64,000 nt of DNA. Source: an uncultured Flavobacteriales bacterium. GTDB taxonomy: Bacteria; Bacteroidota; Bacteroidia; Flavobacteriales_G; Salibacteraceae. The stretch lies in the NCBI GenBank assembly GCA_913062955.1, contig CAJXZP010000002.1, positions 62,001 through 126,000 on the forward strand, in the 5' to 3' direction. A program made the translations under genes and the position numbers. The notes under the pieces are model-generated. The model made no database searches, was not told where the DNA came from, and saw nothing but the letters and a program-made list of their open reading frames with translations. This document shows, one piece after another, positions 1 to 64,000 of this stretch. Each line of letters starts with the position of its first letter. Position 1 is the first letter of the stretch.

Positions 1-283
1 CTAACTCCTCATTATTATCAATGGTATGAATATGTCCGTTTTTTTGTAAACCCTCGGCCCAACAAATAGCAGAATAGCCGGTGTAAGTTCCGATTTCTAA
101 AATGTTTTCGGGCTGTATCATATGACTTAACATACTTAAAACCCGCCCTTGAAAATGACCGGCAATCATTCTTGGATTTAAAATTTCAATCCAGGTCCTC
201 CGGTTTAACTCTTTTAAATCGGCAGGTTCGTTTTCCGTATGGTTAACTACGTAATCGTCTAATTTAGGATCTAAAAAATTCAT
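1..283 (-). CDS. O-methyltransferase, class I SAM-dependent (partial, C-terminus beyond window)
   Basis: The reading frame starts with ATG at 283 and runs off the left edge, giving about 94 residues. Near residue 60-80 it has the glycine-rich SAM-binding motif LEIGTYTGYSA, followed by an acidic strand (IHTIDNNEEL) where the ribose-binding acidic residue normally lies. This matches the family 3 (catechol/caffeoyl-CoA type) O-methyltransferases, whose members are about 210 residues, so more than half of the gene is missing. The start lies 2 bases after the stop of the upstream M16 peptidase, so the two are very probably co-transcribed. The substrate cannot be told from this fragment. Confidence 0.85.
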   Translation of the reverse strand, partial: MNFLDPKLDDYVVNHTENEPADLKELNRRTWIEILNPRMIAGHFQGRVLSMLSHMIQPENILEIGTYTGYSAICWAEGLQKNGHIHTIDNNEEL

Positions 284-285
284 GA

Positions 286-1518
286 TTAATATTTTTTTGG
301 TACGTAAATTAAAGAGCTAAGTTGATTGGGATCAAATAACTCGTTGGCTACATCAAATAGATCTTGTGATGAGATTTGATCAATCTGGTGGTATATATCT
401 TCCATCAAATCCACCTTTCCATAGGTAAGTAAACTTTTGCCTAACGCCAACATTATGTTTAACCCGTTTTCATGACCTAATGCAATTTGTCCTTTGATTT
501 GCTGTTTGGCTTGGTTTAATTGAACCGTTCCCAGTTTTTGGTTTTTGAGTTTATCTAGTTCTTTATAAATAAGTTCCACACTTTTATCTAATTGGGAACT
601 ATCCGTACCCATGTAAATCGAGAATTCACCACTATCCGAATACCCGGAATAGTTAGATTCCAAGTGATAAGCAAAACCATGCTTTTCACTAATATTCAGG
701 TTTAACCTATTGTTAAGTGAAGGTCCGCCTAAGATGTTGTTCAATAATATTAATGCTCTTTTTTTAGGATGACTATAGGCATAGGCTTGATTACCAATTA
801 TAATATGCGCTTGGTGGACTTGCTTTTTTTCTAAAGTTTGGTGGGGAGTATATTCCGTGGGTGCTACACGATGGACCTTTTTTCCGGAAAATTCTTTTTC
901 AGGTAAATGCTTTTCTAGCCACTTTTTTAATTGTTTAGAACTGGTATTACCCACCGATGCTAAGACCATGTTTTCTGGATGGTAGTAATCCATATGAAAT
1001 TGTACCAGATCCTTACGTTTGGCTTTTTTGACGTGTTTGGGTTGTCCCAAAATAGTTCTTCCTAAACTATGGTTTGGAAAAATCATTTCATCAAAGTCTT
1101 CAAAAATTTGATCGGATGGATTTTCCTTATACGCGTAAAATTCATCTAAAATAATGAGTTTCTCACGTGTAATTTCTTTATCCGGAAAAGTAGGATTAAA
1201 CGCAATATCAAAAGTTAATTCGATCGCACGTTCATAGTATTGCTTCAAAAATGAAGAATGAATAGATGTTTCTTCTTTGGTGGTATAGGCATTTAGCTCC
1301 CCACCAATACTATCCAGCCTATTTAAAACATGAAAAGCTTTACGATGAGTTGTACCCTTAAACATGCAGTGTTCGAGCATGTGGGCAAGACCTGTTTCTT
1401 GCTCCTTTTCATCTCTACTTCCTACATTTACAAATAGCCCAAAGTGAGCTGCGTCACTTTGGCTTTGTTGGTGAATTACTTGAATACCATTGGATAATGT
1501 AAATATTTCGAACTCCAT
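286..1518 (-). CDS. M16 family zinc metallopeptidase (single-unit, about 410 aa)
   Basis: This is a processing-peptidase-like M16 protein. Counted from the longest frame (start 1551), the inverted zinc motif HMLEH covers residues 57-61, and the distal zinc ligand Glu137 (in LDEFYAY) lies 76 residues later, the family spacing. The N-terminal catalytic half is therefore intact. The second half (residues about 180-421) is the usual non-catalytic M16_C domain. I use the ATG at 1518 (MEFEIFTLSNG), because family members begin just before the TLxNG strand; an in-frame ATG at 1551 would add 11 residues. No signal peptide is visible, so the protein is probably cytoplasmic. It forms a leftward pair with the O-methyltransferase, 2 bases apart. 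Confidence 0.88.
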   Translation of the reverse strand: MEFEIFTLSNGIQVIHQQSQSDAAHFGLFVNVGSRDEKEQETGLAHMLEHCMFKGTTHRKAFHVLNRLDSIGGELNAYTTKEETSIHSSFLKQYYERAIELTFDIAFNPTFPDKEITREKLIILDEFYAYKENPSDQIFEDFDEMIFPNHSLGRTILGQPKHVKKAKRKDLVQFHMDYYHPENMVLASVGNTSSKQLKKWLEKHLPEKEFSGKKVHRVAPTEYTPHQTLEKKQVHQAHIIIGNQAYAYSHPKKRALILLNNILGGPSLNNRLNLNISEKHGFAYHLESNYSGYSDSGEFSIYMGTDSSQLDKSVELIYKELDKLKNQKLGTVQLNQAKQQIKGQIALGHENGLNIMLALGKSLLTYGKVDLMEDIYHQIDQISSQDLFDVANELFDPNQLSSLIYVPKKY

Positions 1519-1587
1519 TTTAGCCTTTAAATTTGCAAGGGCAAAGGTCATTCGCTTAAATGCAAATCACAAACAATAAGCCAAAAA

Positions 1588-2886
1588 CTATTCGGATTTT
1601 TTGTTCTTTGGTTTTGAACGTTTTTCATGATTGGATGTATTACCCTTTGAACGATGACTTGAGCTTCCCTTTTTACCCTTGTAGTTATTTCCTTTTTTAC
1701 GGAAATTGTTCTTTTTGCCTCCGTACGTCTTTTGTGCACTTGGGTCGTAAGCTGGACTTCCTCCAATTTCTTCTGGAGTAAGGTACTTATCAATTTCACG
1801 TTCAATTAACTTTTCAATATAACTCCATTTTACTTGGTCGTCTACATTGATAAATGAAACTCCAGCTCCATTTTTACCTGCTCTGGCTGTTCTGCCAATT
1901 CTATGAACGTAATCTGCTGGCTCGTTCGGAATATCAAAATTCACCACATGACTTAAGTCGTCAATATCTATTCCACGAGACACAATATCCGTAGCCACTA
2001 AAATGGCGTAATGTCCGGATTTAAATAAACGAATTGCTTCGTTACGCTCATCTTGCGTACGGTCACTATGCATGGCTACCACCGAAAAACCAAGACGGTC
2101 TAATCTACGTGTAACCTCGTCTACTTGCGTTTTTCGAGAAGCAAAAACAATCATGTTTTTTACATCTTGGTTTTTTAGAAAGTGTTCGAGTAATGGAATT
2201 TTAAACTCATCAAATACCATAAAAGCCATCTGGTTGATACCTTCGGCTGGTTTGGCAATGGCCAGACTTATTTCATTGGGGTTTTTTAATAGCTTGGAAG
2301 CCAATTGCTTGATTTTCACATCCATAGTGGCTGAGAAAAATAAAGTCTGTTTCGACTTAGGTAGCAATTCACTAATTTTCATGATATCACCCACAAAACC
2401 CATATCCAGCATTCGGTCGGCTTCATCTAATACCAACATTTCAACTTGATCAAGTTTTACATATCCTAAATTTAAATGTTGTAGAAATCTACCCGGAGTG
2501 GCAATAATAATATCTACCCCTTGAGTCAAAGAATTTTTTTGCGCTGAAAACAAATCCCCCTGGTTACCTCCATAAACAGCTTGCGAAGAAACGCTAGTGA
2601 AGTAACCCAGTCCAATAAGATTAACCTCAATTTGTTGGGCTAATTCACGGGTAGGAACTAAAATTAAACATTTGATACCTGATTCGGTTCGCCCGTCTAA
2701 TTTTTCAAGAATCGGAATCAAGAAAGCGGCAGTTTTACCTGTTCCTGTTTGGGCAAAGCCCATTAAATCTTCGTTTTTTAATATGATTGGTAACGCTTGT
2801 TCTTGAACCGGAGTAGGCTCTGTGTATTGCATTGCGTCAATACCTTCTTGAAGAGAAGGTTTTAAATTGAATTTTTTAAATCCCAA
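1588..2886 (-). CDS. DEAD/DEAH-box ATP-dependent RNA helicase
   Basis: All core helicase motifs are present: Q motif (YTEPTPVQ, about 21-28), motif I AQTGTGKT (45-52), PTRELAQ (78-84), DEAD (154-157), SAT (185-187), RGID (about 304-307) and HRIGRTARAG (328-337). After residue about 385 comes a lysine- and glycine-rich tail typical of RhlE-like helicases that bind RNA non-specifically. The likely roles are ribosome assembly or mRNA turnover in the cytoplasm. The frame opens with TTG at 2886; no ATG lies upstream in frame, and the first internal Met (residue 19) would cut into the Q motif, so TTG is the best start. A second helicase of this class is at 37750-39027. Confidence 0.92.
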   Translation of the reverse strand: MGFKKFNLKPSLQEGIDAMQYTEPTPVQEQALPIILKNEDLMGFAQTGTGKTAAFLIPILEKLDGRTESGIKCLILVPTRELAQQIEVNLIGLGYFTSVSSQAVYGGNQGDLFSAQKNSLTQGVDIIIATPGRFLQHLNLGYVKLDQVEMLVLDEADRMLDMGFVGDIMKISELLPKSKQTLFFSATMDVKIKQLASKLLKNPNEISLAIAKPAEGINQMAFMVFDEFKIPLLEHFLKNQDVKNMIVFASRKTQVDEVTRRLDRLGFSVVAMHSDRTQDERNEAIRLFKSGHYAILVATDIVSRGIDIDDLSHVVNFDIPNEPADYVHRIGRTARAGKNGAGVSFINVDDQVKWSYIEKLIEREIDKYLTPEEIGGSPAYDPSAQKTYGGKKNNFRKKGNNYKGKKGSSSHRSKGNTSNHEKRSKPKNKKSE

Positions 2887-3001
2887 AATGAATGATTTTT
2901 CTGCCTTGGGATTTTTTTTCTACCCTTTGACACCTATTAATTATAAAGGGGACGAAAATAGCGATTTATTATTTGGTTTCAACCAATTGGAAATTTGGTT
3001 T

Positions 3002-4042
3002 TTAATGAAAGGAATAACCGACTGTAGTTGTAAACCCGAAATCCTTATTCGCTGCGGCCTGAGAAGCGGGTTTGCTATCGAAACTATAATAAAAGGTTCC
3101 ACCTACATAGAAATTATTTAAGACCTCAATATTTGCATCTAAATTATAATCCACCCGGTACCTATCCGGAATATTAAAACTGGGATACAAATCAAGCTTG
3201 GAAGTGATATTCATTTCAGGAAAGGTGTAATGGTAAAATTGATAGGAAACCGATAGAACACCTTCCAAGTTAACGGTTTCTCTGGAATCATCGCTTGCTA
3301 TCTCTAAATTTGGAGCCAAACCGGCAACGGCATACAACCTTTGTTTATTGGTATGTACCAAATCCCCTAAAATTCCAATGGTTCCCTTTAACCTTAAATC
3401 AAGTCCTAGCTCTGTATTTTGACTCCCTCCAATATTGGAGGTCCATGCCCAAATACCTTTCATCTTTTTTTCAATGGTGAAAGTAAAATCATACTTACTA
3501 GAAGTATTAATGGTATCGTTAGGGGAGAAGGTTTGTATGTTGGTGGCCGATAGCTCTAATAGGGTTCCTTTGTTTCTATATTTAACGTTCCAGTCAATAT
3601 TAAACCGTCCTACATTACTACCCTTTGTATAGTTAAATCCCAATCCAATTTTACCACTAGTTCTTAAAAAAAGGGTGCTTTTTATCGGGAAAATTTCTAC
3701 GATCTGGTCCAAGTGAAAATTACTCGAATCGTAACCAGAATTAATATGGATGACTCCCACTACATTTGTGGAATCGATAGAACCATAAAAACTGCGACCG
3801 TGAATACTTGTAAATTCAAAATACTTACTTGATTTTATGGTAGCTACTTTTTCCACATCTACTAAAATGGTTCCCATACCGTCCATTTTAAAGGTAATGC
3901 GACCGTAGTCCATTTTTTTGATCTCTCCCAAAAGAATGTTTCCGTTGACGTGAAATATTGAATCTGTTTTTTGAGCAACTCCCTTTAGGGCCATGCTGCA
4001 CATCAGCATAACAAATAGAACACGTATAAAAGGTTTCCACAT
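3002..4042 (-). CDS. DUF481 family outer-membrane beta-barrel protein
   Basis: The 346-residue product has a signal peptide (about residues 1-23, ending KGVAQ) and an N-terminal beta-rich segment (about 25-115) with GEI, ITFKM and FYGSI strands, as seen before DUF481 barrels. Residues about 125-346 are alternating strands ending in aromatic FTTTVGYSFH, as expected for an outer-membrane barrel. DUF481 proteins (YdiY type) have no firmly established function. The gene is flanked by the nrdBA terminator and a near-leaderless promoter. It is separated from the downstream helicase by 115 bases and need not be co-transcribed with it. Confidence 0.8.
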   Translation of the reverse strand: MWKPFIRVLFVMLMCSMALKGVAQKTDSIFHVNGNILLGEIKKMDYGRITFKMDGMGTILVDVEKVATIKSSKYFEFTSIHGRSFYGSIDSTNVVGVIHINSGYDSSNFHLDQIVEIFPIKSTLFLRTSGKIGLGFNYTKGSNVGRFNIDWNVKYRNKGTLLELSATNIQTFSPNDTINTSSKYDFTFTIEKKMKGIWAWTSNIGGSQNTELGLDLRLKGTIGILGDLVHTNKQRLYAVAGLAPNLEIASDDSRETVNLEGVLSVSYQFYHYTFPEMNITSKLDLYPSFNIPDRYRVDYNLDANIEVLNNFYVGGTFYYSFDSKPASQAAANKDFGFTTTVGYSFH

Positions 4043-4047
4043 TGGGG

Positions 4048-4055
4048 CAAATGTA
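4048..4055 (-). promoter_or_regulatory. Bacteroidetes -7 promoter element for the DUF481 gene
   Basis: On the minus strand the element reads TACATTTG, a full match to TAnnTTTG. Only 5 bases separate it from the ATG at 4042, so the transcript would have almost no leader. Confidence 0.5.
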
Positions 4056-4059
4056 AAAA

Positions 4060-4099
4060 AAAGAAACCCTCATTACGGTGAAGTAAAAAGGGTTTCTTT
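4060..4099 (-). terminator. Rho-independent terminator after nrdA
   Basis: An 11-base inverted repeat (AAAGAAACCCT and AGGGTTTCTTT) with an 18-base loop is followed on the minus strand by a run of T. It lies 20 bases past the nrdA stop and just upstream of the DUF481 promoter. Confidence 0.7.
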
Positions 4100-4119
4100 T
4101 TCTGAATAATAGCGACTAT

Positions 4120-6471
4120 TTATCCACTACACATTTCGCAGTTATCTGGATTTTCTATCGAACAAGCTAACGCTTCTTCTTCCATTTGTTGCGCTGTAGG
4201 TTCGAGCTTAGATTTCGTTTCCACCGTGAATTTTATAGCGTCACGTGCGGCTTTTGTACGTAAATAATACATGCCGGTTTTCAAGCCTTTTTTCCAAGCA
4301 TGAAAATGCATGGATGTTAATTTGGCGAAATTTGGACTCTCGACAAATAAGTTTAACGATTGAGATTGACAGATAAAAGCTCCGCGATCTGCGGCCATAT
4401 CAATAATTGAACGTTGTTTTATTTCCCATACGGTTTTGTAAATCTCTTTCATGTTTTGCGGGACTTCTGGAATATTTTGAACAGAACCATTTTCAGCCAT
4501 GATTTTATTTTTCAAATCATCGTTCCATAATCCTAGTTCATTTAAATCCCGTAATAAATGTTTGTTGACTACAATAAACTCACCCGATAAAACTCTTCTA
4601 GTATAAATATTGGAAGTGTACGGCTCAAAACATTCGTTGTTACCTAAAATTTGAGAGGTTGAAGCTGTTGGCATAGGTGCTAATAAAAGCGAATTTCGGA
4701 CTCCATGTTCATTTACTTCTTTTTTCAAATTATGCCAATCCCATCTTTCGGTTGGTGTCGTATTCCACATATCGTATTGGAAAATACCTTGTGATACGGG
4801 AGAACTTTGGTAACTGGTATACGGACCATGTTTTTTTGCCAACTCTTTGGAAGCGGTCATGGAAGCAAAATACAAGGTTTCGAAAATCTCTTTGTTTAAT
4901 TGTTTGGCCTCTTCCGATTCAAAGGGTAAACGGAGCATAATGAAGGTATCTGCCAATCCTTGAACACCTAATCCAATGGGTCTATGACGCATGTTTGAAT
5001 TTTCGGCTTCAACAACGGGATAATAATTATGATCAATTATCTTATTTAGATTCTTGGTAGCCACGTAAGTAATATCGTACAGTTTTTGATGATCAAATTT
5101 ACCGTTGGATACAAACTTGGGTAATGCCAACGAAGCTAAATTGCATACTGCGATCTCATCTTTTGAAGTGTACTCCATGATTTCGGTACACAAATTTGAG
5201 GAACGAATGGTACCTAGATTCTTTTGATTGGATTTTTCATTACATGCATCTTTATACAACATGTATGGAGTTCCCGTTTCAATTTGCGATTCCAAAACAG
5301 TATTCCATAAATCACGTGCAGGAATGGTTTTCCTTCCTTTTCCTTCACGCTCGTATTGGGTATACAATTTTTCAAATTCGTCTCCATAGGTGTCGTGTAA
5401 CCCCGGACATTCATGCGGACACATTAAGGTCCAATTCGCATTTTCCTCCACCCGTTTCATAAATAAATCCGGTGTCCAAAGTGCATAGAATAAATCACGC
5501 GCTCGACTTTCTTCTTTCCCATGATTTTTCTTTAAGTCTAGAAAATCAAATATATCGGCATGCCAAGGTTCTAAATATATCGCAAAAGAACCTTTTCTTT
5601 TACCTCCACCTTGATCAACATATCGTGCCGTATCGTTAAACACTTTTAACATGGGAACAATACCATTGGAGTTTCCATTGGTTCCTTTGATATACGATCC
5701 AGTAGCTCTAATGTTATGAATACTTAATCCAATACCTCCTGCGGATTGGGAGATCTTGGCAGTTTGTTTTAGGGTGTCGTAAATTCCCTCAATGCTATCC
5801 TCTTGCATGGCCAATAAAAAGCATGAAGACATTTGGGGTTTCGGAGTTCCCGCATTAAAGAGCGTAGGTGTAGCATGGGTAAACCACTTTTCTGACATTA
5901 AATTGTAGGTTTCAATGGCAGCTTCAATATCTTCTTTATGAATACCTATTGATACACGCATCAACATGTGTTGTGGTCGTTCGGCAATTTGTCCATCCAA
6001 CTTTAATAGATAGGCTCTTTCTAAAGTTTTAAACCCGAAATAATCATAATTGAAATCTCGATCGTAAATGATAGTAGAATCTAAAGTAGCCGCATTTTGT
6101 CGTATGATCTGATGCACATCATCGGCCAATAGAGGTGCGGCTTCATTGGTTTTTGGGTCTATATATCCATGCAACAATTGCATGGTTTTGGAAAAGCTCT
6201 TATTGGTGCTTTTATGTAGGTTAGAAACCGAAATACGTGACGCTAATAATGCGAAGTCAGGATGTTGAACAGTCATCGTAGCGGCCACCTCTGCCGCTAA
6301 ATTGTCAAGTTGAGTGGTGGTTACCCCATCAAACAAACCTTCAATAACCTTGATGGCTACTTTGGTAGGATCTACTAATGGATTTAAACCGTAACATAAT
6401 TTTTTTATGCGCGCGGTAATTTTATCAAATTGTACGGCTTCTTTTCTGCCATCTCTTTTTTGTACAAACAT
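4120..6471 (-). CDS. nrdA: Ribonucleoside-diphosphate reductase, class I, alpha subunit
   Basis: NrdA reduces ribonucleotides to deoxyribonucleotides with NrdB. The 783-residue protein has an N-terminal ATP-cone (about 1-92), giving dATP feedback control. Active-site residues are visible: Cys217 (QMSSCFLL), the NLCTE loop with Asn426, Cys428 and Glu430, and Cys443 ([10 protein letters not shown]). Tyr735-Tyr736 in GMYYLRTK carry the radical, and the C-terminal CEMC (Cys778, Cys781) is the thioredoxin-reducible swinging arm. The GMYYLRTK and NIYTRR segments resemble the eukaryote-like NrdA group common in Bacteroidetes. It lies 40 bases downstream of nrdB and is the last gene of a unit whose leader holds a cobalamin riboswitch. 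Confidence 0.97.
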
Positions 6472-6511
6472 GAACTGACTATTTTATGTGGGTATGAGGA
6501 AATTTGTTTTG

Positions 6512-7528
6512 TTAAAAATCTTCGTCTAAACTGAAACCTTCGTTTAAATCTTGCGTGCTATTGGATACACCCGCTTTTTGATATTCTGCGACCCGTTTTT
6601 CAAAGAAATTGGTTTTGCCTTGTAGTGAAATCATATCCATAAAATCAAAGGGATTAGTGACATGGTATACCTTTTCGCAACCGAGTTGATTTAACAAACG
6701 ATCGGCAACAAATTCAATGTATTGATTCATTAAATCCGCATTCATTCCAATTAATCGTACCGGTAAGGATTCCGTTACGAATTCCGCTTCAATTTTCACG
6801 GCATCCACAATAATATGGGTAACTTTCTCTTTGGTTAATTGATTGTTCAGGTGGTTGTTATAGAGTAAACACGCAAAATCCATATGCATCCCTTCGTCTC
6901 TTGAAATCAATTCGTTAGAAAATGTAAGGCCCGGCATTAAACCACGTTTTTTAAGCCAGAAAATGGAACAAAAACTTCCCGAAAAGAAAATACCTTCCAC
7001 CGCTGCAAATGCCACCAGTCGTTCTGCAAATGAACCATTGTCGATCCAACGAAGTGCCCAATCTGCTTTTTTTCTAACGGGAGGGAATGTTTCAATCGCA
7101 TTGAATAAATAATCCTTTTCTTTTGGGTCTTTGATGTAGGTATCAATAAGTAAGGAATACGTTTCGGAATGTACATTTTCCATCATCACTTGAAACCCAT
7201 AAAAGAATTTGGCTTCTGTATATTGGACTTCATTCAAAAAATGCTCGGCTAAATTTTCATTTACAATGCCATCGCTAGCGGCAAAAAAAGCTAGAATATG
7301 CTTGATAAAGAAACGTTCGTCTTCGGTTAACTTGTTTTCCCAATCGTTGATATCAGCACTCAAATCGATCTCTTCAGCGGTCCAAATACTGGCTTGTTGG
7401 TCTTTATACATTTGCCAAATGTCATCATGCTCGATGGGGAATAAGACAAATCGATTCTCATTGTGTTTTAAAATGGGTTCTTCTTGTACGGTATTGCTAA
7501 CCGTTGAAATAGGAGTGTTGGTTTCCAT
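6512..7528 (-). CDS. nrdB: Ribonucleoside-diphosphate reductase, class I, beta (radical) subunit
   Basis: NrdB holds the metal cofactor that generates the radical used by NrdA. In the 338-residue protein the ligands Asp86, Glu117 and His120 are followed by Tyr124 at the tyrosyl-radical position ([10 protein letters not shown]). The second ligand set is in FAAVEGIFF and [11 protein letters not shown]. Retention of the tyrosine indicates a conventional tyrosyl-radical enzyme rather than a radical-free or Mn/Fe variant. The C-terminal tail ends in acidic and aromatic residues (FSLDEDF), as needed for docking to NrdA. No TAnnTTTG match exists in the 98 bases between it and the upstream thioesterase, so it probably shares that gene's transcript and its riboswitch. 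Confidence 0.97.
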
Positions 7529-7626
7529 TGTTATTGAAATAATACGTTAGACCAACCCACCTTGGATTGGCATTTTTTGAAATGTTAAAATAAGAGTGGG
7601 GGGTGCTCTATTTGAAAGGAAGAAGA

Positions 7627-8019
7627 TTAACCTAATTTAATAGGAATAGCTTTTTTATTGTCGTCTATAGAAACCATAATAAACTCACCGGTAACGGCTA
7701 ATTCCCGATGGTCTTTGTTCATCTGTTCGATAAAGATGTCTACGCGGACTTTAAGACTAGAGGAACCTACTAGGGTTACTTTACCAATAAGTTCGGCAAA
7801 AGTTCCGCTGGGGATGGGTTTCTTAAAATCTACTTTTTCGGAGGATACAGTGACCATTCGTTGACGGCTAAATCGGGTAGCGGTAATAAACGCTACCTCG
7901 TCCATCCATTGCAGGGCAGTACCCCCGAAAAGGGTGTCGTAATGATTTGTGGTGTTGGGAAATACACATTTAACTACATGTGTTTCCGAATTTTGAATTG
8001 CTTCTTTTTGTCGCTCCAT
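7627..8019 (-). CDS. Acyl-CoA thioesterase, hotdog fold (YciA/BACH type)
   Basis: The 130-residue protein has the hotdog signature NHYDTLFGGTALQWMDEVA near residues 26-44, with the catalytic-site acidic residue in the following helix, and the strand TVSSEKVDFKKPIPSG. Length and motifs match small single-domain acyl-CoA thioesterases that hydrolyse CoA esters in the cytoplasm. It is the first gene after the cobalamin riboswitch (62 bases to the ATG) and precedes nrdB. A functional link between a thioesterase and deoxynucleotide synthesis is not obvious; it may simply be carried in the unit. Confidence 0.88.
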   Translation of the reverse strand: MERQKEAIQNSETHVVKCVFPNTTNHYDTLFGGTALQWMDEVAFITATRFSRQRMVTVSSEKVDFKKPIPSGTFAELIGKVTLVGSSSLKVRVDIFIEQMNKDHRELAVTGEFIMVSIDDNKKAIPIKLG

Positions 8020-8080
8020 TTTTTAGTTTAATGGAGGAATAAGTTTAACCTTTATTCCCGAAAGTGTATATTATGTTTAG

Positions 8081-8244
8081 CGAACCTGGGGCAGATATCC
8101 TGACTTACTCCTTAATTCTACGCCTTCCCAATTATTATCAGTGGCCTAATGCAGAATCGTACAGAGCTTACAGTTGCGGGGACAGTTCAGGACTTTAACC
8201 TGATTCCCATTTAATTCGCCAAAAACGGCAAAACCTAAAGTTCG
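8081..8244 (-). promoter_or_regulatory. Cobalamin (B12) riboswitch controlling thioesterase-nrdB-nrdA
   Basis: Read on the minus strand, the leader contains the hallmark cobalamin-aptamer blocks in order: GGGAATCAGG, GTCCTGAACTGTCCCCGCAAC, GTAAGC, GCCACTG, GGGAAGGCG, and the B12 box AGTCAGGATATCTGCC. Terminal stem P1 can form from CGAAC (near 8244) and GTTCG (near 8085). Between the aptamer and the thioesterase ATG, GGAATAA and TTATTCC (8036-8058) form a 7-bp hairpin that is not followed by a T run. Control of translation is therefore more likely than termination, although this platform is inferred. When B12 is abundant, such switches turn expression off. Confidence 0.93.
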
Positions 8245-8247
8245 AGT

Positions 8248-8255
8248 CAAAAGTA
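8248..8255 (-). promoter_or_regulatory. -7 promoter element for the riboswitch/nrd transcript
   Basis: The minus strand reads TACTTTTG, a full TAnnTTTG match, placed so that transcription would begin at the base of riboswitch stem P1. The -33 element is not clear. Confidence 0.65.
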
Positions 8256-8336
8256 GGTGCAAGAGGAATAGGGGAATGGAGATTTTTAGAGAAAATGAAA
8301 ATAGTTTTTCACAATTTGTGAATAGGGGGGGTGGAA

Positions 8337-8373
8337 TTTAACCTAGTAGGTTTTTAAAACCTTCTAGGTTAAA
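8337..8373. repeat. REP-like palindrome downstream of the RAYT gene
   Basis: An imperfect palindrome of 37 bases. The arms contain TTTAACCTAG and CTAGGTTAAA around AGGTTT/AAACCTT, with one arm differing at a single central base (TAGTAGG against CCTTCTA). It shares the core AACCTAG..AAACCTTCTAGGTT with the palindrome at 8973-9009. It lies 20 bases past the stop of the transposase-like gene. Confidence 0.85.
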
Positions 8374-8392
8374 GTTCCCCAATTTCAATTAT

Positions 8393-8947
8393 TTAATCTT
8401 TTTTCATGCGTAGAATAGTTTTGAAATTATCCAAATCATCAAAAAGGTCAATAACCTTTTCTCTAGATATCAGAGTTTCGGTTTTGGAAATTATACTTGA
8501 ATAAGAGGAGTATTTATAGGTCTGGTAATTACCAATTCCGTGATGATCAGGATTGGTGTTAACATAAATGATGAGGTTTCTTAAATAGGTATCATCCTTT
8601 ATTTTAATTCGTTTTGGGTGTTTTTGAAATAGACTTCCAGTACGATTGTATTTTTTATTAATGGCTTTAGAGTAGGCATTAAATAGGTTGGAGAAGGGCT
8701 GGAAAGTCCAACGAGATGTTATTTTTATTTCTTTATCCAATTCAAACTCTTCTTTGATACGGATTATAAAATGAAAGTGGTTGGGAAGTAAACAGTAACT
8801 GTATATTTCTGCTATAGGAATAATGTATTTGGAAACTAAAAATAAGAAATAGGGGTAGTTTTCTTCCGATTTAAAAATGTTTTCCTTGTTATTTCCTCGG
8901 TTAAAATAATGATAATAACCACCTGGTTCTAATCGAGTTAGCTTCAT
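8393..8947 (-). CDS. REP-associated tyrosine transposase (RAYT, Y1/HUH family)
   Basis: This 184-residue protein carries the HUH nuclease motif His57-Phe58-His59 in LLPNHFHFIIRIK. The candidate catalytic tyrosine Tyr128 lies in LIIYVNTNP, the usual YIHxNP position. The N-terminal YYHYFNRGNN is the standard RAYT opening. Such enzymes cut single-stranded REP palindromes. Here two near-identical palindromes lie directly on either side of the gene, the expected arrangement for a RAYT with its own REP sequences. All key residues are present, so it may be active. Confidence 0.9.
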   Translation of the reverse strand: MKLTRLEPGGYYHYFNRGNNKENIFKSEENYPYFLFLVSKYIIPIAEIYSYCLLPNHFHFIIRIKEEFELDKEIKITSRWTFQPFSNLFNAYSKAINKKYNRTGSLFQKHPKRIKIKDDTYLRNLIIYVNTNPDHHGIGNYQTYKYSSYSSIISKTETLISREKVIDLFDDLDNFKTILRMKKD

Positions 8948-8972
8948 AGGTTAAAATTAGGTTTTTTTTCTA

Positions 8973-9009
8973 AATAACCTAGAAGGTTTTTTAAACCTTC
9001 TAGGTTATT
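8973..9009. repeat. REP-like palindrome upstream of the RAYT gene
   Basis: A 37-base palindrome with 17-base perfect arms (AATAACCTAGAAGGTTT and its complement). It shares the AACCTAG...CTAGGTT core with 8337-8373. It lies 8 bases past the M13 peptidase stop and could also act as that gene's transcription terminator, although no T run follows. Confidence 0.88.
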
Positions 9010-9017
9010 GAAGTTTT

Positions 9018-11087
9018 TTACCAGATATAAACGCGATCTTCTGGAGCGATGTACATACTATCGTTTTCGTTGATTTCAAATACTTCGTAAAAGGCATCTA
9101 AATTTCTTAACGGAGCATTGGCTCTATACATCCCTGGAGAGTGAGGGTTGGTGTTGATTTGACTTCTTAAAGCTTCCTCTCTATACTTGGTTCTCCAGAT
9201 GGTACCCCAAGACATGAAGAACCGTTGTTCGGGTGATAAACCATCAATGGTTTCAGATTTACCATTTGCAGCAAACTCTGCTTGAAGTGCATCCCATGCC
9301 AAGTTTACGCCACCTAAATCACCAATGTTTTCACCTAAGGTTAATTTACCATTTACGTGTAAACCAGGAAGAGGTTCGAAGGCATCAAATTGTGCAATTA
9401 GTTTTTCTCCTCGTTGTTCAAAAGCGGCTTGATCTTCTGGGGTCCACCAGTTCACCATGTTCCCTTGGCTATCAAATTGCGCACCTTGATCGTCAAATCC
9501 ATGTGAAATTTCGTGACCAATTACAGCTCCAATACCGCCATAGTTTACCGGTGCATCTGCATTGAAATCAAAGAATGGAGGTTGTAAAATTGCGGCAGGA
9601 AACACGATTTCGTTCGCCAATGGATTGTAATAGGCATTTACCGTTTGAGGAGTCATTCCCCATTCCGTTTTATCTACTGGGTCATGAAGTTTGGCTACTT
9701 CATCTTTAAATCCCCAATTTTTGGCAGCCATAGCATTACTTGCATATGACCCCCCTTGAGTTATGGTTTTAATCTCTAAAGTGCTGTAATCTTTCCATTT
9801 ATCTGGGTATCCAATTTTAACGGTAAAGCTAGCTAGTTTTTCTTGTGCTTTTATTTTGGTAGCTGGAGTCATCCAATCTACGTTTTCGATACGCACCTTC
9901 ATAGCTGCTAAAATATTGTCAACCATTGATTTTGCAGTAGCCTTTGCTTCTGGAGGGAAAACAGCATCCACATATAGTTTTCCAATAGCTTCACCGACAT
10001 AACGGTTGGTTGAGCCTAATACTCTTTTCCAACGGTCACGCATTTGGGTTGTTCCGCTTAATTCAGTTCCGTAAAAGTCAAAATTGGTTTGAACCATTTC
10101 TGCATTTAAATAACCTGCGTAACTAGACATGGTTTTGTACGTCAAATAGTTTTTCCAAAGCCTAACATCATTTTCAACCAAAATTTCTTCGATTTTTTGG
10201 ATGAATTTTGGTTGCATTACAATGAAAGTGTCTACCCCAGTAATTCCCATACCTTGGAAATAAGTAGCCCAATCAATAGATGGAGCAAGAGTACTTAAGT
10301 CAGCCAATGCATATGGGTTGTACTGTTTCGCTAAATCTCTACTTTCCGTAGAGTTCATAGAAGCAGTAGCCATTTCATACTCTAACCTGTATATGGCCTC
10401 CGCCTGTAACTTGGCATTTTCAGTTGTCATTCCTTTAATAACCAACATATTTGCAATAAAAGCTTTGTATTTGGTTTGAACTTCTACTGATTTTTCGTCC
10501 TCTTTGGTATAATAATCACTGTCTGGTAAACCCAAACCATCTTGCGCCAGGTAAGCTGCTTTAACGTTCGAGTTTTTTACGTTCGGGAAAATAGCAAAAC
10601 CGAAGAAAGAACCGCCACCGAACGTTTCTTCAAAAGCCAAATAATTTAGTAGATCTTCTTTATTTGAAATAGCATCAATTCTGGAGAAAAAAGGATCCAA
10701 TGGTGAAAGTCCAGCTTTTTCAGCTGCGGCACTATCCATACCTACGTTATAGTAGTTCGAAGCTTTCTTTTGATCACTTGTTTCGCTGTATTTCGTACTC
10801 GAGGCAGCGGATTCCAAAACGTCTAAAACTATTTTGTTATTGTTCTCTCGTAATTCGTTAAACGAACCCCATGAACCTTGATCGCCTGGGATTTCGGTGT
10901 TCTTTACCCAAGTTCCATTCACGTGCATAAAGAAATCGTCTTGTGAACGAATGTTCCTATCCATATTGGATAAATCTAATCCATGATTTGGAGTGATTTC
11001 CGGTTTTACTTCTGGGACCTTGTCGGACGAACAAGAGATAGTAAGCGCAACTATCGGAAATATAAATAATGACTTTTTAATATTCAT
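9018..11087 (-). CDS. M13 family (neprilysin/PepO-like) zinc metallopeptidase, lipoprotein
   Basis: The 689-residue product starts with a lipoprotein signal peptide with lipid-attachment Cys19 (LTISC). The N-terminal Peptidase_M13_N domain covers about 45-430. The catalytic M13 domain follows, with NAYYNP (485-489), the zinc motif HEISH (525-529), GENIGDLGG (third ligand Glu586, Asp590) and the invariant C-terminal Trp. It should digest oligopeptides outside the inner membrane, anchored to a lipid bilayer. The gene stands alone, ending in the RAYT palindrome and starting opposite the AI-2E permease. No clean TAnnTTTG promoter is seen; a close variant, TATTTTCG, lies about 20 bases before the ATG. 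Confidence 0.95.
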   Translation of the reverse strand: MNIKKSLFIFPIVALTISCSSDKVPEVKPEITPNHGLDLSNMDRNIRSQDDFFMHVNGTWVKNTEIPGDQGSWGSFNELRENNNKIVLDVLESAASSTKYSETSDQKKASNYYNVGMDSAAAEKAGLSPLDPFFSRIDAISNKEDLLNYLAFEETFGGGSFFGFAIFPNVKNSNVKAAYLAQDGLGLPDSDYYTKEDEKSVEVQTKYKAFIANMLVIKGMTTENAKLQAEAIYRLEYEMATASMNSTESRDLAKQYNPYALADLSTLAPSIDWATYFQGMGITGVDTFIVMQPKFIQKIEEILVENDVRLWKNYLTYKTMSSYAGYLNAEMVQTNFDFYGTELSGTTQMRDRWKRVLGSTNRYVGEAIGKLYVDAVFPPEAKATAKSMVDNILAAMKVRIENVDWMTPATKIKAQEKLASFTVKIGYPDKWKDYSTLEIKTITQGGSYASNAMAAKNWGFKDEVAKLHDPVDKTEWGMTPQTVNAYYNPLANEIVFPAAILQPPFFDFNADAPVNYGGIGAVIGHEISHGFDDQGAQFDSQGNMVNWWTPEDQAAFEQRGEKLIAQFDAFEPLPGLHVNGKLTLGENIGDLGGVNLAWDALQAEFAANGKSETIDGLSPEQRFFMSWGTIWRTKYREEALRSQINTNPHSPGMYRANAPLRNLDAFYEVFEINENDSMYIAPEDRVYIW

Positions 11088-11222
11088 GATTGTTTATTTT
11101 AAGGTTTCGAAAATAATTCAAAACATAGGATTATTGATTTCAAAATGTGAGGGAGGCTCGAAAATGCATGACAAACGGTGTTTCTTTGGTCTCAAAAGAC
11201 CACTTAGCAATTATCGAATACC

Positions 11223-11230
11223 TATTTTTG
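11223..11230 (+). promoter_or_regulatory. -7 promoter element for the AI-2E permease gene
   Basis: TATTTTTG, a full TAnnTTTG match, 26 bases before the chosen ATG at 11257. It supports the shorter start. Confidence 0.5.
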
Positions 11231-11256
11231 ATTTATTATTGAAAATATCCAACTAT

Positions 11257-12312
11257 ATGAAGTCTGATAAAATTGAAATCCCTACCATAATATACTTAGC
11301 GGCTATTGTAATTGTATTAGGCGGGATCATTTACTCCTCCGATATTGTGACGCAATTTTTAATGGCTTTGTTCATTGCGGTAATAGCTTCTAAACCAGTT
11401 GTTTTTTTACAGAATAAGGGTTTTCCCTCTTCTTTGGCAGTGGGTGTCGTAATTCTAGGGATTATTGGCGTCACTTCTTCGATAGGAGGTTTGATAGGAA
11501 GTTCGGTGGCTCGCTTTTCTTCTAATTTGGATGCGTATGATACTACGGTTTCAGCGGGAATTGAATCCATTTTTGATTTAATAAGAGCGATGGGATTTAA
11601 CGTGTCTACGCAGGGATTAATGAAAGCCATCGATCCAGGAACAGTCATGAATTTTACCGCAACTCTATTAAATGGGTTGGGGAGTTTAATGGGAAATATG
11701 GCGATGATATTACTCATTGTAGCCTTTATGTTAGGTGAGGCTTCTAGTTATGGGGTAAAGTTAAAAGCTATTTTTTCTAATCCGGAAGAATCCATGACGG
11801 GTATTACGGTTGCTATGAATCAGATTAATCAATACTTAGGTATAAAAACCTTAACGAGTTTAGGTACCGGATTGGTTATTGGCACGTTACTATGGGCTAT
11901 TGGAGTTGATTTCCCTTTTATGTGGGGTTTAATGGCTTTTTTAATGAATTACATTCCAAATATTGGCTCTATTCTAGCCGCTATTCCAGCTATGTTGATG
12001 GCTTTTATTAACCTTGGTGGAGCGGGAGTACTTTGGACCGGGGTTATTTTTCTTGGGGTAAACATGGTCATTGGAAATATTATTGAACCCAAAATAATGG
12101 GGAAAGGATTGGGTATTTCTACCCTTGTCGTAATGCTTTCCTTAGTGTTTTGGGGGTGGATTTTAGGAACCATTGGGATGTTTCTTTCTATACCGCTAAC
12201 ATTAGCCGCTAAAATTGCCTTTGAATCGCAAGAATCAACGCGTTGGATTGCTGTTCTTCTAGGAACTGAAGAAGATGCCAAAAATATTTTAAGAGAAAGA
12301 GGAGAGGAGTAA
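11257..12312 (+). CDS. AI-2E family transporter / permease
   Basis: The 351-residue product is a polytopic membrane protein with about seven or eight hydrophobic segments. The conserved C-terminal part includes LMAFLMNYIPNIGSILAAIPAML and the IEPKIMG segment diagnostic of the family. Family members export small molecules or ions (TqsA has been linked to AI-2, others act as Na+/H+ antiporters), so the substrate is unknown. The open frame extends upstream to 10993, overlapping the divergent peptidase gene. The extra 88 residues are not family-like and lie upstream of the promoter, so I start at the ATG at 11257 (MKSDKIEIP). Confidence 0.88.
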   Translation: MKSDKIEIPTIIYLAAIVIVLGGIIYSSDIVTQFLMALFIAVIASKPVVFLQNKGFPSSLAVGVVILGIIGVTSSIGGLIGSSVARFSSNLDAYDTTVSAGIESIFDLIRAMGFNVSTQGLMKAIDPGTVMNFTATLLNGLGSLMGNMAMILLIVAFMLGEASSYGVKLKAIFSNPEESMTGITVAMNQINQYLGIKTLTSLGTGLVIGTLLWAIGVDFPFMWGLMAFLMNYIPNIGSILAAIPAMLMAFINLGGAGVLWTGVIFLGVNMVIGNIIEPKIMGKGLGISTLVVMLSLVFWGWILGTIGMFLSIPLTLAAKIAFESQESTRWIAVLLGTEEDAKNILRERGEE

Positions 12313-12321
12313 TAACCTCTT

Positions 12322-13962
12322 CTATGTTTGAATAACGCCTACGTTGTATCTTTCAGTTATCGGTTTATTGTTGGCCATTTCAATACCCATGGACACCCAT
12401 TTACGCGTGTCTATTGGATTAATAATGGCATCTAACCATAACCTACTTGCCGCATAAAATGGGGAAGTCTGCTTATCGTATCTATCCTTTATTTTATTAA
12501 ATAAAGCGTCTTCTTCTTCTTTCGTGATTTCTTCCCCTCGTGCTTTTTTAGAGCTCACCTCAATTTGAAGTAAAACCTTCGCTGCTTGTGATCCACCCAT
12601 AACGGCTATTTGTGCAGATGGCCAACCAACAATAAGTCTTGGGTCATACGCTTTCCCACACATGGCGTAATTTCCTGCTCCGTAGGAGTTTCCTATAACA
12701 ATAGTAAATTTAGGAACGACAGAGTTGGCCATGGCGCTTACCAATTTGGCTCCATCCTTGATAATTCCCCCATGTTCTGAGCGAGAACCAACCATAAAAC
12801 CCGTCACATCTTGAAGGAAAACCAAGGGGATTTTCTTCTGGTTACAATTCATTATGAAACGAGCTGCTTTATCCGCAGAGTCAGAGTAAATAACCCCACC
12901 AAACTGCATTTCACCCTTTTTACTTTTTACGAGTTCTCGTTGGTTCGCAACAATTCCAACGGCCCATCCATCCATTCGTGCGTATCCGGTAAGAATACTT
13001 TTTCCATAGCCCTCTTTGTATTCATCAAATTCCGAATCATCCACTAAGCGCTTAATGATTTCCCGCATTTCATACGGTTTGGTGTTGGTATCCGGTAAAA
13101 TTCCAAAAATTTCGTTTTCGTCATGTTTTGGATCCTTCGGTTTTTCTCTATTAAAGCCGGCTTTATTAGCATCTCCAATTTTGCCCATCATACGCTTAAT
13201 ACGATCTAAAGCGTCTTGATCATCTGTACATTTATAATCTACCACACCCGAAATTTCGGTTTGGGTGGTTGCCCCTCCTAAAGTTTCATTGTCAATACTT
13301 TCACCAATGGCTGCTTTGACTAAATAAGAGCCGGCTAAGAAAATTGAACCTGTTTTGTCAACAATCATAGACTCATCACTCATAATTGGAAGATATGCTC
13401 CCCCAGCCACACAAGAACCCATAACGGCTGCTATTTGTGTGATTCCTTGACTTGACATAATTGCATTATTTCTGAAAATCCGACCAAAATGTTCCTTGTC
13501 TGGAAATATTTCGTCTTGAAGAGGTAAGAAAACCCCGGCACTATCTACCAAGTAAATAATAGGAAGGTTATTTTCCATGGCAATTTCTTGTGCTCTTAAG
13601 TTCTTTTTTGCCGTAATTGGAAACCAAGCACCTGCTTTTACAGTAGCATCATTGGCTACAACAATACATTGTTTACCCGAAACGTAACCAATTTTGATGA
13701 CCACCCCTCCAGCTGGGCACCCCCCATATTCCTTGTACATACCCTCACCTACAAATGCACCAATTTCAATTTGGTCTTTTTTGGTGTCTAAAAGGTATTC
13801 TATTCGTTCTCTAGCAGTTAGTTTGCCCTTAATATGTTGTTTTTCGATTTTTTTTAATCCACCACCAAGATATACTTCTTCCAATTTTCTATTTAGGTCA
13901 GAAACTTTTCTTCTATTTCGATCTTCGTTTAAATTAAATGCTAGTTCTTCTTTCTGGATCAT
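12322..13962 (-). CDS. Acyl-CoA carboxylase, carboxyltransferase (beta) subunit; methylcrotonoyl-CoA-carboxylase-like
   Basis: This is the carboxyltransferase component of a biotin-dependent carboxylase (546 residues from the chosen start). The N-terminal half has KGKLTARERIEYLLD and the oxyanion-hole GSCVAGGAYLPIMSDE, which resembles methylcrotonoyl-CoA carboxylase more than propionyl-CoA carboxylase. The C-terminal half has VTGFMVGSRSEHGG and GNSYGAGNYAMCGKAYDP. It would act in leucine or odd-chain acyl-CoA degradation together with a biotin-carboxylase subunit that is not in this window. The ATG at 13962 is preferred: the upstream TTG at 13986 lies inside the promoter element. Confidence 0.9.
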   Translation of the reverse strand: MIQKEELAFNLNEDRNRRKVSDLNRKLEEVYLGGGLKKIEKQHIKGKLTARERIEYLLDTKKDQIEIGAFVGEGMYKEYGGCPAGGVVIKIGYVSGKQCIVVANDATVKAGAWFPITAKKNLRAQEIAMENNLPIIYLVDSAGVFLPLQDEIFPDKEHFGRIFRNNAIMSSQGITQIAAVMGSCVAGGAYLPIMSDESMIVDKTGSIFLAGSYLVKAAIGESIDNETLGGATTQTEISGVVDYKCTDDQDALDRIKRMMGKIGDANKAGFNREKPKDPKHDENEIFGILPDTNTKPYEMREIIKRLVDDSEFDEYKEGYGKSILTGYARMDGWAVGIVANQRELVKSKKGEMQFGGVIYSDSADKAARFIMNCNQKKIPLVFLQDVTGFMVGSRSEHGGIIKDGAKLVSAMANSVVPKFTIVIGNSYGAGNYAMCGKAYDPRLIVGWPSAQIAVMGGSQAAKVLLQIEVSSKKARGEEITKEEEDALFNKIKDRYDKQTSPFYAASRLWLDAIINPIDTRKWVSMGIEMANNKPITERYNVGVIQT

Positions 13963-13983
13963 AATGTGTGAATTTTCTGGGCT

Positions 13984-13991
13984 CAAATATA
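13984..13991 (-). promoter_or_regulatory. -7 promoter element for the acyl-CoA carboxylase gene
   Basis: The minus strand reads TATATTTG, a full TAnnTTTG match 21 bases before the ATG at 13962. It excludes the longer TTG start. Confidence 0.6.
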
Positions 13992-14039
13992 GGGGTTTAG
14001 TGGGGTAGGTTGCAATAGTGGATAATGTGAAATTTGTTC

Positions 14040-14654
14040 TTATACCGGCAATTTTAATAAGTAACTTTCCAATTCAGGCCCTAAATTAAATAAACCATCC
14101 AAAATACTTAAATCGGGTTCAAAATCACGCTCATAGGAAAATACCTGCTGATATTCTGGAAATGAAAGGCTTGAACTATGGGGTTTCTTCGAAGAGTACA
14201 ATGCCCTTTGGTCGGTTGCGGTAATTGGAGTGTACTCGGAGCTTATGGATATTTCTTCCGAAACCTCTAAACATTTTAAAATTATTTTATGGAAGGCTAA
14301 GTTAAACTCCCAAAGTGAAAGGTGTTTAGTATCGTAGATCGGGTGAATGAGATAGCTATAGAATTCAAAAAAAGGGGAGGACTTGTAAGCGGATTCCAAG
14401 GTTTTCCAATGGTTTCGTTGCCAAGGTTCTATGTTTGAGATTTGAGCATCTATCATTGGCTTTTTCACACTTCCTCCTTCAATAGGGATAGATAAGGTAA
14501 TCACACCATTGGCTCCAAATACTAAAGATCTACTTCTAAAGTTCTGTTTAGTGTAGCGTTCGTTGGGGTCTAAAACGCTTTGGTTTTTAATGAATTGCGC
14601 ATAATAGGACAGGGGAGCGGCATACAAAAGTGGAAATATGGTAACCTCATTCAT
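14040..14654 (-). CDS. WbqC family protein
   Basis: The roughly 204-residue protein starts with the WbqC pattern: a beta strand (VTIFPLLYAAPLSYYAQF), then conserved segments around FRSRSLVFGANGVITLSIPIEGG and EPWQRNHWKTLESAYKSSPFFEFY. WbqC-like proteins are often found with polysaccharide genes but have no proven activity. No glycan genes are adjacent here. Two in-frame ATGs exist (14666 and 14654); the second leaves a normal leader after the promoter and places the conserved strand near the N-terminus. Confidence 0.82.
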   Translation of the reverse strand: MNEVTIFPLLYAAPLSYYAQFIKNQSVLDPNERYTKQNFRSRSLVFGANGVITLSIPIEGGSVKKPMIDAQISNIEPWQRNHWKTLESAYKSSPFFEFYSYLIHPIYDTKHLSLWEFNLAFHKIILKCLEVSEEISISSEYTPITATDQRALYSSKKPHSSSLSFPEYQQVFSYERDFEPDLSILDGLFNLGPELESYLLKLPV

Positions 14655-14679
14655 GACTTTTAACATTCTAAAACGGTGT

Positions 14680-14687
14680 CAAAAGTA
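14680..14687 (-). promoter_or_regulatory. -7 promoter element for the WbqC gene
   Basis: The minus strand reads TACTTTTG, a full TAnnTTTG match 25 bases before the ATG at 14654. Confidence 0.6.
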
Positions 14688-14782
14688 CGTGCTTAGAACT
14701 AAGCAATATCATTTTTTGAAATTATATTATCCGTTAATATAGTTCCCTTAATACCATTGAAACCAATTTCAAACCTACAGTA

Positions 14783-15009
14783 ATGAGCCTGGATGTGGCA
14801 AGCGTTGTTGAAAGATTTTGTATGAATTATTTAAGTTTTGATATCGAACTGTATGATAAGCAAATGATGTATATCGGAATGTATTGAAAACTCTTGAACG
14901 TAAACAAGAATATGGCCTATTTCAGTTTATTAGAAATAGAATCCTACATGAATTAGAGCACTTTCAAAATCTTGTTTTTGTTAAAAAAAATAGGATGTTC
15001 GAGATTTAA
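14783..15009 (+). pseudogene. Possible remnant of a small frameshifted gene in a gene-poor stretch
   Basis: The stretch 14688-15211 has no convincing intact gene. Within it, an ATG at 14783 opens 34 codons (MSLDVASVVERFCMNYLSFD...). Near 14860 a different frame continues as about 49 protein-like codons (VLKTLERKQEYGLFQFIRNRI, then HELEHFQNL) to a TAA at about 15009. A single frameshift would join them into roughly 80 residues. Composition looks coding-like (charged and hydrophobic alternation), but I recognise no family. It could also be chance. The rest of the gap, to 15211, shows nothing clear. Confidence 0.25.
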
Positions 15010-15211
15010 AATATAGGACGGAAAACTCAAGCTTGGAATTAGAAACGGTAGTTCATACTAGTTTAAACCATTGAAAACTATAAATCCTGGGGTTGTTGGC
15101 TTTTAAGGTGTTTTTTTTGTTCCTATAATGTTTTAGGAATATTTTCATTCAATAATGGATAGCCCTTGGATATATTCATTGGCTTTTTACGTACACCATC
15201 GATGGGATACT

Positions 15212-15829
15212 ATGAAAAGTATAGATTTGCTAAAAAATAATTTAATGATAGTATTTCAAGTGAGCCGGCAGGAAAAATATTCTCGAATTCAACTATTGAT
15301 TCGCTTGTTCTTAGGTCCCTTTTATATCGTGTTACCCCATTTTTTAATACTGATTTTTGTCCTCTTATGGACCAAGGTTTTGTGGATATATGCTACTTTT
15401 TATATTCTTTTAAAAGGAAGTTATCCATCTGGGGCTAAAAAGAGAATAATTGGGACCCTAAATTGGGTATCTAGACTGCATTTAACCGTTTATAATTTAC
15501 GAGATGATTATCCTGAATTTGGAATAGAAAAGAGAGTGGACTATTTTACATTGGAGATGGAAGAGGATCAACCAATTAACCGGTTGTCGGTTTTGTTTCG
15601 TTTTATTTTGGGCTGGTTTATTTTAATTCCCAATTTACTGGTTTGGTCTTTTAGAAATTTTCTAAATAGTTTACTCGCTTTTGTTGCTTTTTGGAGGGTA
15701 TTGTTTACAGGAGAGTATCCGAGTAATTGGTTTGATTTTCAAGTTGGAACCTTACGATGGTTGTTGAAGGTTTTGGGATATCAGTTATATTTGGAAGATA
15801 AATACCCCTCATTTTCAGGTAAAGAGTAA
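15212..15829 (+). CDS. DUF4389 domain membrane protein
   Basis: About 205 residues with a tandem internal duplication. Each half has an Arg-rich entry, a pair of hydrophobic segments (RLFLGPFYIVLPHFLILIF and RFILGWFILIPNLLVWSF) and a conserved aromatic exit containing GSYP or GEYP followed by GTLxW. This is the DUF4389 pattern; its function is unknown. Tyr and Trp residues before each DxYPxF are repeated. The frame is open from an ATG at 15155, but the first 19 residues are unlike the family, so the ATG at 15212 is preferred. The gene lies 3 bases ahead of a methyltransferase gene and is probably co-transcribed with it. Confidence 0.75.
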   Translation: MKSIDLLKNNLMIVFQVSRQEKYSRIQLLIRLFLGPFYIVLPHFLILIFVLLWTKVLWIYATFYILLKGSYPSGAKKRIIGTLNWVSRLHLTVYNLRDDYPEFGIEKRVDYFTLEMEEDQPINRLSVLFRFILGWFILIPNLLVWSFRNFLNSLLAFVAFWRVLFTGEYPSNWFDFQVGTLRWLLKVLGYQLYLEDKYPSFSGKE

Positions 15830-15832
15830 ACA

Positions 15833-16624
15833 ATGAAAGACGATTATTTAAAAATAAACAAAGACACTTGGAACAAGAGAAGTGAGATTCATTTTGATTC
15901 TACCTTTTATGATAACGAATCTTTTCTAAAAGGAAGAAACTCTTTAAACTCCATTGAACTTGGTTTATTAGGCAATTTAAAAGGGAAGAAAGTTTTGCAT
16001 TTGCAATGTCATTTTGGTCAAGACACTCTTTCTTTAGAAAGACTAGGGGCAGAGGTGACTGGTGTTGATTTTTCGGATGTAGCCATTGAGAAAGCAAATC
16101 AATTAGCTTCTAAACTGGGGTCTTCAGCTCGATTTATTTGTTGTGATTTATACCGCTTACCAGAGGTTTTGGAGGAGGAATTTGATATGGTATTTACTAG
16201 TTATGGAACCATTGGCTGGTTGCCCGATATTGAAAGGTGGGCTAAAGTGGTGAGCCTTTTTTTACGAACAGGTGGTCATTTTGTTTTTGCAGAGTTTCAT
16301 CCGGTAGTATGGATGTTTAGTGATGACTTTTCACAAATTCAATATCGTTATTTTAATGATGAGCCTATTGTGGAAATGGAAAGTTCTTATACCGATGGGG
16401 CGGAAAATCTATCTTCAAAAAATGTTTCGTGGAATCATGGGTTGGCCGAGGTTGTGACTGCGCTTCTAACGAGTAATATTCAAATTGAACAATTTCAGGA
16501 ATTTGATTATTCTCCATATAACTGTTTTTTAGGGACTAAAGAAACCCCTGATGGGAAATTTTTCATTGAAAAAATGGGTCGGAAACTTCCAATGGTATAT
16601 GCCATAAAGGGATTAAAAAAGTAG
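15833..16624 (+). CDS. Class I SAM-dependent methyltransferase
   Basis: The 263-residue protein has the Rossmann-fold SAM motif VLHLQCHFGQDTLSLERLG (about 54-72), followed by an acidic strand end GVDFSD and the post-II segment FDMVFTSYGTIGWL. It is a UbiE/Methyltransf_25-type enzyme, probably soluble. The substrate is not predictable. The downstream half carries an aromatic-rich insertion with HPVVWMFSDDF, as in small-molecule methyltransferases. It sits 3 bases after the DUF4389 gene, so the two are likely an operon. Confidence 0.85.
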   Translation: MKDDYLKINKDTWNKRSEIHFDSTFYDNESFLKGRNSLNSIELGLLGNLKGKKVLHLQCHFGQDTLSLERLGAEVTGVDFSDVAIEKANQLASKLGSSARFICCDLYRLPEVLEEEFDMVFTSYGTIGWLPDIERWAKVVSLFLRTGGHFVFAEFHPVVWMFSDDFSQIQYRYFNDEPIVEMESSYTDGAENLSSKNVSWNHGLAEVVTALLTSNIQIEQFQEFDYSPYNCFLGTKETPDGKFFIEKMGRKLPMVYAIKGLKK

Positions 16625-16704
16625 CGTTTGAGGCCATTTAACATCGGGTTTTAATCTTTCATACCTCAATTAAGTGGTTCTAGCCCAAATGGTTAAATGA
16701 TTTG

Positions 16705-16733
16705 TTTGATTATTGCAATTTGAGGTAGTTTTG
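16705..16733 (+). promoter_or_regulatory. Promoter of the T9SS type A protein gene
   Basis: TTTG, a 17-base spacer, then TAGTTTTG: both Bacteroidetes promoter elements at normal spacing, 34 bases before the ATG at 16768. Confidence 0.75.
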
Positions 16734-16767
16734 TGGAGGGTTATCACAATGTTAAAATCACACCACC

Positions 16768-19137
16768 ATGGGGAAAATTGCACTAGTTTTAGGGATACTA
16801 TTTTTGGGGTTTGGGAATATTGGATGGGCCACCACATATACCACTATTGGAAATAATAGTTGGTCACCTTCCACTCCTGGAAGAAGTATAAGTTCTTCAG
16901 ATACATTTATTATTAACCATAAAGCGAAGTTGTATGGTTTTACTCTCCAAAACGGGGGGGAAATCATTGTCAATAATGGGGGAGAACTTAAATTTTTATG
17001 GAGTGCTAATTTTGACAACGGTTCGAAGATAACTATAGAGAGTGGAGGTTCGTTAACCATGAAAAATATGACCATCCAAAATTATGGAGAGTTTATTGTG
17101 GATGGAATTCTGAATACTTCCAATGGAACTCTTGAGAATCAGAGTACCGGGACTATTTTATTAAATACGACTGGAGAATGGAACCTCTTTCAGGAAACGT
17201 TAAAAAATTACGGGCTAATTACACTAAATAATGACGTGGATTGGATAAGTAGTTCTATGGAAAATAATAGTTCAGGTATTATTATTTTAAACTCTGTATT
17301 GGGAATTAAACAAATGTCCTTTTCAAACGATGGGAATTTAAATGGGTATGGGCAGGTAAACGTAGTGAATGGTGACGGTAGTTTTTCTAGTGATGGTTTT
17401 ATTAATGGTTGTTCAGGAACTTCATGTATTCCACCAAGTACGGTGGGTACGATTACCTACTTATATTTTCATACCGTAACAGGTGGAAGTGGATATTCCT
17501 TGGTAACAGGAGGGGATATTACCAATAACAGTTGTTCCGATAAATTAATAATTTTAGAAGACTCTAAAGTTGCAAGTGATATTGATGTTGGAGATGTGGT
17601 GGTTTCTCAGGGAGTTGAATTGACCATTGATCAAAATAAAACGTTAACTATTTGTAATGGTATCACGAATGATGGGATCGTATTAATTGAAAATAATGCG
17701 TCTTTGGTTCAGACTTCGGTGGTGGATGAAAATTCGGGTAGTGGCATTTATCGGATTGAAAAAAAGGGGAGTGGTTCAAATTATGAATATAATGGTTGGT
17801 CTTCTCCTTTTAATGCAGCCAAATTAAATGAGATTTTCCCTTCTTCAAATCCTTGTGATGTATATGCATTTGATGGAGCTACTCAATCTTGGTTATATGA
17901 TTATCCTGTTAATTATAGTACGTCTTGTAATGGAAATAACGTTGTTTTTACTTCCGTACATTTGCTACCTGGGTCTGATGGGGTAATGGATGTAGGACGT
18001 GGATACTTTGTACCTGGTGTCAGTACAGAAGTTAGAAGTGTGGAAGGGATCGTTAATAATGGGGATATTTTTATTGATGTATTTGAAACCTCCTTAGGTA
18101 ATAACCCGAATTGGAACCTGGATGATTGGAACTTGGTTGGAAACCCTTATCCATGTGCGATTGATTTGGATTTGTTTTACTCGGAAAATAGTGGTGTCAT
18201 TGCTGGGAGTTTTTATTTTTGGGTCGATGATCAGCAAAATGGTACCGGCTATCATCAATCGGAAGATTACGCAGTGTATGCAAATAATGTTGGTACAGAA
18301 GCGAATGGAGCCGTAGCAAATAAGTTTGTGCCAGCAGGACAAGGCTTTTGGGTTTATGCTTTAGCTGATGCGTCTATTAAATTTTCCAATGCCATGAGGG
18401 TTACGGGGAATAATGCTGATTTGTTTAAATCCGAAGAAGTAGGGGAGGAGGTATTTGTTTTTATAAATATTACGAACGATTCCACAAATTTCAACCAATG
18501 TGCCGTAGGATTTAACTCTGAAGCAACTAATGAATTTGACGTGGGCAGTGATGCTATTAAAGGGGATGCAGGTACGGGAGTGGCTATTTCTTCATTAATT
18601 GATGGGAACCCGTATACTATTCAAGCTTTTGAAGAAATTTACGAAAACGAATCTTATTCTGTACCCTTATTGGTAACAACTAATAATGCATCTGTTCATA
18701 TTATTAGAGCATCGAAATTTCAAAATTTGGAAAGTAATATATTAGTCCATTTATGGGATAAGCGAACCAAGGTAACTACCAATTTAAAATTAAAAGATTA
18801 TTCGGTTTACTTAGATACAGGACGCTATGAAAATCGATTTGAATTGATTTTTGAAAATACAGGAACTTCTCTTGGTGTTAGTGAATTGGGAGAAGAATCT
18901 ATTTTTTCTGCGTATCAAAATCAAGATAAAATTATAGTTCAAATAAAAGGTGAAACAGCGCTTATTGAAAGTATTGTGTTGTATGACTTAGTCGGGAAAG
19001 AAATAATAAGGGAGGTAAACATTTCTTCTGGAAGACTAGAGATACCGACTAATACCTTAAATACGGGGGTGTATATTGTAAAATCTAGGTTAAGTACAGG
19101 TGAGGAATATTCGACCAAAGTCTCTGTTTTTAAGTAA
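16768..19137 (+). CDS. Secreted protein with T9SS type A sorting domain
   Basis: A 789-residue secreted protein. The signal peptide covers about 1-21 (ending GWA). Residues about 25-220 form a repeat-rich, Asn/Gly-rich beta-helix-like region (NNGGEI, NNGGEL). A middle region (about 300-540) contains GSGSNYEYNGWSSPF and NLVGNPYPCAIDLD, a pattern found in many Bacteroidetes surface proteins. The last about 80 residues (from LGVSELGEE, through VLYDLVGKEI to GVYIVKSRLSTG..VFK) form a type A sorting domain. It should be exported by Sec, then across the outer membrane by T9SS, with the tail removed. The ligand is unknown. It has its own strong promoter and stands alone. Confidence 0.85.
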   Translation: MGKIALVLGILFLGFGNIGWATTYTTIGNNSWSPSTPGRSISSSDTFIINHKAKLYGFTLQNGGEIIVNNGGELKFLWSANFDNGSKITIESGGSLTMKNMTIQNYGEFIVDGILNTSNGTLENQSTGTILLNTTGEWNLFQETLKNYGLITLNNDVDWISSSMENNSSGIIILNSVLGIKQMSFSNDGNLNGYGQVNVVNGDGSFSSDGFINGCSGTSCIPPSTVGTITYLYFHTVTGGSGYSLVTGGDITNNSCSDKLIILEDSKVASDIDVGDVVVSQGVELTIDQNKTLTICNGITNDGIVLIENNASLVQTSVVDENSGSGIYRIEKKGSGSNYEYNGWSSPFNAAKLNEIFPSSNPCDVYAFDGATQSWLYDYPVNYSTSCNGNNVVFTSVHLLPGSDGVMDVGRGYFVPGVSTEVRSVEGIVNNGDIFIDVFETSLGNNPNWNLDDWNLVGNPYPCAIDLDLFYSENSGVIAGSFYFWVDDQQNGTGYHQSEDYAVYANNVGTEANGAVANKFVPAGQGFWVYALADASIKFSNAMRVTGNNADLFKSEEVGEEVFVFINITNDSTNFNQCAVGFNSEATNEFDVGSDAIKGDAGTGVAISSLIDGNPYTIQAFEEIYENESYSVPLLVTTNNASVHIIRASKFQNLESNILVHLWDKRTKVTTNLKLKDYSVYLDTGRYENRFELIFENTGTSLGVSELGEESIFSAYQNQDKIIVQIKGETALIESIVLYDLVGKEIIREVNISSGRLEIPTNTLNTGVYIVKSRLSTGEEYSTKVSVFK

Positions 19138-19215
19138 TATAATTAGGATGTAAATAGGAATCCAAAAGAGCACTCTTCCGGGGTATCTATTTATTTATGA
19201 GGATTAACATGGTGG

Positions 19216-19593
19216 TTATTTTACAGCAATACCAGAAATTTCTACGTTTACTCCCATAGGAAGTTTACTTACCTGCACTGTTTCTCTGGCAGGGAATCCG
19301 TCCTCAAAATAGCCGTTATAAACCGTATTTACTTCCTTAAAATGATCCATGTCAGATAGAAATATGGTACATTTTACAAGATGTTGAAAATCCATACCCG
19401 CTTCATTTAATACCGCTTGTAGGTTTTTCATCACCCGGTGGGTTTCATTTGGAATAGTTTCAATTTCCAATTCTCCATTTAGTGGATTTAACGCAATCTG
19501 TCCACTTAAATATAAAGTGTTATTTGCTAAAATGGCCTGATTATATGGTCCAATTGGTGTCGGGGCATTTGTCGTTTTTATGACTTTATTCAT
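19216..19593 (-). CDS. RidA family reactive-intermediate deaminase
   Basis: This 125-residue protein has the canonical RidA length and motifs: GPYNQA near 15-20, SGQIAL (30-35), and PARETVQVSKLPMGVNVEISG with catalytic Arg103 and Glu118. These match Arg105 and Glu120 of E. coli RidA. It hydrolyses enamine and imine intermediates released by PLP enzymes, protecting the cytosol. Its start codon overlaps the stop of the upstream Hpt gene by 4 bases (ATGA), indicating translational coupling to a phosphotransfer protein, which is unusual. Confidence 0.95.
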   Translation of the reverse strand: MNKVIKTTNAPTPIGPYNQAILANNTLYLSGQIALNPLNGELEIETIPNETHRVMKNLQAVLNEAGMDFQHLVKCTIFLSDMDHFKEVNTVYNGYFEDGFPARETVQVSKLPMGVNVEISGIAVK

Positions 19594-19949
19594 GACTTGA
19601 AATTTTCAAAATCTTCTTTTCCCAATTTATTTAATACCAAAAATAGTGTTTCAGAAAACTCGTCAATTTTCACCGGAATATTCTCAATATTATTTTTGTT
19701 TTTGGCATCCAATTCAATTTGAAGAATAAGATCAGCTAAGGAAGTTACTCCAATAGTTCGAATGGATGATTTTAATTTGTGGGCTTTTTTCGAGGTTTCC
19801 TCCCAATTGTTGTTTTTTGCAAATTCTTGTAATTCTGTAGTGTCAATCGGAGCGTACTCAATGAAGGTATCCACGAGTTCTTTCATGAATTCTGTATCCC
19901 CATATACCATTTCACTTAATATGGACAAATCATAAAGGTTTGAAGACAT
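19590..19949 (-). CDS. Hpt domain phosphotransfer protein (orphan)
   Basis: The 119-residue protein is essentially one histidine phosphotransfer domain. The phosphorylatable His57 lies in KKAHKLKSSIRTIG, with the usual His-x-x-Lys-Ser-Ser and Gly67. N- and C-terminal helices complete a four-helix bundle. It would relay phosphate between a hybrid kinase and a response regulator, but neither is nearby. It overlaps ridA by 4 bases and has a clear promoter. It is probably cytoplasmic. Confidence 0.9.
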   Translation of the reverse strand: MSSNLYDLSILSEMVYGDTEFMKELVDTFIEYAPIDTTELQEFAKNNNWEETSKKAHKLKSSIRTIGVTSLADLILQIELDAKNKNNIENIPVKIDEFSETLFLVLNKLGKEDFENFKS

Positions 19950-19971
19950 ACAATTTTTTATTTTATCCTAA

Positions 19972-19979
19972 CAAACATA
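19972..19979 (-). promoter_or_regulatory. -7 promoter element for the hpt-ridA pair
   Basis: The minus strand reads TATGTTTG, a full TAnnTTTG match 22 bases before the Hpt ATG at 19949. Confidence 0.55.
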
Positions 19980-20005
19980 AACTATTGTATTAAAATCAGA
20001 TGCTA

Positions 20006-21211
20006 TCACCTTCTTTTTTTCGTAGACTTAGCCTTGGCCTCTTTTGCCTTTTTTTCTTCTTTAATTCGTACTTGTTCCTCCAGGTAGGCCGTTGCTTGGC
20101 GTAGTTCAACTTTACGATTATAATTGAAGGCGGTTACAAATGCATCTTTAACACCTAGGTCTTTAACCAATTCTAAATAAAACCGAGCTTCACTAATATT
20201 ATAAAAATCGCCAACCGTTAAATACGTCCAGCTTGCATCCACTACTTCATTTATACTATCTAACTCCACAAATAGGTAGGCTAAATCGTCCGGAATGGTA
20301 TCACTTTTAAAGGCTCCTACTTGAACCGTGAAAAATACTTTTCCTACTAATTTATCATCAATGGGTTTGTAATCCATATTAATTACTTTTTCGCCAAATT
20401 TGGTTTTGTCCTTTACGTTGACCACAAAGGCATCCGGATATCCAGCCTCTTTTATTACCTCAAGCAGCCTTTCTGCCACTAATGGATGTACAAACTTTCC
20501 AATAATATAGCGATATACCCCATTTTCATCAATGTAGACCTCTACATTTTTAACATCGTTAAATTCCCATGTGTATTTGGGCTCCAGAGTGGCTCCAATT
20601 TGAACTCCGTACGTAGGTTGTTTATTGGTGTAGGTCACCCTTTTTGTGCTTACCCAGTGTTCTTGTTTTTCTTTTTCATACACGATAAGGTCGTTCGAAT
20701 CAATGGGTATTTGACGTTTCAAACATTCTCTATGGTAACGTTGTCCTTCTACTAAATAATATTCGTTCGCAAAAGAATAAATGGAGTAAAATTTATTTAG
20801 AGTACTAATGGTTTTGGAACAATTACCGTTTAAACTATAACCCATCAAAAGATAATAATACACATACTCAGATACCCTTCGTTCTTGATAATTTCTTCGT
20901 TGATATTCCGGTGAATACTTGGTAGAGGCTTTCTCCAATAGGTATATTGCATACTCCAAATTGGTATCTAAACGCGTATAACTTTGACCTAATAAATACG
21001 CCAAGTTCATATTAGTAGAATCAGATTTGTATAATTTTTCAAATGTAAGAGCCGCTTCTTCAATTTTGTTTTGACTTAGGTTCAGTATGGCATTATTAAA
21101 TATTTCAGATTTATTTCCTTTCTGTCCCAAAGATGAAAAGGATACAATAACAATCAGAAGTAGTGTTGAAAAACCTTTGATAGTTCGATTATACGTGAGA
21201 AATGACTTCAT
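20006..21211 (-). CDS. Secreted TPR and SPOR-like repeat protein
   Basis: The protein of about 400 residues has an N-terminal hydrophobic signal/anchor (about 15-32) followed by helical TPR-like repeats (about 40-170, for example IEEAALTFEKLY and LAYLLGQSYTRL). Two copies of a SPOR-like unit follow: one around YGVQIGA..VYRYIIGKF..AERLLEVIKEAGYPDAFVV, the other around FTVQVGAFKS..YLTVGDF..ARFYLELVKDLGVKDAFV. SPOR domains bind denuded glycan strands of peptidoglycan. The C-terminus is a Lys/Arg-rich coiled stretch. It probably sits in the periplasm at the cell wall. The ATG at 21211 is used; the frame extends only to a TTG at 21226. Confidence 0.7.
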   Translation of the reverse strand: MKSFLTYNRTIKGFSTLLLIVIVSFSSLGQKGNKSEIFNNAILNLSQNKIEEAALTFEKLYKSDSTNMNLAYLLGQSYTRLDTNLEYAIYLLEKASTKYSPEYQRRNYQERRVSEYVYYYLLMGYSLNGNCSKTISTLNKFYSIYSFANEYYLVEGQRYHRECLKRQIPIDSNDLIVYEKEKQEHWVSTKRVTYTNKQPTYGVQIGATLEPKYTWEFNDVKNVEVYIDENGVYRYIIGKFVHPLVAERLLEVIKEAGYPDAFVVNVKDKTKFGEKVINMDYKPIDDKLVGKVFFTVQVGAFKSDTIPDDLAYLFVELDSINEVVDASWTYLTVGDFYNISEARFYLELVKDLGVKDAFVTAFNYNRKVELRQATAYLEEQVRIKEEKKAKEAKAKSTKKRR

Positions 21212-21346
21212 AAAAACAAGCGACAAATGAGTGAAACATGTGGGTGCAAATTACGTGGAATTTGGTTTTTTTGGTCAAAAAAAAGTGTATTGTTTCAACA
21301 ATGAGGTATTAACAAAACCCAGGTTCACCTTTCATGTGAAATTGGA

Positions 21347-21376
21347 TTTGGTAGGGGGTAAAAAAAACTACATTTG
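21347..21376 (+). promoter_or_regulatory. Promoter of the small secreted protein gene
   Basis: TTTG, an 18-base spacer, then TACATTTG. Transcription would start around 21383, so translation must begin at 21395 rather than at the upstream ATG at 21374. Confidence 0.7.
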
Positions 21377-21394
21377 TGTAACTTAAATAAATTC

Positions 21395-21865
21395 ATGATG
21401 AAAAAACTTATTGTACTTTTTGCATTTTCCTTAACCGTATTGGGTGGATTTGCACAGGAATCAGAGCTTGATCCTAAATTTGCGTCTTATATGATTGAGA
21501 CCGAAAGAAGAACTGTCTTTGTTCAGAATATGAACTTGAATGAAGCAGATGCTAAAATTTTCTGGCCAATTTTTGATGCTTTTGAGGCGGAGCTTTTGAC
21601 TCTTAGAGAAACCGGGATTATTAATTTAAAAACCTATGGTGAACAATATGAAAAGATGACAGATGAACAAGCTTCTACTTTAATGAACAGTATGTTGAAA
21701 AATGAAGCCTTACGAAGTAAAGTCCGAAAAAAATATTATAAAAAATTCTCAAAAGAATTGGGGGGTAAAGTAGCAACTCGTGTGATGCAATTGGACTCCA
21801 TTGTTGCCATGGTATTACGCTTGTCTATTTACGATGAATTGCCTTTAGTAGGTGATATGAATTAA
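21395..21865 (+). CDS. Small secreted protein, Spy/CpxP-like helical architecture, unassigned
   Basis: A roughly 156-residue product with a signal peptide (MKKLIVLFAFSLTVLGGFAQ). The mature part is strongly helical and charged, with segments such as NLNEADAKIFWPIFDAFEAEL, KMTDEQASTLMNSML and a basic helix KVRKKYYKKF. The arrangement (paired helices, a hydrophobic patch, periplasmic location) is reminiscent of Spy-like chaperones, but the LTxxQ motifs are absent, so this is structural analogy only. It is followed at once by a strong terminator and appears to be monocistronic. Confidence 0.65.
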   Translation: MMKKLIVLFAFSLTVLGGFAQESELDPKFASYMIETERRTVFVQNMNLNEADAKIFWPIFDAFEAELLTLRETGIINLKTYGEQYEKMTDEQASTLMNSMLKNEALRSKVRKKYYKKFSKELGGKVATRVMQLDSIVAMVLRLSIYDELPLVGDMN

Positions 21866-21883
21866 TTGGATGTTCCGATTTGG

Positions 21884-21909
21884 AAAAGGGGCCTAGTGCC
21901 CCTTTTTTT
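21884..21909. terminator. Bidirectional terminator between convergent genes
   Basis: AAAAGGGGC and GCCCCTTTT form a 9-bp stem with a 5-base loop, followed by a T run. The A-rich left side gives a T run on the other strand too, so it may serve both the small secreted gene and the flippase gene. Confidence 0.85.
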
Positions 21910-21920
21910 GTATCCAAGTA

Positions 21921-23150
21921 TTAGTTGAGCTTGCCGTTGATATAACGATTATAGTAATACCATTTCCCTAGAAAATGAATAAATTTAGCCAAAATACTAG
22001 TGTAAATAGCCCCGGTCACACCTAAAATTGGGATCAAAGCGATATTTCCAGTTAAATTTATCACGGCTTCTAATATGGCAACATTTCGTAATTCTTTGCC
22101 TTTAGATTTTGCCATTAAAAAATTAAAAGGTTGGTATAGCCCTTGAAAGAAAAAAGCAATGGATAACCCTGTTATGTATAGAGGTACTTGGCTAAACTCC
22201 TCTCCGAAAAATAAAATAACAATCCATTTAGAAGTAAAGAACAGAAATGTAATCGATACGATTAACCAAAGTGTATTGTATATAAACACCTTTTTTGGAA
22301 TTCGTTCTTGGGTTGAAAAATCCTTAAATAATGCATTGGATAATGCTTGACTACCCATCACCATTGGAGAGGCAATGATAGTAGCTAGGGTATAGAATCC
22401 ATTTACCGTGGTATTTATGAAATAGGAAATAAATATTTCATCTAGTTTGAAGGTACTTTGGTTTGCGGTATTGCCAATGTAGAAAGGAAAACCATAGGAT
22501 TTTACTTTTTTCCATAAAGTACCAAAATTAGATTTTATGTTTTTGTAAGATGGACTAAATTGACGGTAAACCACCCAGAAGGAAACAATTAGAGTAATCA
22601 AATTAAATGCAATGGCGTTAAAAACGTTCAATTCCCCATAAAATCCAATTATAATTAATGCCATTACAAACAGGAGTTTGGATACATTGTCATAAATGGG
22701 TACAATTTGAACTTTATTGGATCCTACAGATAAAGCCTCAATAAGTGCTCGGGTAGGAAGAATAATAGCTAAGGGAGCGACCGCTCTAAATATCCAGCCC
22801 ATATCAATGGGGTACCATTTGTCGATGTAAATGGAGGAGATCCAAATAAATATTGAAAACAAAATCCCAACCACTAAATTGATTAGAAAACCTAATCCAA
22901 AATATTCTCGTTCTTTTTGAGGATCATTGGTTTCGGCAATAACGACTTGTAAAGAAGAAAAGAACCCGAGTCTAAAAAACAATACCGCCAAGCCTGTAAT
23001 GGAACCAAAAAACGCATACAATCCATACCCTTCTGGGCCTAGAAAACGAGTTTGAATTGTTTTAATTCCAAACCCAATTCCCACCATAGCCAGCTGGGCT
23101 CCAAATAAAATGGCAGTTTGTCTAACTGTTTTTGATTTTAATATGCTCAC
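21921..23150 (-). CDS. Oligosaccharide flippase / polysaccharide biosynthesis membrane protein
   Basis: The 409-residue protein has about twelve hydrophobic segments in the MOP-superfamily layout. It begins with ILFGAQLAMVGIGFGIKTIQTRFLGPEGYGLYAFF, the N-terminal signature of Wzx-type flippases. The C-terminal part (GLSIAFFFQGLYQPFNFLMAKSKG..AILEAVINLTGNIALIPILG) matches the polysaccharide-synthesis permease pattern. It probably moves lipid-linked sugar units across the inner membrane. No glycosyltransferase is adjacent, so the glycan is unknown. It stands alone between a terminator and the tRNA-His region. Confidence 0.88.
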   Translation of the reverse strand: MSILKSKTVRQTAILFGAQLAMVGIGFGIKTIQTRFLGPEGYGLYAFFGSITGLAVLFFRLGFFSSLQVVIAETNDPQKEREYFGLGFLINLVVGILFSIFIWISSIYIDKWYPIDMGWIFRAVAPLAIILPTRALIEALSVGSNKVQIVPIYDNVSKLLFVMALIIIGFYGELNVFNAIAFNLITLIVSFWVVYRQFSPSYKNIKSNFGTLWKKVKSYGFPFYIGNTANQSTFKLDEIFISYFINTTVNGFYTLATIIASPMVMGSQALSNALFKDFSTQERIPKKVFIYNTLWLIVSITFLFFTSKWIVILFFGEEFSQVPLYITGLSIAFFFQGLYQPFNFLMAKSKGKELRNVAILEAVINLTGNIALIPILGVTGAIYTSILAKFIHFLGKWYYYNRYINGKLN

Positions 23151-23334
23151 TTAACCACAATAATTTCCGAAACGAAAGTAACCAAATAGCTTATTCACTA
23201 GGGGAGATAACTTCATTTGTTATTTTCGGATCTTTTTTTTGTGGTTAATCGTCTAAATATGAGTTGTATAAATTACAGGTGAAAATTTACTGAAATAAAA
23301 CACGAAAAACACGACTCATATTTCATAAAAAAAT

Positions 23335-23342
23335 TACTTTTG
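23335..23342 (+). promoter_or_regulatory. -7 promoter element for tRNA-His
   Basis: TACTTTTG, a full TAnnTTTG match, ends 13 bases before the tRNA 5' end. It argues that the tRNA is expressed despite its unusual acceptor stem. Confidence 0.65.
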
Positions 23343-23355
23343 CCGTCCAATATTT

Positions 23356-23430
23356 GGTGATTGTAGCTCAGTTGGTTAGAGTATCGGTTTGTGGTACCGA
23401 GGGTCGCGGGTTCGAATCCCGTCTTTCACC
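23356..23430 (+). tRNA. tRNA-His (anticodon GTG) with acceptor-stem mismatches
   Basis: The cloverleaf is clear. It has D-stem GCTC/GAGT, anticodon stem TCGGT/ACCGA around loop TTGTGGT with anticodon GTG at 23391-23393, T-arm GCGGG-TTCGAAT-CCCGT and discriminator C at 23430. G at 23356 gives the extra G(-1) required for histidine identity. The acceptor strands GTGATTG and CTTTCAC pair at positions 1-4 and 7, but positions 5:68 and 6:67 are T:T mismatches. Promoter and terminator flank it, so it appears to be transcribed. Whether it is fully functional is uncertain. Confidence 0.88.
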
Positions 23431-23439
23431 CAAAAGAAA

Positions 23440-23466
23440 AGGTCTTACATAGTAAGACCTTTTTTT
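23440..23466 (+). terminator. Terminator after tRNA-His
   Basis: A 9-bp perfect stem AGGTCTTAC / GTAAGACCT with a 3-base loop, followed by seven Ts, 10 bases past the tRNA. Confidence 0.9.
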
Positions 23467-23699
23467 GTGCTCTTTATTTTCTCGTAAACGCAGTTTAAAA
23501 GAGAAAATAAAGAGCACAAAAAAGATAGGGCTCGCAGAGCACCTTTTCTTTTGCAGGCTTTATCCAAAGAGAAGGGATCACGAAGTAATCGGTAAACGCA
23601 GTTTAAAAGAGAAAATAAAGAGCACAAAAAAGATAGGGCTCACAGAGCACCTTTTCTTTTCCAGTCCTTCTCCAAAGAAATGGGATCACGAAGTAATTG
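23461..23699. repeat. Inverted repeat plus tandem 108-bp duplication downstream of tRNA-His
   Basis: 23461-23483 and 23501-23523 form a 23-bp perfect inverted repeat around a 17-base loop. From 23484 a 108-bp unit is present twice in tandem (23484-23591 and 23592-23699), with only about eight differences. Each unit carries, in reverse orientation, a copy of the tRNA 3' flank: CAAAAGAAAAGGT, a 17-base variable core, then the T run and TGTGCTCTTTATTTTCTC. Small ORFs on both strands simply follow the repeats and I do not call them genes. 23700-23937 shows no clear feature. Confidence 0.85.
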
Positions 23700-23937
23700 G
23701 TGAAAGTCACCCTTGGTAGCAAGTACTTTTTCACCGAACCAGTTAATTATTTTGCTTTTTTTGACCGCTCCATATGATTCTGTGGTTAGGGCTTTAAGAG
23801 AAGTTGTTTTATGAGATGTGCCAGAACTGTTTATTCAATGGGTTTGGCTACTCTAAGAGGGAGTTCGTAAACAAAAACAAGGAATCTCTGGTGTTGAAAA
23901 AGTTTGAAAACCCGTGAATAAACACCTTGTAAATGAC

Positions 23938-23967
23938 TTGTCGTTACACGTGAATAGGTTAATTTTG
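23938..23967 (+). promoter_or_regulatory. Promoter of sucD
   Basis: TTG, a 19-base spacer, then TAATTTTG, 28 bases before the ATG at 23996. Confidence 0.65.
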
Positions 23968-23995
23968 GCGCTCAAAATTTAGATAAACCGTACAA

Positions 23996-24865
23996 ATGAG
24001 TATTCTAGTAAATAAAGATTCGAAAGTTATTGTTCAAGGTTTTACTGGTGGGGAAGGGACTTTTCACGCTGGTCAAATGAATGAATATGGTACTAATGTA
24101 GTTGGAGGAGTAACTCCAGGTAAAGGTGGCCAAGAGCACTTAGGTAAGCCAGTGTTCAATACGGTTTCTGAAGCAGTTGCAAAAACAGGTGCTGATGTAT
24201 CTATTATTTTTGTTCCACCGGCATTTGCAGGTGATGCAATTATGGAAGCTGCTGAAGCAGGTATCAAAATAATCGTTTGTATTACGGAAGGTATTCCAGT
24301 AAAAGATATGATTACTGTAAAAGAATATTTGTCAGATAAAGATGCTCGTTTAATCGGTCCTAACTGTCCAGGTATTATTACTGCTGAAGAATCGAAAATT
24401 GGTATTATGCCAGGGTTTATTTTCAAGAAAGGTTCTGTTGGTATTGTTTCTAAGTCTGGTACTTTGACGTACGAAGCAGTGGATCAAACGACTAAAGCAG
24501 GTTTAGGTCAAACGACTGCAATTGGTATTGGTGGAGATCCAATTATTGGAACCACTACTTTAGATGCAATCCAAATGTTTGAGGCTGATCCAGAAACTAA
24601 AGGTATTATCATGATTGGTGAAATCGGTGGTAACTTAGAATCATTAGCTGCGGCTTGGATCAAAGAAAATGGAACGAAGCCAGTGGTAGCATTCATCGCA
24701 GGTGAAACGGCTCCTGAAGGTCGTACAATGGGTCATGCAGGTGCTATTGTTAGTGGTGAGGATGATACAGCAACAGCAAAGAAACGTATTTTAAGAGATG
24801 CAGGTGTTCACGTAGTGGACTCTCCAGCGGATTTAGGTTCTAAAATGGCTGAGTTATTAGCTTAA
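23996..24865 (+). CDS. sucD: Succinate-CoA ligase, alpha subunit
   Basis: The TCA-cycle enzyme that makes succinyl-CoA or, in reverse, succinate plus NTP. The 289-residue length is exactly typical. The N-terminal CoA-binding domain has [12 protein letters not shown] (about 15-26) and GPNCPGI. The phosphohistidine His247 lies in [10 protein letters not shown]. The beta subunit gene (sucC) is not adjacent, as is common in Bacteroidetes. The gene has its own promoter and a strong terminator, and codon usage looks like that of a highly expressed gene. Confidence 0.97.
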
Positions 24866-24886
24866 TAAGAATTTAATAACTGTATT

Positions 24887-24921
24887 AAAGCCTTTTATCG
24901 TAAGATAAGGGGCTTTTTTTT
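24887..24921 (+). terminator. Terminator after sucD
   Basis: A 12-bp stem, AAGCCTTTTATC with GATAAGGGGCTT (two T-G wobbles), a GTAA tetraloop, then a run of eight Ts. Confidence 0.88.
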
Positions 24922-24951
24922 GTTTTAATTTGCACCTCTAAATTCAAAAAA

Positions 24952-25719
24952 ATGAAAAAATATTTTTCTCTCCATTTATTTATTGCCATGCTAATCATGG
25001 TACCCCAATTAGGTTTTTCTTGGGGAGCTACCGGACATAGAGTTGTTGGGCAAGTGGCTATGAACCATATGAGTAAAAAAGCCAATAAAAATGTTTTGGC
25101 TGCATTAGGTAACGAGGATGTGGCTATGGTAGCCAATTGGATGGACTTTATCAAATCAGAATCAGATAAACGTCATATGAATGCATGGCATTACTGTAGT
25201 ATTCCAGATAGTGGTCATTATGAAGGTGCTCCAGAAGAAGGTGATGTAAACAAAATGATACATCAATTTGTAGCGGAGTTAAAAACTAAAAATTACAGTG
25301 TAGATGAGAAATTTGCCTTAAAAGCCCTCATTCATATGGTAGGGGATATACACCAACCTTTGCACGTAGGTAATGGGGCCGACCGTGGTGGAAATGATGT
25401 GAAATTGAAATTCTTCTACAGTTCATCTAACCTGCACCGGGTTTGGGATAGTGGAATGATTGATAAGCAACAATTAAGTTATACCGAATATGCTAAATGG
25501 GTAGATGTTGCGTCATCTAATGAAGTAGCTTCTTGGCAGTCTGCCTCCGTAATGAACTGGATGGAGGAGTCGGTGTCTTATAGGGAATCTATTTATGATA
25601 TTCCCGAGGATAAAAACTTGTCCTATAAATATGTGCATGATCACATTTATCAAGTGAATTTACGTTTGCTTCAAGCGGGTGTTCGCTTGGCCGGTATTTT
25701 AAATGAAATTTACGGTTAG
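24952..25719 (+). CDS. S1/P1 family nuclease (secreted)
   Basis: A secreted zinc nuclease that cleaves single-stranded nucleic acid and 3'-nucleotides. A signal peptide ends at Ser23, so the mature N-terminus is Trp24, whose amino group binds zinc in this family. Further ligands are visible in GHRVVG, MNAWHYCSIPD, the block HMVGDIHQPLHVGNGADRGGND and NLHRVWD. The 255-residue length fits. Its likely role is phosphate or nucleotide scavenging in the periplasm or outside the cell. It shares a bidirectional terminator with the convergent RfbH-type gene. Confidence 0.93.
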   Translation: MKKYFSLHLFIAMLIMVPQLGFSWGATGHRVVGQVAMNHMSKKANKNVLAALGNEDVAMVANWMDFIKSESDKRHMNAWHYCSIPDSGHYEGAPEEGDVNKMIHQFVAELKTKNYSVDEKFALKALIHMVGDIHQPLHVGNGADRGGNDVKLKFFYSSSNLHRVWDSGMIDKQQLSYTEYAKWVDVASSNEVASWQSASVMNWMEESVSYRESIYDIPEDKNLSYKYVHDHIYQVNLRLLQAGVRLAGILNEIYG

Positions 25720-25740
25720 AAAACCCGAATTTAATCGAAT

Positions 25741-25782
25741 AAAAAAAGGGCGGGATTTTTAAAATCCCGCCCTTTTTTTTTA
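25741..25782. terminator. Strong bidirectional terminator
   Basis: AAAAAAAGGGCGGGATTTT and its complement form a near-perfect long stem with A/T runs on both sides, between two convergent genes. Confidence 0.95.
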
Positions 25783-25794
25783 CGCATGTTCTTT

Positions 25795-27096
25795 TTAGGA
25801 AAACTCCTGGAAGTATTTTTCAAGTACTTCCACAATATAATCGTAATGTGATTTATCTAAACCGGGCCATACCCCAATCCAGAACGAATTATTCATGATG
25901 ATATCCGTATTTTTCAAATCTCCAATAACACGGTATTCTACATCTTTATATGCAGGTTGCTTGGTTAAGTTTCCTGCAAATAATAAACGCGTTCCAATTT
26001 TATTTTGTTCTAAGTACTGAATAATATGGTTACGGTCAATTTTACTCGTCTCTTTTATAGTGATCAAGTACCCAAACCAAGATGGATTACTGTTTTCTGC
26101 CGCTTTAGGTAATATAAAATCAGACTCAAAGGGTTGGAGCATTTCGCCTAGTAATTTATGGTTATCCTGACGTGCTTTAACAAATTTATCCACTTTACGT
26201 AACTGACTCAATCCAATAGCCGCTTGCATATCTGTTACCTTCAGGTTAAACCCTACATGAGAGTATATATATTTATGATCATAGCCTTTCGGAAGATCTC
26301 CCAATTGCCATGAAAATCGTGTTAAACAAGTATTGTCCACTCCAGGATCACACCAGCAATCTCTGCCCCAATCTCTAAATGAAGTGGCAATTTTTCGTAA
26401 TCGAGAATTGTTAATCAATACCGCACCTCCTTCACCCATGGTGATATGGTGAGCCGGGTAAAAACTTAAAGTAGCTAAATCACCAAAAGAACCTGTTCTC
26501 TTTCCATTTACGGTAGAACCTAATGAATCACAATCATCTTCAATTAACCAAAGATTGTGTTCATCTGCAATTTTGCGTATCACTTCTATATTGAAAGGAT
26601 TTCCCAAAGTATGGGCAATCATAATAGCTTTGGTTTTATCCGAAATGGCTTCTTTTAGCTGCGCCACATTTACGTTGTAGGTAGGGATGTCTACATCTAC
26701 AAAAACAGGAATGCAACCCATTTGTACAATGGGGTTAACGGTAGTTGGAAATCCAGCAGCTACGGTAATTACTTCATCACCGGGTTTAAGTTGACGATCT
26801 TTCAACTTGGGAGAGGACAGGGTGAATAATGCCAATAAATTGGCCGAAGAACCTGAATTCACCAATAATGCTTTTTTGGAACCAAAATATTCCGCTAATT
26901 CAGTTTCCATCGTTTCGCCATAACGACCTGTGGTTAACCAACCATCCATGGTGGCATCGATACCAAAAAGCAAATCATCTGCTTCAATTACTTTCCCAGT
27001 AACAGGAATGTAATCTTTACCAGCAATGGCTTTTTTACTCACATTTAACTTACTAGTTAACGCTTCTTTTAACGATGAATCAATATTTTTTAACAT
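25795..27096 (-). CDS. rfbH: RfbH/DdhC-type CDP-4-keto-6-deoxyglucose-3-dehydrase (PMP and [2Fe-2S] enzyme)
   Basis: A fold-type I aminotransferase-like enzyme in which the PLP lysine is replaced by His216 in [14 protein letters not shown]. This is the hallmark of the C-3 dehydrase E1 of 3,6-dideoxyhexose synthesis. Cys189, Cys247, Cys249 and Cys257 are all offset by four from the four iron-sulfur cysteines of the Yersinia enzyme (193, 251, 253, 261), and His216 is offset the same way from His220. The assignment is therefore strong. The usual partners (CDP-glucose cytidylyltransferase, dehydratase, reductase E3) are not in this window. It is 433 residues and cytoplasmic, and would supply a deoxysugar for a surface glycan. 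Confidence 0.93.
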
Positions 27097-27191
27097 GCCA
27101 TAAAATTAGGTGGACAAAGATGGTGTTTGAAAGTGAGATTTAAAATTTCCGATGGTAATAATTATTAACCAAAAGGATAAAATACCAGGAC

Positions 27192-27698
27192 TTATTGTTT
27201 ACTAGTTCTTGGACCTAATTCAATGGCCTCTAAATTTTCAATTTTGCCTTGGTTTAATTCAAATCGCAATAAGGTTTTTACTTTATGAAATCCATGAAAA
27301 CCTGCAGCTCCAGGGTTTAGGTGTAATAACTGAAACTTTTTGTCGTACATCACTTTTAAAATATGCGAATGACCACAAATAAAAACATCTGGCTTTTCAA
27401 TACTTAACAACTCCGGTATTCCTCGGTAGTAGCGATGAGGATACCCACCAATATGGGTCATAACAACCTTAACGCCTTCTAGGGTAAATATTTGGTTTTC
27501 TGGAAACTCAGCCCGAACCTTAGGATCATCTATATTTCCATAAACGCCACGAAGGGGTTTGAATTTAGCCAACTCATCCGTAACCTCTGGATTTCCAATG
27601 TCACCTGCATGCCATATTTCATCCACATTTGTAAAGTATTTAAACACTTTTGGGTCGAGGTAACTGTGCGTATCCGAAAGCAATCCTATTTTTGTCAT
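27192..27698 (-). CDS. Metallophosphoesterase, YfcE/MJ0936 family
   Basis: The 168-residue protein has all calcineurin-like metal motifs: DTH (8-10), GD (WHAGDIG), GNID, the His in MTHIGGYPH, and GHSH followed by HLNPGA. Family members are small phosphodiesterases or phosphatases with broad in-vitro activity, so the physiological substrate is open. The gene is divergent from bshB1 with 50 bases between the starts. A TAGATTTG element on the plus strand at 27698-27705 lies over its start codon and may serve bshB1. Confidence 0.9.
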   Translation of the reverse strand: MTKIGLLSDTHSYLDPKVFKYFTNVDEIWHAGDIGNPEVTDELAKFKPLRGVYGNIDDPKVRAEFPENQIFTLEGVKVVMTHIGGYPHRYYRGIPELLSIEKPDVFICGHSHILKVMYDKKFQLLHLNPGAAGFHGFHKVKTLLRFELNQGKIENLEAIELGPRTSKQ

Positions 27699-27748
27699 AG
27701 ATTTGCGAAGGTGGTATTTTTAACCGAATCCACATAGAATTTAAGTGT

Positions 27749-28465
27749 ATGAAAGTAGATGTTTTGGCCATTGGGGTCCATCCCGATGATGTAGAGTTAG
27801 GTTGTTCAGGTACGATTTTAAAAGCGGTATTGGATGGCAAAAAAGTAGCTGTTTTGGATTTAACTCGTGGAGAGTTAGGTACTCGGGGGACTCCTGAACT
27901 TCGCCAGATTGAAGCACAAAATGCGGCTAAAATTTTGGGACTAACGGATCGTACTATTTTAAATATTGGGGATGGTTTTTTTCAGCATACCAATGAGAAT
28001 ATGTTAGAAATTGCTAAATACATCCGTCATTACCAACCCGAAGTTGTTTTGGCGAATGCTATGGCCGACCGTCATCCGGATCACGGACGAGCAGGAAAGT
28101 TAATTTCGGAGGCTTGTTTTTATTCAGGGCTCCAGAAAATTGAAACGGAGTTAAATGGTGAAAATCAAAAAGCGCATCGACCAAAAGCGGTATATCATTA
28201 CATTCAGGATCGTTATACTGATCCAGACTTGGTGGTAGATGTGACCGAGGTATGGGGCCAAAAGATTGAATCTATCCTCGCCTATTCTTCGCAATTTTTT
28301 GATCCCAATTCGAAAGAACCAGAAACCCCAATTTCGTCTAAAGCGTTTATGGATTTTATTGATGGGAGAGGTGCCCAATTTGGTCGATTAATCAATACCA
28401 AGTTTGGGGAAGGGTATACCATGGCTAGACCAGCCGGAGTGAATCAAATATTAGATGTAATTTAA
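27749..28465 (+). CDS. bshB1: Bacillithiol biosynthesis deacetylase BshB1
   Basis: A LmbE/PIG-L-type zinc deacetylase that removes acetate from GlcNAc-malate in bacillithiol synthesis. The metal motif HPDD is at 11-14 (IGVHPDDVELGCSGT) and the second motif in MADRHPDHGRAG. The 238-residue length and the LTRGELGTRGTPELR segment match BshB1 rather than other LmbE enzymes. Bacillithiol is the low-molecular-weight thiol of many Bacteroidetes. BshA and BshC are not in the window. It is followed after 7 bases by recN, so they are probably one transcript. Confidence 0.92.
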   Translation: MKVDVLAIGVHPDDVELGCSGTILKAVLDGKKVAVLDLTRGELGTRGTPELRQIEAQNAAKILGLTDRTILNIGDGFFQHTNENMLEIAKYIRHYQPEVVLANAMADRHPDHGRAGKLISEACFYSGLQKIETELNGENQKAHRPKAVYHYIQDRYTDPDLVVDVTEVWGQKIESILAYSSQFFDPNSKEPETPISSKAFMDFIDGRGAQFGRLINTKFGEGYTMARPAGVNQILDVI

Positions 28466-28472
28466 ATAAAGA

Positions 28473-30128
28473 ATGTTAGCAGCCATACGCATTTCCAACT
28501 ACGTTTTAATTGATCAACTCGAAGTTGATTTTAAAACAGGATTTACAGTAATTACCGGTGAAACGGGTGCGGGTAAATCCATTATTTTAGGTGCTCTTTC
28601 TCTAATTTTAGGAGGTCGAGCGAATCTTTCCAGTAAAGGAAATCCAGATAAGAAAATTATTGCCGAAGGGGAGTTTAATATTGAGAATTATAATTTAAAG
28701 AGTTTCTTTACCGATAACGATTTAGATTATTATCCAGAATCAACATCGTTACGTAGAGAAATTATTCCTTCGGGTAAATCTCGCGCGTTTATTAATGACA
28801 CTCCTGTAACGAATGCCATACTTAAAAAATTAGGCGAAAAATTGGTAGATATCCATTCGCAACACGAAAATCAATTGTTATTAAAACCGGTTTACCAATT
28901 AGCGTTTTTGGATGCTTTTGGAAATGTAGGTACCGATGTATTGAAATTTGCGAACGATTTTGAGAAATGGAAAGCATTATCCAAAACGTTAACTTTCTTA
29001 AAAGAACAAGAACAAAGCGCTCGTCAGGAAGAAGATTATTTACGTTTTCAATTATCTGAAATAGAAGAGGCCGAATTAGGAAAAGTGAATTTTGAAGAAA
29101 TTCAAAATGAACTTCAAATTTTGGAGAACTCAGATGCCATCCAATCCGGGTTGAAACAAGCAAATCAGCATATTTCGGAGGAGGAAGTAAATGCGATTTC
29201 TTTATTAAAAACGGCCGTAAGTGGATTGGAAGATGCGAAAGATTTAAGCAGTTCCTATGCGGAGCTCTCCGAACGTTTGAGTAGTGTTTTAATAGAATTG
29301 GATGATATCAATACCGAAGTAGAGTATCAAAGTGGATTGGTAGAATCAAATCCAGAAAAGGCAGATAGTTTACGTGCTTCTTTGGATAAGGTAAACCATC
29401 TGATGCATAAACATAACTTAACGGAGATAAAAGAACTAATTGAATTGGAATCCCAATTAGAAGGTTCATTATCTAAGTTAGATGGTTTTGCGGAGGAGAT
29501 TATTTCCACTGAGAATAAACGGAATGACTTACACATGAAAATGCAAAAAATGGCCGTTTCTATTTCGAAAAAAAGAAAGACCTACGCACCAAAGTTGGAA
29601 AAACAAATTACGAGTGGATTGAAAAATTTGGGGATGCCCAATACGCAAATTCAAATCTTCTTTACCGAACGAAGTGAGTTTAATGCAACGGGGCTTGATG
29701 ATATTCAGATTTTGTTTTCTGCCAATAAGGGTTTTGAAATGCAAGCCCTGGAGAAAGTAGCTTCGGGTGGAGAGCGTTCTCGATTAATGTTGGTTTTGAA
29801 AAAAATTCATGCATCGGTAGCGAGTACTCCCACCTTAATATTGGATGAAATTGATACGGGGATTTCGGGTGAGGTAGCCGCTAAAACAGCTCAAATGCTG
29901 GCCGAAATGTCGACCGACTCTCAAATCATTTCCATTACTCACCTGCCTCAAGTAGCAGGTAAAGCCAATCATCATCAAGAAGTTTCAAAATCGGTAAAAG
30001 GCGGAAAAACAACGACTTCTTTACGGACATTAACTCCCCAGGAAAGACGATTGGAAATTGCAAGAATGTTAAGTGGCGAGGACATTACAGAAGCTGCTTT
30101 GCAAAACGCGGAACAATTAATGCAGTAA
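28473..30128 (+). CDS. recN: DNA repair protein RecN
   Basis: An SMC-like ATPase acting early in double-strand break repair. The 551-residue protein has Walker A GETGAGKS (29-36), a long coiled-coil centre (about 155-370), the signature ASGGERSRLMLVLK and Walker B TLILDEIDTGISG, ending with the conserved ITHLPQVAGKA loop. It lies 7 bases after bshB1. Its linkage to a redox-thiol gene is common in this phylum but of uncertain meaning. Confidence 0.97.
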   Translation: MLAAIRISNYVLIDQLEVDFKTGFTVITGETGAGKSIILGALSLILGGRANLSSKGNPDKKIIAEGEFNIENYNLKSFFTDNDLDYYPESTSLRREIIPSGKSRAFINDTPVTNAILKKLGEKLVDIHSQHENQLLLKPVYQLAFLDAFGNVGTDVLKFANDFEKWKALSKTLTFLKEQEQSARQEEDYLRFQLSEIEEAELGKVNFEEIQNELQILENSDAIQSGLKQANQHISEEEVNAISLLKTAVSGLEDAKDLSSSYAELSERLSSVLIELDDINTEVEYQSGLVESNPEKADSLRASLDKVNHLMHKHNLTEIKELIELESQLEGSLSKLDGFAEEIISTENKRNDLHMKMQKMAVSISKKRKTYAPKLEKQITSGLKNLGMPNTQIQIFFTERSEFNATGLDDIQILFSANKGFEMQALEKVASGGERSRLMLVLKKIHASVASTPTLILDEIDTGISGEVAAKTAQMLAEMSTDSQIISITHLPQVAGKANHHQEVSKSVKGGKTTTSLRTLTPQERRLEIARMLSGEDITEAALQNAEQLMQ

Positions 30129-30201
30129 TTCCTATATTTTTTAAATTTCACGTACAATAATAGTAGATTCGTAACGTATTGATTGCGATTTTTATCCCAC
30201 T

Positions 30202-31263
30202 ATGAATAAGAAATTACTTTTACTTTATGTAGCCATTTTTAGTGTCATCTCGGTGAGTGCACAAGTAAATAGTAGCCAAACCTATAAGTTTTTGAATTTG
30301 CCAACTTCGGCACGATCTGCCGCTATGGGTGGTAGTTTTATATCTTCAGCTTCGTCCGATTTAAATTTAGTGGCGGATAATCCTTCTGTCCTAGATAGTA
30401 CCATGGATAAATTAGCGACCATTTCTTACATCAATTATCTTTCAGATATTAATATGGGATATGTGGCTTATTCTAAATATTATCACGGTGTGGGAACCTT
30501 TAGTGCCGGATTGCAATTTATGGGATATGGTGATTTTATTCGTGCCGATGAAACAGGACAACAAAATGGAACCTTCAGTGCCGGTGATTATGCTTTAGAT
30601 ATTTCCTACGGTAGAGCTATTGATTCCTTGTTTTCCGTAGGTGCTTCCATGAAGTTGATTTATTCTTCTTACGATTATTTGAATTCCTTTGGTGTTGCTT
30701 TTGATTTGGGTGGGACCTATGTTAGTAAAAATAAATTGTTTACTGCAGGTGCGGTGATTAATAATATGGGAATGGAGTTGAAACCCTATTTCAAAGGTGA
30801 CCGTCAAAAAATCCCCCTGAATATGCAAATTGCCGGTTCCATTAAGTTGGATAAAGCACCTTTACGTTTTACGTTTTTAGCGAATAACCTTCAACGTTGG
30901 GATTTGGTAGGTAATCAATCTGTGGATGGATTACCCACTATTAATTCTACGGGAAACAACATTTCTACAACTACCCAAAAAACTTTTACTGTGGATAACA
31001 TTTTCCGTCATTTTGTTTTTGGAGCAGAGATTTTACCTTCCGAAAACTTTTTTATTCAAATTGCGTATAACTACTTGCGTAAAAAGGAATTAAGTGTCCC
31101 TGGGAGAACAAGCTTAAATGCGTTTTCTTTCGGTTTGGGGATGCGGATTAAGCGACTTAAATTTTCCTATGCTTTGGCATCTTATACTTCAGCGGGTACG
31201 AGTCACCACATTACGCTAAGTACCGATTTAAAATCCTTTAGAAGAAAGTCTTCGTCCAATTAA
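30202..31263 (+). CDS. porQ: Type IX secretion system protein PorQ
   Basis: The 353-residue protein has a signal peptide (ending SVSAQ) and the PorQ opening YKFLNLPTSARSAAMGG, with later strands of an outer-membrane FadL/PorV-like barrel ending in FRRKSS. PorQ is an outer-membrane component of the T9SS attachment complex. Placement just before cmk and rpsA is frequently seen in Flavobacteriales and supports the call. Other T9SS-related genes in the window are the 52.2 kb DUF6089 gene and the PD40 protein at the right edge. Confidence 0.88.
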   Translation: MNKKLLLLYVAIFSVISVSAQVNSSQTYKFLNLPTSARSAAMGGSFISSASSDLNLVADNPSVLDSTMDKLATISYINYLSDINMGYVAYSKYYHGVGTFSAGLQFMGYGDFIRADETGQQNGTFSAGDYALDISYGRAIDSLFSVGASMKLIYSSYDYLNSFGVAFDLGGTYVSKNKLFTAGAVINNMGMELKPYFKGDRQKIPLNMQIAGSIKLDKAPLRFTFLANNLQRWDLVGNQSVDGLPTINSTGNNISTTTQKTFTVDNIFRHFVFGAEILPSENFFIQIAYNYLRKKELSVPGRTSLNAFSFGLGMRIKRLKFSYALASYTSAGTSHHITLSTDLKSFRRKSSSN

Positions 31264-31283
31264 TCAGATTACAATCGGAATTC

Positions 31284-31291
31284 TACTTTTG
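31284..31291 (+). promoter_or_regulatory. -7 promoter element for cmk
   Basis: TACTTTTG, a full TAnnTTTG match 14 bases before the ATG at 31306. Confidence 0.6.
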
Positions 31292-31305
31292 TACAAAATT
31301 TTTAT

Positions 31306-31992
31306 ATGTCTAAAATCAACATCGCCATTGACGGATTTTCGTCTTGCGGAAAAAGTACATTAGCGAAACAATTAGCGCAACATATTGGGTATGTGTATGT
31401 GGATTCGGGCGCTATGTATCGCGCGGTTACCTTGTTCGCTATGCGTAATGACTTCTTTACCAAGATGGATTTAAATGAAGCACAGTTAATTGCTTCGTTA
31501 GCGCAAGTAGAGGTGCGCTTGGCGTACGATTCCAAGACTCAAAGTCAAATTACTTTTTTGAACAATGAAAACGTGGAAGAAGAAATTCGAAAAATGCCCG
31601 TTTCCCAACGAGTAAGTCAGGTAGCTGTAGTAAAAGAAGTACGCGAACGTTTGGTATTTCTACAACAGCAAATGGCTTTGGATAGAGGAGTAGTTATGGA
31701 TGGAAGAGACATTGGTACGGTGGTTATGCCAGATGCCGAACTTAAAATATTTATGACGGCTTCGCCAGAAGTTCGTGCGAAAAGACGTTTAGATGAATTG
31801 GAGGCAAAAGGAGATAAAGTATCTTTTGATGAAGTCATAGAAAACTTGAAACATAGAGACCATATCGATCAAACAAGAGCCGAGTCTCCCTTAACTCAAG
31901 CTGACGATGCGCGTGTCCTTGATAATTCGAAAATTACAAGAGAAGAGCAGTTGAAATTGGTTAAAAGTTGGATTTCTTTATTCCCTTCATAA
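31306..31992 (+). CDS. cmk: (d)CMP kinase
   Basis: Phosphorylates CMP and dCMP with ATP. The 228-residue protein has the P-loop GFSSCGKS (10-17), the NMP-binding segment YVDSGAMYRAVTLFA and the conserved GRDIGTVVMPDA and KRRLDEL elements. It sits between porQ and rpsA, each with its own promoter. The cmk-rpsA neighbourhood is widely conserved in bacteria. Confidence 0.96.
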   Translation: MSKINIAIDGFSSCGKSTLAKQLAQHIGYVYVDSGAMYRAVTLFAMRNDFFTKMDLNEAQLIASLAQVEVRLAYDSKTQSQITFLNNENVEEEIRKMPVSQRVSQVAVVKEVRERLVFLQQQMALDRGVVMDGRDIGTVVMPDAELKIFMTASPEVRAKRRLDELEAKGDKVSFDEVIENLKHRDHIDQTRAESPLTQADDARVLDNSKITREEQLKLVKSWISLFPS

Positions 31993-32113
31993 TACCTTCT
32001 GTTTATCAATTGAATATGGCTATTTTAAGAGCCTTTGTCATTATTTAGCAAGTAATTCACAATGTGCTACTAACAAATGCCATAGCGCTATATTTTTATT
32101 CAAATTAAATAAT

Positions 32114-32121
32114 TACTTTTG
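32114..32121 (+). promoter_or_regulatory. -7 promoter element for rpsA
   Basis: TACTTTTG, a full TAnnTTTG match that implies a leader of about 85 bases before the ATG at 32212. Confidence 0.65.
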
Positions 32122-32140
32122 CAGCCCCAATAATGGGTGA

Positions 32141-32194
32141 AGACTGCAATCGGTAGTAGTCTATTTTTAATTCTTACGGAACACCGAACCGTAA
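32141..32194 (+). promoter_or_regulatory. rpsA leader with two hairpins (possible autoregulatory structure)
   Basis: AGACT/AGTCT close a hairpin at 32141-32162, and TTACGG/CCGTAA close a second at 32174-32194. Both lie in the leader and neither is followed by a T run. S1 is known to repress its own translation in other bacteria, so a structured leader is plausible here; the binding itself is inferred. Confidence 0.4.
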
Positions 32195-32211
32195 TACAAA
32201 ATTTTAGTCCT

Positions 32212-34167
32212 ATGGCTGAAGAAAAAAAAGAAGTAACTCCAGAAGTTACGGAAAACAACACGGCTGCTGAGGCACCGGTTGAAGCAACGAAAGTTGAGAT
32301 AGAAGCGGTTGTTGAAACTATCGCTGAAGAAACAAAAGAAGAAACTCCAAAAGTAGTTGTACCTAGTGGGCCAGTTGATTATTCAAAAGTAGAGCCTTTG
32401 GCTGATTTTGATTGGTCAGGAATTAGTAAAACAGATTTAGTTTACACAGACGAAGAGTTTGCTAAATTGGAAGAAGAGTATGTATCTACTTTAACTTCAA
32501 TTGCGGATCACGAAGTTGTGGACGGTAGAATTGTTGCTTTAACTGCTAAAGAAGCAGTGGTTGATATCAACTACAAATCGGAAGGAATTATCTCTGTAAA
32601 CGAATTACGTTACAATGCTGATGTAAAGGTAGAGGATATAATTAAAGTTTACGTTGAGAACTTAGAAGACAAAAACGGTCAGTTAATTATTTCTCACAAA
32701 AAAGCACGTATGTTAAGTGCTTGGGATGATGTAAACTTAGCGTTAGAAACTGGAAAAGTGATTCAAGGTTTTGTTAAATGTAGAACTAAAGGTGGTTTAA
32801 TTGTTGATGTATTCGGAATTGAAGCATTCTTACCAGGTTCTCAAATTGATGTGAAGCCAATTAGAGATTACGATATCTATGTAGGTAAAAACATGGAATT
32901 CAAAGTGGTGAAAATCAACAATGAATTCAAAAACGTAGTGGTATCTCATAAAGCACTTATTGAAGCTGAATTAGAGCAACAAAAAGTGGAGATCATGTCT
33001 AAATTAGAAAAAGGACAAGTTCTTGAAGGTGTGGTTAAAAATATCACTTCTTATGGTGTATTTATCGATCTTGGTGGAGTTGACGGATTAATTCACATTA
33101 CCGACCTTTCTTGGGGGCGCGTGAATCATCCAGAAGATTTCGTTGAATTAGATCAAAAAATGAATGTGGTAATTCTAGACTTTGACGATAACAAAAAACG
33201 TATCGCTTTAGGTTTAAAACAACTACAAAAACATCCTTGGGAATCTCTTGATGAAAACATCAAAGTAGGTGACAAAGTAAAAGGTAAAGTTGTTGTTATG
33301 GCTGATTACGGTGCGTTTGTTGAAATCGCTCCAGGTGTGGAAGGATTGATTCACGTATCAGAAATGTCATGGTCACAACACTTACGTACCGCTCAAGATT
33401 TCTTCAAAGTTGGAGATGAGGTTGAAGCAGTAGTAATGACCTTAGAAAGAGATGAACGTAAAATGTCATTATCTACACGTAGCTTAAGTACCGATCCTTG
33501 GGAAGGTATTGAAGCGAAGTATCCAGTAGATAGTACTCACGCTGGGAAAGTAACTAACATTTCTAACTTTGGAGTGTTTGTTGAACTAGAAGAGGGAATT
33601 GACGGATTAATTCACATCTCTGATTTATCTTGGAATAAGAAAGTAAACCACCCATCAGAATTCACTAAAGTAGGTGAAGAAATGAAAGCGGTTGTACTTG
33701 AAATAGACAAAGACAACAGAAGATTATCTTTAGGACACAAACAATTGGAAGAGAATCCATGGGATGTGTTTGAGTCAGTATTCGAATTAGGATCTACTCA
33801 TAAAGGTACCGTAACTTCTGTAGGTGAAAAAGGATCAGTAGTCGCTTTACCTTACGGTATTGAAGGTTTCTCTCCAACACGTCATTCTAAGAAACAAGAC
33901 GGTTCTAAATTATTGATTGATGATAACATGGATTTTGTTGTATTAGAATTCAACAAAGATTCAAGAAAAATCATCGTTTCTCATACTAGAACTTTCGAAG
34001 AAGATGCTAGAGAGAAAGCAGACATGGATAAAAAAGCAAAAGTAGCAAACAGAGCTACAGCTAGCCGTGCGGTTGATTCTTTAAACAAAAAATCAGAAAA
34101 ATCTACATTAGGAGATCTTGATTCGCTTGCAGCGTTGAAAGCTTCAATGGAGAAAGACGAAAAATAA
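32212..34167 (+). CDS. rpsA: 30S ribosomal protein S1
   Basis: S1 binds mRNA on the ribosome and unfolds structured leaders. The 652-residue protein has an acidic Glu/Val/Thr-rich N-terminal extension (about 1-55) and then six S1 (OB) domains. Repeated hallmarks such as GVVKNITSYGVFIDLGGVDGLIH, GKVVVMADYGAFVEIAPGVEGLIH and GKVTNISNFGVFVELEEGIDGLIH are visible. The longer frame from 32137 begins upstream of the leader hairpins, and MAEEKKE at 32212 fits S1 N-termini. The coding sequence has the smooth codon use of highly expressed genes. Confidence 0.96.
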   Translation: MAEEKKEVTPEVTENNTAAEAPVEATKVEIEAVVETIAEETKEETPKVVVPSGPVDYSKVEPLADFDWSGISKTDLVYTDEEFAKLEEEYVSTLTSIADHEVVDGRIVALTAKEAVVDINYKSEGIISVNELRYNADVKVEDIIKVYVENLEDKNGQLIISHKKARMLSAWDDVNLALETGKVIQGFVKCRTKGGLIVDVFGIEAFLPGSQIDVKPIRDYDIYVGKNMEFKVVKINNEFKNVVVSHKALIEAELEQQKVEIMSKLEKGQVLEGVVKNITSYGVFIDLGGVDGLIHITDLSWGRVNHPEDFVELDQKMNVVILDFDDNKKRIALGLKQLQKHPWESLDENIKVGDKVKGKVVVMADYGAFVEIAPGVEGLIHVSEMSWSQHLRTAQDFFKVGDEVEAVVMTLERDERKMSLSTRSLSTDPWEGIEAKYPVDSTHAGKVTNISNFGVFVELEEGIDGLIHISDLSWNKKVNHPSEFTKVGEEMKAVVLEIDKDNRRLSLGHKQLEENPWDVFESVFELGSTHKGTVTSVGEKGSVVALPYGIEGFSPTRHSKKQDGSKLLIDDNMDFVVLEFNKDSRKIIVSHTRTFEEDAREKADMDKKAKVANRATASRAVDSLNKKSEKSTLGDLDSLAALKASMEKDEK

Positions 34168-34192
34168 ACCTCGTCTTAACTATATTAAAAAG

Positions 34193-34225
34193 GCCTCTTT
34201 CATTCATTTGAAAGAGGCTTTTTTT
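34193..34225 (+). terminator. Terminator after rpsA
   Basis: A 10-bp stem GCCTCTTTCA / TGAAAGAGGC with a 6-base loop, followed by seven Ts. The next 267 bases (34226-34492) show no recognisable gene. Confidence 0.92.
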
Positions 34226-34492
34226 GTACCCTAAATTGGGATATTAACTCGTTGGTTTATTTCGGTTTACCCAGGAATGCAAAAGACCATTCTTCTCTTT
34301 TTGCAAGAAGTATAATTGAATCTACCTATCGTTTAAGGCAACTTGAATTTGTCGAAGGAATTAAAAGAGGATGTATTTCATAAGCTATGGGATACTTTAA
34401 CCAAAGCTTTTTTTTATTAGTCACAATAAAGGACAGAACTTAGCGTTTCTTTCCATTCAAAATATTTTATTTTAGTAGCTAAACGAATTAAC

Positions 34493-34500
34493 TATATTTG
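34493..34500 (+). promoter_or_regulatory. -7 promoter element for the M16 lipoprotein gene
   Basis: TATATTTG, a full TAnnTTTG match 26 bases before the ATG at 34527. Confidence 0.6.
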
Positions 34501-34526
34501 AAACTAAATATCCTAAAACTATAATT

Positions 34527-37457
34527 ATGAATGTATTAAAATGGCTTTCCCTTACGGTGTGTATTACGTTAATTGCAAGTTGTAGCCCTTCCTCAAATCA
34601 ATCAGATTCTCCACAAAAATTTAAATATACCTACGAGCATGTAGCGGGTGATCCGTTAAATACCTATGTCTATACCCTTGAAAATGGAATGAAGGTATAC
34701 ATGTCGATCAATAAAGCAGAGCCACGAATTCAAACCAATATTGCGGTAAACACGGGAAGTAAACAAGATCCTAGTGATGCTACGGGTTTAGCTCATTACC
34801 TAGAACACATGTTGTTTAAAGGTTCCTCTAAAATAGCTTCATTAGATTGGGAGAAAGAAAAAGTACTTTTAAAGCAAATTTCCGATTTATATGAGCAACA
34901 TAAAATAGAAACGGATGCTGATAAACGGAAAGCGCTATATCATCAAATTGATAGTATATCTGGGGAGGCAGCCAAGTATGTTGTAGCCAATGAGTACGAC
35001 AAAATGATAAGCTCCTTAGGCGCTAAAGGGACCAATGCATATACAAGTGTAGAACGTACGGTGTATATCAATGATATTCCGAGTAACGAAATCGAAAAAT
35101 GGTTAACCATAGAATCAGAACGTTTTAGCGAATTGGTATTACGTTTATTTCATACGGAATTGGAAGCCGTTTACGAAGAGTATAACCGTTCTCGGGATAA
35201 TGATTATTGGTTATCCTACGAAGAAATGGCGAAACAATTATTTCAAAAGCATGCGTATGGAACGCAGACAACCATTGGTACAAGTGAGCATTTAAAAAGC
35301 CCTAGTATGGAAAAAATTCACGCTTATTTTAATGAACGTTATGTAGCCAACAATATGGCCATCATTTTAGCCGGTGATATTGATCTGGATAAAACAGTTG
35401 CGTTAATTGAAAAGTACTTTGGAGATTTCCGTACAGGCGAAGTACCGGCTTTTACTTTTGAAGTAGAAGAGGAAATTTTGGAGCCTCGAGTATCGGAGGT
35501 GTTTGGCCCAAATTCGGAATGGGTTGATTTAGGATTTCGATTACCTGGAGTGAACCATAAGGATATGTTGGTAGGGGAAGTATTTTCTGATTTGCTTTAC
35601 AATCGTCAAGCGGGTTTAATAGATTTAAACTTAGTAAAGCAGCAGAAAGTATTGGATGCAAGTGCATATGTAGATATGAATTTGGATTATTCTTCCTTGA
35701 GTCTTTCGGGAGAACCTCGAGAAAATCAAACATTAGAGGAAGTGAAGGATCTACTTCTAGGTCAAATAGAATTGGTGAAACAAGGTAAGTTTGATGATTG
35801 GATGTTACCGGCTATCATAAAAAATAAAAAGCTCGAGTTGCTTCAGTATGGAGAGTATAACTGGATGCGTACTTCTGTATTAACCGATGCCTTTATTTAT
35901 AATCAAGATATGGCCACCGTGGTGGGGCATATTGATGCCTTGGATCATATTACCAAAGAACAAGTGGTGGCATTTGCCAATATGTATTTCAAGAATAACT
36001 ACGTGGTAGTGAACAAGCGTACCGGTAAAAGTCCAGCGGAAAAGGTGGAAAAACCCAGTATAACCGAAGTACCCTTAAATAGAGATACTGCCAGTGCATT
36101 TGCCCAAGCTTTTGATAAAATGCCTAGTACGAGGTTAGCACCTGTATTCAATGATTATAAGGCAACTATTAATACTGGAATAGTGAAGAATAATGTGCCA
36201 CTGTATTACGTTGAAAACACGGAAAACGGACTGTTCCAATTAAGGTATATAGTGGATATGGGTTCTCTAAGTGATAAAGAAATGGCGCTGGCTGTTAATT
36301 ATTTGGAATTTTTAGGAACCGAGGATATGAGCGCAAGTGAGCTACAAATTGAGTTATTCAAACTCGGTTTGAGTTACAATGTATATGCCGCCTCAGAACG
36401 GGTATATGTGTCCTTATCGGGATTAGATGAGTCTTTTGAAGAAGGGGTGAAATTGTTTGAAGAAATCCTAGCTCATGCGAAAGCGGATCAAGGAAAATAT
36501 GACAATTTTGTAGCCGATAACCTTAAAAAACGGAAAGATGCAAAGTTGGATAAGTATCGAATTTTGTACAACGGAATGTTGAATTTTGGAATGTATGGAG
36601 TGGAATCGCCTGTTAAAAATATAATTTCAGAAGATGATTTAAAAGCGATTGATGTCAACGGCTTAACGCAAAAAATAAAAGACCTAATTGCATATGAGCA
36701 TTTGGTATATTACTACGGTAGCCTAGATCAACAAGAAGTGGAACGGGTATTAAATACATTTCATAATAGTCCAGAAAAACTAGAGAAGTTATTACCTAAG
36801 CGAAATTATGAAGAGTTGGAAATGACCGAAAACAAAGTGTTTTTTGTGCATTATGATATGGTTCAGGCTGAAATGATGATGGTTTCTAAGGGTGGAGCTT
36901 ATAATCAGGATGATTTGGCTACATCAAGAGTTTTTAACGAGTATTTTGGAGGCGGTTTGTCCAGTATTATTTTCCAGGAAATTAGAGAATCGAAAGCATT
37001 GGCCTATTCTGCATATGCGTACTATACGACCCCAGGTGATTTGGATAAAGCACATTATGTACGTGCATATGTTGGGACTCAAGTAGATAAATTGGCCGAT
37101 GCCAAAAAGGCAATGATTGAGTTGATGAATAATATGCCCGAAGCCTATGACCAATTTAGTGATGCCAAGTTAGCTGCATTAAAGAAAATTGAAACTTCTC
37201 GTACGAAACCTCAAAGCGTGTTTTGGCAGTTCTTAAGCGCCCAGAAAATGGGACGTGACTACGATGTCAATAAAGAGGTATATCAGAACATGAAGGGATT
37301 GGAAATGGCACAATTGAGCCAATTCTTTGATAGTAATATTAAGGGAAAAAAATATTCGTATTTAGTGATCGGAAATCGTGATTTAATAGATATGGATGCC
37401 CTTAAAGAAATGGGTGAATTTCAGGAATTAACACTGGAAGAACTATTTGGATATTAG
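34527..37457 (+). CDS. M16 family zinc metallopeptidase, large two-unit lipoprotein
   Basis: A 976-residue pitrilysin-like protease. A lipoprotein signal ends at Cys19 (LIASC). The zinc motif HYLEH (90-94) is intact, with the distal ligand region in LEAVYEEYNRSRDND. The remainder contains the two M16_C and second M16-like units expected of a full-length clam-shell protease. An insertion of about 65 residues (about 105-170) separates HxxEH from the GTNAYTSVERTVY strand. It should act on peptides outside the cytoplasm, anchored in a membrane. Monocistronic, with promoter and terminator. Confidence 0.93.
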   Translation: MNVLKWLSLTVCITLIASCSPSSNQSDSPQKFKYTYEHVAGDPLNTYVYTLENGMKVYMSINKAEPRIQTNIAVNTGSKQDPSDATGLAHYLEHMLFKGSSKIASLDWEKEKVLLKQISDLYEQHKIETDADKRKALYHQIDSISGEAAKYVVANEYDKMISSLGAKGTNAYTSVERTVYINDIPSNEIEKWLTIESERFSELVLRLFHTELEAVYEEYNRSRDNDYWLSYEEMAKQLFQKHAYGTQTTIGTSEHLKSPSMEKIHAYFNERYVANNMAIILAGDIDLDKTVALIEKYFGDFRTGEVPAFTFEVEEEILEPRVSEVFGPNSEWVDLGFRLPGVNHKDMLVGEVFSDLLYNRQAGLIDLNLVKQQKVLDASAYVDMNLDYSSLSLSGEPRENQTLEEVKDLLLGQIELVKQGKFDDWMLPAIIKNKKLELLQYGEYNWMRTSVLTDAFIYNQDMATVVGHIDALDHITKEQVVAFANMYFKNNYVVVNKRTGKSPAEKVEKPSITEVPLNRDTASAFAQAFDKMPSTRLAPVFNDYKATINTGIVKNNVPLYYVENTENGLFQLRYIVDMGSLSDKEMALAVNYLEFLGTEDMSASELQIELFKLGLSYNVYAASERVYVSLSGLDESFEEGVKLFEEILAHAKADQGKYDNFVADNLKKRKDAKLDKYRILYNGMLNFGMYGVESPVKNIISEDDLKAIDVNGLTQKIKDLIAYEHLVYYYGSLDQQEVERVLNTFHNSPEKLEKLLPKRNYEELEMTENKVFFVHYDMVQAEMMMVSKGGAYNQDDLATSRVFNEYFGGGLSSIIFQEIRESKALAYSAYAYYTTPGDLDKAHYVRAYVGTQVDKLADAKKAMIELMNNMPEAYDQFSDAKLAALKKIETSRTKPQSVFWQFLSAQKMGRDYDVNKEVYQNMKGLEMAQLSQFFDSNIKGKKYSYLVIGNRDLIDMDALKEMGEFQELTLEELFGY

Positions 37458-37481
37458 AAAATAGGTGTAATGTGTAAACGT

Positions 37482-37509
37482 AAAAGGGGCTAGGATAGCC
37501 CCTTTTTTT
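37482..37509 (+). terminator. Terminator after the M16 lipoprotein gene
   Basis: An 11-bp stem AAAAGGGGCTA / TAGCCCCTTTT with a 3-base loop, followed by Ts. Confidence 0.9.
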
Positions 37510-37684
37510 GTGATCAGTTTTTAGTTTTTTGATAAGTGATCTATGGGTATGTTTTGAAAGCTGAATTTTGTGATTTTTGGAACGTGAAATTAGTACCGAC
37601 AGAGTGTCTCTCTGCTCCCTGTTTTAACAAGAGTAGCCTGTTGAACCGAGTTAATTGGGGGGGATTCCATGGAATAATCAGGCA

Positions 37685-37717
37685 CAAAAAAGCCTCTGCG
37701 TTAGCAGAGGCTTTTTT
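37685..37717. terminator. Bidirectional terminator near the RhlE-type helicase gene
   Basis: AAAAAGCCTCTGC and GCAGAGGCTTTTT form a long stem with a 4-base loop and A/T runs on both sides. It lies 33 bases past the helicase stop on the minus strand and ends transcription there. Confidence 0.9.
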
Positions 37718-37749
37718 GTAAGTATTGTTTGTGTTATTTGATAGAAAGA

Positions 37750-39027
37750 CTATCTATTTCCACCTCCAGAATTGGACCGGTTACCGTATTTGTTTCGGTT
37801 ACCAGAACTAGAACTTTTAGGACGATTTCCACTAGGTCTTCCGCCTCTTTGTCCTTGTTGTTTTGCTTTTGGCTTAGTAGGTCCAGAATTAACTTGAGGT
37901 TCAAATCCTTCAATTGTAGCTGAATCTAATGTTTCTTCAATAAGGTTCTGAATATTACGTAAGTAGTCTTTTTCTTCATGTTCTACCAACGAAATAGCTT
38001 CTCCTTTTGCTCCTGCACGACCTGTTCTACCAATACGGTGAACATAATCTTCAGGGATATTAGGTAATTCAAAATTTACCACGTGTGGTAACAATGGAAT
38101 ATCTAGTCCTCTGGCAGCAATATCCGTAGCTACTAAAACTTTTATATCGCCAGCCTTAAATTCCTTAAGCGCTTTAATTCGATTATTCTGAGTTTTGTTA
38201 CCGTGAATAGCCGAAGCAGAAATATCGGCAGCAATAAGCAATTTCGTTAATTTATTGGCCCCATGCTTGGTACGAGTGAAAACCAAAATTTGTTTCCAAT
38301 CGCCTTCCTGTATTAGTTTAATTAAAACCTTTGGTTTGGCGTTTTTATCTACGTAATAAACTTTTTGATTAATTTTTTCTACCGTGGTATTTTCCGGAGT
38401 AGCTTCTATTAAAATCGGTTTGTTTAGTGTGTTTTGTGCTAACCTTTTAATTTCTTTAGAGAAAGTAGCCGAGAACAATAAACTTTGACGCTTCTTAGGA
38501 AGCATAGCCATGATTTTGTCAATATCACGTTTAAAACCCATATCTAACATACGGTCGGCTTCATCTAATACCAATATCTCGATATTTCGTAAAGACAAAA
38601 TTCCTTGCGATTCTAAATCCAAAAGTCTTCCAGGAGTAGCCACTAACAAATCCACACCTTGGCGTAAGGTAGCCTCTTGGGGACGTTGTTTAACCCCGCC
38701 AAAAATTACAGCCGTTCTAAAATCAACGTATTTGGAGTATTCCCGTGCATTTTCGTATATCTGAGCGGCAAGTTCACGTGTAGGTGTCAATACCAAAGCT
38801 CTAATTTTTCTATTTCTTCCTCTTGATTCCGCCCAGGTGAGCATTTCAATGATAGGAAGTACAAAGCCAGCCGTTTTTCCAGTACCGGTTTGTGCAGATG
38901 CCAAAACATCTTTTTCTTCTAATACTACAGGAATAGCTTTTTCTTGAATAGGAGAAGGTTCTGTATATCCTTTTTCGGCAATAGCTTTTAAAATGGGTTT
39001 AGATAACCCAAGAGATTCAAACGTCAT
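37750..39027 (-). CDS. DEAD/DEAH-box RNA helicase, RhlE-type
   Basis: The 425-residue protein has the Q motif YTEPSPIQ, motif I AQTGTGKT (45-52), PTRELAAQ, DEAD, SAT, RGLDIP and HRIGRTGRAG. The C-terminal tail (about 375-425) is Gly/Arg/Ser/Asn-rich (RGGRPSG, NRSNSGGGNR), a likely RNA-binding tail. Compared with the helicase at 1588-2886, the core motifs are shared but the tail is RGG-like rather than Lys-rich. A leader hairpin AATGAG/CTCATT lies between promoter and start, as is often seen for cold-responsive helicases; regulation is inferred. Confidence 0.93.
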   Translation of the reverse strand: MTFESLGLSKPILKAIAEKGYTEPSPIQEKAIPVVLEEKDVLASAQTGTGKTAGFVLPIIEMLTWAESRGRNRKIRALVLTPTRELAAQIYENAREYSKYVDFRTAVIFGGVKQRPQEATLRQGVDLLVATPGRLLDLESQGILSLRNIEILVLDEADRMLDMGFKRDIDKIMAMLPKKRQSLLFSATFSKEIKRLAQNTLNKPILIEATPENTTVEKINQKVYYVDKNAKPKVLIKLIQEGDWKQILVFTRTKHGANKLTKLLIAADISASAIHGNKTQNNRIKALKEFKAGDIKVLVATDIAARGLDIPLLPHVVNFELPNIPEDYVHRIGRTGRAGAKGEAISLVEHEEKDYLRNIQNLIEETLDSATIEGFEPQVNSGPTKPKAKQQGQRGGRPSGNRPKSSSSGNRNKYGNRSNSGGGNR

Positions 39028-39070
39028 AAAATTTTGTTGAAATAAAAATGAGTTTCCTCATTAAGAGCCG

Positions 39071-39078
39071 CAAAGGTA
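39071..39078 (-). promoter_or_regulatory. -7 promoter element for the RhlE-type helicase gene
   Basis: The minus strand reads TACCTTTG, a full TAnnTTTG match, 43 bases before the ATG at 39027. Confidence 0.6.
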
Positions 39079-39171
39079 GGCCGAATATGGTTTAGTTTCA
39101 CCATTTATCCCTTATTAAGGGCAATTTAGAACAACTTTGGTTAATTGATATGAAAATTGTCTCCCAGCACT

Positions 39172-39179
39172 TAAGTTTG
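39172..39179 (+). promoter_or_regulatory. Possible -7 promoter element for the VTC-CotH operon
   Basis: TAAGTTTG matches TAnnTTTG, about 94 bases before the ATG at 39273. The -33 element is not at normal spacing, so this is weak. No other good match lies between the divergent helicase promoter and the operon. Confidence 0.35.
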
Positions 39180-39272
39180 TTACCCTACTCAAAAAAAGGT
39201 TAAACCATATTGGGAGAGGAAAGTCTGAATTAGAGATCGGAGTAATTCTTACCAAAACAAACATACAGTACA

Positions 39273-39668
39273 ATGAAATATCTTATAAGTTTATTTTTAA
39301 TCACGGCTCTATTTTCGTCATGTACTAAATCAGCTGGAGTAGGCGGGAAATCCACCGTAAAGGGGATGGTCACTGCCATTTATGTGAATAAAGATAGTTT
39401 TGATACCGTAGAGATTTCGGGGCTTCCGGATACCCGAGTTTATATTGTGTATGGCGATGGAAGTACGCAGGATGATGATACGCGAACAAGTCCAGATGGG
39501 AGTTTCAAATTTGAATATTTAAACCCAGGTGACTATAAACTCTATACCTATTCAGAAAGTTTGATAATGGCTTCGGAAGTAACGGAGGTTTCTGTTCAAA
39601 TTACGGTGGATAAAAAACAAGAGGATGTGATTGTACCTACCTTAACGATTGTGAAATACGTTAAATGA
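39273..39668 (+). CDS. Small lipoprotein with carboxypeptidase-regulatory-like fold, first gene of the VTC-CotH operon
   Basis: The 131-residue product has a lipoprotein signal with Cys17 (LFSSC). The mature part has a beta-sandwich pattern: VKGMVTAIYVNKDSFDTVEISGLPDTRVYIVYG, then TSPDGSFKFEYLNPGDYKLYTYSE, resembling transthyretin-like or CarboxypepD_reg/SdrD-B domains. No enzymatic residues are evident. It is probably a surface or periplasmic lipoprotein that scaffolds or binds. Its last bases overlap the next gene (ATGA at 39665-39668), so translation is coupled to the VTC-type gene. Confidence 0.75.
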   Translation: MKYLISLFLITALFSSCTKSAGVGGKSTVKGMVTAIYVNKDSFDTVEISGLPDTRVYIVYGDGSTQDDDTRTSPDGSFKFEYLNPGDYKLYTYSESLIMASEVTEVSVQITVDKKQEDVIVPTLTIVKYVK

Positions 39669-40420
39669 TCAAAGAGGTTAAACATATTATTTCATCTCTA
39701 ACAAATATGACCTTGAAGGATTTAAATGCGAATTCATTTGATTCAAGAATTGATACCAAGTTCCTATTCCATCAAGATCTTTTAGTCGCTTTTTTGACTA
39801 ATTTACTGGATGACTTGATGGTGCTAGAGGTAGAGAAAAACCGTTTTTTTCATTACGATACATTGTATTGTGATTTAAAGGATTATGATTTCTATAGAAA
39901 CCATCATTCGGGGTTAGGAAATAGAAGTAAAGTTCGTGTACGGAAATATGGCGAATTAGGTCCGTTTTTTTTCGAGATAAAAAATAAATCGAATAAGGGA
40001 ATAATTTCCAAATTAAGAGTCCCTGTGGATAAATTTGAGGAGTATAAAACGGAAAATACTATAGCCGCTTTAAGGCAAAATATGAAATTAGATTTTGAAG
40101 TTTTAACGCAAAATACAATGGTTTCCTATAATCGAATCACCTGCGCTAATAAATCGTTGACCGAAAAATTAACCATCGATTTTGATATGGTAGCTACCTC
40201 GGAAAAGGATCGTTTTGAATATACCAATTTGATCGTAGTGGAAGTGAAACAATTGAAATTTTCGAATAGGAGTCCGTTTATTACAGCTTTGAAAGAATTG
40301 AAAGTATATCCTTCTAGTTTTTCCAAGTATTGCACATCCGTAGCCTTTTTAAATCCGGATATTAAAAAAAATAGATTTCTCCCTATAATTAATAAAGTAA
40401 ATAGAATAACCATTGCATAG
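39665..40420 (+). CDS. VTC domain polyphosphate-polymerase-like protein
   Basis: A CYTH/triphosphate-tunnel protein of 251 residues with no signal peptide. Tunnel-lining charged residues recur on alternating strands: Arg28/Asp30/Lys32 (SRIDTKF), YDTLYCDLKDYDFYRNHHSG, Lys89/Arg91/Arg93 (KVRVRKYG), Glu104/Lys106/Lys108 (FFEIKNK), Tyr155/Arg157 (SYNR), Asp172/Asp174 (TIDFD) and Glu193/Lys195 (VVEVK), ending in SFSKY. This is the VTC4-like pattern of a protein that polymerises or transfers phosphate from nucleoside triphosphates. Activity is inferred from the preserved charges. It is coupled by 4-base overlap to the lipoprotein and lies 1 base before the DUF4956 gene. Confidence 0.82.
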   Translation: MIKEVKHIISSLTNMTLKDLNANSFDSRIDTKFLFHQDLLVAFLTNLLDDLMVLEVEKNRFFHYDTLYCDLKDYDFYRNHHSGLGNRSKVRVRKYGELGPFFFEIKNKSNKGIISKLRVPVDKFEEYKTENTIAALRQNMKLDFEVLTQNTMVSYNRITCANKSLTEKLTIDFDMVATSEKDRFEYTNLIVVEVKQLKFSNRSPFITALKELKVYPSSFSKYCTSVAFLNPDIKKNRFLPIINKVNRITIA

Positions 40421-40421
40421 T

Positions 40422-41057
40422 ATGATAACAATTTTTTCCCAAATAGAAGCGGCCTCTTTTTTTGATGCCAGTTTAACACCCCTCCAGTTATTAGAGTTTG
40501 GGTTTCGGTTTGTCTTAAATTTGGTGGTATCTTATTTCATCATTCTTAAAATTTACCAACCTACACGTAAAGATCAGGAGTATGTATTTACGTATTTGAT
40601 TTTTGGTCCCATCGTGTTTTTTATGGTTAACCTTTTTTCGCAATCTACTTTAGGTGTTGGTTTTGCTTTTGGTTTATTTGCCGTTTTTTCCATATTAAGA
40701 TATCGAACCACTACTATTCCGGTGAAGGAAATGACGTATATGTTTACCATTATTTCTTTATCGGTATTGAATGCAATTTCTAGTCCGATGATTACCTTAA
40801 CCGTTTTAATAGGTACTAATTTGGTGATTTTATCGGTGGTTTATTTTACAGAAAAATCCTTTTATAAAAAAGGAATTGAAACCCAAATTATCCAATATGA
40901 AAAAATTGAAAATATTCATCCAGATAGAACCCATTTATTAGTAGCTGATTTGGAGGAACGTACCGGTAATACCATCGAGAGATTTGATGTTCTAGAATCG
41001 GATTACCTAAAGGATGCTGTTAAACTAAGAGTGTATTACCGTTCACGTTCGAAATGA
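40422..41057 (+). CDS. DUF4956 domain inner-membrane protein
   Basis: The 211-residue protein has about four hydrophobic segments in its first 140 residues (LEFGFRFVLNLVVSYFIIL, YVFTYLIFGPIVFFMVNL, LGVGFAFGLFAVFSILRYRTTTIPVKEMTYMF, LNAISSPMITLTVLIGTNLVIL). The LFAVFSILRYRTTTI segment is diagnostic of DUF4956. A soluble C-terminal domain (about 150-211) follows. DUF4956 genes recur next to VTC-domain genes in unrelated phyla, from which a joint membrane role in polyphosphate handling is inferred. The true start is ATG 40422; the frame extends only to a TTG upstream. It overlaps the DUF2490 gene by 4 bases. Confidence 0.85.
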   Translation: MITIFSQIEAASFFDASLTPLQLLEFGFRFVLNLVVSYFIILKIYQPTRKDQEYVFTYLIFGPIVFFMVNLFSQSTLGVGFAFGLFAVFSILRYRTTTIPVKEMTYMFTIISLSVLNAISSPMITLTVLIGTNLVILSVVYFTEKSFYKKGIETQIIQYEKIENIHPDRTHLLVADLEERTGNTIERFDVLESDYLKDAVKLRVYYRSRSK

Positions 41058-41695
41058 AAAGTGTAAAATATATAGGGGTTTGTTTGGCTCTTTTTTTTGC
41101 CAATTCCACTTGGGCTCAAAATCAAGACTTTGGTTTTTGGACCGCATTTAAGGTGTCCCAGAAACTAAATAAAAAGTGGTCTGCTTTTGGGGAGCTTCAA
41201 AGTAGGTTTAAAAATAATGGCTCCGATTTGGATAATGCATTTGTTCAAGGTGGGGTGAGTTATAAAATTGCCAAATGGTACGAGCTTGGAGCGGTGTATC
41301 GGTACAGCAATAATGGGGAGATGGATGCCCATCGTTTTGATGTAAACAATACATTTAAGTACAAGATTGACCAAAAAAATGCCCTTAGCTTTCGATTGAA
41401 GTTTACCAAGTCATATGTGACCCACAAAATAAAAGGGGAACGATTTAGAGTTCGATTGAAGTACCAATTTAAAGTGAATAAAAAATTTATTCCGTATGTA
41501 AAGGCGCAATATTTCTACACAAGAGTGTATGATTTTTCGAAATGGAATTTGCAACGATACTCGATTGGGAGTGAAGTTAGAATAGCGAAGAAGAATTTTA
41601 TAGATGTTTTCTTTACCTATCAATTTGAATATAACGTGTTTAATCCACTTACAGAGTATATTTTTGGACTGAAGTATAAACTGAAATACAAATAG
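41054..41695 (+). CDS. DUF2490 outer-membrane protein
   Basis: The 213-residue protein has a signal peptide (ending STWAQ) and alternating amphipathic strands rich in Tyr, Phe and Arg (FGFWTAFKVSQKLNKKWSAFGELQSRF; WYELGAVYRYSNNGE; HRFDVNNTFKYK), as in DUF2490 barrels, ending in aromatic/Lys residues (GLKYKLKYK). Its role in other operons is unknown; here it may provide an outer-membrane partner for the CotH protein. It is coupled to its neighbours: ATGA overlap upstream, and the CotH gene starts directly after its stop codon (TAGATG). Confidence 0.82.
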   Translation: MKSVKYIGVCLALFFANSTWAQNQDFGFWTAFKVSQKLNKKWSAFGELQSRFKNNGSDLDNAFVQGGVSYKIAKWYELGAVYRYSNNGEMDAHRFDVNNTFKYKIDQKNALSFRLKFTKSYVTHKIKGERFRVRLKYQFKVNKKFIPYVKAQYFYTRVYDFSKWNLQRYSIGSEVRIAKKNFIDVFFTYQFEYNVFNPLTEYIFGLKYKLKYK

Positions 41696-44600
41696 ATGAA
41701 ACAAAATTTACTATTTCTAATGGGTTTGCTTGTTAATCTAAATGTCCTTTTCGCACAAGATTTAGTCATTAACGAGGTGATGCCGAGTAATGGAATGACG
41801 AGTATTGATTTTTTTAAAGATGCTCCTGATTGGATTGAAGTTTATAATAATACCAATAGTCCGATTCAATTATCCGATTATTATTTATCGGATAATCAGT
41901 CTTTAAAGTTAAAATGGCAATTCCCTACCAAAAATCTACAACCTAATAATTTTATTTTAATTTATTGTAGTGGACGGGATACTACGATTTCCTTTGAGTA
42001 CCACTCCAATTTCAAGTTATCTAATAGCTTAGACACTTTGGGTATTTATTTTAAAAATGGCTCCACCGTTCATGAGTTTGTTTACGAATCTATGCCCATC
42101 GATATTTCTTTCGGACTGCAACCAGATGGGAGTAATACCCGTGTTTTCTTTAGTGCTCCGACCCCAAAGGCAACAAATAATAATTCAATGGGCTATACTT
42201 GTGTTTTAAGTCCTCCCACGGTTTCTGCCCAATCGGGTTTTTATGCGAGTCCGCTTGCGTTAAGTATTTCTCATCCCGTTTCAGGGGTGCAATTAAATTA
42301 TACGGAGAATGGAGAAGAACCCAATAATTCGGATCCTACCTATACTGGAAATTTGGATTTGAGTACCAGTTACCAAGCCAACCGATTGAGTCTAATACCA
42401 ACTAACCCAGGATTAAATGCTCCACAAGCGGCATATTCCGTGAGTCGTATGAATAATAGAGGGTATTTGCCTCCGGCTGTGGATGTTCAGAATATTAATG
42501 TATTTATGATTCGAGCGTTTAAATCGGGCTGTATTCCTAGCGAATCGGTGGTGAAAACATATGTGTTAGATGATGGTAATATTCAATTTCCGAATATGCC
42601 AATTTTGGCCCTTCAAACCGATAGTTTCGGTTTTTTTTCAAATGATACGGGCATTTATGTATTTGGGAATAGCAATGTAGGTAACTATACCAAGGGCGGT
42701 TATAAATGGGAAAGGGAAGGTACTTTGGTCTACTTTGATGAAAATCAGAATAAGTTGATTGACCAAAAACTGGGCGTGGAATTACATGGGAATGGCTCTC
42801 GACAATCTACCCATAAAAATCTGAGAGTCACTCCGAAATCACGCTTAGGAAAGAGCCGTATAGAAGCTCCGTTATTTGAGGAAGTAAATTATGAGAGGTT
42901 TGATCACCTTATTTTAAGGTCGCCCGGACACCGTCCTGATTGTATGCCTCGAGATGAATTGGCAACCACTATTGTGGCCCATTTGGGTTTTGATGTTCCC
43001 TACTATTCTACCTCCGCCATGTATTTGAACGGTGAGTTTTGGGGAATCAATGTTTTGAAAGAACGGTTTGATGATGAATACATAGCCATCAAATACGATA
43101 TGAAGGATAAGGAGATCGTTATTCTGGAAGAAGAAGGAATCCTGCAATATGGTGAATCAACGGATACGGCTCATTATAATAATATGATGGATTTTGTGAC
43201 CCAAAATAGTTTAGATAATCCAGCCAATATGGATTACCTAAATACTCAAATGGATGTAGAAAATTATTTGGACTATATGATCTCAGAGATATTTATTGGG
43301 AATGGGGATTGGCCGACTAATAATTTACGGTTTTGGCGTAAACGAGTGTCATATGATGATTATGCTAGTCCAGGACATGACGGCCGTTGGCGTTGGATGT
43401 TTTTTGATATCGATGGGGGGTTTGGAGGTACTTGTAGTGATGTGTATTTTACTATGAATAATTTGAACCGCGCTTTAAGGGATACCGGTGGATATGTTCC
43501 TTTCACCCGTTTATTTCGAGATTTAATCAGTTATCAATCATTTAGGGACATGTATATTAATCGTACATGTGATCGCTTAAATACAAATTTTTTAAATTCG
43601 GTAACTCGATCTAAATTAGATGTTATTGTGAATGACCTTGATCCTATTATGATGGACCATGTGAACCGATTTGGATACCCGTCCACCAGTGTTACCCTAG
43701 CTGATAGAATGGTGGAAATCCCAAGTTTGGATAAATGGAATTATTTGGTGTCAGGACTAGAGAAGTTTATGTCCAGAAGGAGCTTTTATATTAGACGTCA
43801 AATGAAAGAACAATGGACGTTGGCCGATACATTTGCTATAACGGTAAATGTAAATGATGTTAACATGGGGTTTGTGCAATTAAACTCCCTAAAACTAACC
43901 TCCCAATTGGAAGGTGTTTCTGCTCCTGTTTATCCCTGGACCGGTAAGTATTTTGAAGGGATTAATATTCCTTTAATTGCACATCCATATCCGGGTTATC
44001 GCTTTAAAGACTGGATGGGGCTTTCTATCACTAAGGCAGATACATCGGTTAATATTTCATCAGATACTATTTTTACTGCGGTCTTTGAAATCGATCCGGA
44101 TTATTCGATTCCTATGCCCATCGTTATTAACGAATTACAGGCCTCCAATTCTTCAACGGTATTTGATGAGTATTTTGAGTTTGACGATTGGATAGAATTA
44201 TATAATCCTAACACTACGGATATTGATATTACCGGTTATTATTTAACGGATAATAGAAATAAATTAAAAAAATATTGGGTGGGTCCTAATAAAACAATCA
44301 TCCCAGCAAAAGAATGGATGGTTTTTTGGGCCGATGATCAATCTGGGCAAGGGCAAAACCATACCAACTTTAAATTAAGTAAGAGTGGCGAATTTATTGC
44401 ACTGGTTGCTCCGGATGGAATAACCGTAGTAGATTCCATTTCCTTTGGACCTCAACTAACAGATTACTCTTATGGTCGTCAGGGAGATGGAATGGCGAAT
44501 TGGGTGGAATTCGAAATCCCTACACCGTTTTATAGCAATCTATCCAGCGATGTGGAGGAATTTGTAAGTCATGAAGCATTAAAAGTGTATCCTAACCCCT

Positions 44601-44779
44601 CAAATGGGGATTACGTCTATTTTAATCAACATATAAGCGGAGATTTATATTCTATTTCTGGCGTATTGGTACAATCCTTTCAACGGACTTCTAGCTTAGC
44701 TATTTCTAATTTAAAAATTGGAATTTATATTATTAGGAATTCAAATAATGGGGAATCCGTAAAGTTGGTTATCCAGTAA
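41696..44779 (+). CDS. CotH kinase family protein with two lamin-tail domains and T9SS sorting tail
   Basis: A 1027-residue secreted protein. After the signal peptide (residues 1-20, ending LFAQ) comes a lamin-tail domain (about 22-160, VINEVMPSNG..DWIEVYN). Next is a chitobiase-C-like segment (about 172-290) and a CotH kinase core (about 360-700) with VELHGNGSRQS, RSPGHRPD, FWGINVLKERFDDEYI and the metal-binding RWRWMFFDIDGGFGG near 564. A second lamin-tail domain (about 806-940) and a Por-type sorting tail (about 955-1027, VYPNPSNGD...) follow. CotH proteins are atypical Ser/Thr kinases. This one should be exported by T9SS and attached to the surface. It ends zero bases from menA. Confidence 0.9.
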   Translation: MKQNLLFLMGLLVNLNVLFAQDLVINEVMPSNGMTSIDFFKDAPDWIEVYNNTNSPIQLSDYYLSDNQSLKLKWQFPTKNLQPNNFILIYCSGRDTTISFEYHSNFKLSNSLDTLGIYFKNGSTVHEFVYESMPIDISFGLQPDGSNTRVFFSAPTPKATNNNSMGYTCVLSPPTVSAQSGFYASPLALSISHPVSGVQLNYTENGEEPNNSDPTYTGNLDLSTSYQANRLSLIPTNPGLNAPQAAYSVSRMNNRGYLPPAVDVQNINVFMIRAFKSGCIPSESVVKTYVLDDGNIQFPNMPILALQTDSFGFFSNDTGIYVFGNSNVGNYTKGGYKWEREGTLVYFDENQNKLIDQKLGVELHGNGSRQSTHKNLRVTPKSRLGKSRIEAPLFEEVNYERFDHLILRSPGHRPDCMPRDELATTIVAHLGFDVPYYSTSAMYLNGEFWGINVLKERFDDEYIAIKYDMKDKEIVILEEEGILQYGESTDTAHYNNMMDFVTQNSLDNPANMDYLNTQMDVENYLDYMISEIFIGNGDWPTNNLRFWRKRVSYDDYASPGHDGRWRWMFFDIDGGFGGTCSDVYFTMNNLNRALRDTGGYVPFTRLFRDLISYQSFRDMYINRTCDRLNTNFLNSVTRSKLDVIVNDLDPIMMDHVNRFGYPSTSVTLADRMVEIPSLDKWNYLVSGLEKFMSRRSFYIRRQMKEQWTLADTFAITVNVNDVNMGFVQLNSLKLTSQLEGVSAPVYPWTGKYFEGINIPLIAHPYPGYRFKDWMGLSITKADTSVNISSDTIFTAVFEIDPDYSIPMPIVINELQASNSSTVFDEYFEFDDWIELYNPNTTDIDITGYYLTDNRNKLKKYWVGPNKTIIPAKEWMVFWADDQSGQGQNHTNFKLSKSGEFIALVAPDGITVVDSISFGPQLTDYSYGRQGDGMANWVEFEIPTPFYSNLSSDVEEFVSHEALKVYPNPSNGDYVYFNQHISGDLYSISGVLVQSFQRTSSLAISNLKIGIYIIRNSNNGESVKLVIQ

Positions 44780-45682
44780 TTACAAAATTTGACCCAACCC
44801 AAAAGTAAGAGCGTAAAGTAGTGTAGACAGCGCTTGCACTTTTAATAATGGGTCTAATTCTCTGGGAGTGTTCGTATTCAGTGTTTTAAAAATCACCATA
44901 CATAATGGAGCCATACTTACCCAGTACAATTGCTGAATCATTCCATTTGCAGTGTTCAAGGTAAATGTCAGGGAGAAAACGATCACCAATAGAAGTAAGA
45001 AAGCTTGGTATTTCTTTGCGTTTTCAAAACCCAGTCTAACGGCTAAGGTAATTTTATTAGATTCTTTGTCATTTTTGATATCTCTAGTATTGTTCAAATT
45101 GAGTACTCCTGCGCTTAATAGTCCAATACAACTAGCGGGTAAAAATAGCGTTAAATCAATGGTTTGAACTTGTAAAAAGTAGACCCCGATTACAGAAATC
45201 CATCCAAAAAATAAAAAAACGAATAGGTCACCTAGGCCTTGATATCCATAAGCCGATTTTCCAACTGTATATTTAACGGCTGCCCAAATAGCTGAAATTC
45301 CGAGTAAAAAGAAAATCAAAGCATAAAGTAATTTCTCCGTTCCAAAACTTAACCACAACAAAACAATTCCCGAAATTAAAGATAGGAATCCGAAAATGTA
45401 AAGAGCTGTTTTCATTTGAGACGGGTTAATAGCGCCACTTTGTAAGGCTCTTTCTGGACCCACACGGTTGTCGTTATCTGTCCCTTTGGAAAAATCACCG
45501 TAATCGTTAGCGAGGTTGGATAGAACTTGGAGCAAGGTAGCTGTTAAAATGGCCATCCATGTAATGTTCCAATGATGTTCGCCTACAGATGCAGAAAGAA
45601 ATGATCCTAATAGGATGCCGGCTAATGCCAATGGTAAGGTACGAAGTCTAAAAGCTCCCATCCATGCCTTAAATTTACTCAT
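44780..45682 (-). CDS. menA: 1,4-dihydroxy-2-naphthoate polyprenyltransferase (menaquinone synthesis)
   Basis: A UbiA-superfamily membrane enzyme that prenylates dihydroxynaphthoate. The 300-residue protein has eight or nine hydrophobic segments. The first Asp-rich motif NDYGDFSKGTDND (59-71) and the second motif DIKNDKESNK both lie on the cytoplasmic side, as required for prenyl-diphosphate binding. VGPERALQSG follows the first motif, as in MenA. Its stop abuts the stop of the convergent CotH gene with no intervening base. The promoter element lies 4 bases before the ATG, so its mRNA may be almost leaderless. Confidence 0.93.
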   Translation of the reverse strand: MSKFKAWMGAFRLRTLPLALAGILLGSFLSASVGEHHWNITWMAILTATLLQVLSNLANDYGDFSKGTDNDNRVGPERALQSGAINPSQMKTALYIFGFLSLISGIVLLWLSFGTEKLLYALIFFLLGISAIWAAVKYTVGKSAYGYQGLGDLFVFLFFGWISVIGVYFLQVQTIDLTLFLPASCIGLLSAGVLNLNNTRDIKNDKESNKITLAVRLGFENAKKYQAFLLLLVIVFSLTFTLNTANGMIQQLYWVSMAPLCMVIFKTLNTNTPRELDPLLKVQALSTLLYALTFGLGQIL

Positions 45683-45686
45683 GACG

Positions 45687-45694
45687 CAAAAATA
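45687..45694 (-). promoter_or_regulatory. -7 promoter element for menA
   Basis: The minus strand reads TATTTTTG, a full TAnnTTTG match, ending 4 bases before the ATG at 45682. A leaderless or near-leaderless transcript is implied. Confidence 0.5.
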
Positions 45695-45759
45695 AACTTA
45701 TAGGCAATTGCGTTTCAATAGTTACAATAATTTGTTAGACTTGTATCAAATAATTATTA

Positions 45760-47334
45760 ATGAAAAATGTACACCTAGTTTTCTGTTCTATTTTGTTCTT
45801 GTTGTTTAGTGGTAAAGTTTTGTCTCAAATTCTTCCCAATGGCGTGTCTGTTAAAAATGGGCCCGAAATTCAAGGGCAAGATATTCATGAAATATCTCAG
45901 TTACTGAAATATACCAAATCCGGGTACATCACCTGTACCAGAACGGGTTTTGTGATTCAATTTGTCCATGTGTCCAATAAATTGGAGGTATTGAAGTCCG
46001 TGAATATGGATGTTAGAGATTTTAATAAAGAGGCGCATTTAATTAATGTGGTTTTGGTAAATTCTGATATTTTGGTGTTCACTAAGGTATCGGATAAAGA
46101 AAATTTCGAGAGCCAAATTTATTTTCAAAAATTGAATGAGTCGGATTACTCTTTAAGTCAAGCCAAAAGTTTAATTTCTAAAACCACTACCGAAGACGAA
46201 GGTTTTGTGTCGTGTTCGATTTCCGCTTCAGACGATACCAAGAAAGTAGTTATTACCATGAAAGTGGATGTGGAAGTAGATGCGAATGAAAAAAAAGTGG
46301 AACTTTTGGATGTGTACTTACTGAATGAAGATTTGGAAATTACATGGCAAAAAGATAGTATAATGATGTCGACCGATGAGCTAAATGTATCCACAGGAAA
46401 GGTAGTGGTAACGAATTCCGGATTGATATGTCTAAATGCTACTTCATCTGGATTTGATTCAGATGACAGCGAAGTAACCATAGAAATAAATGGGTTAGAG
46501 GGCTTATTAAACTTACTGAATAACTTCCAAAGGCATGTGGTTCTAATTCAAAAAGATATGGAACCGATGTTATATCAATTTAAGTTGGATGAATATGATA
46601 TCAGTGCCCTGAAATTTGTATTGGATGCAAATGATAATGTGAGAGTAGTAGGGGTCTATAAAGCAATTAAGGGAGAAGAGCGTGGGTTTTATTATGCCTT
46701 AATAAACGCGAGTACGGGGGAGTTTGAGTTTGAAAACCTTTCCGTTTTTGGGGATATGAAAGGGGTAATAACTTCCAATAGCCATTATGAAGACCCCCAA
46801 GTGGCGGAAGCGCTTCGGCTGACCCGTAATATACGTCCGCGTTTTACTATTGATTATTTATTGCCTGATAATGACGGGTTAACTTTGGTAGGAGAATCTT
46901 ATTTTTCAAATTATGGATATGGCACATATTATCGTTATGGAATTGCTGTCGTTAGATTTAATAAACAAGGTGAAATTGAATGGCAACAAGGGGTACCAAA
47001 AATCCAATATGGCGAGTCAAAGAATGATTCCTATGCGGGATATGGAATGATAAAATCAGGAAAGAAACTGTCTTTTGTATTTAATTTTTTGCCATTGGAT
47101 AAATCTAATGGAATGGTGGAAGGGAAGTCATGGTCCACCAAAAAAGCATCCGCCATTTATTTGGCCCAAGTAGATAGGGATGGAGAGCTGCGCATCGACT
47201 TTGTGGTTCCAGGTGGTAAGAAGCCCTTTTGGAAACCAAAGAATATGGTTCTTCCCAACAATAAGGAAGGGGTGATTTTAGGAGTAGGAAAAAATAAAAT
47301 TGAATTTTTGAAAATTGAAATTCAAGAAGACTAA
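45760..47334 (+). CDS. Unassigned secreted protein
   Basis: I do not recognise the family. The 524-residue protein has a clear signal peptide (about 1-23, LFLLFSGKVLSQ). The body is beta-rich with charged loops, with repeating short strands around VVITMKVDVEVDANEKKVELLDVYLLN and LTLVGESYFSNYGYGTYYRYGIAVV that could form a beta-propeller-like fold. It ends FLKIEIQED without a T9SS tail, and no catalytic motif or lipobox is visible. It is probably periplasmic or outer-surface. It stands between divergent menA and convergent relA/spoT, with a 1-base gap to the latter's stop. Confidence 0.7.
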   Translation: MKNVHLVFCSILFLLFSGKVLSQILPNGVSVKNGPEIQGQDIHEISQLLKYTKSGYITCTRTGFVIQFVHVSNKLEVLKSVNMDVRDFNKEAHLINVVLVNSDILVFTKVSDKENFESQIYFQKLNESDYSLSQAKSLISKTTTEDEGFVSCSISASDDTKKVVITMKVDVEVDANEKKVELLDVYLLNEDLEITWQKDSIMMSTDELNVSTGKVVVTNSGLICLNATSSGFDSDDSEVTIEINGLEGLLNLLNNFQRHVVLIQKDMEPMLYQFKLDEYDISALKFVLDANDNVRVVGVYKAIKGEERGFYYALINASTGEFEFENLSVFGDMKGVITSNSHYEDPQVAEALRLTRNIRPRFTIDYLLPDNDGLTLVGESYFSNYGYGTYYRYGIAVVRFNKQGEIEWQQGVPKIQYGESKNDSYAGYGMIKSGKKLSFVFNFLPLDKSNGMVEGKSWSTKKASAIYLAQVDRDGELRIDFVVPGGKKPFWKPKNMVLPNNKEGVILGVGKNKIEFLKIEIQED

Positions 47335-47335
47335 A

Positions 47336-49528
47336 TTACTCTAACCTAGATACGGAGTTGACTCCTTTTAAAGCTCGAATTTTTTCTTTTACAGATTTTA
47401 AATGACCGGTGTCATTAACAAATACAGTGATATTCCCTTCGAATATTCCGTTTTCTGTAGTGAAATTTATCGATCGTATATTTACCAGCATATCATTACT
47501 AATAATTTTGGTAATATCGTTGACCATGCCTTTACGATCAAAGCCTTTGATTAACATTCCAGATAAAAAGGATAAAGTCTCATTCGAATCCCATTTCGCT
47601 TTAACTGCCCTGTATCCATAATTTGAAAGTAGTTTCACCGTGTTGTCACAACTAACCCGATGAATTTCCATATGCCCTTTATTGGTGACAAATCCAACAA
47701 CATCATCTCCAGGAATAGGGTGACAACATTTGGATAAAATGTAATTGACTGCCGAATCTTTACCTAAAACAAAATCCGACTTTTTACCCTTTGTAGTTGC
47801 CATAATTTGGTCGAGGGTCGTTTCCTTTTTACGTCTTGGTTTTGAAGTAATAATACCGTCTTCTACCTTTAGTCGACTTAAACGATTTAGATGTATATCC
47901 TCAATTCCAATTTTGTAAAACATATCATCTGTATGATTCACACCATAAAAGGTAGAAAGAATTTGAAAATTTTTGCTGGTACGTTTAATACTATACTTCT
48001 TCATGGCTCTACCAATAGTGGTTTTTCCTTGGGCAACAATTTTTTTTCTTTCTATTTTTAGGTAATTCTTAATGGATGTCTTGGCCTTGGAGGTTGTGGC
48101 AAATTCCAACCATTCCGCCTTAGGACGTTGTGCCTTGGACGTGATGATTTCAACTTGATTTCCACTCGAAAGGGTATGTCCAGGAGAAACCATTTTTTGA
48201 CTCACTTTAGCACCAATACACAAGTCTCCAATTTCGGAATGGATTTCATAAGCAAAATCCAATACCGTTGAATTATGGGGCATGGATCTAATTTGACCCT
48301 TAGGAGTAAAAACAAAAATTTCTTTGGCGAAAAGGTTTAATTTGAAATCATCCACAAATTCTACGGGGTTGGATGACGATGTTTCCAGTACCTCTCGTAT
48401 ACGTGACATCCATGAATCCAAGGCATCTGATCTTTTGTCTTTATATTTCCAATGGGCCGCTAAACCACGTTCGGCTACCGCATCCATGCGCTCGGTTCTG
48501 ATTTGAACCTCGACCCATCTTCCCCCAGGACTCATCACTGTGGTATGTAGTGACTCATAACCATTGGCTCTAGGAGTAGAAATCCAATCTCGTAAACGAT
48601 CTGGATTCGGTTTGTAAAAGTCGGTAGCAGTGGAATATACTTTCCAACACTCTGCTTTTTCAACGTCTTCTTTGACATTGAGAATTATACGGATGGCAAA
48701 TATGTCATATACTTCTTCAAATTCAACCTTTTGATTTTTCATTTTGGTGTAAATGGAAAAAACCGACTTTGGTCTACCTTGAATTCTATATTTGATTCCT
48801 TGTCTATCTAATTCTTGTCGTATTGGGAGTGTAAACTGATTAATAAATCGGGTTCGAACTGCCGATGTTTTTTTTAGTTTAGAAGTAATTTCACCGTAAA
48901 CTTGAGGGGCTTTATATTTTAAAGCCAGATCTTCTAGCTCTGATTTTAATGCGTGTAGTCCTAATCGGTGCGCTAAGGGTGCGTATATATATAGCGTTTC
49001 GGAAGCAATTTTTAGTTGCTTGTCCTTTCGCATAGATTCCAGGGTACGCATGTTATGTAACCTATCGGCAAGTTTTACAAGCACCACCCTAATATCATCT
49101 GCTAGGGTAAGAATGATTTTCCGGAAGTTTACGGCTTGAATCGAGTTTTCTCTTTCAAAAACTTCTTCAATTTTTGTTAACCCATCAATAATTCGGGCTT
49201 CAGTTGGACCAAAGTAATCCTCAATATCATCAATGGTTAAACTGGTATCCTCCACCACATCGTGGAGTAGGGCACAAACAATACTGGTTGTGCCCAGTCC
49301 AACTTCTTCCGCAATAATTTGAGCAACTTCAAGTGGGTGGAAAATATAGGCTTCACCCGATTTTCTTCGAACCCCTTTATGCGATTCATTGGCAATATCA
49401 AATGCTTTTCGAATTTTACGCACGTCTTCTTCCGTCTGAGAGTAACGAGCGCTTTTTAATAGTTTTCGATATGCCTTGATTATTTCTTTGTCTTCCTGAT
49501 CTTCAGGAGAAATATCTTTTTTTGCCAT
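47336..49528 (-). CDS. RelA/SpoT family (p)ppGpp synthetase/hydrolase
   Basis: A bifunctional stringent-response enzyme (730 residues from the chosen start). The HD hydrolase domain has HKGVRRKSGEAYIFHP (His64) and HDVVEDT (His89-Asp90) with LADRLHNMRTL. The synthetase domain has GRPKSVFSIYTKM and YDIFAIRII. A TGS domain, a helical/zinc-finger-like section (SKCCHPIPGDDVVG) and a C-terminal ACT domain follow. Both hydrolase and synthetase residues appear intact, so SpoT-like dual activity is likely. The ATG at 49528 (MAKKDISPED) avoids overlap with the upstream fahA gene and fits the family. It is the last gene of the glyA-fahA run, 19 bases downstream. Confidence 0.95.
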   Translation of the reverse strand: MAKKDISPEDQEDKEIIKAYRKLLKSARYSQTEEDVRKIRKAFDIANESHKGVRRKSGEAYIFHPLEVAQIIAEEVGLGTTSIVCALLHDVVEDTSLTIDDIEDYFGPTEARIIDGLTKIEEVFERENSIQAVNFRKIILTLADDIRVVLVKLADRLHNMRTLESMRKDKQLKIASETLYIYAPLAHRLGLHALKSELEDLALKYKAPQVYGEITSKLKKTSAVRTRFINQFTLPIRQELDRQGIKYRIQGRPKSVFSIYTKMKNQKVEFEEVYDIFAIRIILNVKEDVEKAECWKVYSTATDFYKPNPDRLRDWISTPRANGYESLHTTVMSPGGRWVEVQIRTERMDAVAERGLAAHWKYKDKRSDALDSWMSRIREVLETSSSNPVEFVDDFKLNLFAKEIFVFTPKGQIRSMPHNSTVLDFAYEIHSEIGDLCIGAKVSQKMVSPGHTLSSGNQVEIITSKAQRPKAEWLEFATTSKAKTSIKNYLKIERKKIVAQGKTTIGRAMKKYSIKRTSKNFQILSTFYGVNHTDDMFYKIGIEDIHLNRLSRLKVEDGIITSKPRRKKETTLDQIMATTKGKKSDFVLGKDSAVNYILSKCCHPIPGDDVVGFVTNKGHMEIHRVSCDNTVKLLSNYGYRAVKAKWDSNETLSFLSGMLIKGFDRKGMVNDITKIISNDMLVNIRSINFTTENGIFEGNITVFVNDTGHLKSVKEKIRALKGVNSVSRLE

Positions 49529-49547
49529 GAATGTAAATCCTCTTTTT

Positions 49548-50828
49548 TTAAATTGAATCTGCAGGTAATACTTTACCAATTACTTCTCCAAAACCAATAC
49601 GAACGTCCCCATTGCTACAGTGACCTCTCATGATTACCGTATCGTAATCTTGGATAAATTTTCTTTCTGTTCCGTCTTTCATTGCCACTGGTTTGGTTCC
49701 TTTCCATGAAATTTCCAACATAGAACCATAGGAATCAGGTGTAGGACCAGAAATGGTTCCAGATCCCATTAAATCTCCCGCTCTTACGTTACATCCGTTT
49801 ACGGTATGATGTGCCAGTTGCTGACTCATATTCCAATACATATGTTTGAAATTTGATTTACTAACCCGTGTTTCTTCTCCATTTTCGGGTTGAATAAAAA
49901 CGTCTAATTCAATGTCATAGTTCTTTTTCCCCGTGTATTTCAAGTAATCTAAAACTTCTGGGTTTTGAACTGGGCCTTCCATCGCAAAAGGTTGAAGGGC
50001 ATCCAAAGTAACAATCCAAGGGGAAACATGAGATGCAAAACTTTTAGCCAAAAAGGGGCCCAGAGGAACATACTCCCATTTTTGAATATCACGTGCCGAC
50101 CAATCATTGAATAAGCACATTCCAAAAATGTAATCTTCCGCTTCATCGGTTGATATACGATCACCTAGTTTATTAGCATCATAAGTAATGAAACCCATTT
50201 CAAGCTCAAAATCAACCAGTCTAGAAGGTCCAAAAACAGGGCCCTCATCTTCGTTGGGTTTAGTTTGCCCTAAAGGCCTTTTAATGTCTGTACCTGAAAC
50301 AACAACAGAGGATGATCTTCCATGATATCCTACAGGTATATGTAACCAGTTTGGTAACAATGCATTATTAGGGTCTCTAAACATCGTCCCCACATTAGTC
50401 GCATGTTCTTTACTGGAATAAAAATCGGTGTAATCCCCAATTTCCATAGGCATATGCATCGTTACTGTTGCAATAGGATGTAATACTAAATCACAATGCT
50501 CTTTGTGGTCTTTTAATTTCTTATTATTAATCTCGAAAATTTCAGAGATTCTATTCCGTAGGGATCGAGTACCTTGCTTATGCGCGTCCATTAATAAGTT
50601 AAGACTATCACTTTCGTACGACCAGGTATCAATATCTAGTCCTTCTAAGTATCCATGAAGTTCTAATTCCGCAATATCAATGACGATGTCACCAATAATG
50701 GTTCCCACTCGTTTAGTTCCATTTCCTACAGAAAAAATTCCAAATGGAATGTTTTGAATGGGAAAATCACTTCCTGCTGATACTTCAATCCACGACTTTA
50801 ACGATGGATCATTTGCTTTAATATTCAT
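49548..50828 (-). CDS. fahA: Fumarylacetoacetase
   Basis: The last step of tyrosine/phenylalanine degradation, splitting fumarylacetoacetate into fumarate and acetoacetate. The 426-residue protein has the N-terminal FAA domain (about 15-120) and then the catalytic domain. That domain has DYTDFYSSKEHATNVGTMFR, YHGRSSSVVVSGT, the metal-site acids in VDFELEMGF and FNDWSARDIQKWEYVPLGPFLAKSF, and the C-terminal GDLMGSGTISGP. It lies 7 bases after glyA. No other aromatic-catabolic gene is in the window. Confidence 0.96.
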   Translation of the reverse strand: MNIKANDPSLKSWIEVSAGSDFPIQNIPFGIFSVGNGTKRVGTIIGDIVIDIAELELHGYLEGLDIDTWSYESDSLNLLMDAHKQGTRSLRNRISEIFEINNKKLKDHKEHCDLVLHPIATVTMHMPMEIGDYTDFYSSKEHATNVGTMFRDPNNALLPNWLHIPVGYHGRSSSVVVSGTDIKRPLGQTKPNEDEGPVFGPSRLVDFELEMGFITYDANKLGDRISTDEAEDYIFGMCLFNDWSARDIQKWEYVPLGPFLAKSFASHVSPWIVTLDALQPFAMEGPVQNPEVLDYLKYTGKKNYDIELDVFIQPENGEETRVSKSNFKHMYWNMSQQLAHHTVNGCNVRAGDLMGSGTISGPTPDSYGSMLEISWKGTKPVAMKDGTERKFIQDYDTVIMRGHCSNGDVRIGFGEVIGKVLPADSI

Positions 50829-50835
50829 TCTTATT

Positions 50836-52107
50836 TTATTTATGTAGGGGTCTGTGACCCATTAATTCGTTTACTTGAGTACGAACTTCTTTTTTCCTGT
50901 TTTCGTTCTCTGGATCAGCCAGTACACTATCCATTAATTCCACAATGTTAGGGATTTCACTTTCGGTAACTCCACGGCTGGTGATAGCCGCAGTTCCAAC
51001 TCGTATTCCTGAGGTTACAAAGGGTGACTTGTCATCAAATGGAACCATATTTTTGTTGACTGTAATACCCGCTTCTACTAAGGCGTTTTCTGCGGCTTTC
51101 CCGGTAATGTCTTTTGACCTTAAGTCAATTAACATAGAGTGATTATCGGTACCTCCAGAAATGACATGGTATCCACGATCCATAAATTCTTTGGCCATCA
51201 CTTTTGCATTCTTAGTCACCTGAATCATGTAGTGTAAATACTCATCCGAAAGGGCTTCTCTAAATGCTACGGCTTTAGCGGCAATCACGTGTTCTAATGG
51301 ACCTCCTTGTGATCCGGGGAAAACAGCGGAGTCAAATAGTGAACTCATGGATCTTAATTGTCCTTTGGGATTCATTTTTCCCAAGGTGTTTTCAAAATCC
51401 TCTCCCATCATAATAATTCCTCCTCGAGGTCCACGAAGCGTTTTATGAGTGGTACTCGTAGCAACATGAACATGGGGTAGAGGATCATTCATTAAGCCCT
51501 TTGCAATTAATCCTGCGGGATGAGCAATGTCGGCCATTACAAAAGCGCCAACTTCATCGGCAATTTCACGAATACGTTCGTAATCCCAATCCCGAGAATA
51601 GGCAGATGCACCACAAATAATAACTTTTGGTTTTACTTCTTTTGCTTTAGCTTCCATAGCTTCATAATCTATGGTTCCGGTTTCTCTATTTACCCCATAA
51701 AAAGAAGGCCTATACAATTTTCCAGAAAAGTTAACGGAAGATCCATGGGTAAGATGTCCCCCATGAGAAAGATCAAAGCCAAGGACATCGTCACCTGGGT
51801 TAATCAATGCCATTAAAACGGCAAAATTAGCTTGCGACCCACTGTGGGGTTGCACATTTGCCCATGTAGCACCAAATAATTCTTTTAAACGACTAATAGC
51901 TAGTTTTTCTACCTGGTCTACAATTTCACAACCGCCATAGTATCTTTTTCCAGGGTAACCTTCTGCATATTTATTGGTAAGAATAGACCCCATAGCATCT
52001 AATACATCTTGACTCACAAAATTTTCAGAAGCGATAAGTTCAACTCCCTCTACTTGTCTTTTTTTCTCTTGATCTATAAGATCAAAAATTTCGGTGTCCT
52101 TGTTCAT
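50836..52107 (-). CDS. glyA: Serine hydroxymethyltransferase
   Basis: A PLP enzyme interconverting serine and glycine with tetrahydrofolate; it is the main one-carbon donor step. The 423-residue protein has [10 protein letters not shown] (about 22-31), [15 protein letters not shown] and [11 protein letters not shown]. The PLP-lysine motif is [13 protein letters not shown], and [16 protein letters not shown] follows. The length matches the bacterial enzyme. It is the first gene of a probable glyA-fahA-relA/spoT run, with gaps of 7 and 19 bases. Confidence 0.97.
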
Positions 52108-52224
52108 TTTACGAAATATTTAGGTGAAAATATTAGCAAGCGAAAATAACAAAAATGAAAAGGATAAACCGAAAATAAAATAGGAATTTAGGAGGTAAGG
52201 CCCTTGAGGAATGGGATACCGTTT

Positions 52225-53139
52225 TTATTTAAAACGACCTCTCTTTGAACGACCATAAAACTCCATTCTTCGAGGAAGTTTATGTTTTTTCCTACCCGAG
52301 GAAATTCTTTTACTATAGTAAATCATGGTTGTTAGGTAACCATCATTTCTCTTGGGGTTCCCTCGAATTCCTCCTTCGGGGAAGATTGTACTGGAAGGGT
52401 CTCTTTCTCGCCATCCTTTCCACGAAGCTTCAATTCTCGCTTGATCTCCATAAAAGGAGTCATAATCCGGATATACGGTACTAACGTCATCTAAGTAGTC
52501 TGTAAATGCGAACCGGTAATTGATACTTATTCCAAAACGATGAACCCGATAACCAGAGTACCTTCCTTTAAAACTTACAAAGACTCCTGTTGCTACAGGG
52601 AGTACCATTTGAATTGGGCTGTATTTGTTTTGGAGTCCCTCCGTGGCAAGAGGTCTAAGCGCAGTTTTATTCCCACCATCCATGCTATATGGATCGCTAT
52701 AAATAACTCCTAAACCCGTTCCAATGAGTAAGTGTAAATCTGCAATATGTCTCTTTTTCCCCCCAAGGTCATTTATGATTAACGGGTGGAATTCCAACAT
52801 GGCCGAGCCTTCAAAAATGTTGTTTTCGAAATTTAAATTTCTAGATTCTCGACCGGTACTTGGAGATAGCTTGTCATCTCCCTTAATATTTAAAAAGCTC
52901 GCCTGAACGTTAATGTAAAAACGATAGTCTAAATATCTTCGGCCAAAAACGGCCATGTTAAAACGGGTAGTGTTTAACATCACATCAGCCGGGCCACTTC
53001 TCCCATCAAAGCTTACGCCACCTATATCACCAAAATAATTAGAGGTACCCAATCCTCCTCCAAACTCCCAATTATAATATTGAGCAGAAGAAGTAAGCGC
53101 ACATAAAGACAGTAGTAGAATAAAAAATATCCTCATCAA
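52225..53139 (-). CDS. DUF6089 family outer-membrane protein (PorG-like T9SS candidate)
   Basis: The 304-residue protein has a signal peptide (ending TSSAQ), then YYNWEFGGGLGTSNYFGDIGG and a beta-barrel body with the conserved block AFTDYLDDVSTVYPDYD. This is the DUF6089 pattern that includes PorG, an outer-membrane T9SS component. The Lys/Arg-rich C-terminus (about 277-304) is a notable tail. T9SS membership is inferred from family resemblance; other T9SS genes are not adjacent. Two start codons, ATG ATG, are possible. A 117-base gap separates it from glyA. Confidence 0.75.
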   Translation of the reverse strand: MMRIFFILLLSLCALTSSAQYYNWEFGGGLGTSNYFGDIGGVSFDGRSGPADVMLNTTRFNMAVFGRRYLDYRFYINVQASFLNIKGDDKLSPSTGRESRNLNFENNIFEGSAMLEFHPLIINDLGGKKRHIADLHLLIGTGLGVIYSDPYSMDGGNKTALRPLATEGLQNKYSPIQMVLPVATGVFVSFKGRYSGYRVHRFGISINYRFAFTDYLDDVSTVYPDYDSFYGDQARIEASWKGWRERDPSSTIFPEGGIRGNPKRNDGYLTTMIYYSKRISSGRKKHKLPRRMEFYGRSKRGRFK

Positions 53140-53229
53140 GATTAACTCATACAGTATCGTGGTTCTGCGAGGAATAGGCGCAGAACATTAATAAAATCCC
53201 CAAACAGTAAGTAAGTTTCTCAGGCTTAC

Positions 53230-53264
53230 TTTGCTAATTTAACACCAAATTGGTGTTACATTTG
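53230..53264 (+). promoter_or_regulatory. Promoter with palindromic operator candidate, nitronate monooxygenase gene
   Basis: TTTG at 53230-53233 and TACATTTG at 53257-53264 lie 23 bases apart. A perfect 8-bp-arm palindrome, AACACCAA-A-TTGGTGTT (53241-53257), fills the spacer and overlaps the -7 element by one base. The position fits a dimeric regulator's operator that blocks or aligns RNA polymerase. Confidence 0.6.
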
Positions 53265-53283
53265 CTGGACGAAAATACTTACA

Positions 53284-54234
53284 ATGAATAGAATTACAAA
53301 ACTATTTGGCATTGAAAAACCAATTATTCAAGCGGGTATGATTTGGTGCTCTCCTTGGCAACTTGCTTCGGCAGTAAGTAATCATGGTGGGCTGGGTGTT
53401 ATAGGAGCAGGTTCTATGTATCCGGATGTGTTAGAAGAGCATGTAATTAAATGTAAAAATGCCACGAAAATGCCATTCGCTGTTAATTTACCACTCCTAT
53501 ATCCTGATATTGACCAACATATTGAAACGGTGATTAAGCATAAAGTGCCCGTTGTAATTACATCCGCAGGAAACCCAAAGACTTGGACAAAAATCCTAAA
53601 GGAGGCTGGAATTACGGTGGTTCATGTGGTGTCTAGTGCTAAATTTGCATTGAAATCAGAATCTGCAGGGGTAGATGCCGTGGTTGCAGAAGGGTTTGAA
53701 GCAGGGGGACATAACGGAAGAGAAGAAACGACCACCTTAACTTTAATTCAAGATGTGACCAATAAAGTGTCTATTCCAGTAATTGCGGCTGGTGGAATTG
53801 CTACGGGTAAATCTATGTTGGCAGCAATGGTTCTTGGGGCAGATGCGGTTCAAATTGGTTCGCGATTTGTGGCTTCTGAGGAATCTTCGGCTCATTTAAA
53901 TTTTAAAAATAGGGTGGTGCAAAGTGGTGAGGGCGATACCTCCCTTACTTTAAAAGAAATGACACCCGTTAGAATGATAAAAAATGAGTTTTATGGAAAA
54001 TTGCAATCTGCCTATTCTGAAAATGCTTCATTGGAGCATTTAAAAGAACTACTTGGACGAGGACGAGCGAAAAAAGGTATGTTTGAAGGAGATTTGAATG
54101 AAGGAGAGTTGGAAATTGGTCAGGTAGCGACTTATATCAACAAAATTCAACCTGCGAGTGTAATCATGGATGAGGTTATTTTAGAGTATCATAACACTAG
54201 AAGACAACTTTCTTCCAAAAGTTTCGACTTTTAA
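53284..54234 (+). CDS. Nitronate monooxygenase / FabK-like FMN enzyme
   Basis: A TIM-barrel FMN oxidoreductase of 316 residues. Conserved elements are PIIQAGMIWCSPWQLASAVSNHGGLGVIG near the N-terminus, VVAEGFEAGGHNGREETT (phosphate-binding and catalytic region), VIAAGGIATGKSMLAAMVLGADAVQIGSRF and the C-terminal flavin loop. The family includes nitronate monooxygenases that detoxify propionate-3-nitronate, and the FMN enoyl-reductase FabK. Sequence alone does not separate them firmly. A palindromic operator candidate in the promoter suggests substrate-responsive control. Confidence 0.85.
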   Translation: MNRITKLFGIEKPIIQAGMIWCSPWQLASAVSNHGGLGVIGAGSMYPDVLEEHVIKCKNATKMPFAVNLPLLYPDIDQHIETVIKHKVPVVITSAGNPKTWTKILKEAGITVVHVVSSAKFALKSESAGVDAVVAEGFEAGGHNGREETTTLTLIQDVTNKVSIPVIAAGGIATGKSMLAAMVLGADAVQIGSRFVASEESSAHLNFKNRVVQSGEGDTSLTLKEMTPVRMIKNEFYGKLQSAYSENASLEHLKELLGRGRAKKGMFEGDLNEGELEIGQVATYINKIQPASVIMDEVILEYHNTRRQLSSKSFDF

Positions 54235-54276
54235 TAGTAATAATAAAGAAGAGTAATTATCGTTTCTCATTTGTTC

Positions 54277-56367
54277 ATGAATAGGTTATTAAGTCTTAAA
54301 ATAGAGATTGTCTTGTTTCTTTTGTTCTCCTTTTGTTTGGGGGACAAAGTAAATGCGGCAGTGGATCCACCTTCGTTAAGGTGTGCGTCTGTGGATGTTA
54401 GTGGGGTTACCAGTTTAAGTTGGATGGCTCCAGTAGATCCATTAAATGAGTTTGTGCAGTACAATGTGTTTGTTTCGGCTACCAAAACGGGGCCCTATAC
54501 ATCAAGTTCAATCCTTACCATCGGTATCACCACTATTCCAGATCTCGTTAATGATGCGAGTCTAAATTCCTATTATTATTTTATACAAACCGTGTATGAT
54601 GCAGGCGCAGGTCAGGTTTCTTCGGCCTCTTCGGATACGGTTCAAACCATGCTTCCTGTTTTTGTAGCTCAAACAGATTCTACCGCGATACTGGAATGGG
54701 ATGCTTTGTTTTCGCATAACACTCCAAGCAGTTCAGGGATGTACCAAGTTTACAGAAAAATAGGTGTGGGACCTTATGTTTTGATTGGAAATACTACGTA
54801 TGGGAATGAAACCTATTCGGATGCGTTTAAGGTGTGCTCTGAAATGATTTATTATAGAATAGATATTACAGATAGTTCAGGATGTGTTTCTAGTTCAGCA
54901 ATTATTGAAGATCTGTTTGTGGATAAAACACCTCCAGCTACTCCAGTGTATGACTCCATTACTGTTTTTGATAATGCGGGTACTCAACAAGTAAAAATGG
55001 GTTGGCAACCTTCAACCTCTCCAGATACTAGAGGGTATCTGGTTTTTTATTGGACCAAATCGCCCCCAAGTTACAATTTTAGAGATACGGTATATACCAC
55101 CTCGTATACGGAAACAATCGCTTCGATCGACCCCGGGTTTACATGGGAACAATTTACGGTGAGTGCTTTTGATAGTTGCTTTACGCCTGCAGCAAATACC
55201 TCTCCCGGTGCAGATGATCAAAGAACAATTCACTTAACATTTATTCCAAATAATTGCGAGAATACCGTGACTCTTAATTGGACTCCTTATATTAATTGGT
55301 CTGATTTGGATGCCTACGAAATTTGGGTTTCTGTGAATGGAAACCCTTTTCAAATGGGCCTTAGTGTACCAAATACAGATACTACATTTACGTATCAAAA
55401 ATTGGATGAATATGCCGTTTATTGTTACAAAATAAAAGCAGTCAACTCCGGGAAATCGAAATCTAGTAGTTCTAATAGGGTATGTGCCTTGGCCAATTCT
55501 GTGGCTTTGCCAGCCAAACAATATTTTAAACAAGTATCGGTAATGGATAATAGGGATATTCATATTGAAAGTTTGACAGATTCCACGTTACCCGCATCCA
55601 GCTATGTGTTATTTAGAAGTTTGGAACGCTATGATAATTATTTTGAAGTTCAACGGATTCCGTTTGAAAATTCGTCCATAATTAAAATGGATGACCTCAA
55701 TGCTAATGTGGATCAAACCAGTTATTTCTATCGTATTGGAGTAGAGGATACTTGTGGTAGTTTAATGTTTTTGTCCAAACCAGCGGCTTCCATTTTTTTA
55801 AGAGGGTCTTGGGCTGAGGATTCGTCCAATGTAGTTTTGAATTGGAATGAATATCAGGGTTGGGATACGGTTGCTTCCGGAGTGGACGAATATCTTATTT
55901 ATTTGAATATTGATGGTAATAAAACGGAAATTGGTGCTGTATCTAGTGGAACCACTACCTTTTCGTATCCTTTGTTAAATGATATTAGGTTGGGAGCTAA
56001 TTTTTGTTTTGAAATTATGGCAAAGGAGGCAGATGGTAATTTTTTCGGTCAGAGAGACTCGGTATTGTCAAATCAAGTATGTTTTACCGAAAACCTGAAA
56101 CTTTTTGTTCCCAATGCATTTAGGCCGGGAGGTGATAACCCTGTGTTTTTTCCGGTTTTTAGTTTTGGCGATATTAGTAGTTACAAAATGATAGTGTACG
56201 ACCGTTGGGGAGGGCAAGTCTTTGAAACTACCGATATATCGCAAGGATGGAATGGAACGGTGGATGGTGGGCTGGCTCCCTTTGGGGCGTATGTGTATTA
56301 CATTGAAGTTTCTAACTTTACAGGTGCACAACTTAAAAAGAGAGGTACATTTGTCTTACTTCGATAG
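54277..56367 (+). CDS. Secreted fibronectin-III-like protein with T9SS type B sorting domain
   Basis: A 696-residue protein. An N-terminal signal segment is followed by about five fibronectin-III-like repeats. These carry recurring strand pairs such as SLSWMAPVDPLNEFVQYNVFV, AILEWDALF, KMGWQPSTSPDTRGYLVFYW, TLNWTPYINWSDLDAYEIWV and VLNWNEYQGWDT. The C-terminal CHU_C/gliding-motility-type tail (LFVPNAFRPGGDNPVFFPVFSFGDI..VYDRWGGQVFET..GWNG..APFGAYVYYIEVSN..KRGTFVLLR) is a type B T9SS signal. It should be surface-exposed or released, and adhesive or binding roles are typical. The frame begins at a TTG at 54271, but the ATG at 54277 is the better start. Confidence 0.88.
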   Translation: MNRLLSLKIEIVLFLLFSFCLGDKVNAAVDPPSLRCASVDVSGVTSLSWMAPVDPLNEFVQYNVFVSATKTGPYTSSSILTIGITTIPDLVNDASLNSYYYFIQTVYDAGAGQVSSASSDTVQTMLPVFVAQTDSTAILEWDALFSHNTPSSSGMYQVYRKIGVGPYVLIGNTTYGNETYSDAFKVCSEMIYYRIDITDSSGCVSSSAIIEDLFVDKTPPATPVYDSITVFDNAGTQQVKMGWQPSTSPDTRGYLVFYWTKSPPSYNFRDTVYTTSYTETIASIDPGFTWEQFTVSAFDSCFTPAANTSPGADDQRTIHLTFIPNNCENTVTLNWTPYINWSDLDAYEIWVSVNGNPFQMGLSVPNTDTTFTYQKLDEYAVYCYKIKAVNSGKSKSSSSNRVCALANSVALPAKQYFKQVSVMDNRDIHIESLTDSTLPASSYVLFRSLERYDNYFEVQRIPFENSSIIKMDDLNANVDQTSYFYRIGVEDTCGSLMFLSKPAASIFLRGSWAEDSSNVVLNWNEYQGWDTVASGVDEYLIYLNIDGNKTEIGAVSSGTTTFSYPLLNDIRLGANFCFEIMAKEADGNFFGQRDSVLSNQVCFTENLKLFVPNAFRPGGDNPVFFPVFSFGDISSYKMIVYDRWGGQVFETTDISQGWNGTVDGGLAPFGAYVYYIEVSNFTGAQLKKRGTFVLLR

Positions 56368-56413
56368 TGTTAATAATCCTTTCAAATCATGTTCTTTCGT
56401 AGGTAATTCTTAC

Positions 56414-56421
56414 TATTTTTG
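56414..56421 (+). promoter_or_regulatory. Possible -7 element for the parvulin operon
   Basis: TATTTTTG matches TAnnTTTG, about 150 bases before the ATG at 56573. No -33 element was found at normal spacing. Confidence 0.35.
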
Positions 56422-56572
56422 TGTCCTTTTGAAATAAATGGGTAAAATGAAATTGCAGGAAAATATTATGGAAATAAATGAATGGAGGCTATTCCTTTCT
56501 ACACGCATTTTACTCGTCAATAATCCTATACACACACATAATTAGATTAATTCTAAATTTATATTTTTTTAT

Positions 56573-58534
56573 ATGAAATTTAAACACATTTTGACCGGTT
56601 TTGCATTTTTTGCATCTGGTGTTTTGTTGGCTCAGCAAAATGAAGTTTTGCTTACCATTGAAGGGGATGAGATTACTTCTTCTGAATTCATGGCTATTTA
56701 CAATAAGAACAATGTTGAAATTGAATCTGCCGATAAAAAGAGTATCACAGAATATTTAGATTTATATGTGAACTTTAAATTAAAGGTTCATGATGCGGAG
56801 GTAAAAGGTTTTGATACCATTCCAAGCTATAAAAAGGAACTTAGTGGATATGTAGATCAATTAGCATCTCCTTATTTAGTAGATTCTCAATTTACAGAAG
56901 CTTTAATAAAAGAAGCTTATGATCGATTGAATCAAGAAGTGAAAGCAAGTCATATACTCGTGAAAATCCCTGAGAATCCCTCTCCTGAGGATACGTTGGT
57001 GGCTTGGAATAAAATGAAAATGATTATTGGTCTAAGTAAAACAGAATCGGATTTTTCAAAACTTGCCAAAGAATACTCAGATGATCCTTCTGCAAAACAA
57101 AATGGAGGTGACTTAGGTTATTTCTCTGCGTTTAGAATGGTGTATGCCTTTGAATCTGGAGCGTTTAATACTGCGGTTGGGCAAATATCTGCTCCAATCA
57201 GAACTTCGTATGGATATCATATTATTAAAGTAGTGGATAAAATCCCTGCTCGTGGAGAGATCAAGGCGGCTCATATCATGATTGTTTCTAACGAAAAAAC
57301 CACCGAGGAAGACGCTAAGAAAGCAAAGAAAAAAATTACTGAAATTTACCAGAAATTACAAGCTGGTGAAGCTTTTGCTAAGCTAGCTGATCGTTATTCA
57401 GATGATAGGGGTTCGGCTCCTAAAGGTGGCGACTTGGGATGGTTTGGAGCAGGTAGAATGGTTCCTGATTTTGAAATGATAGCCTTTGCTATCCAGGAAG
57501 TAGGTCAATATTCTGAACCATTTTTAACCCAGTATGGATGGCATATCGTTTTACTTGAGGATAGAAGACACCAAGGAACCTATGAGGAAGAATACGAGAA
57601 ACTGTCTAAAAAGGTAAAGGGTGACCGTAGAAGTTTGGGGTCTGAACATGCGTTGGTTTTAAAGTTAATGAAAGACTATAAAGTAAAAGTAAACTCCAAA
57701 GGAAAAATCGCTTTTTATACCCAGCTAGACTCCACTTACTTCGAAGGAAATTGGGATGTTTCTCGTGCAGAATCTTTAAAATCTAACTTGATTACTATTA
57801 ATGATAAAAAGTATGGGAAATCTAAAGTAGTAATTACTCAGAAGGATTTTGCGAATTATTTGGTGGATAATAGAAGAAAACAAAAGTCGGTATCCATTCC
57901 TTTATTTATAGATCAAGAATTTGATAAATTTGTGGATCATTCCGTTATTGAGTACGAAAAGTCCGTTTTGAGTTTCAAACATCCAGCGTATAAAGCATTG
58001 GTAACAGAATACCATGACGGTATACTTCTATTTGAAATTATGGAGAAGGAAGTTTGGAAAAAGGCGATGAATGATACTATTGGTTTAGAAAAATTTTATT
58101 CCGAAAACAAACAAGAGTATATGTGGAATGAAAGAGCTGATGCTCATTTTTACATTTGCGATACGAAAGAAAATGCCCAAAAAGTGAAAACTTTGTTAGA
58201 GGAAAATGCAGGTGACTCGGTTATTGATCGGATGGTGAATATAGATTCTGAATTGGGAGTGGCTATGAGAAGTGGTAAATATGAAAAAGGGAAAGAGCCA
58301 TTCTTAGAAAATGTAGAATGGAAAACTGGAATTTATCAAATGGAAGAAAATGGTAGTTTTACGGTGATTCAAATAAGTGAATTACTTCCATCGCAACCAA
58401 AGGAATTAAAAGAAGTGAAAGGTTTAGTGACTTCTTCTTACCAAGATCAATTGGACAAGGATTGGGTAGAGGTATTAAGAACTAAATATTCATTTACCAT
58501 AAATCAGGAAGTTTTAAATACACTTACGAAGTGA
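56573..58534 (+). CDS. Periplasmic peptidylprolyl isomerase with two parvulin domains
   Basis: The 653-residue protein has a signal peptide (ending LLAQQ), a helical N-terminal chaperone part (about 25-125) and two parvulin-type PPIase domains (about 125-225 and 228-335). Both carry VKASHILVK or IKAAHIMIV, GGDLGYF or GGDLGWF, and SYGYHIIKV or QYGWHIVLL. A long C-terminal region (about 340-653), partly repeating the chaperone fold, lacks parvulin motifs. It should assist folding of outer-membrane proteins. It is the first gene of a unit with overlapping stop and start codons (GTGA, 4 bases) to the next gene. Confidence 0.9.
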   Translation: MKFKHILTGFAFFASGVLLAQQNEVLLTIEGDEITSSEFMAIYNKNNVEIESADKKSITEYLDLYVNFKLKVHDAEVKGFDTIPSYKKELSGYVDQLASPYLVDSQFTEALIKEAYDRLNQEVKASHILVKIPENPSPEDTLVAWNKMKMIIGLSKTESDFSKLAKEYSDDPSAKQNGGDLGYFSAFRMVYAFESGAFNTAVGQISAPIRTSYGYHIIKVVDKIPARGEIKAAHIMIVSNEKTTEEDAKKAKKKITEIYQKLQAGEAFAKLADRYSDDRGSAPKGGDLGWFGAGRMVPDFEMIAFAIQEVGQYSEPFLTQYGWHIVLLEDRRHQGTYEEEYEKLSKKVKGDRRSLGSEHALVLKLMKDYKVKVNSKGKIAFYTQLDSTYFEGNWDVSRAESLKSNLITINDKKYGKSKVVITQKDFANYLVDNRRKQKSVSIPLFIDQEFDKFVDHSVIEYEKSVLSFKHPAYKALVTEYHDGILLFEIMEKEVWKKAMNDTIGLEKFYSENKQEYMWNERADAHFYICDTKENAQKVKTLLEENAGDSVIDRMVNIDSELGVAMRSGKYEKGKEPFLENVEWKTGIYQMEENGSFTVIQISELLPSQPKELKEVKGLVTSSYQDQLDKDWVEVLRTKYSFTINQEVLNTLTK

Positions 58535-59385
58535 TAAATAAACTCTTTTATATAGTTGCGTTAGGAGGCTTTCTTTTTTCCTGTAAGGGAAACGAGGGGA
58601 GCTCAGACATGCGTAAAAAAGTGGTGCAAGTGTATGCACACGTTCTGTATGAAAAGGAAGTTTTGAAACAGATTCCATTTGGTTCTAAGGTAGAGGATAG
58701 CATCAGTATTCGAAATAGTTATATTAATAGTTGGATCGATACGAGACTGCTTCTTCACCATGCAGAATTGAATTTACCATTAGAAGAGCAGGATGTTACT
58801 GAGAAACTGGAGAACTATCGTACCGATTTATTGATTTTTACCTACCAGAATCAGCTGCTAATAGAAAAATTGGATACCAATGTATCCGATTTGGAAATCA
58901 ATAATTATTACAATGAACATAAGGCCAATTTTGCCCTGGCAGATTATATTCTAAAGGCCCATTATATCAAGTTGGATTCCCTAGATAAGAATATTAATAA
59001 GGTGAAAAAATGGGTGTTGTCGGAAAAAGAAGTCGATTTTGAAAAGCTAGAGGATTATTGTTACATGCATTCTTCAGAATACTCATTTGAAGATAACTGG
59101 ATGTATTTGTACGATTTATTAAAGGTGGTTCCTATCGTTTCGTATAACAAAGAGAGATTGTTAAAAAACAACAAACTAATCGAATTTTATGATAATGGTT
59201 ATTATTATTTGGTTAGAATTGTGGATTATAAACTGAAGGATAATGTCTCTCCTTTAGCGCTTGAAACAGAGAATATCAAACGAATAATATTGAATGATAG
59301 GAAATTGGAGTTTTTGAAAAATTTGAGCTCCGATATCTATGAAAATGCCAAAAAACAGAAACAAATTGAAATATTCATACCTTAA
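58531..59385 (+). CDS. SurA-like chaperone lipoprotein lacking a parvulin domain
   Basis: The 284-residue lipoprotein (Cys18, LFSC) starts with GTG that overlaps the preceding TGA. Residues about 35-125 have the helical SurA_N-like pattern (SIRNSYINSWIDTRLLLHHAELN, LENYRTDLLIFTYQNQLLIEKL). The region that should be a parvulin domain (about 128-230) keeps only fragments (ADYILKAHYIKLDS, FYDNGYYYLVRIVDY) and has no GGDLG-type motif, so isomerase activity is unlikely. It sits between two parvulin genes and overlaps the next by about 40 bases. Function is inferred from the neighbours: a membrane-tethered holdase in outer-membrane protein assembly. Confidence 0.75.
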   Translation: MINKLFYIVALGGFLFSCKGNEGSSDMRKKVVQVYAHVLYEKEVLKQIPFGSKVEDSISIRNSYINSWIDTRLLLHHAELNLPLEEQDVTEKLENYRTDLLIFTYQNQLLIEKLDTNVSDLEINNYYNEHKANFALADYILKAHYIKLDSLDKNINKVKKWVLSEKEVDFEKLEDYCYMHSSEYSFEDNWMYLYDLLKVVPIVSYNKERLLKNNKLIEFYDNGYYYLVRIVDYKLKDNVSPLALETENIKRIILNDRKLEFLKNLSSDIYENAKKQKQIEIFIP

Positions 59386-60742
59386 AATTATAACGATTAT
59401 TCTTGCTGTAGTGACTTCGGGTATTTCCCTTCAAGCTCAGAAGAATACCACCGGAAATCAATCGGTAATTGATAAAGTAATTGCGGTTGTAGCCGATGAA
59501 ATTGTGTTACAGTCCGAATTGGAAGCCTCCGTTATTGAATTTGCTCGCAGGGGAGATCCTATTGATGCGAATACTCGATGTGTCATTTTTGAAGATTTAC
59601 TGTTTAAAAAACTGCTATTAAACCAAGCAGCTTTGGATAGTGTTGTGGTTTCAGAAGATCAAATCAATGGAGAGATTGGTAGACGTATTCAATATTTTGT
59701 GCAACAAATTGGTTCGGAAGAAAAGTTGGAAGAGTTTTATGGGAAGTCTATTCCTGAAATTAGAGATGAATTTCATGATTTGATTAAAGATCAAATGCTC
59801 ATTCAACAAATGCAAGGGAGTATTACTTCGGATGTAGATATATCGCCTAAGGAAATTAAGGTGTTTTTCCATGCTATTCCAAAAGACAGTTTGCCTTTTG
59901 TAAACTCAGAAGTGGTGGTGGAGCATATTGTTGTGGATCCTGTAATTGGTGAGGAAGAAAAAAATTACTCCCGAGAAAAACTGGAAGGATTTAGAACACG
60001 GATTTTAGCGGGAGAGGATTTCGGTACCCTTGCCTTTCTTTATTCCCAAGATCCAGGGTCAGCTCGGAAAAATGGGGAACTTGGATTTATGGAAAGGGGG
60101 TCTTTGGTAAAGGAGTTTGCTGCAGTCGCTTTTTCAATTCAACCCGGGCAGGTATCGGAGGTCTTTGAAACCGAGTATGGATTTCATATTATTCAACTCA
60201 TTGAACGCAGAGGACAACAATCTAATGTACGTCACATACTTCTGAAACCAAATATTTCTCAAAAGGATTTGATTAGTGCTAAAACCATGTTAGATTCGTT
60301 AAAACAACAAATTATGACCAATGACTCGCTTAGATTTGAGGTGATGGCAGCAAGATACTCAGATGATAAATCTACGCGTATGAATGGTGGTAAAATGATA
60401 AATCCAGAAACAGGTAGTACGTCTTTTGAAGTAGACCAAATTAGTAAGGTAGATCCAAGTTTGTTTTTTGTATTGGATAAGATGAAACCTGGAGAAATTT
60501 CTGATCCGGTTATCTTTCAAAAATTTGATGGTTCACAGTCCTATCGTATTGTTAAATTGGTTTCGGTAACGGAGGCTCATCGTGCAAATTTGAAGGATGA
60601 TTATTTAAGGATTCAAGGGGCTGCAAAATCGGAAAAAGAAAAGGAAGCAGTGGATAAGTGGATTACAAACAAAATTCAAATAAATTACATTAAAATTGAC
60701 GATTCGTTTCAGGATTGTGAATTTCAACACAGTTGGTTTTAA
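59339..60742 (+). CDS. surA: SurA-type periplasmic chaperone/peptidylprolyl isomerase
   Basis: The 467-residue protein has a signal peptide (ending SLQAQ). A SurA_N domain (about 40-175) opens with VIDKVIAVVADEIVLQSELEAS, the standard SurA start. A first parvulin domain (about 190-290) has EHIVVD, NGELGFMERGSLVKEFAAVAFSI and EYGFHIIQL. A second, more divergent one (about 295-405) has VRHILLK and RYSDDKSTRMNGG. It probably escorts unfolded barrels through the periplasm. The start at 59339 (or ATG 59345) lies inside the upstream gene, a roughly 45-base overlap in another frame. A MoxR ATPase follows after 3 bases. Confidence 0.9.
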   Translation: MKMPKNRNKLKYSYLKIITIILAVVTSGISLQAQKNTTGNQSVIDKVIAVVADEIVLQSELEASVIEFARRGDPIDANTRCVIFEDLLFKKLLLNQAALDSVVVSEDQINGEIGRRIQYFVQQIGSEEKLEEFYGKSIPEIRDEFHDLIKDQMLIQQMQGSITSDVDISPKEIKVFFHAIPKDSLPFVNSEVVVEHIVVDPVIGEEEKNYSREKLEGFRTRILAGEDFGTLAFLYSQDPGSARKNGELGFMERGSLVKEFAAVAFSIQPGQVSEVFETEYGFHIIQLIERRGQQSNVRHILLKPNISQKDLISAKTMLDSLKQQIMTNDSLRFEVMAARYSDDKSTRMNGGKMINPETGSTSFEVDQISKVDPSLFFVLDKMKPGEISDPVIFQKFDGSQSYRIVKLVSVTEAHRANLKDDYLRIQGAAKSEKEKEAVDKWITNKIQINYIKIDDSFQDCEFQHSWF

Positions 60743-60745
60743 TAT

Positions 60746-61717
60746 ATGGCAAACGTTAATTTCAAATCGGACGTAGAAGCAGTAGAGGCTTTTCGTGTAA
60801 AATTTAAAGATTTATCTACCGAGGTAGCTAAGGTTATTGTTGGTCAAGATCAAGTAGTAAAAGAGGTGTTAATTGCCATTTTCAGTGGCGGTCACGTGTT
60901 GCTAGTGGGAGTGCCAGGTTTAGCTAAAACTTTATTGGTAAATAGTATTTCAACGGCTTTAGGATTGAATTACAGCCGGATTCAATTTACACCAGATTTG
61001 ATGCCCTCCGATATTATTGGTTCGGAAGTATTGAACGATGCCCGTAAATTTGAATTTATTAAAGGGCCCATATTCGCTAATATTATTTTGGCAGATGAAA
61101 TTAACCGTACCCCACCTAAAACCCAATCTGCATTATTAGAAGCCATGCAAGAAAAATCGGTGACCACCGGTGGACAAACATTTCAGTTGGATAAACCATT
61201 TTTTGTTTTGGCTACACAAAATCCAATTGAGCAAGAAGGAACGTATCCATTGCCAGAAGCACAGCTGGATCGTTTTATGTTCAATATTTGGGTGGATTAC
61301 CCAACGTTTGATGAGGAAATGGAGGTGGTCAGAAAAACTACTAGTGATCATTCGGAGTCCATTTCTAGTGTGTTGTCAGCAGAGGAGATTTTGTATTTCC
61401 AGCATTTAATTAAGCGCGTGCCTGTAGCGGAAAATGTATTGAAATATGCTGTGATGTTAACGGCCAAAACTCGTCCACAAGGCGAGTTCGCTACGGATGT
61501 GGTAAAACAATATGTAGCCTGGGGAGCTGGACCTCGTGCTTCACAATATTTGATTCTAGGTGCCAAAACCCATGCTTTGATTAATGGTAAATTCGCTCCG
61601 GATATAGAAGATGTCAAAGCGGTTGCTTTGGCCATTTTACGTCATCGTATTGTTCCAAATTATAAGGCCGAAGCCGAAGGTTTTAATGTGGAGAAAATAA
61701 TTAGCGCCATCCTGTAA
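60746..61717 (+). CDS. MoxR family AAA+ ATPase
   Basis: The 323-residue cytoplasmic protein has Walker A GVPGLAKT (55-62), Walker B ILADEINRTPPK (Asp117, Glu118), sensor 1 LATQNPIEQEGTYPLPEAQLDRFM and the C-terminal helical lid. MoxR ATPases act as chaperones that assemble or activate metal and membrane complexes, usually beside DUF58/VWA genes. None of those follows here within the window; instead it is the fourth gene of the parvulin operon, so a link to envelope assembly is plausible but unproven. Confidence 0.93.
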   Translation: MANVNFKSDVEAVEAFRVKFKDLSTEVAKVIVGQDQVVKEVLIAIFSGGHVLLVGVPGLAKTLLVNSISTALGLNYSRIQFTPDLMPSDIIGSEVLNDARKFEFIKGPIFANIILADEINRTPPKTQSALLEAMQEKSVTTGGQTFQLDKPFFVLATQNPIEQEGTYPLPEAQLDRFMFNIWVDYPTFDEEMEVVRKTTSDHSESISSVLSAEEILYFQHLIKRVPVAENVLKYAVMLTAKTRPQGEFATDVVKQYVAWGAGPRASQYLILGAKTHALINGKFAPDIEDVKAVALAILRHRIVPNYKAEAEGFNVEKIISAIL

Positions 61718-61792
61718 AAGCTTACTAATATCACCATCGGATTGCTCTTTATTGGTTATCTTTAAACTTCCATATTTAGTAAACCAATTGTT

Positions 61793-62659
61793 ATGAGACG
61801 TATCCTATTTCCTACCGATTTCTCTGATGCTGCAAAGAATGCATTGTCTGTGGCTGTAAGTCTTGCCAAAAAATTAAACGCGGAGTTATATATTCTTCAC
61901 TCTCTTAATAGTGTCCAACAATATGTAGATATTAGTATGTCTTCAGCCGGTGATATTACCATGCCGGGTATGCAACCTGAAATTGTGATGGCTACTATTG
62001 CGGCTCAAAAAGAGCGAGTAGAGAAAAATATGAAAGCCTTAGTTTCTGATATCGATAAACAAGGGTTTCCCGTAAAAACCTTTATTACGGATTCAGAATT
62101 AGACTTTGAAATAAATGAATTTACAGAAAAGCATACGATCGACTTTATTGTGATGGGAACTCACGGGGCCTCCGGATTAAGAGAAGCTTTTATTGGCTCT
62201 ACCGCACAAAAGATTGTCCGAAAAGCCTTGGTACCTGTTCTTACGGTAAACGACTCGTGTGAGAAGTTTTTGGTGAAACGAGTGGTTTGTAGTGCCGATT
62301 TTACAGAGTCCGCGATAAATGAGCAATTGTTGAGAATACGAAATTTCGCAAACTATTTTGGGGCTGAATTGGACCTCGTTTATATTAATACTCCGTCTTA
62401 TTTTGAGGAAACCAGTACGGTGAATCAACGAATGGATGAAGTAATTGACCAATACGGTTTAACGGGATGTACCAAGCATATTTACAACGCTTTTGATATT
62501 GATGAAGGAATTATTGCTTTTGCCGAACAACAAAATGCAGATGTAATTGGTATGGTGACCCATGGATATAGAGGGATTAAAAAATTATTTAGTGACAATG
62601 TAACAGAATCTGTAGTGAATCACAGTAAAATCCCGGTCCTAACATTACACATACCCTAA
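61793..62659 (+). CDS. Universal stress protein with two Usp domains
   Basis: The 288-residue protein contains two UspA units. The first has RILFPTDFSDAAKNAL and an intact nucleotide-binding motif GTHGASGLREAFIGS (G-x2-G-x9-G-S). The second has VVCSADFTESA but a changed loop, MVTHGYRGIKKLFSDNVTESV, so ATP binding may be confined to the first half. It is probably cytoplasmic, with stress-related or redox/energy-sensing roles. It ends at a strong terminator. Confidence 0.92.
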   Translation: MRRILFPTDFSDAAKNALSVAVSLAKKLNAELYILHSLNSVQQYVDISMSSAGDITMPGMQPEIVMATIAAQKERVEKNMKALVSDIDKQGFPVKTFITDSELDFEINEFTEKHTIDFIVMGTHGASGLREAFIGSTAQKIVRKALVPVLTVNDSCEKFLVKRVVCSADFTESAINEQLLRIRNFANYFGAELDLVYINTPSYFEETSTVNQRMDEVIDQYGLTGCTKHIYNAFDIDEGIIAFAEQQNADVIGMVTHGYRGIKKLFSDNVTESVVNHSKIPVLTLHIP

Positions 62660-62681
62660 CTAAGCTTCAAATATTTAAGTT

Positions 62682-62706
62682 GGCGGATAAATTATCCGCC
62701 TTTTTT
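62682..62706 (+). terminator. Terminator after the universal stress protein gene
   Basis: A 9-bp stem GGCGGATAA / TTATCCGCC with a 1-base centre, followed by six Ts. Confidence 0.88.
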
Positions 62707-62778
62707 ATGCTCGAAAACAAAATATTTTTATTGGTTTTGGGTTATAAGAATTGCAAATTCGCATGGTATTTATCTGAT

Positions 62779-64000
62779 ATGAAAAAAACAATTTTCCCCC
62801 TTCTTATTTCTGTTGCAATGACAGGATTATTTTTATTAAATCCATCTTCTCTTTTTTCCCAAGAAGACGATGATAACTGTGGTTTGAGTACGGATAAAAA
62901 GGCTGCCAAAGCCTTTAATAGTGCAATGGACAAGAAGAAAAATAACTTTGGAGAAAGGCAACAGTTTTTTCGAGTAGCCCTGGAGCTTGATCCTGATTTT
63001 TACCTAGCGGTATGGGAAAAGTCGTTTGCTCAAGTTAAAAAGGCAAGAAGTAAACACCTTCCCTATCAAAAGATGGAAAAAGACTTAAAAACTATTGTGG
63101 AGAATTGTCCAGATATGCATTCGGCTCCCTATTTCTTTTTGGCGGAAATCAATATGAATAAAGGGAATTTTGAACAAGCCGCTAATTATTACGATCAATT
63201 TATTCGCTACGAAAATGAGGATCCAAAAAAGTTTGAGCGCAGGTATGATGAACAATTGGAAAGTGCATCTACTAATTTTAAAATAGCACAGTTTTTAGGG
63301 TATCAATATGGACATCCAGTTCCCTTTAATCCTAAGAAAGTGGTCCCTCTTTCTCAGGAGGGTAGTGATGAATACTTACCGGCAATTTCGCCAGATAATG
63401 AGGTTATTTTGTTTACCCGAAAAACGGAAGTAAAGGGTAATGAACGAGATATGGGAGCGGTGAAAAGCGAAAGAGTCATTGAAATTGAGCGGTTTTCGAT
63501 GTCTAAGTTTTTAAATCAAGGGTTTGAGAAAGGGGCCGCTTTTGAACATCCATTTAATACAGACCCTAGAGCAAATTACGGTGGGGCGGCAATTACGATT
63601 GATAATAAGGAAATTTATTATACCCAGTGTACGCCTTTGCAAGGGAAAATGAACTGTGATATTTACCATTCCATTTATGAGTATTCTACCCAGGATGAGC
63701 AAGAAGACCCTTCCTGGCATTGGACCAAACCCGAAAGCTTGGGTCCAAATATTAATTCGGATCTAGGGTGGGAAGCGCAACCCACTATTTCTAAAGATGG
63801 GCAATGGTTAATGTATGCTGTTTTTAAAGAAGGGACTCGAGGTATTGATATTTTTCAATCCAAACGACAAGCTAATGGCTCTTGGGGTGTCGGTGAAAGT
63901 ATGGGGGAACCCATAAATACCGGTGGACACGAGAAAAGTCCGTTTTTCCACTCGGATGCAAAAACGTTGTACTTCGCTTCCAAAAATGGACATATGGGTA
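62779..64000 (+). CDS. PD40/TPR exported protein, PorE/OmpA-type candidate (partial, runs off the right edge)
   Basis: A frame from the ATG at 62779 stays open to the window end (about 407 codons). The signal peptide ends near SLFSQ. TPR-like helices (about 40-150) follow, for example AAKAFNSAMDKKKNNFGERQQFFRVALELDP and APYFFLAEINMNKGNFEQAANYYDQFI. Then come WD40-like PD40 propeller repeats: DEYLPAISPDNEVILFTRK, GGAAITIDNKEIYYTQC, EAQPTISKDGQWLMYAV and EKSPFFHSDAKTLYFASKNG. This TPR-PD40 order is found in OmpA-linked T9SS proteins such as PorE. The C-terminal OmpA domain, if present, is beyond the window, so the call remains a candidate. Confidence 0.8.
   Translation, partial: MKKTIFPLLISVAMTGLFLLNPSSLFSQEDDDNCGLSTDKKAAKAFNSAMDKKKNNFGERQQFFRVALELDPDFYLAVWEKSFAQVKKARSKHLPYQKMEKDLKTIVENCPDMHSAPYFFLAEINMNKGNFEQAANYYDQFIRYENEDPKKFERRYDEQLESASTNFKIAQFLGYQYGHPVPFNPKKVVPLSQEGSDEYLPAISPDNEVILFTRKTEVKGNERDMGAVKSERVIEIERFSMSKFLNQGFEKGAAFEHPFNTDPRANYGGAAITIDNKEIYYTQCTPLQGKMNCDIYHSIYEYSTQDEQEDPSWHWTKPESLGPNINSDLGWEAQPTISKDGQWLMYAVFKEGTRGIDIFQSKRQANGSWGVGESMGEPINTGGHEKSPFFHSDAKTLYFASKNGHMG

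Follow-up and report, generated by a model that had tools for sequence, protein, structure and literature searches.

Gene content of the locus

The window analysed here is a stretch of 64,000 nucleotides from an uncultured Flavobacteriales bacterium. Between positions 39273 and 44779 of its forward strand lie five genes that overlap or nearly touch, forming one tight operon (taken from the open reading frame list, with families assigned by Pfam and NCBIfam):

39273..39668, + strand: small lipoprotein with a prealbumin/CarboxypepD_reg-like fold (Pfam fn3_3, 1.9e-06)
39665..40420, + strand: VTC-type triphosphate-tunnel enzyme of 251 aa, a predicted cytoplasmic polyphosphate polymerase (Pfam VTC, 5.4e-24)
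40422..41057, + strand: DUF4956 membrane protein, a candidate translocator (Pfam, 2.5e-45)
41054..41695, + strand: DUF2490 outer-membrane beta-barrel, a putative porin (Pfam, 1.9e-17)
41696..44779, + strand: CotH kinase-like protein with two LTD domains and a T9SS C-terminal sorting domain (Pfam CotH, 1.1e-37)

The first and second genes overlap by 4 bases, as do the third and fourth; 1 base separates the second from the third, and the fifth follows the fourth with no base between. A preliminary description of this DNA had reported ATGA overlaps or gaps of 0-1 base and had named the same products (lipoprotein, VTC, DUF4956, DUF2490, and CotH with two lamin-tail domains and a T9SS tail); the open reading frame coordinates confirm the former and Pfam and NCBIfam the latter. 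The 1-base gap between VTC and DUF4956 holds because the DUF4956 start is the ATG at 40422, 1 base past the VTC stop (the open reading frame list starts at the TTG at 40413). Flanking genes encode an M16 peptidase, a DEAD helicase running divergently and a UbiA prenyltransferase that converges on the operon and abuts the CotH stop (Pfam). A reading of the operon as a defence system was rejected, since PADLOC gave no credible match. Elsewhere in the window are a cobalamin riboswitch (8073-8253, minus strand, 111.5 bits) and, at 45760-47334 (plus strand), a gene whose 524-aa product begins like a signal peptide and fits no Pfam family credibly.

The VTC protein and its membrane partner

The VTC protein is made up of the VTC domain alone: its 251 aa hold no transmembrane segment and, unlike Vtc2-4, which carry one in the same chain, no SPX domain (Pfam). 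Its structure model (pLDDT 93.9) best matches yeast Vtc4 (3g3r: Z 18.1, rmsd 2.9, 213 residues, 21% identity; Foldseek E 6e-12), with residue-by-residue correspondence to Vtc4 seen over part of the chain only. Vtc2 and Vtc4 structures fill the top nine rows (Z 14.6-18.1, more than 200 aligned residues); triphosphatases and cyclases with the tunnel fold also match, at Z 8-13.5, the upper figure being the highest for any non-VTC tunnel enzyme. The charged tunnel residues, said earlier to be kept, are indeed so: R28, K32, R87, K89, R91, R93, K106, K116, R118, R157, K/R168, K195 and K221 are 96-100% conserved among 139 VTC sequences, as are the acidic metal-site positions E104 and E193. Fold and residues together suggest a polyphosphate polymerase with ATP as substrate; to our knowledge, no activity has been described for any bacterial VTC of this type. 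Two apparent fusions were rejected: a 778-aa VTC open reading frame, taken as a chance upstream extension, and a VTC-DUF4956 fusion in locus L064, where the open reading frame crosses a masked N stretch.

DUF4956 had been described as a four-helix protein. Its model (pLDDT 80) has instead five membrane helices and a C-terminal alpha/beta domain that is ACT/ferredoxin-like. Two arginines at the end of helix 3, R93 and R95, are 98-100% conserved (154 sequences); by the positive-inside rule this end would face the cytoplasm, and the arginines may belong to a regulatory site instead of lining a path. Foldseek gave no significant match for the model in the PDB, and the weak fold rows (an ALMT channel region at Z 6.7; ferredoxin-like domains) were not trusted. 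Comparison with MgtC, the family proposed for the Streptococcus intermedius homologue, gave an hhalign probability of 1% (E 0.056) using an MgtC set of only four sequences. No Vtc1-like membrane domain was found by Pfam in any of the five operon proteins. A 491-aa DUF4956 open reading frame was, again, taken as a chance upstream extension rather than a fusion. Loci of Marinifilum, Labilibaculum and Ancylomarina (L070, L073, L089, L104) have DUF4956 and lack VTC; its neighbours in L070 are a calcineurin-like phosphoesterase and an S46 peptidase, along with an unknown gene of 360 aa.

Recurrence of the gene set

Across 60 relatives, VTC and DUF4956 occur together in 25, VTC alone in 1 and DUF4956 alone in 4 (p 1.3e-11); VTC and CotH are both present in 25 (p 3e-8); and 11 of 28 VTC loci have a CotH no more than 6 kb away, against 0.44 expected over 26 genomes (p 5e-14), all co-occurrence p-values treating genomes as independent. 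For that reason the counts of changes on trees, given below, outweigh them. An even phylum sample (247 genomes, 90% completeness) contained 43 genomes with VTC, from which 45 loci were read: all 45 have DUF4956, and 17, spread over about 12 families, have CotH no farther than 6 kb away. The grouping of VTC, DUF4956 and CotH is far above chance in this neighbourhood survey, which upholds the earlier claim that the three recur together in distant bacteria.

The order in 80 named DUF4956 loci is lipoprotein, VTC, DUF4956, DUF2490, with or without CotH, some genes being missing at some loci. The first four genes keep this order in Bacteroidota, a Marinimicrobia bin (L065) and a Kapaibacteria bin (L080); an Anaerolineae (Chloroflexota) bin (L107) has VTC-DUF4956-CotH and no DUF2490. 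Four loci (L113, L117, L220, L228) show a divergent third arrangement, in which CotH or other genes separate or adjoin DUF4956 and VTC, CotH coming partly from a distant subfamily. One bin labelled Euryarchaeota (L102) has the gene layout of the Flavobacteriales loci and is probably misnamed.

Envelope partners

The lipobox cysteine of the lipoprotein (C17) and its GxGG motif are invariant in 20 homologues, which lie mostly directly upstream of VTC. The DUF2490 protein (Pfam, 64 bits; cut-off 29.8) is of a family listed as putative porins (TC 1.B.81; PMC4827864). It sits beside VTC-DUF4956 at 54 of the 80 named loci, 14 of the 45 sampled loci and 16 of the 28 loci in relatives (there within 1.5 kb of VTC, where 0.08 would be expected). 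Counting a second kind of partner, an HlyD-type periplasmic adaptor, 41 of the 45 sampled loci have an envelope partner beside VTC-DUF4956: DUF2490 in 14 and the HlyD-type protein in 27. The adaptor was recognised with Pfam HlyD_3 (39.5 bits in L202, cut-off 22.2), and its two groups were matched by profile comparison (probability 98.8%). The two partners are found together at none of the 45 sampled loci and at 2 of the 80 named ones. There are two ancient VTC-DUF4956 types, one with DUF2490 and one with the HlyD-type adaptor. The split is one change on the VTC+DUF4956 tree and so counts once; the exclusivity of the partners (Fisher 1.8e-8) was rejected as independent evidence for the same reason. 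Partners of these kinds, an adaptor or a putative porin, point to export. DUF2490 is missing from the Chloroflexota and Gram-positive versions, as expected because such cells are without the usual outer membrane. The literature search found no paper treating DUF2490 with CotH.

CotH and the outer half of the operon

The CotH protein carries LTD twice and a Por_Secre_tail (Pfam), which scores 27.6 bits with PF18962, just above the cut-off of 27, and 27.4 bits with TIGR04183 (cut-off 23). The genome has two GldN genes and at least 150 PF18962 matches; the earlier proposal that the T9SS places CotH outside agrees with this presence of both sorting tail and T9SS genes. A profile of VTC-linked CotHs matches Bacillus cereus CotH (5jd9) at 2.1e-43. 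Among 32 VTC-linked CotHs, G365, G450 and D571 are invariant, E456 is near-invariant and D538 is conserved in more than 90%, so the key CotH residues, a point on which the preliminary description had staked its reading, are retained. D571 and D538 we take to be the catalytic pair, from the alignment to 5jd9 and from the literature. A T9SS tail is found on 16 of the 32; the others have about 450 residues and a lipoprotein-like start (judged by eye), and in other species CotH probably reaches the surface as a lipoprotein. The T9SS fusion and the DUF2490 partner, which the preliminary description singled out as special, are the common Bacteroidota layout, as the counts of 54 of 80 loci and 16 of 32 CotHs indicate. 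A further CotH gene with its own T9SS tail lies on the same contig outside the window (G000:C2:7423-8361).

CotH presence changes 13 times on the VTC+DUF4956 tree, across both the DUF2490 and HlyD types, and the CotH tree has at least 11 forced changes, with several CotH subfamilies recruited. Gain or loss of CotH at the core has therefore been frequent and has involved different CotH subfamilies. In a sister genome of the same genus (G002), the same locus reads lipoprotein-DUF2490-CotH within one contig, with VTC and DUF4956 gone, an absence whose weight is limited by the fragmented assembly. The outer half (lipoprotein-DUF2490-CotH) can therefore persist alone. DUF2490-CotH pairs without VTC occur in the window's own genome (G000) and in G001, G002, G003, G012, G019 and G059. 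The second CotH-DUF2490 locus of the window's genome (L145, contig 56, 2856-5966) has a gene with a PycTM (Pycsar effector) domain between CotH and DUF2490; G001 has a gene of similar length at that place, whereas G002 has none.

Polyphosphate metabolism of the genus

PPK1 is missing from all three genomes of the genus (G000, G001, G002) and present in 44 of the 60 genomes searched; with one of the three assembled into a single contig, the absence is likely real. VTC is therefore the best candidate for the polyphosphate maker in G000 and G001. Each of the three genomes has two tandem PPK2 genes, and PPK2 enzymes may also make polyphosphate in G000 and G001. A replacement of PPK1 by VTC across the relatives was rejected, the data showing a trend only (p 0.085).

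Comparison with known systems

In yeast, VTC couples polyphosphate synthesis to translocation via a channel of basic residues (PMC9911596). The operon shares with the yeast complex (Vtc1/Vtc3/Vtc4) a tunnel polymerase fold with its basic residues and a membrane partner with conserved basic residues. It differs in having neither SPX nor a detected Vtc1-type membrane domain, the membrane part being DUF4956, and in adding bacterial outer-envelope partners.

In Gram-positive bacteria, Pel loci include cotH together with genes for a polyphosphate polymerase and DUF4956 (PMC7112168), and the same three families are found in SIR_1592-1594 of S. intermedius (PMC12345266). In that species deletion of the DUF4956-type gene raises Pel and deletion of CotH lowers it, aggregation being altered in both; the VTC-type mutant retains aggregation, with no change described, and the DUF4956 homologue has an ACT-like domain (PMC12345266). 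Like this accessory group, the operon has CotH, VTC and DUF4956 side by side. Unlike it, the operon belongs to a diderm host, adds DUF2490, the lipoprotein and the T9SS tail, and is flanked by the M16 peptidase, DEAD helicase and UbiA genes rather than pel genes. PelG was found neither in the window's genome nor, above cut-off, in the 60 relatives. The S. intermedius authors state that the three genes were not found together outside Pel loci (PMC12345266); the trio does occur outside them, in many genomes.

The operon's CotH shares its CotH domain and conserved acidic residues with the Bacillus CotH spore-coat kinase (5jd9), but it is a surface protein with LTD domains and a T9SS tail and has no spore context. 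In Bacteroides thetaiotaomicron, BT3498-3499 is a DUF4956-DUF2490 pair listed among iron-responsive genes with no function given (PMC10434189): DUF4956 adjoins DUF2490 there too, but CotH is absent from that entry. The component families are known; for the diderm CotH-VTC-DUF4956 combination, no description was found in the literature searched.

A possible mechanism and its alternatives

The gene set, its conservation, the folds and the recurrence are established; the product, the transport and the substrate we infer. Our preferred reading, plausible though short of probable, is an envelope-spanning unit for polyphosphate synthesis and export with a surface CotH enzyme, put together from sequence, structure models and analogy. 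VTC would use ATP to build polyphosphate on the cytoplasmic side of the inner membrane, as fold and residues suggest. DUF4956, an obligate membrane partner judging by the universal pairing and the invariant arginines, would move the chain across that membrane as the counterpart of the membrane helices of yeast Vtc1/Vtc3/Vtc4. By association, DUF2490 and the lipoprotein, or the HlyD-like adaptor in the other type, would carry or receive the chain beyond the inner membrane. CotH, sent to the surface by the T9SS, would phosphorylate surface or matrix proteins there. Besides fold and gene neighbourhoods, the absence of PPK1 from the genus speaks for this reading, as do the altered surface polymer and aggregation of the S. 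intermedius DUF4956 and CotH mutants (PMC12345266). Counted against synthesis and export are the lack of SPX and transmembrane segments in VTC, a DUF4956 with no clear fold match, the G002 locus and the S. intermedius VTC mutant. The inside-to-surface layout of the preliminary description is still the best reading, while its label of a phosphorylation system is unproven.

Other explanations draw on the same observations. VTC-DUF4956 could be a cytoplasmic or inner-membrane sensor-regulator that detects nucleotide or phosphate by way of the ACT-like domain, governs a surface polymer or matrix phosphorylated by CotH and exports no polymer. Such a domain is seen in the DUF4956 model and in the S. 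intermedius homologue, and the rise of Pel on DUF4956 deletion and its fall on CotH deletion (PMC12345266) fit this idea. It is nevertheless rather unlikely, given that the VTC tunnel residues are a catalyst's, that the fold is nearest the Vtc4 polymerase, and that sensing has no need of recurrent envelope partners. The solitary outer module of G002 and the DUF2490-CotH pairs without VTC in seven genomes (G000 to G059) would suit two loosely linked modules, VTC-DUF4956 for phosphate storage and lipoprotein-DUF2490-CotH for surface assembly. We give this little credence, as CotH joins both VTC types repeatedly and VTC-DUF4956 sits inside the outer module, the lipoprotein normally preceding VTC. 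More doubtful still is a reading in which VTC acts as a triphosphatase or another non-polymerase tunnel enzyme and the operon deals with some other phosphorylated compound: tunnel-fold triphosphatases and cyclases do match the model (Z 8-13.5), but Vtc2 and Vtc4 come ahead of them in the first nine rows (Z 14.6-18.1). VTC itself holds no membrane parts, has DUF4956 as its constant companion and mostly has an envelope partner besides; coupled synthesis and export, with CotH acting at the surface, is the simplest reading. We are aware of no supply of ATP for a kinase at the cell surface, which also counts against the main reading. Polyphosphate exported by VTC-DUF4956 might conceivably be the phosphate donor for surface CotH, giving ATP-independent extracellular protein phosphorylation, a suggestion we regard as distinctly improbable.

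Significance

The gene set would represent a bacterial equivalent of yeast VTC, widespread and conserved, composed of a tunnel polymerase, an obligate membrane partner and envelope partners. Its recurrence bears on the published claim that CotH, polyphosphate polymerase and DUF4956 are not found together outside Pel loci (PMC12345266). Some organisms with VTC-DUF4956 are without PPK1, and the pair bears on how polyphosphate is made in PPK1-less bacteria. More broadly, the operon bears on whether bacteria export polyphosphate by coupled synthesis and translocation, and on the phosphate source of a secreted kinase.
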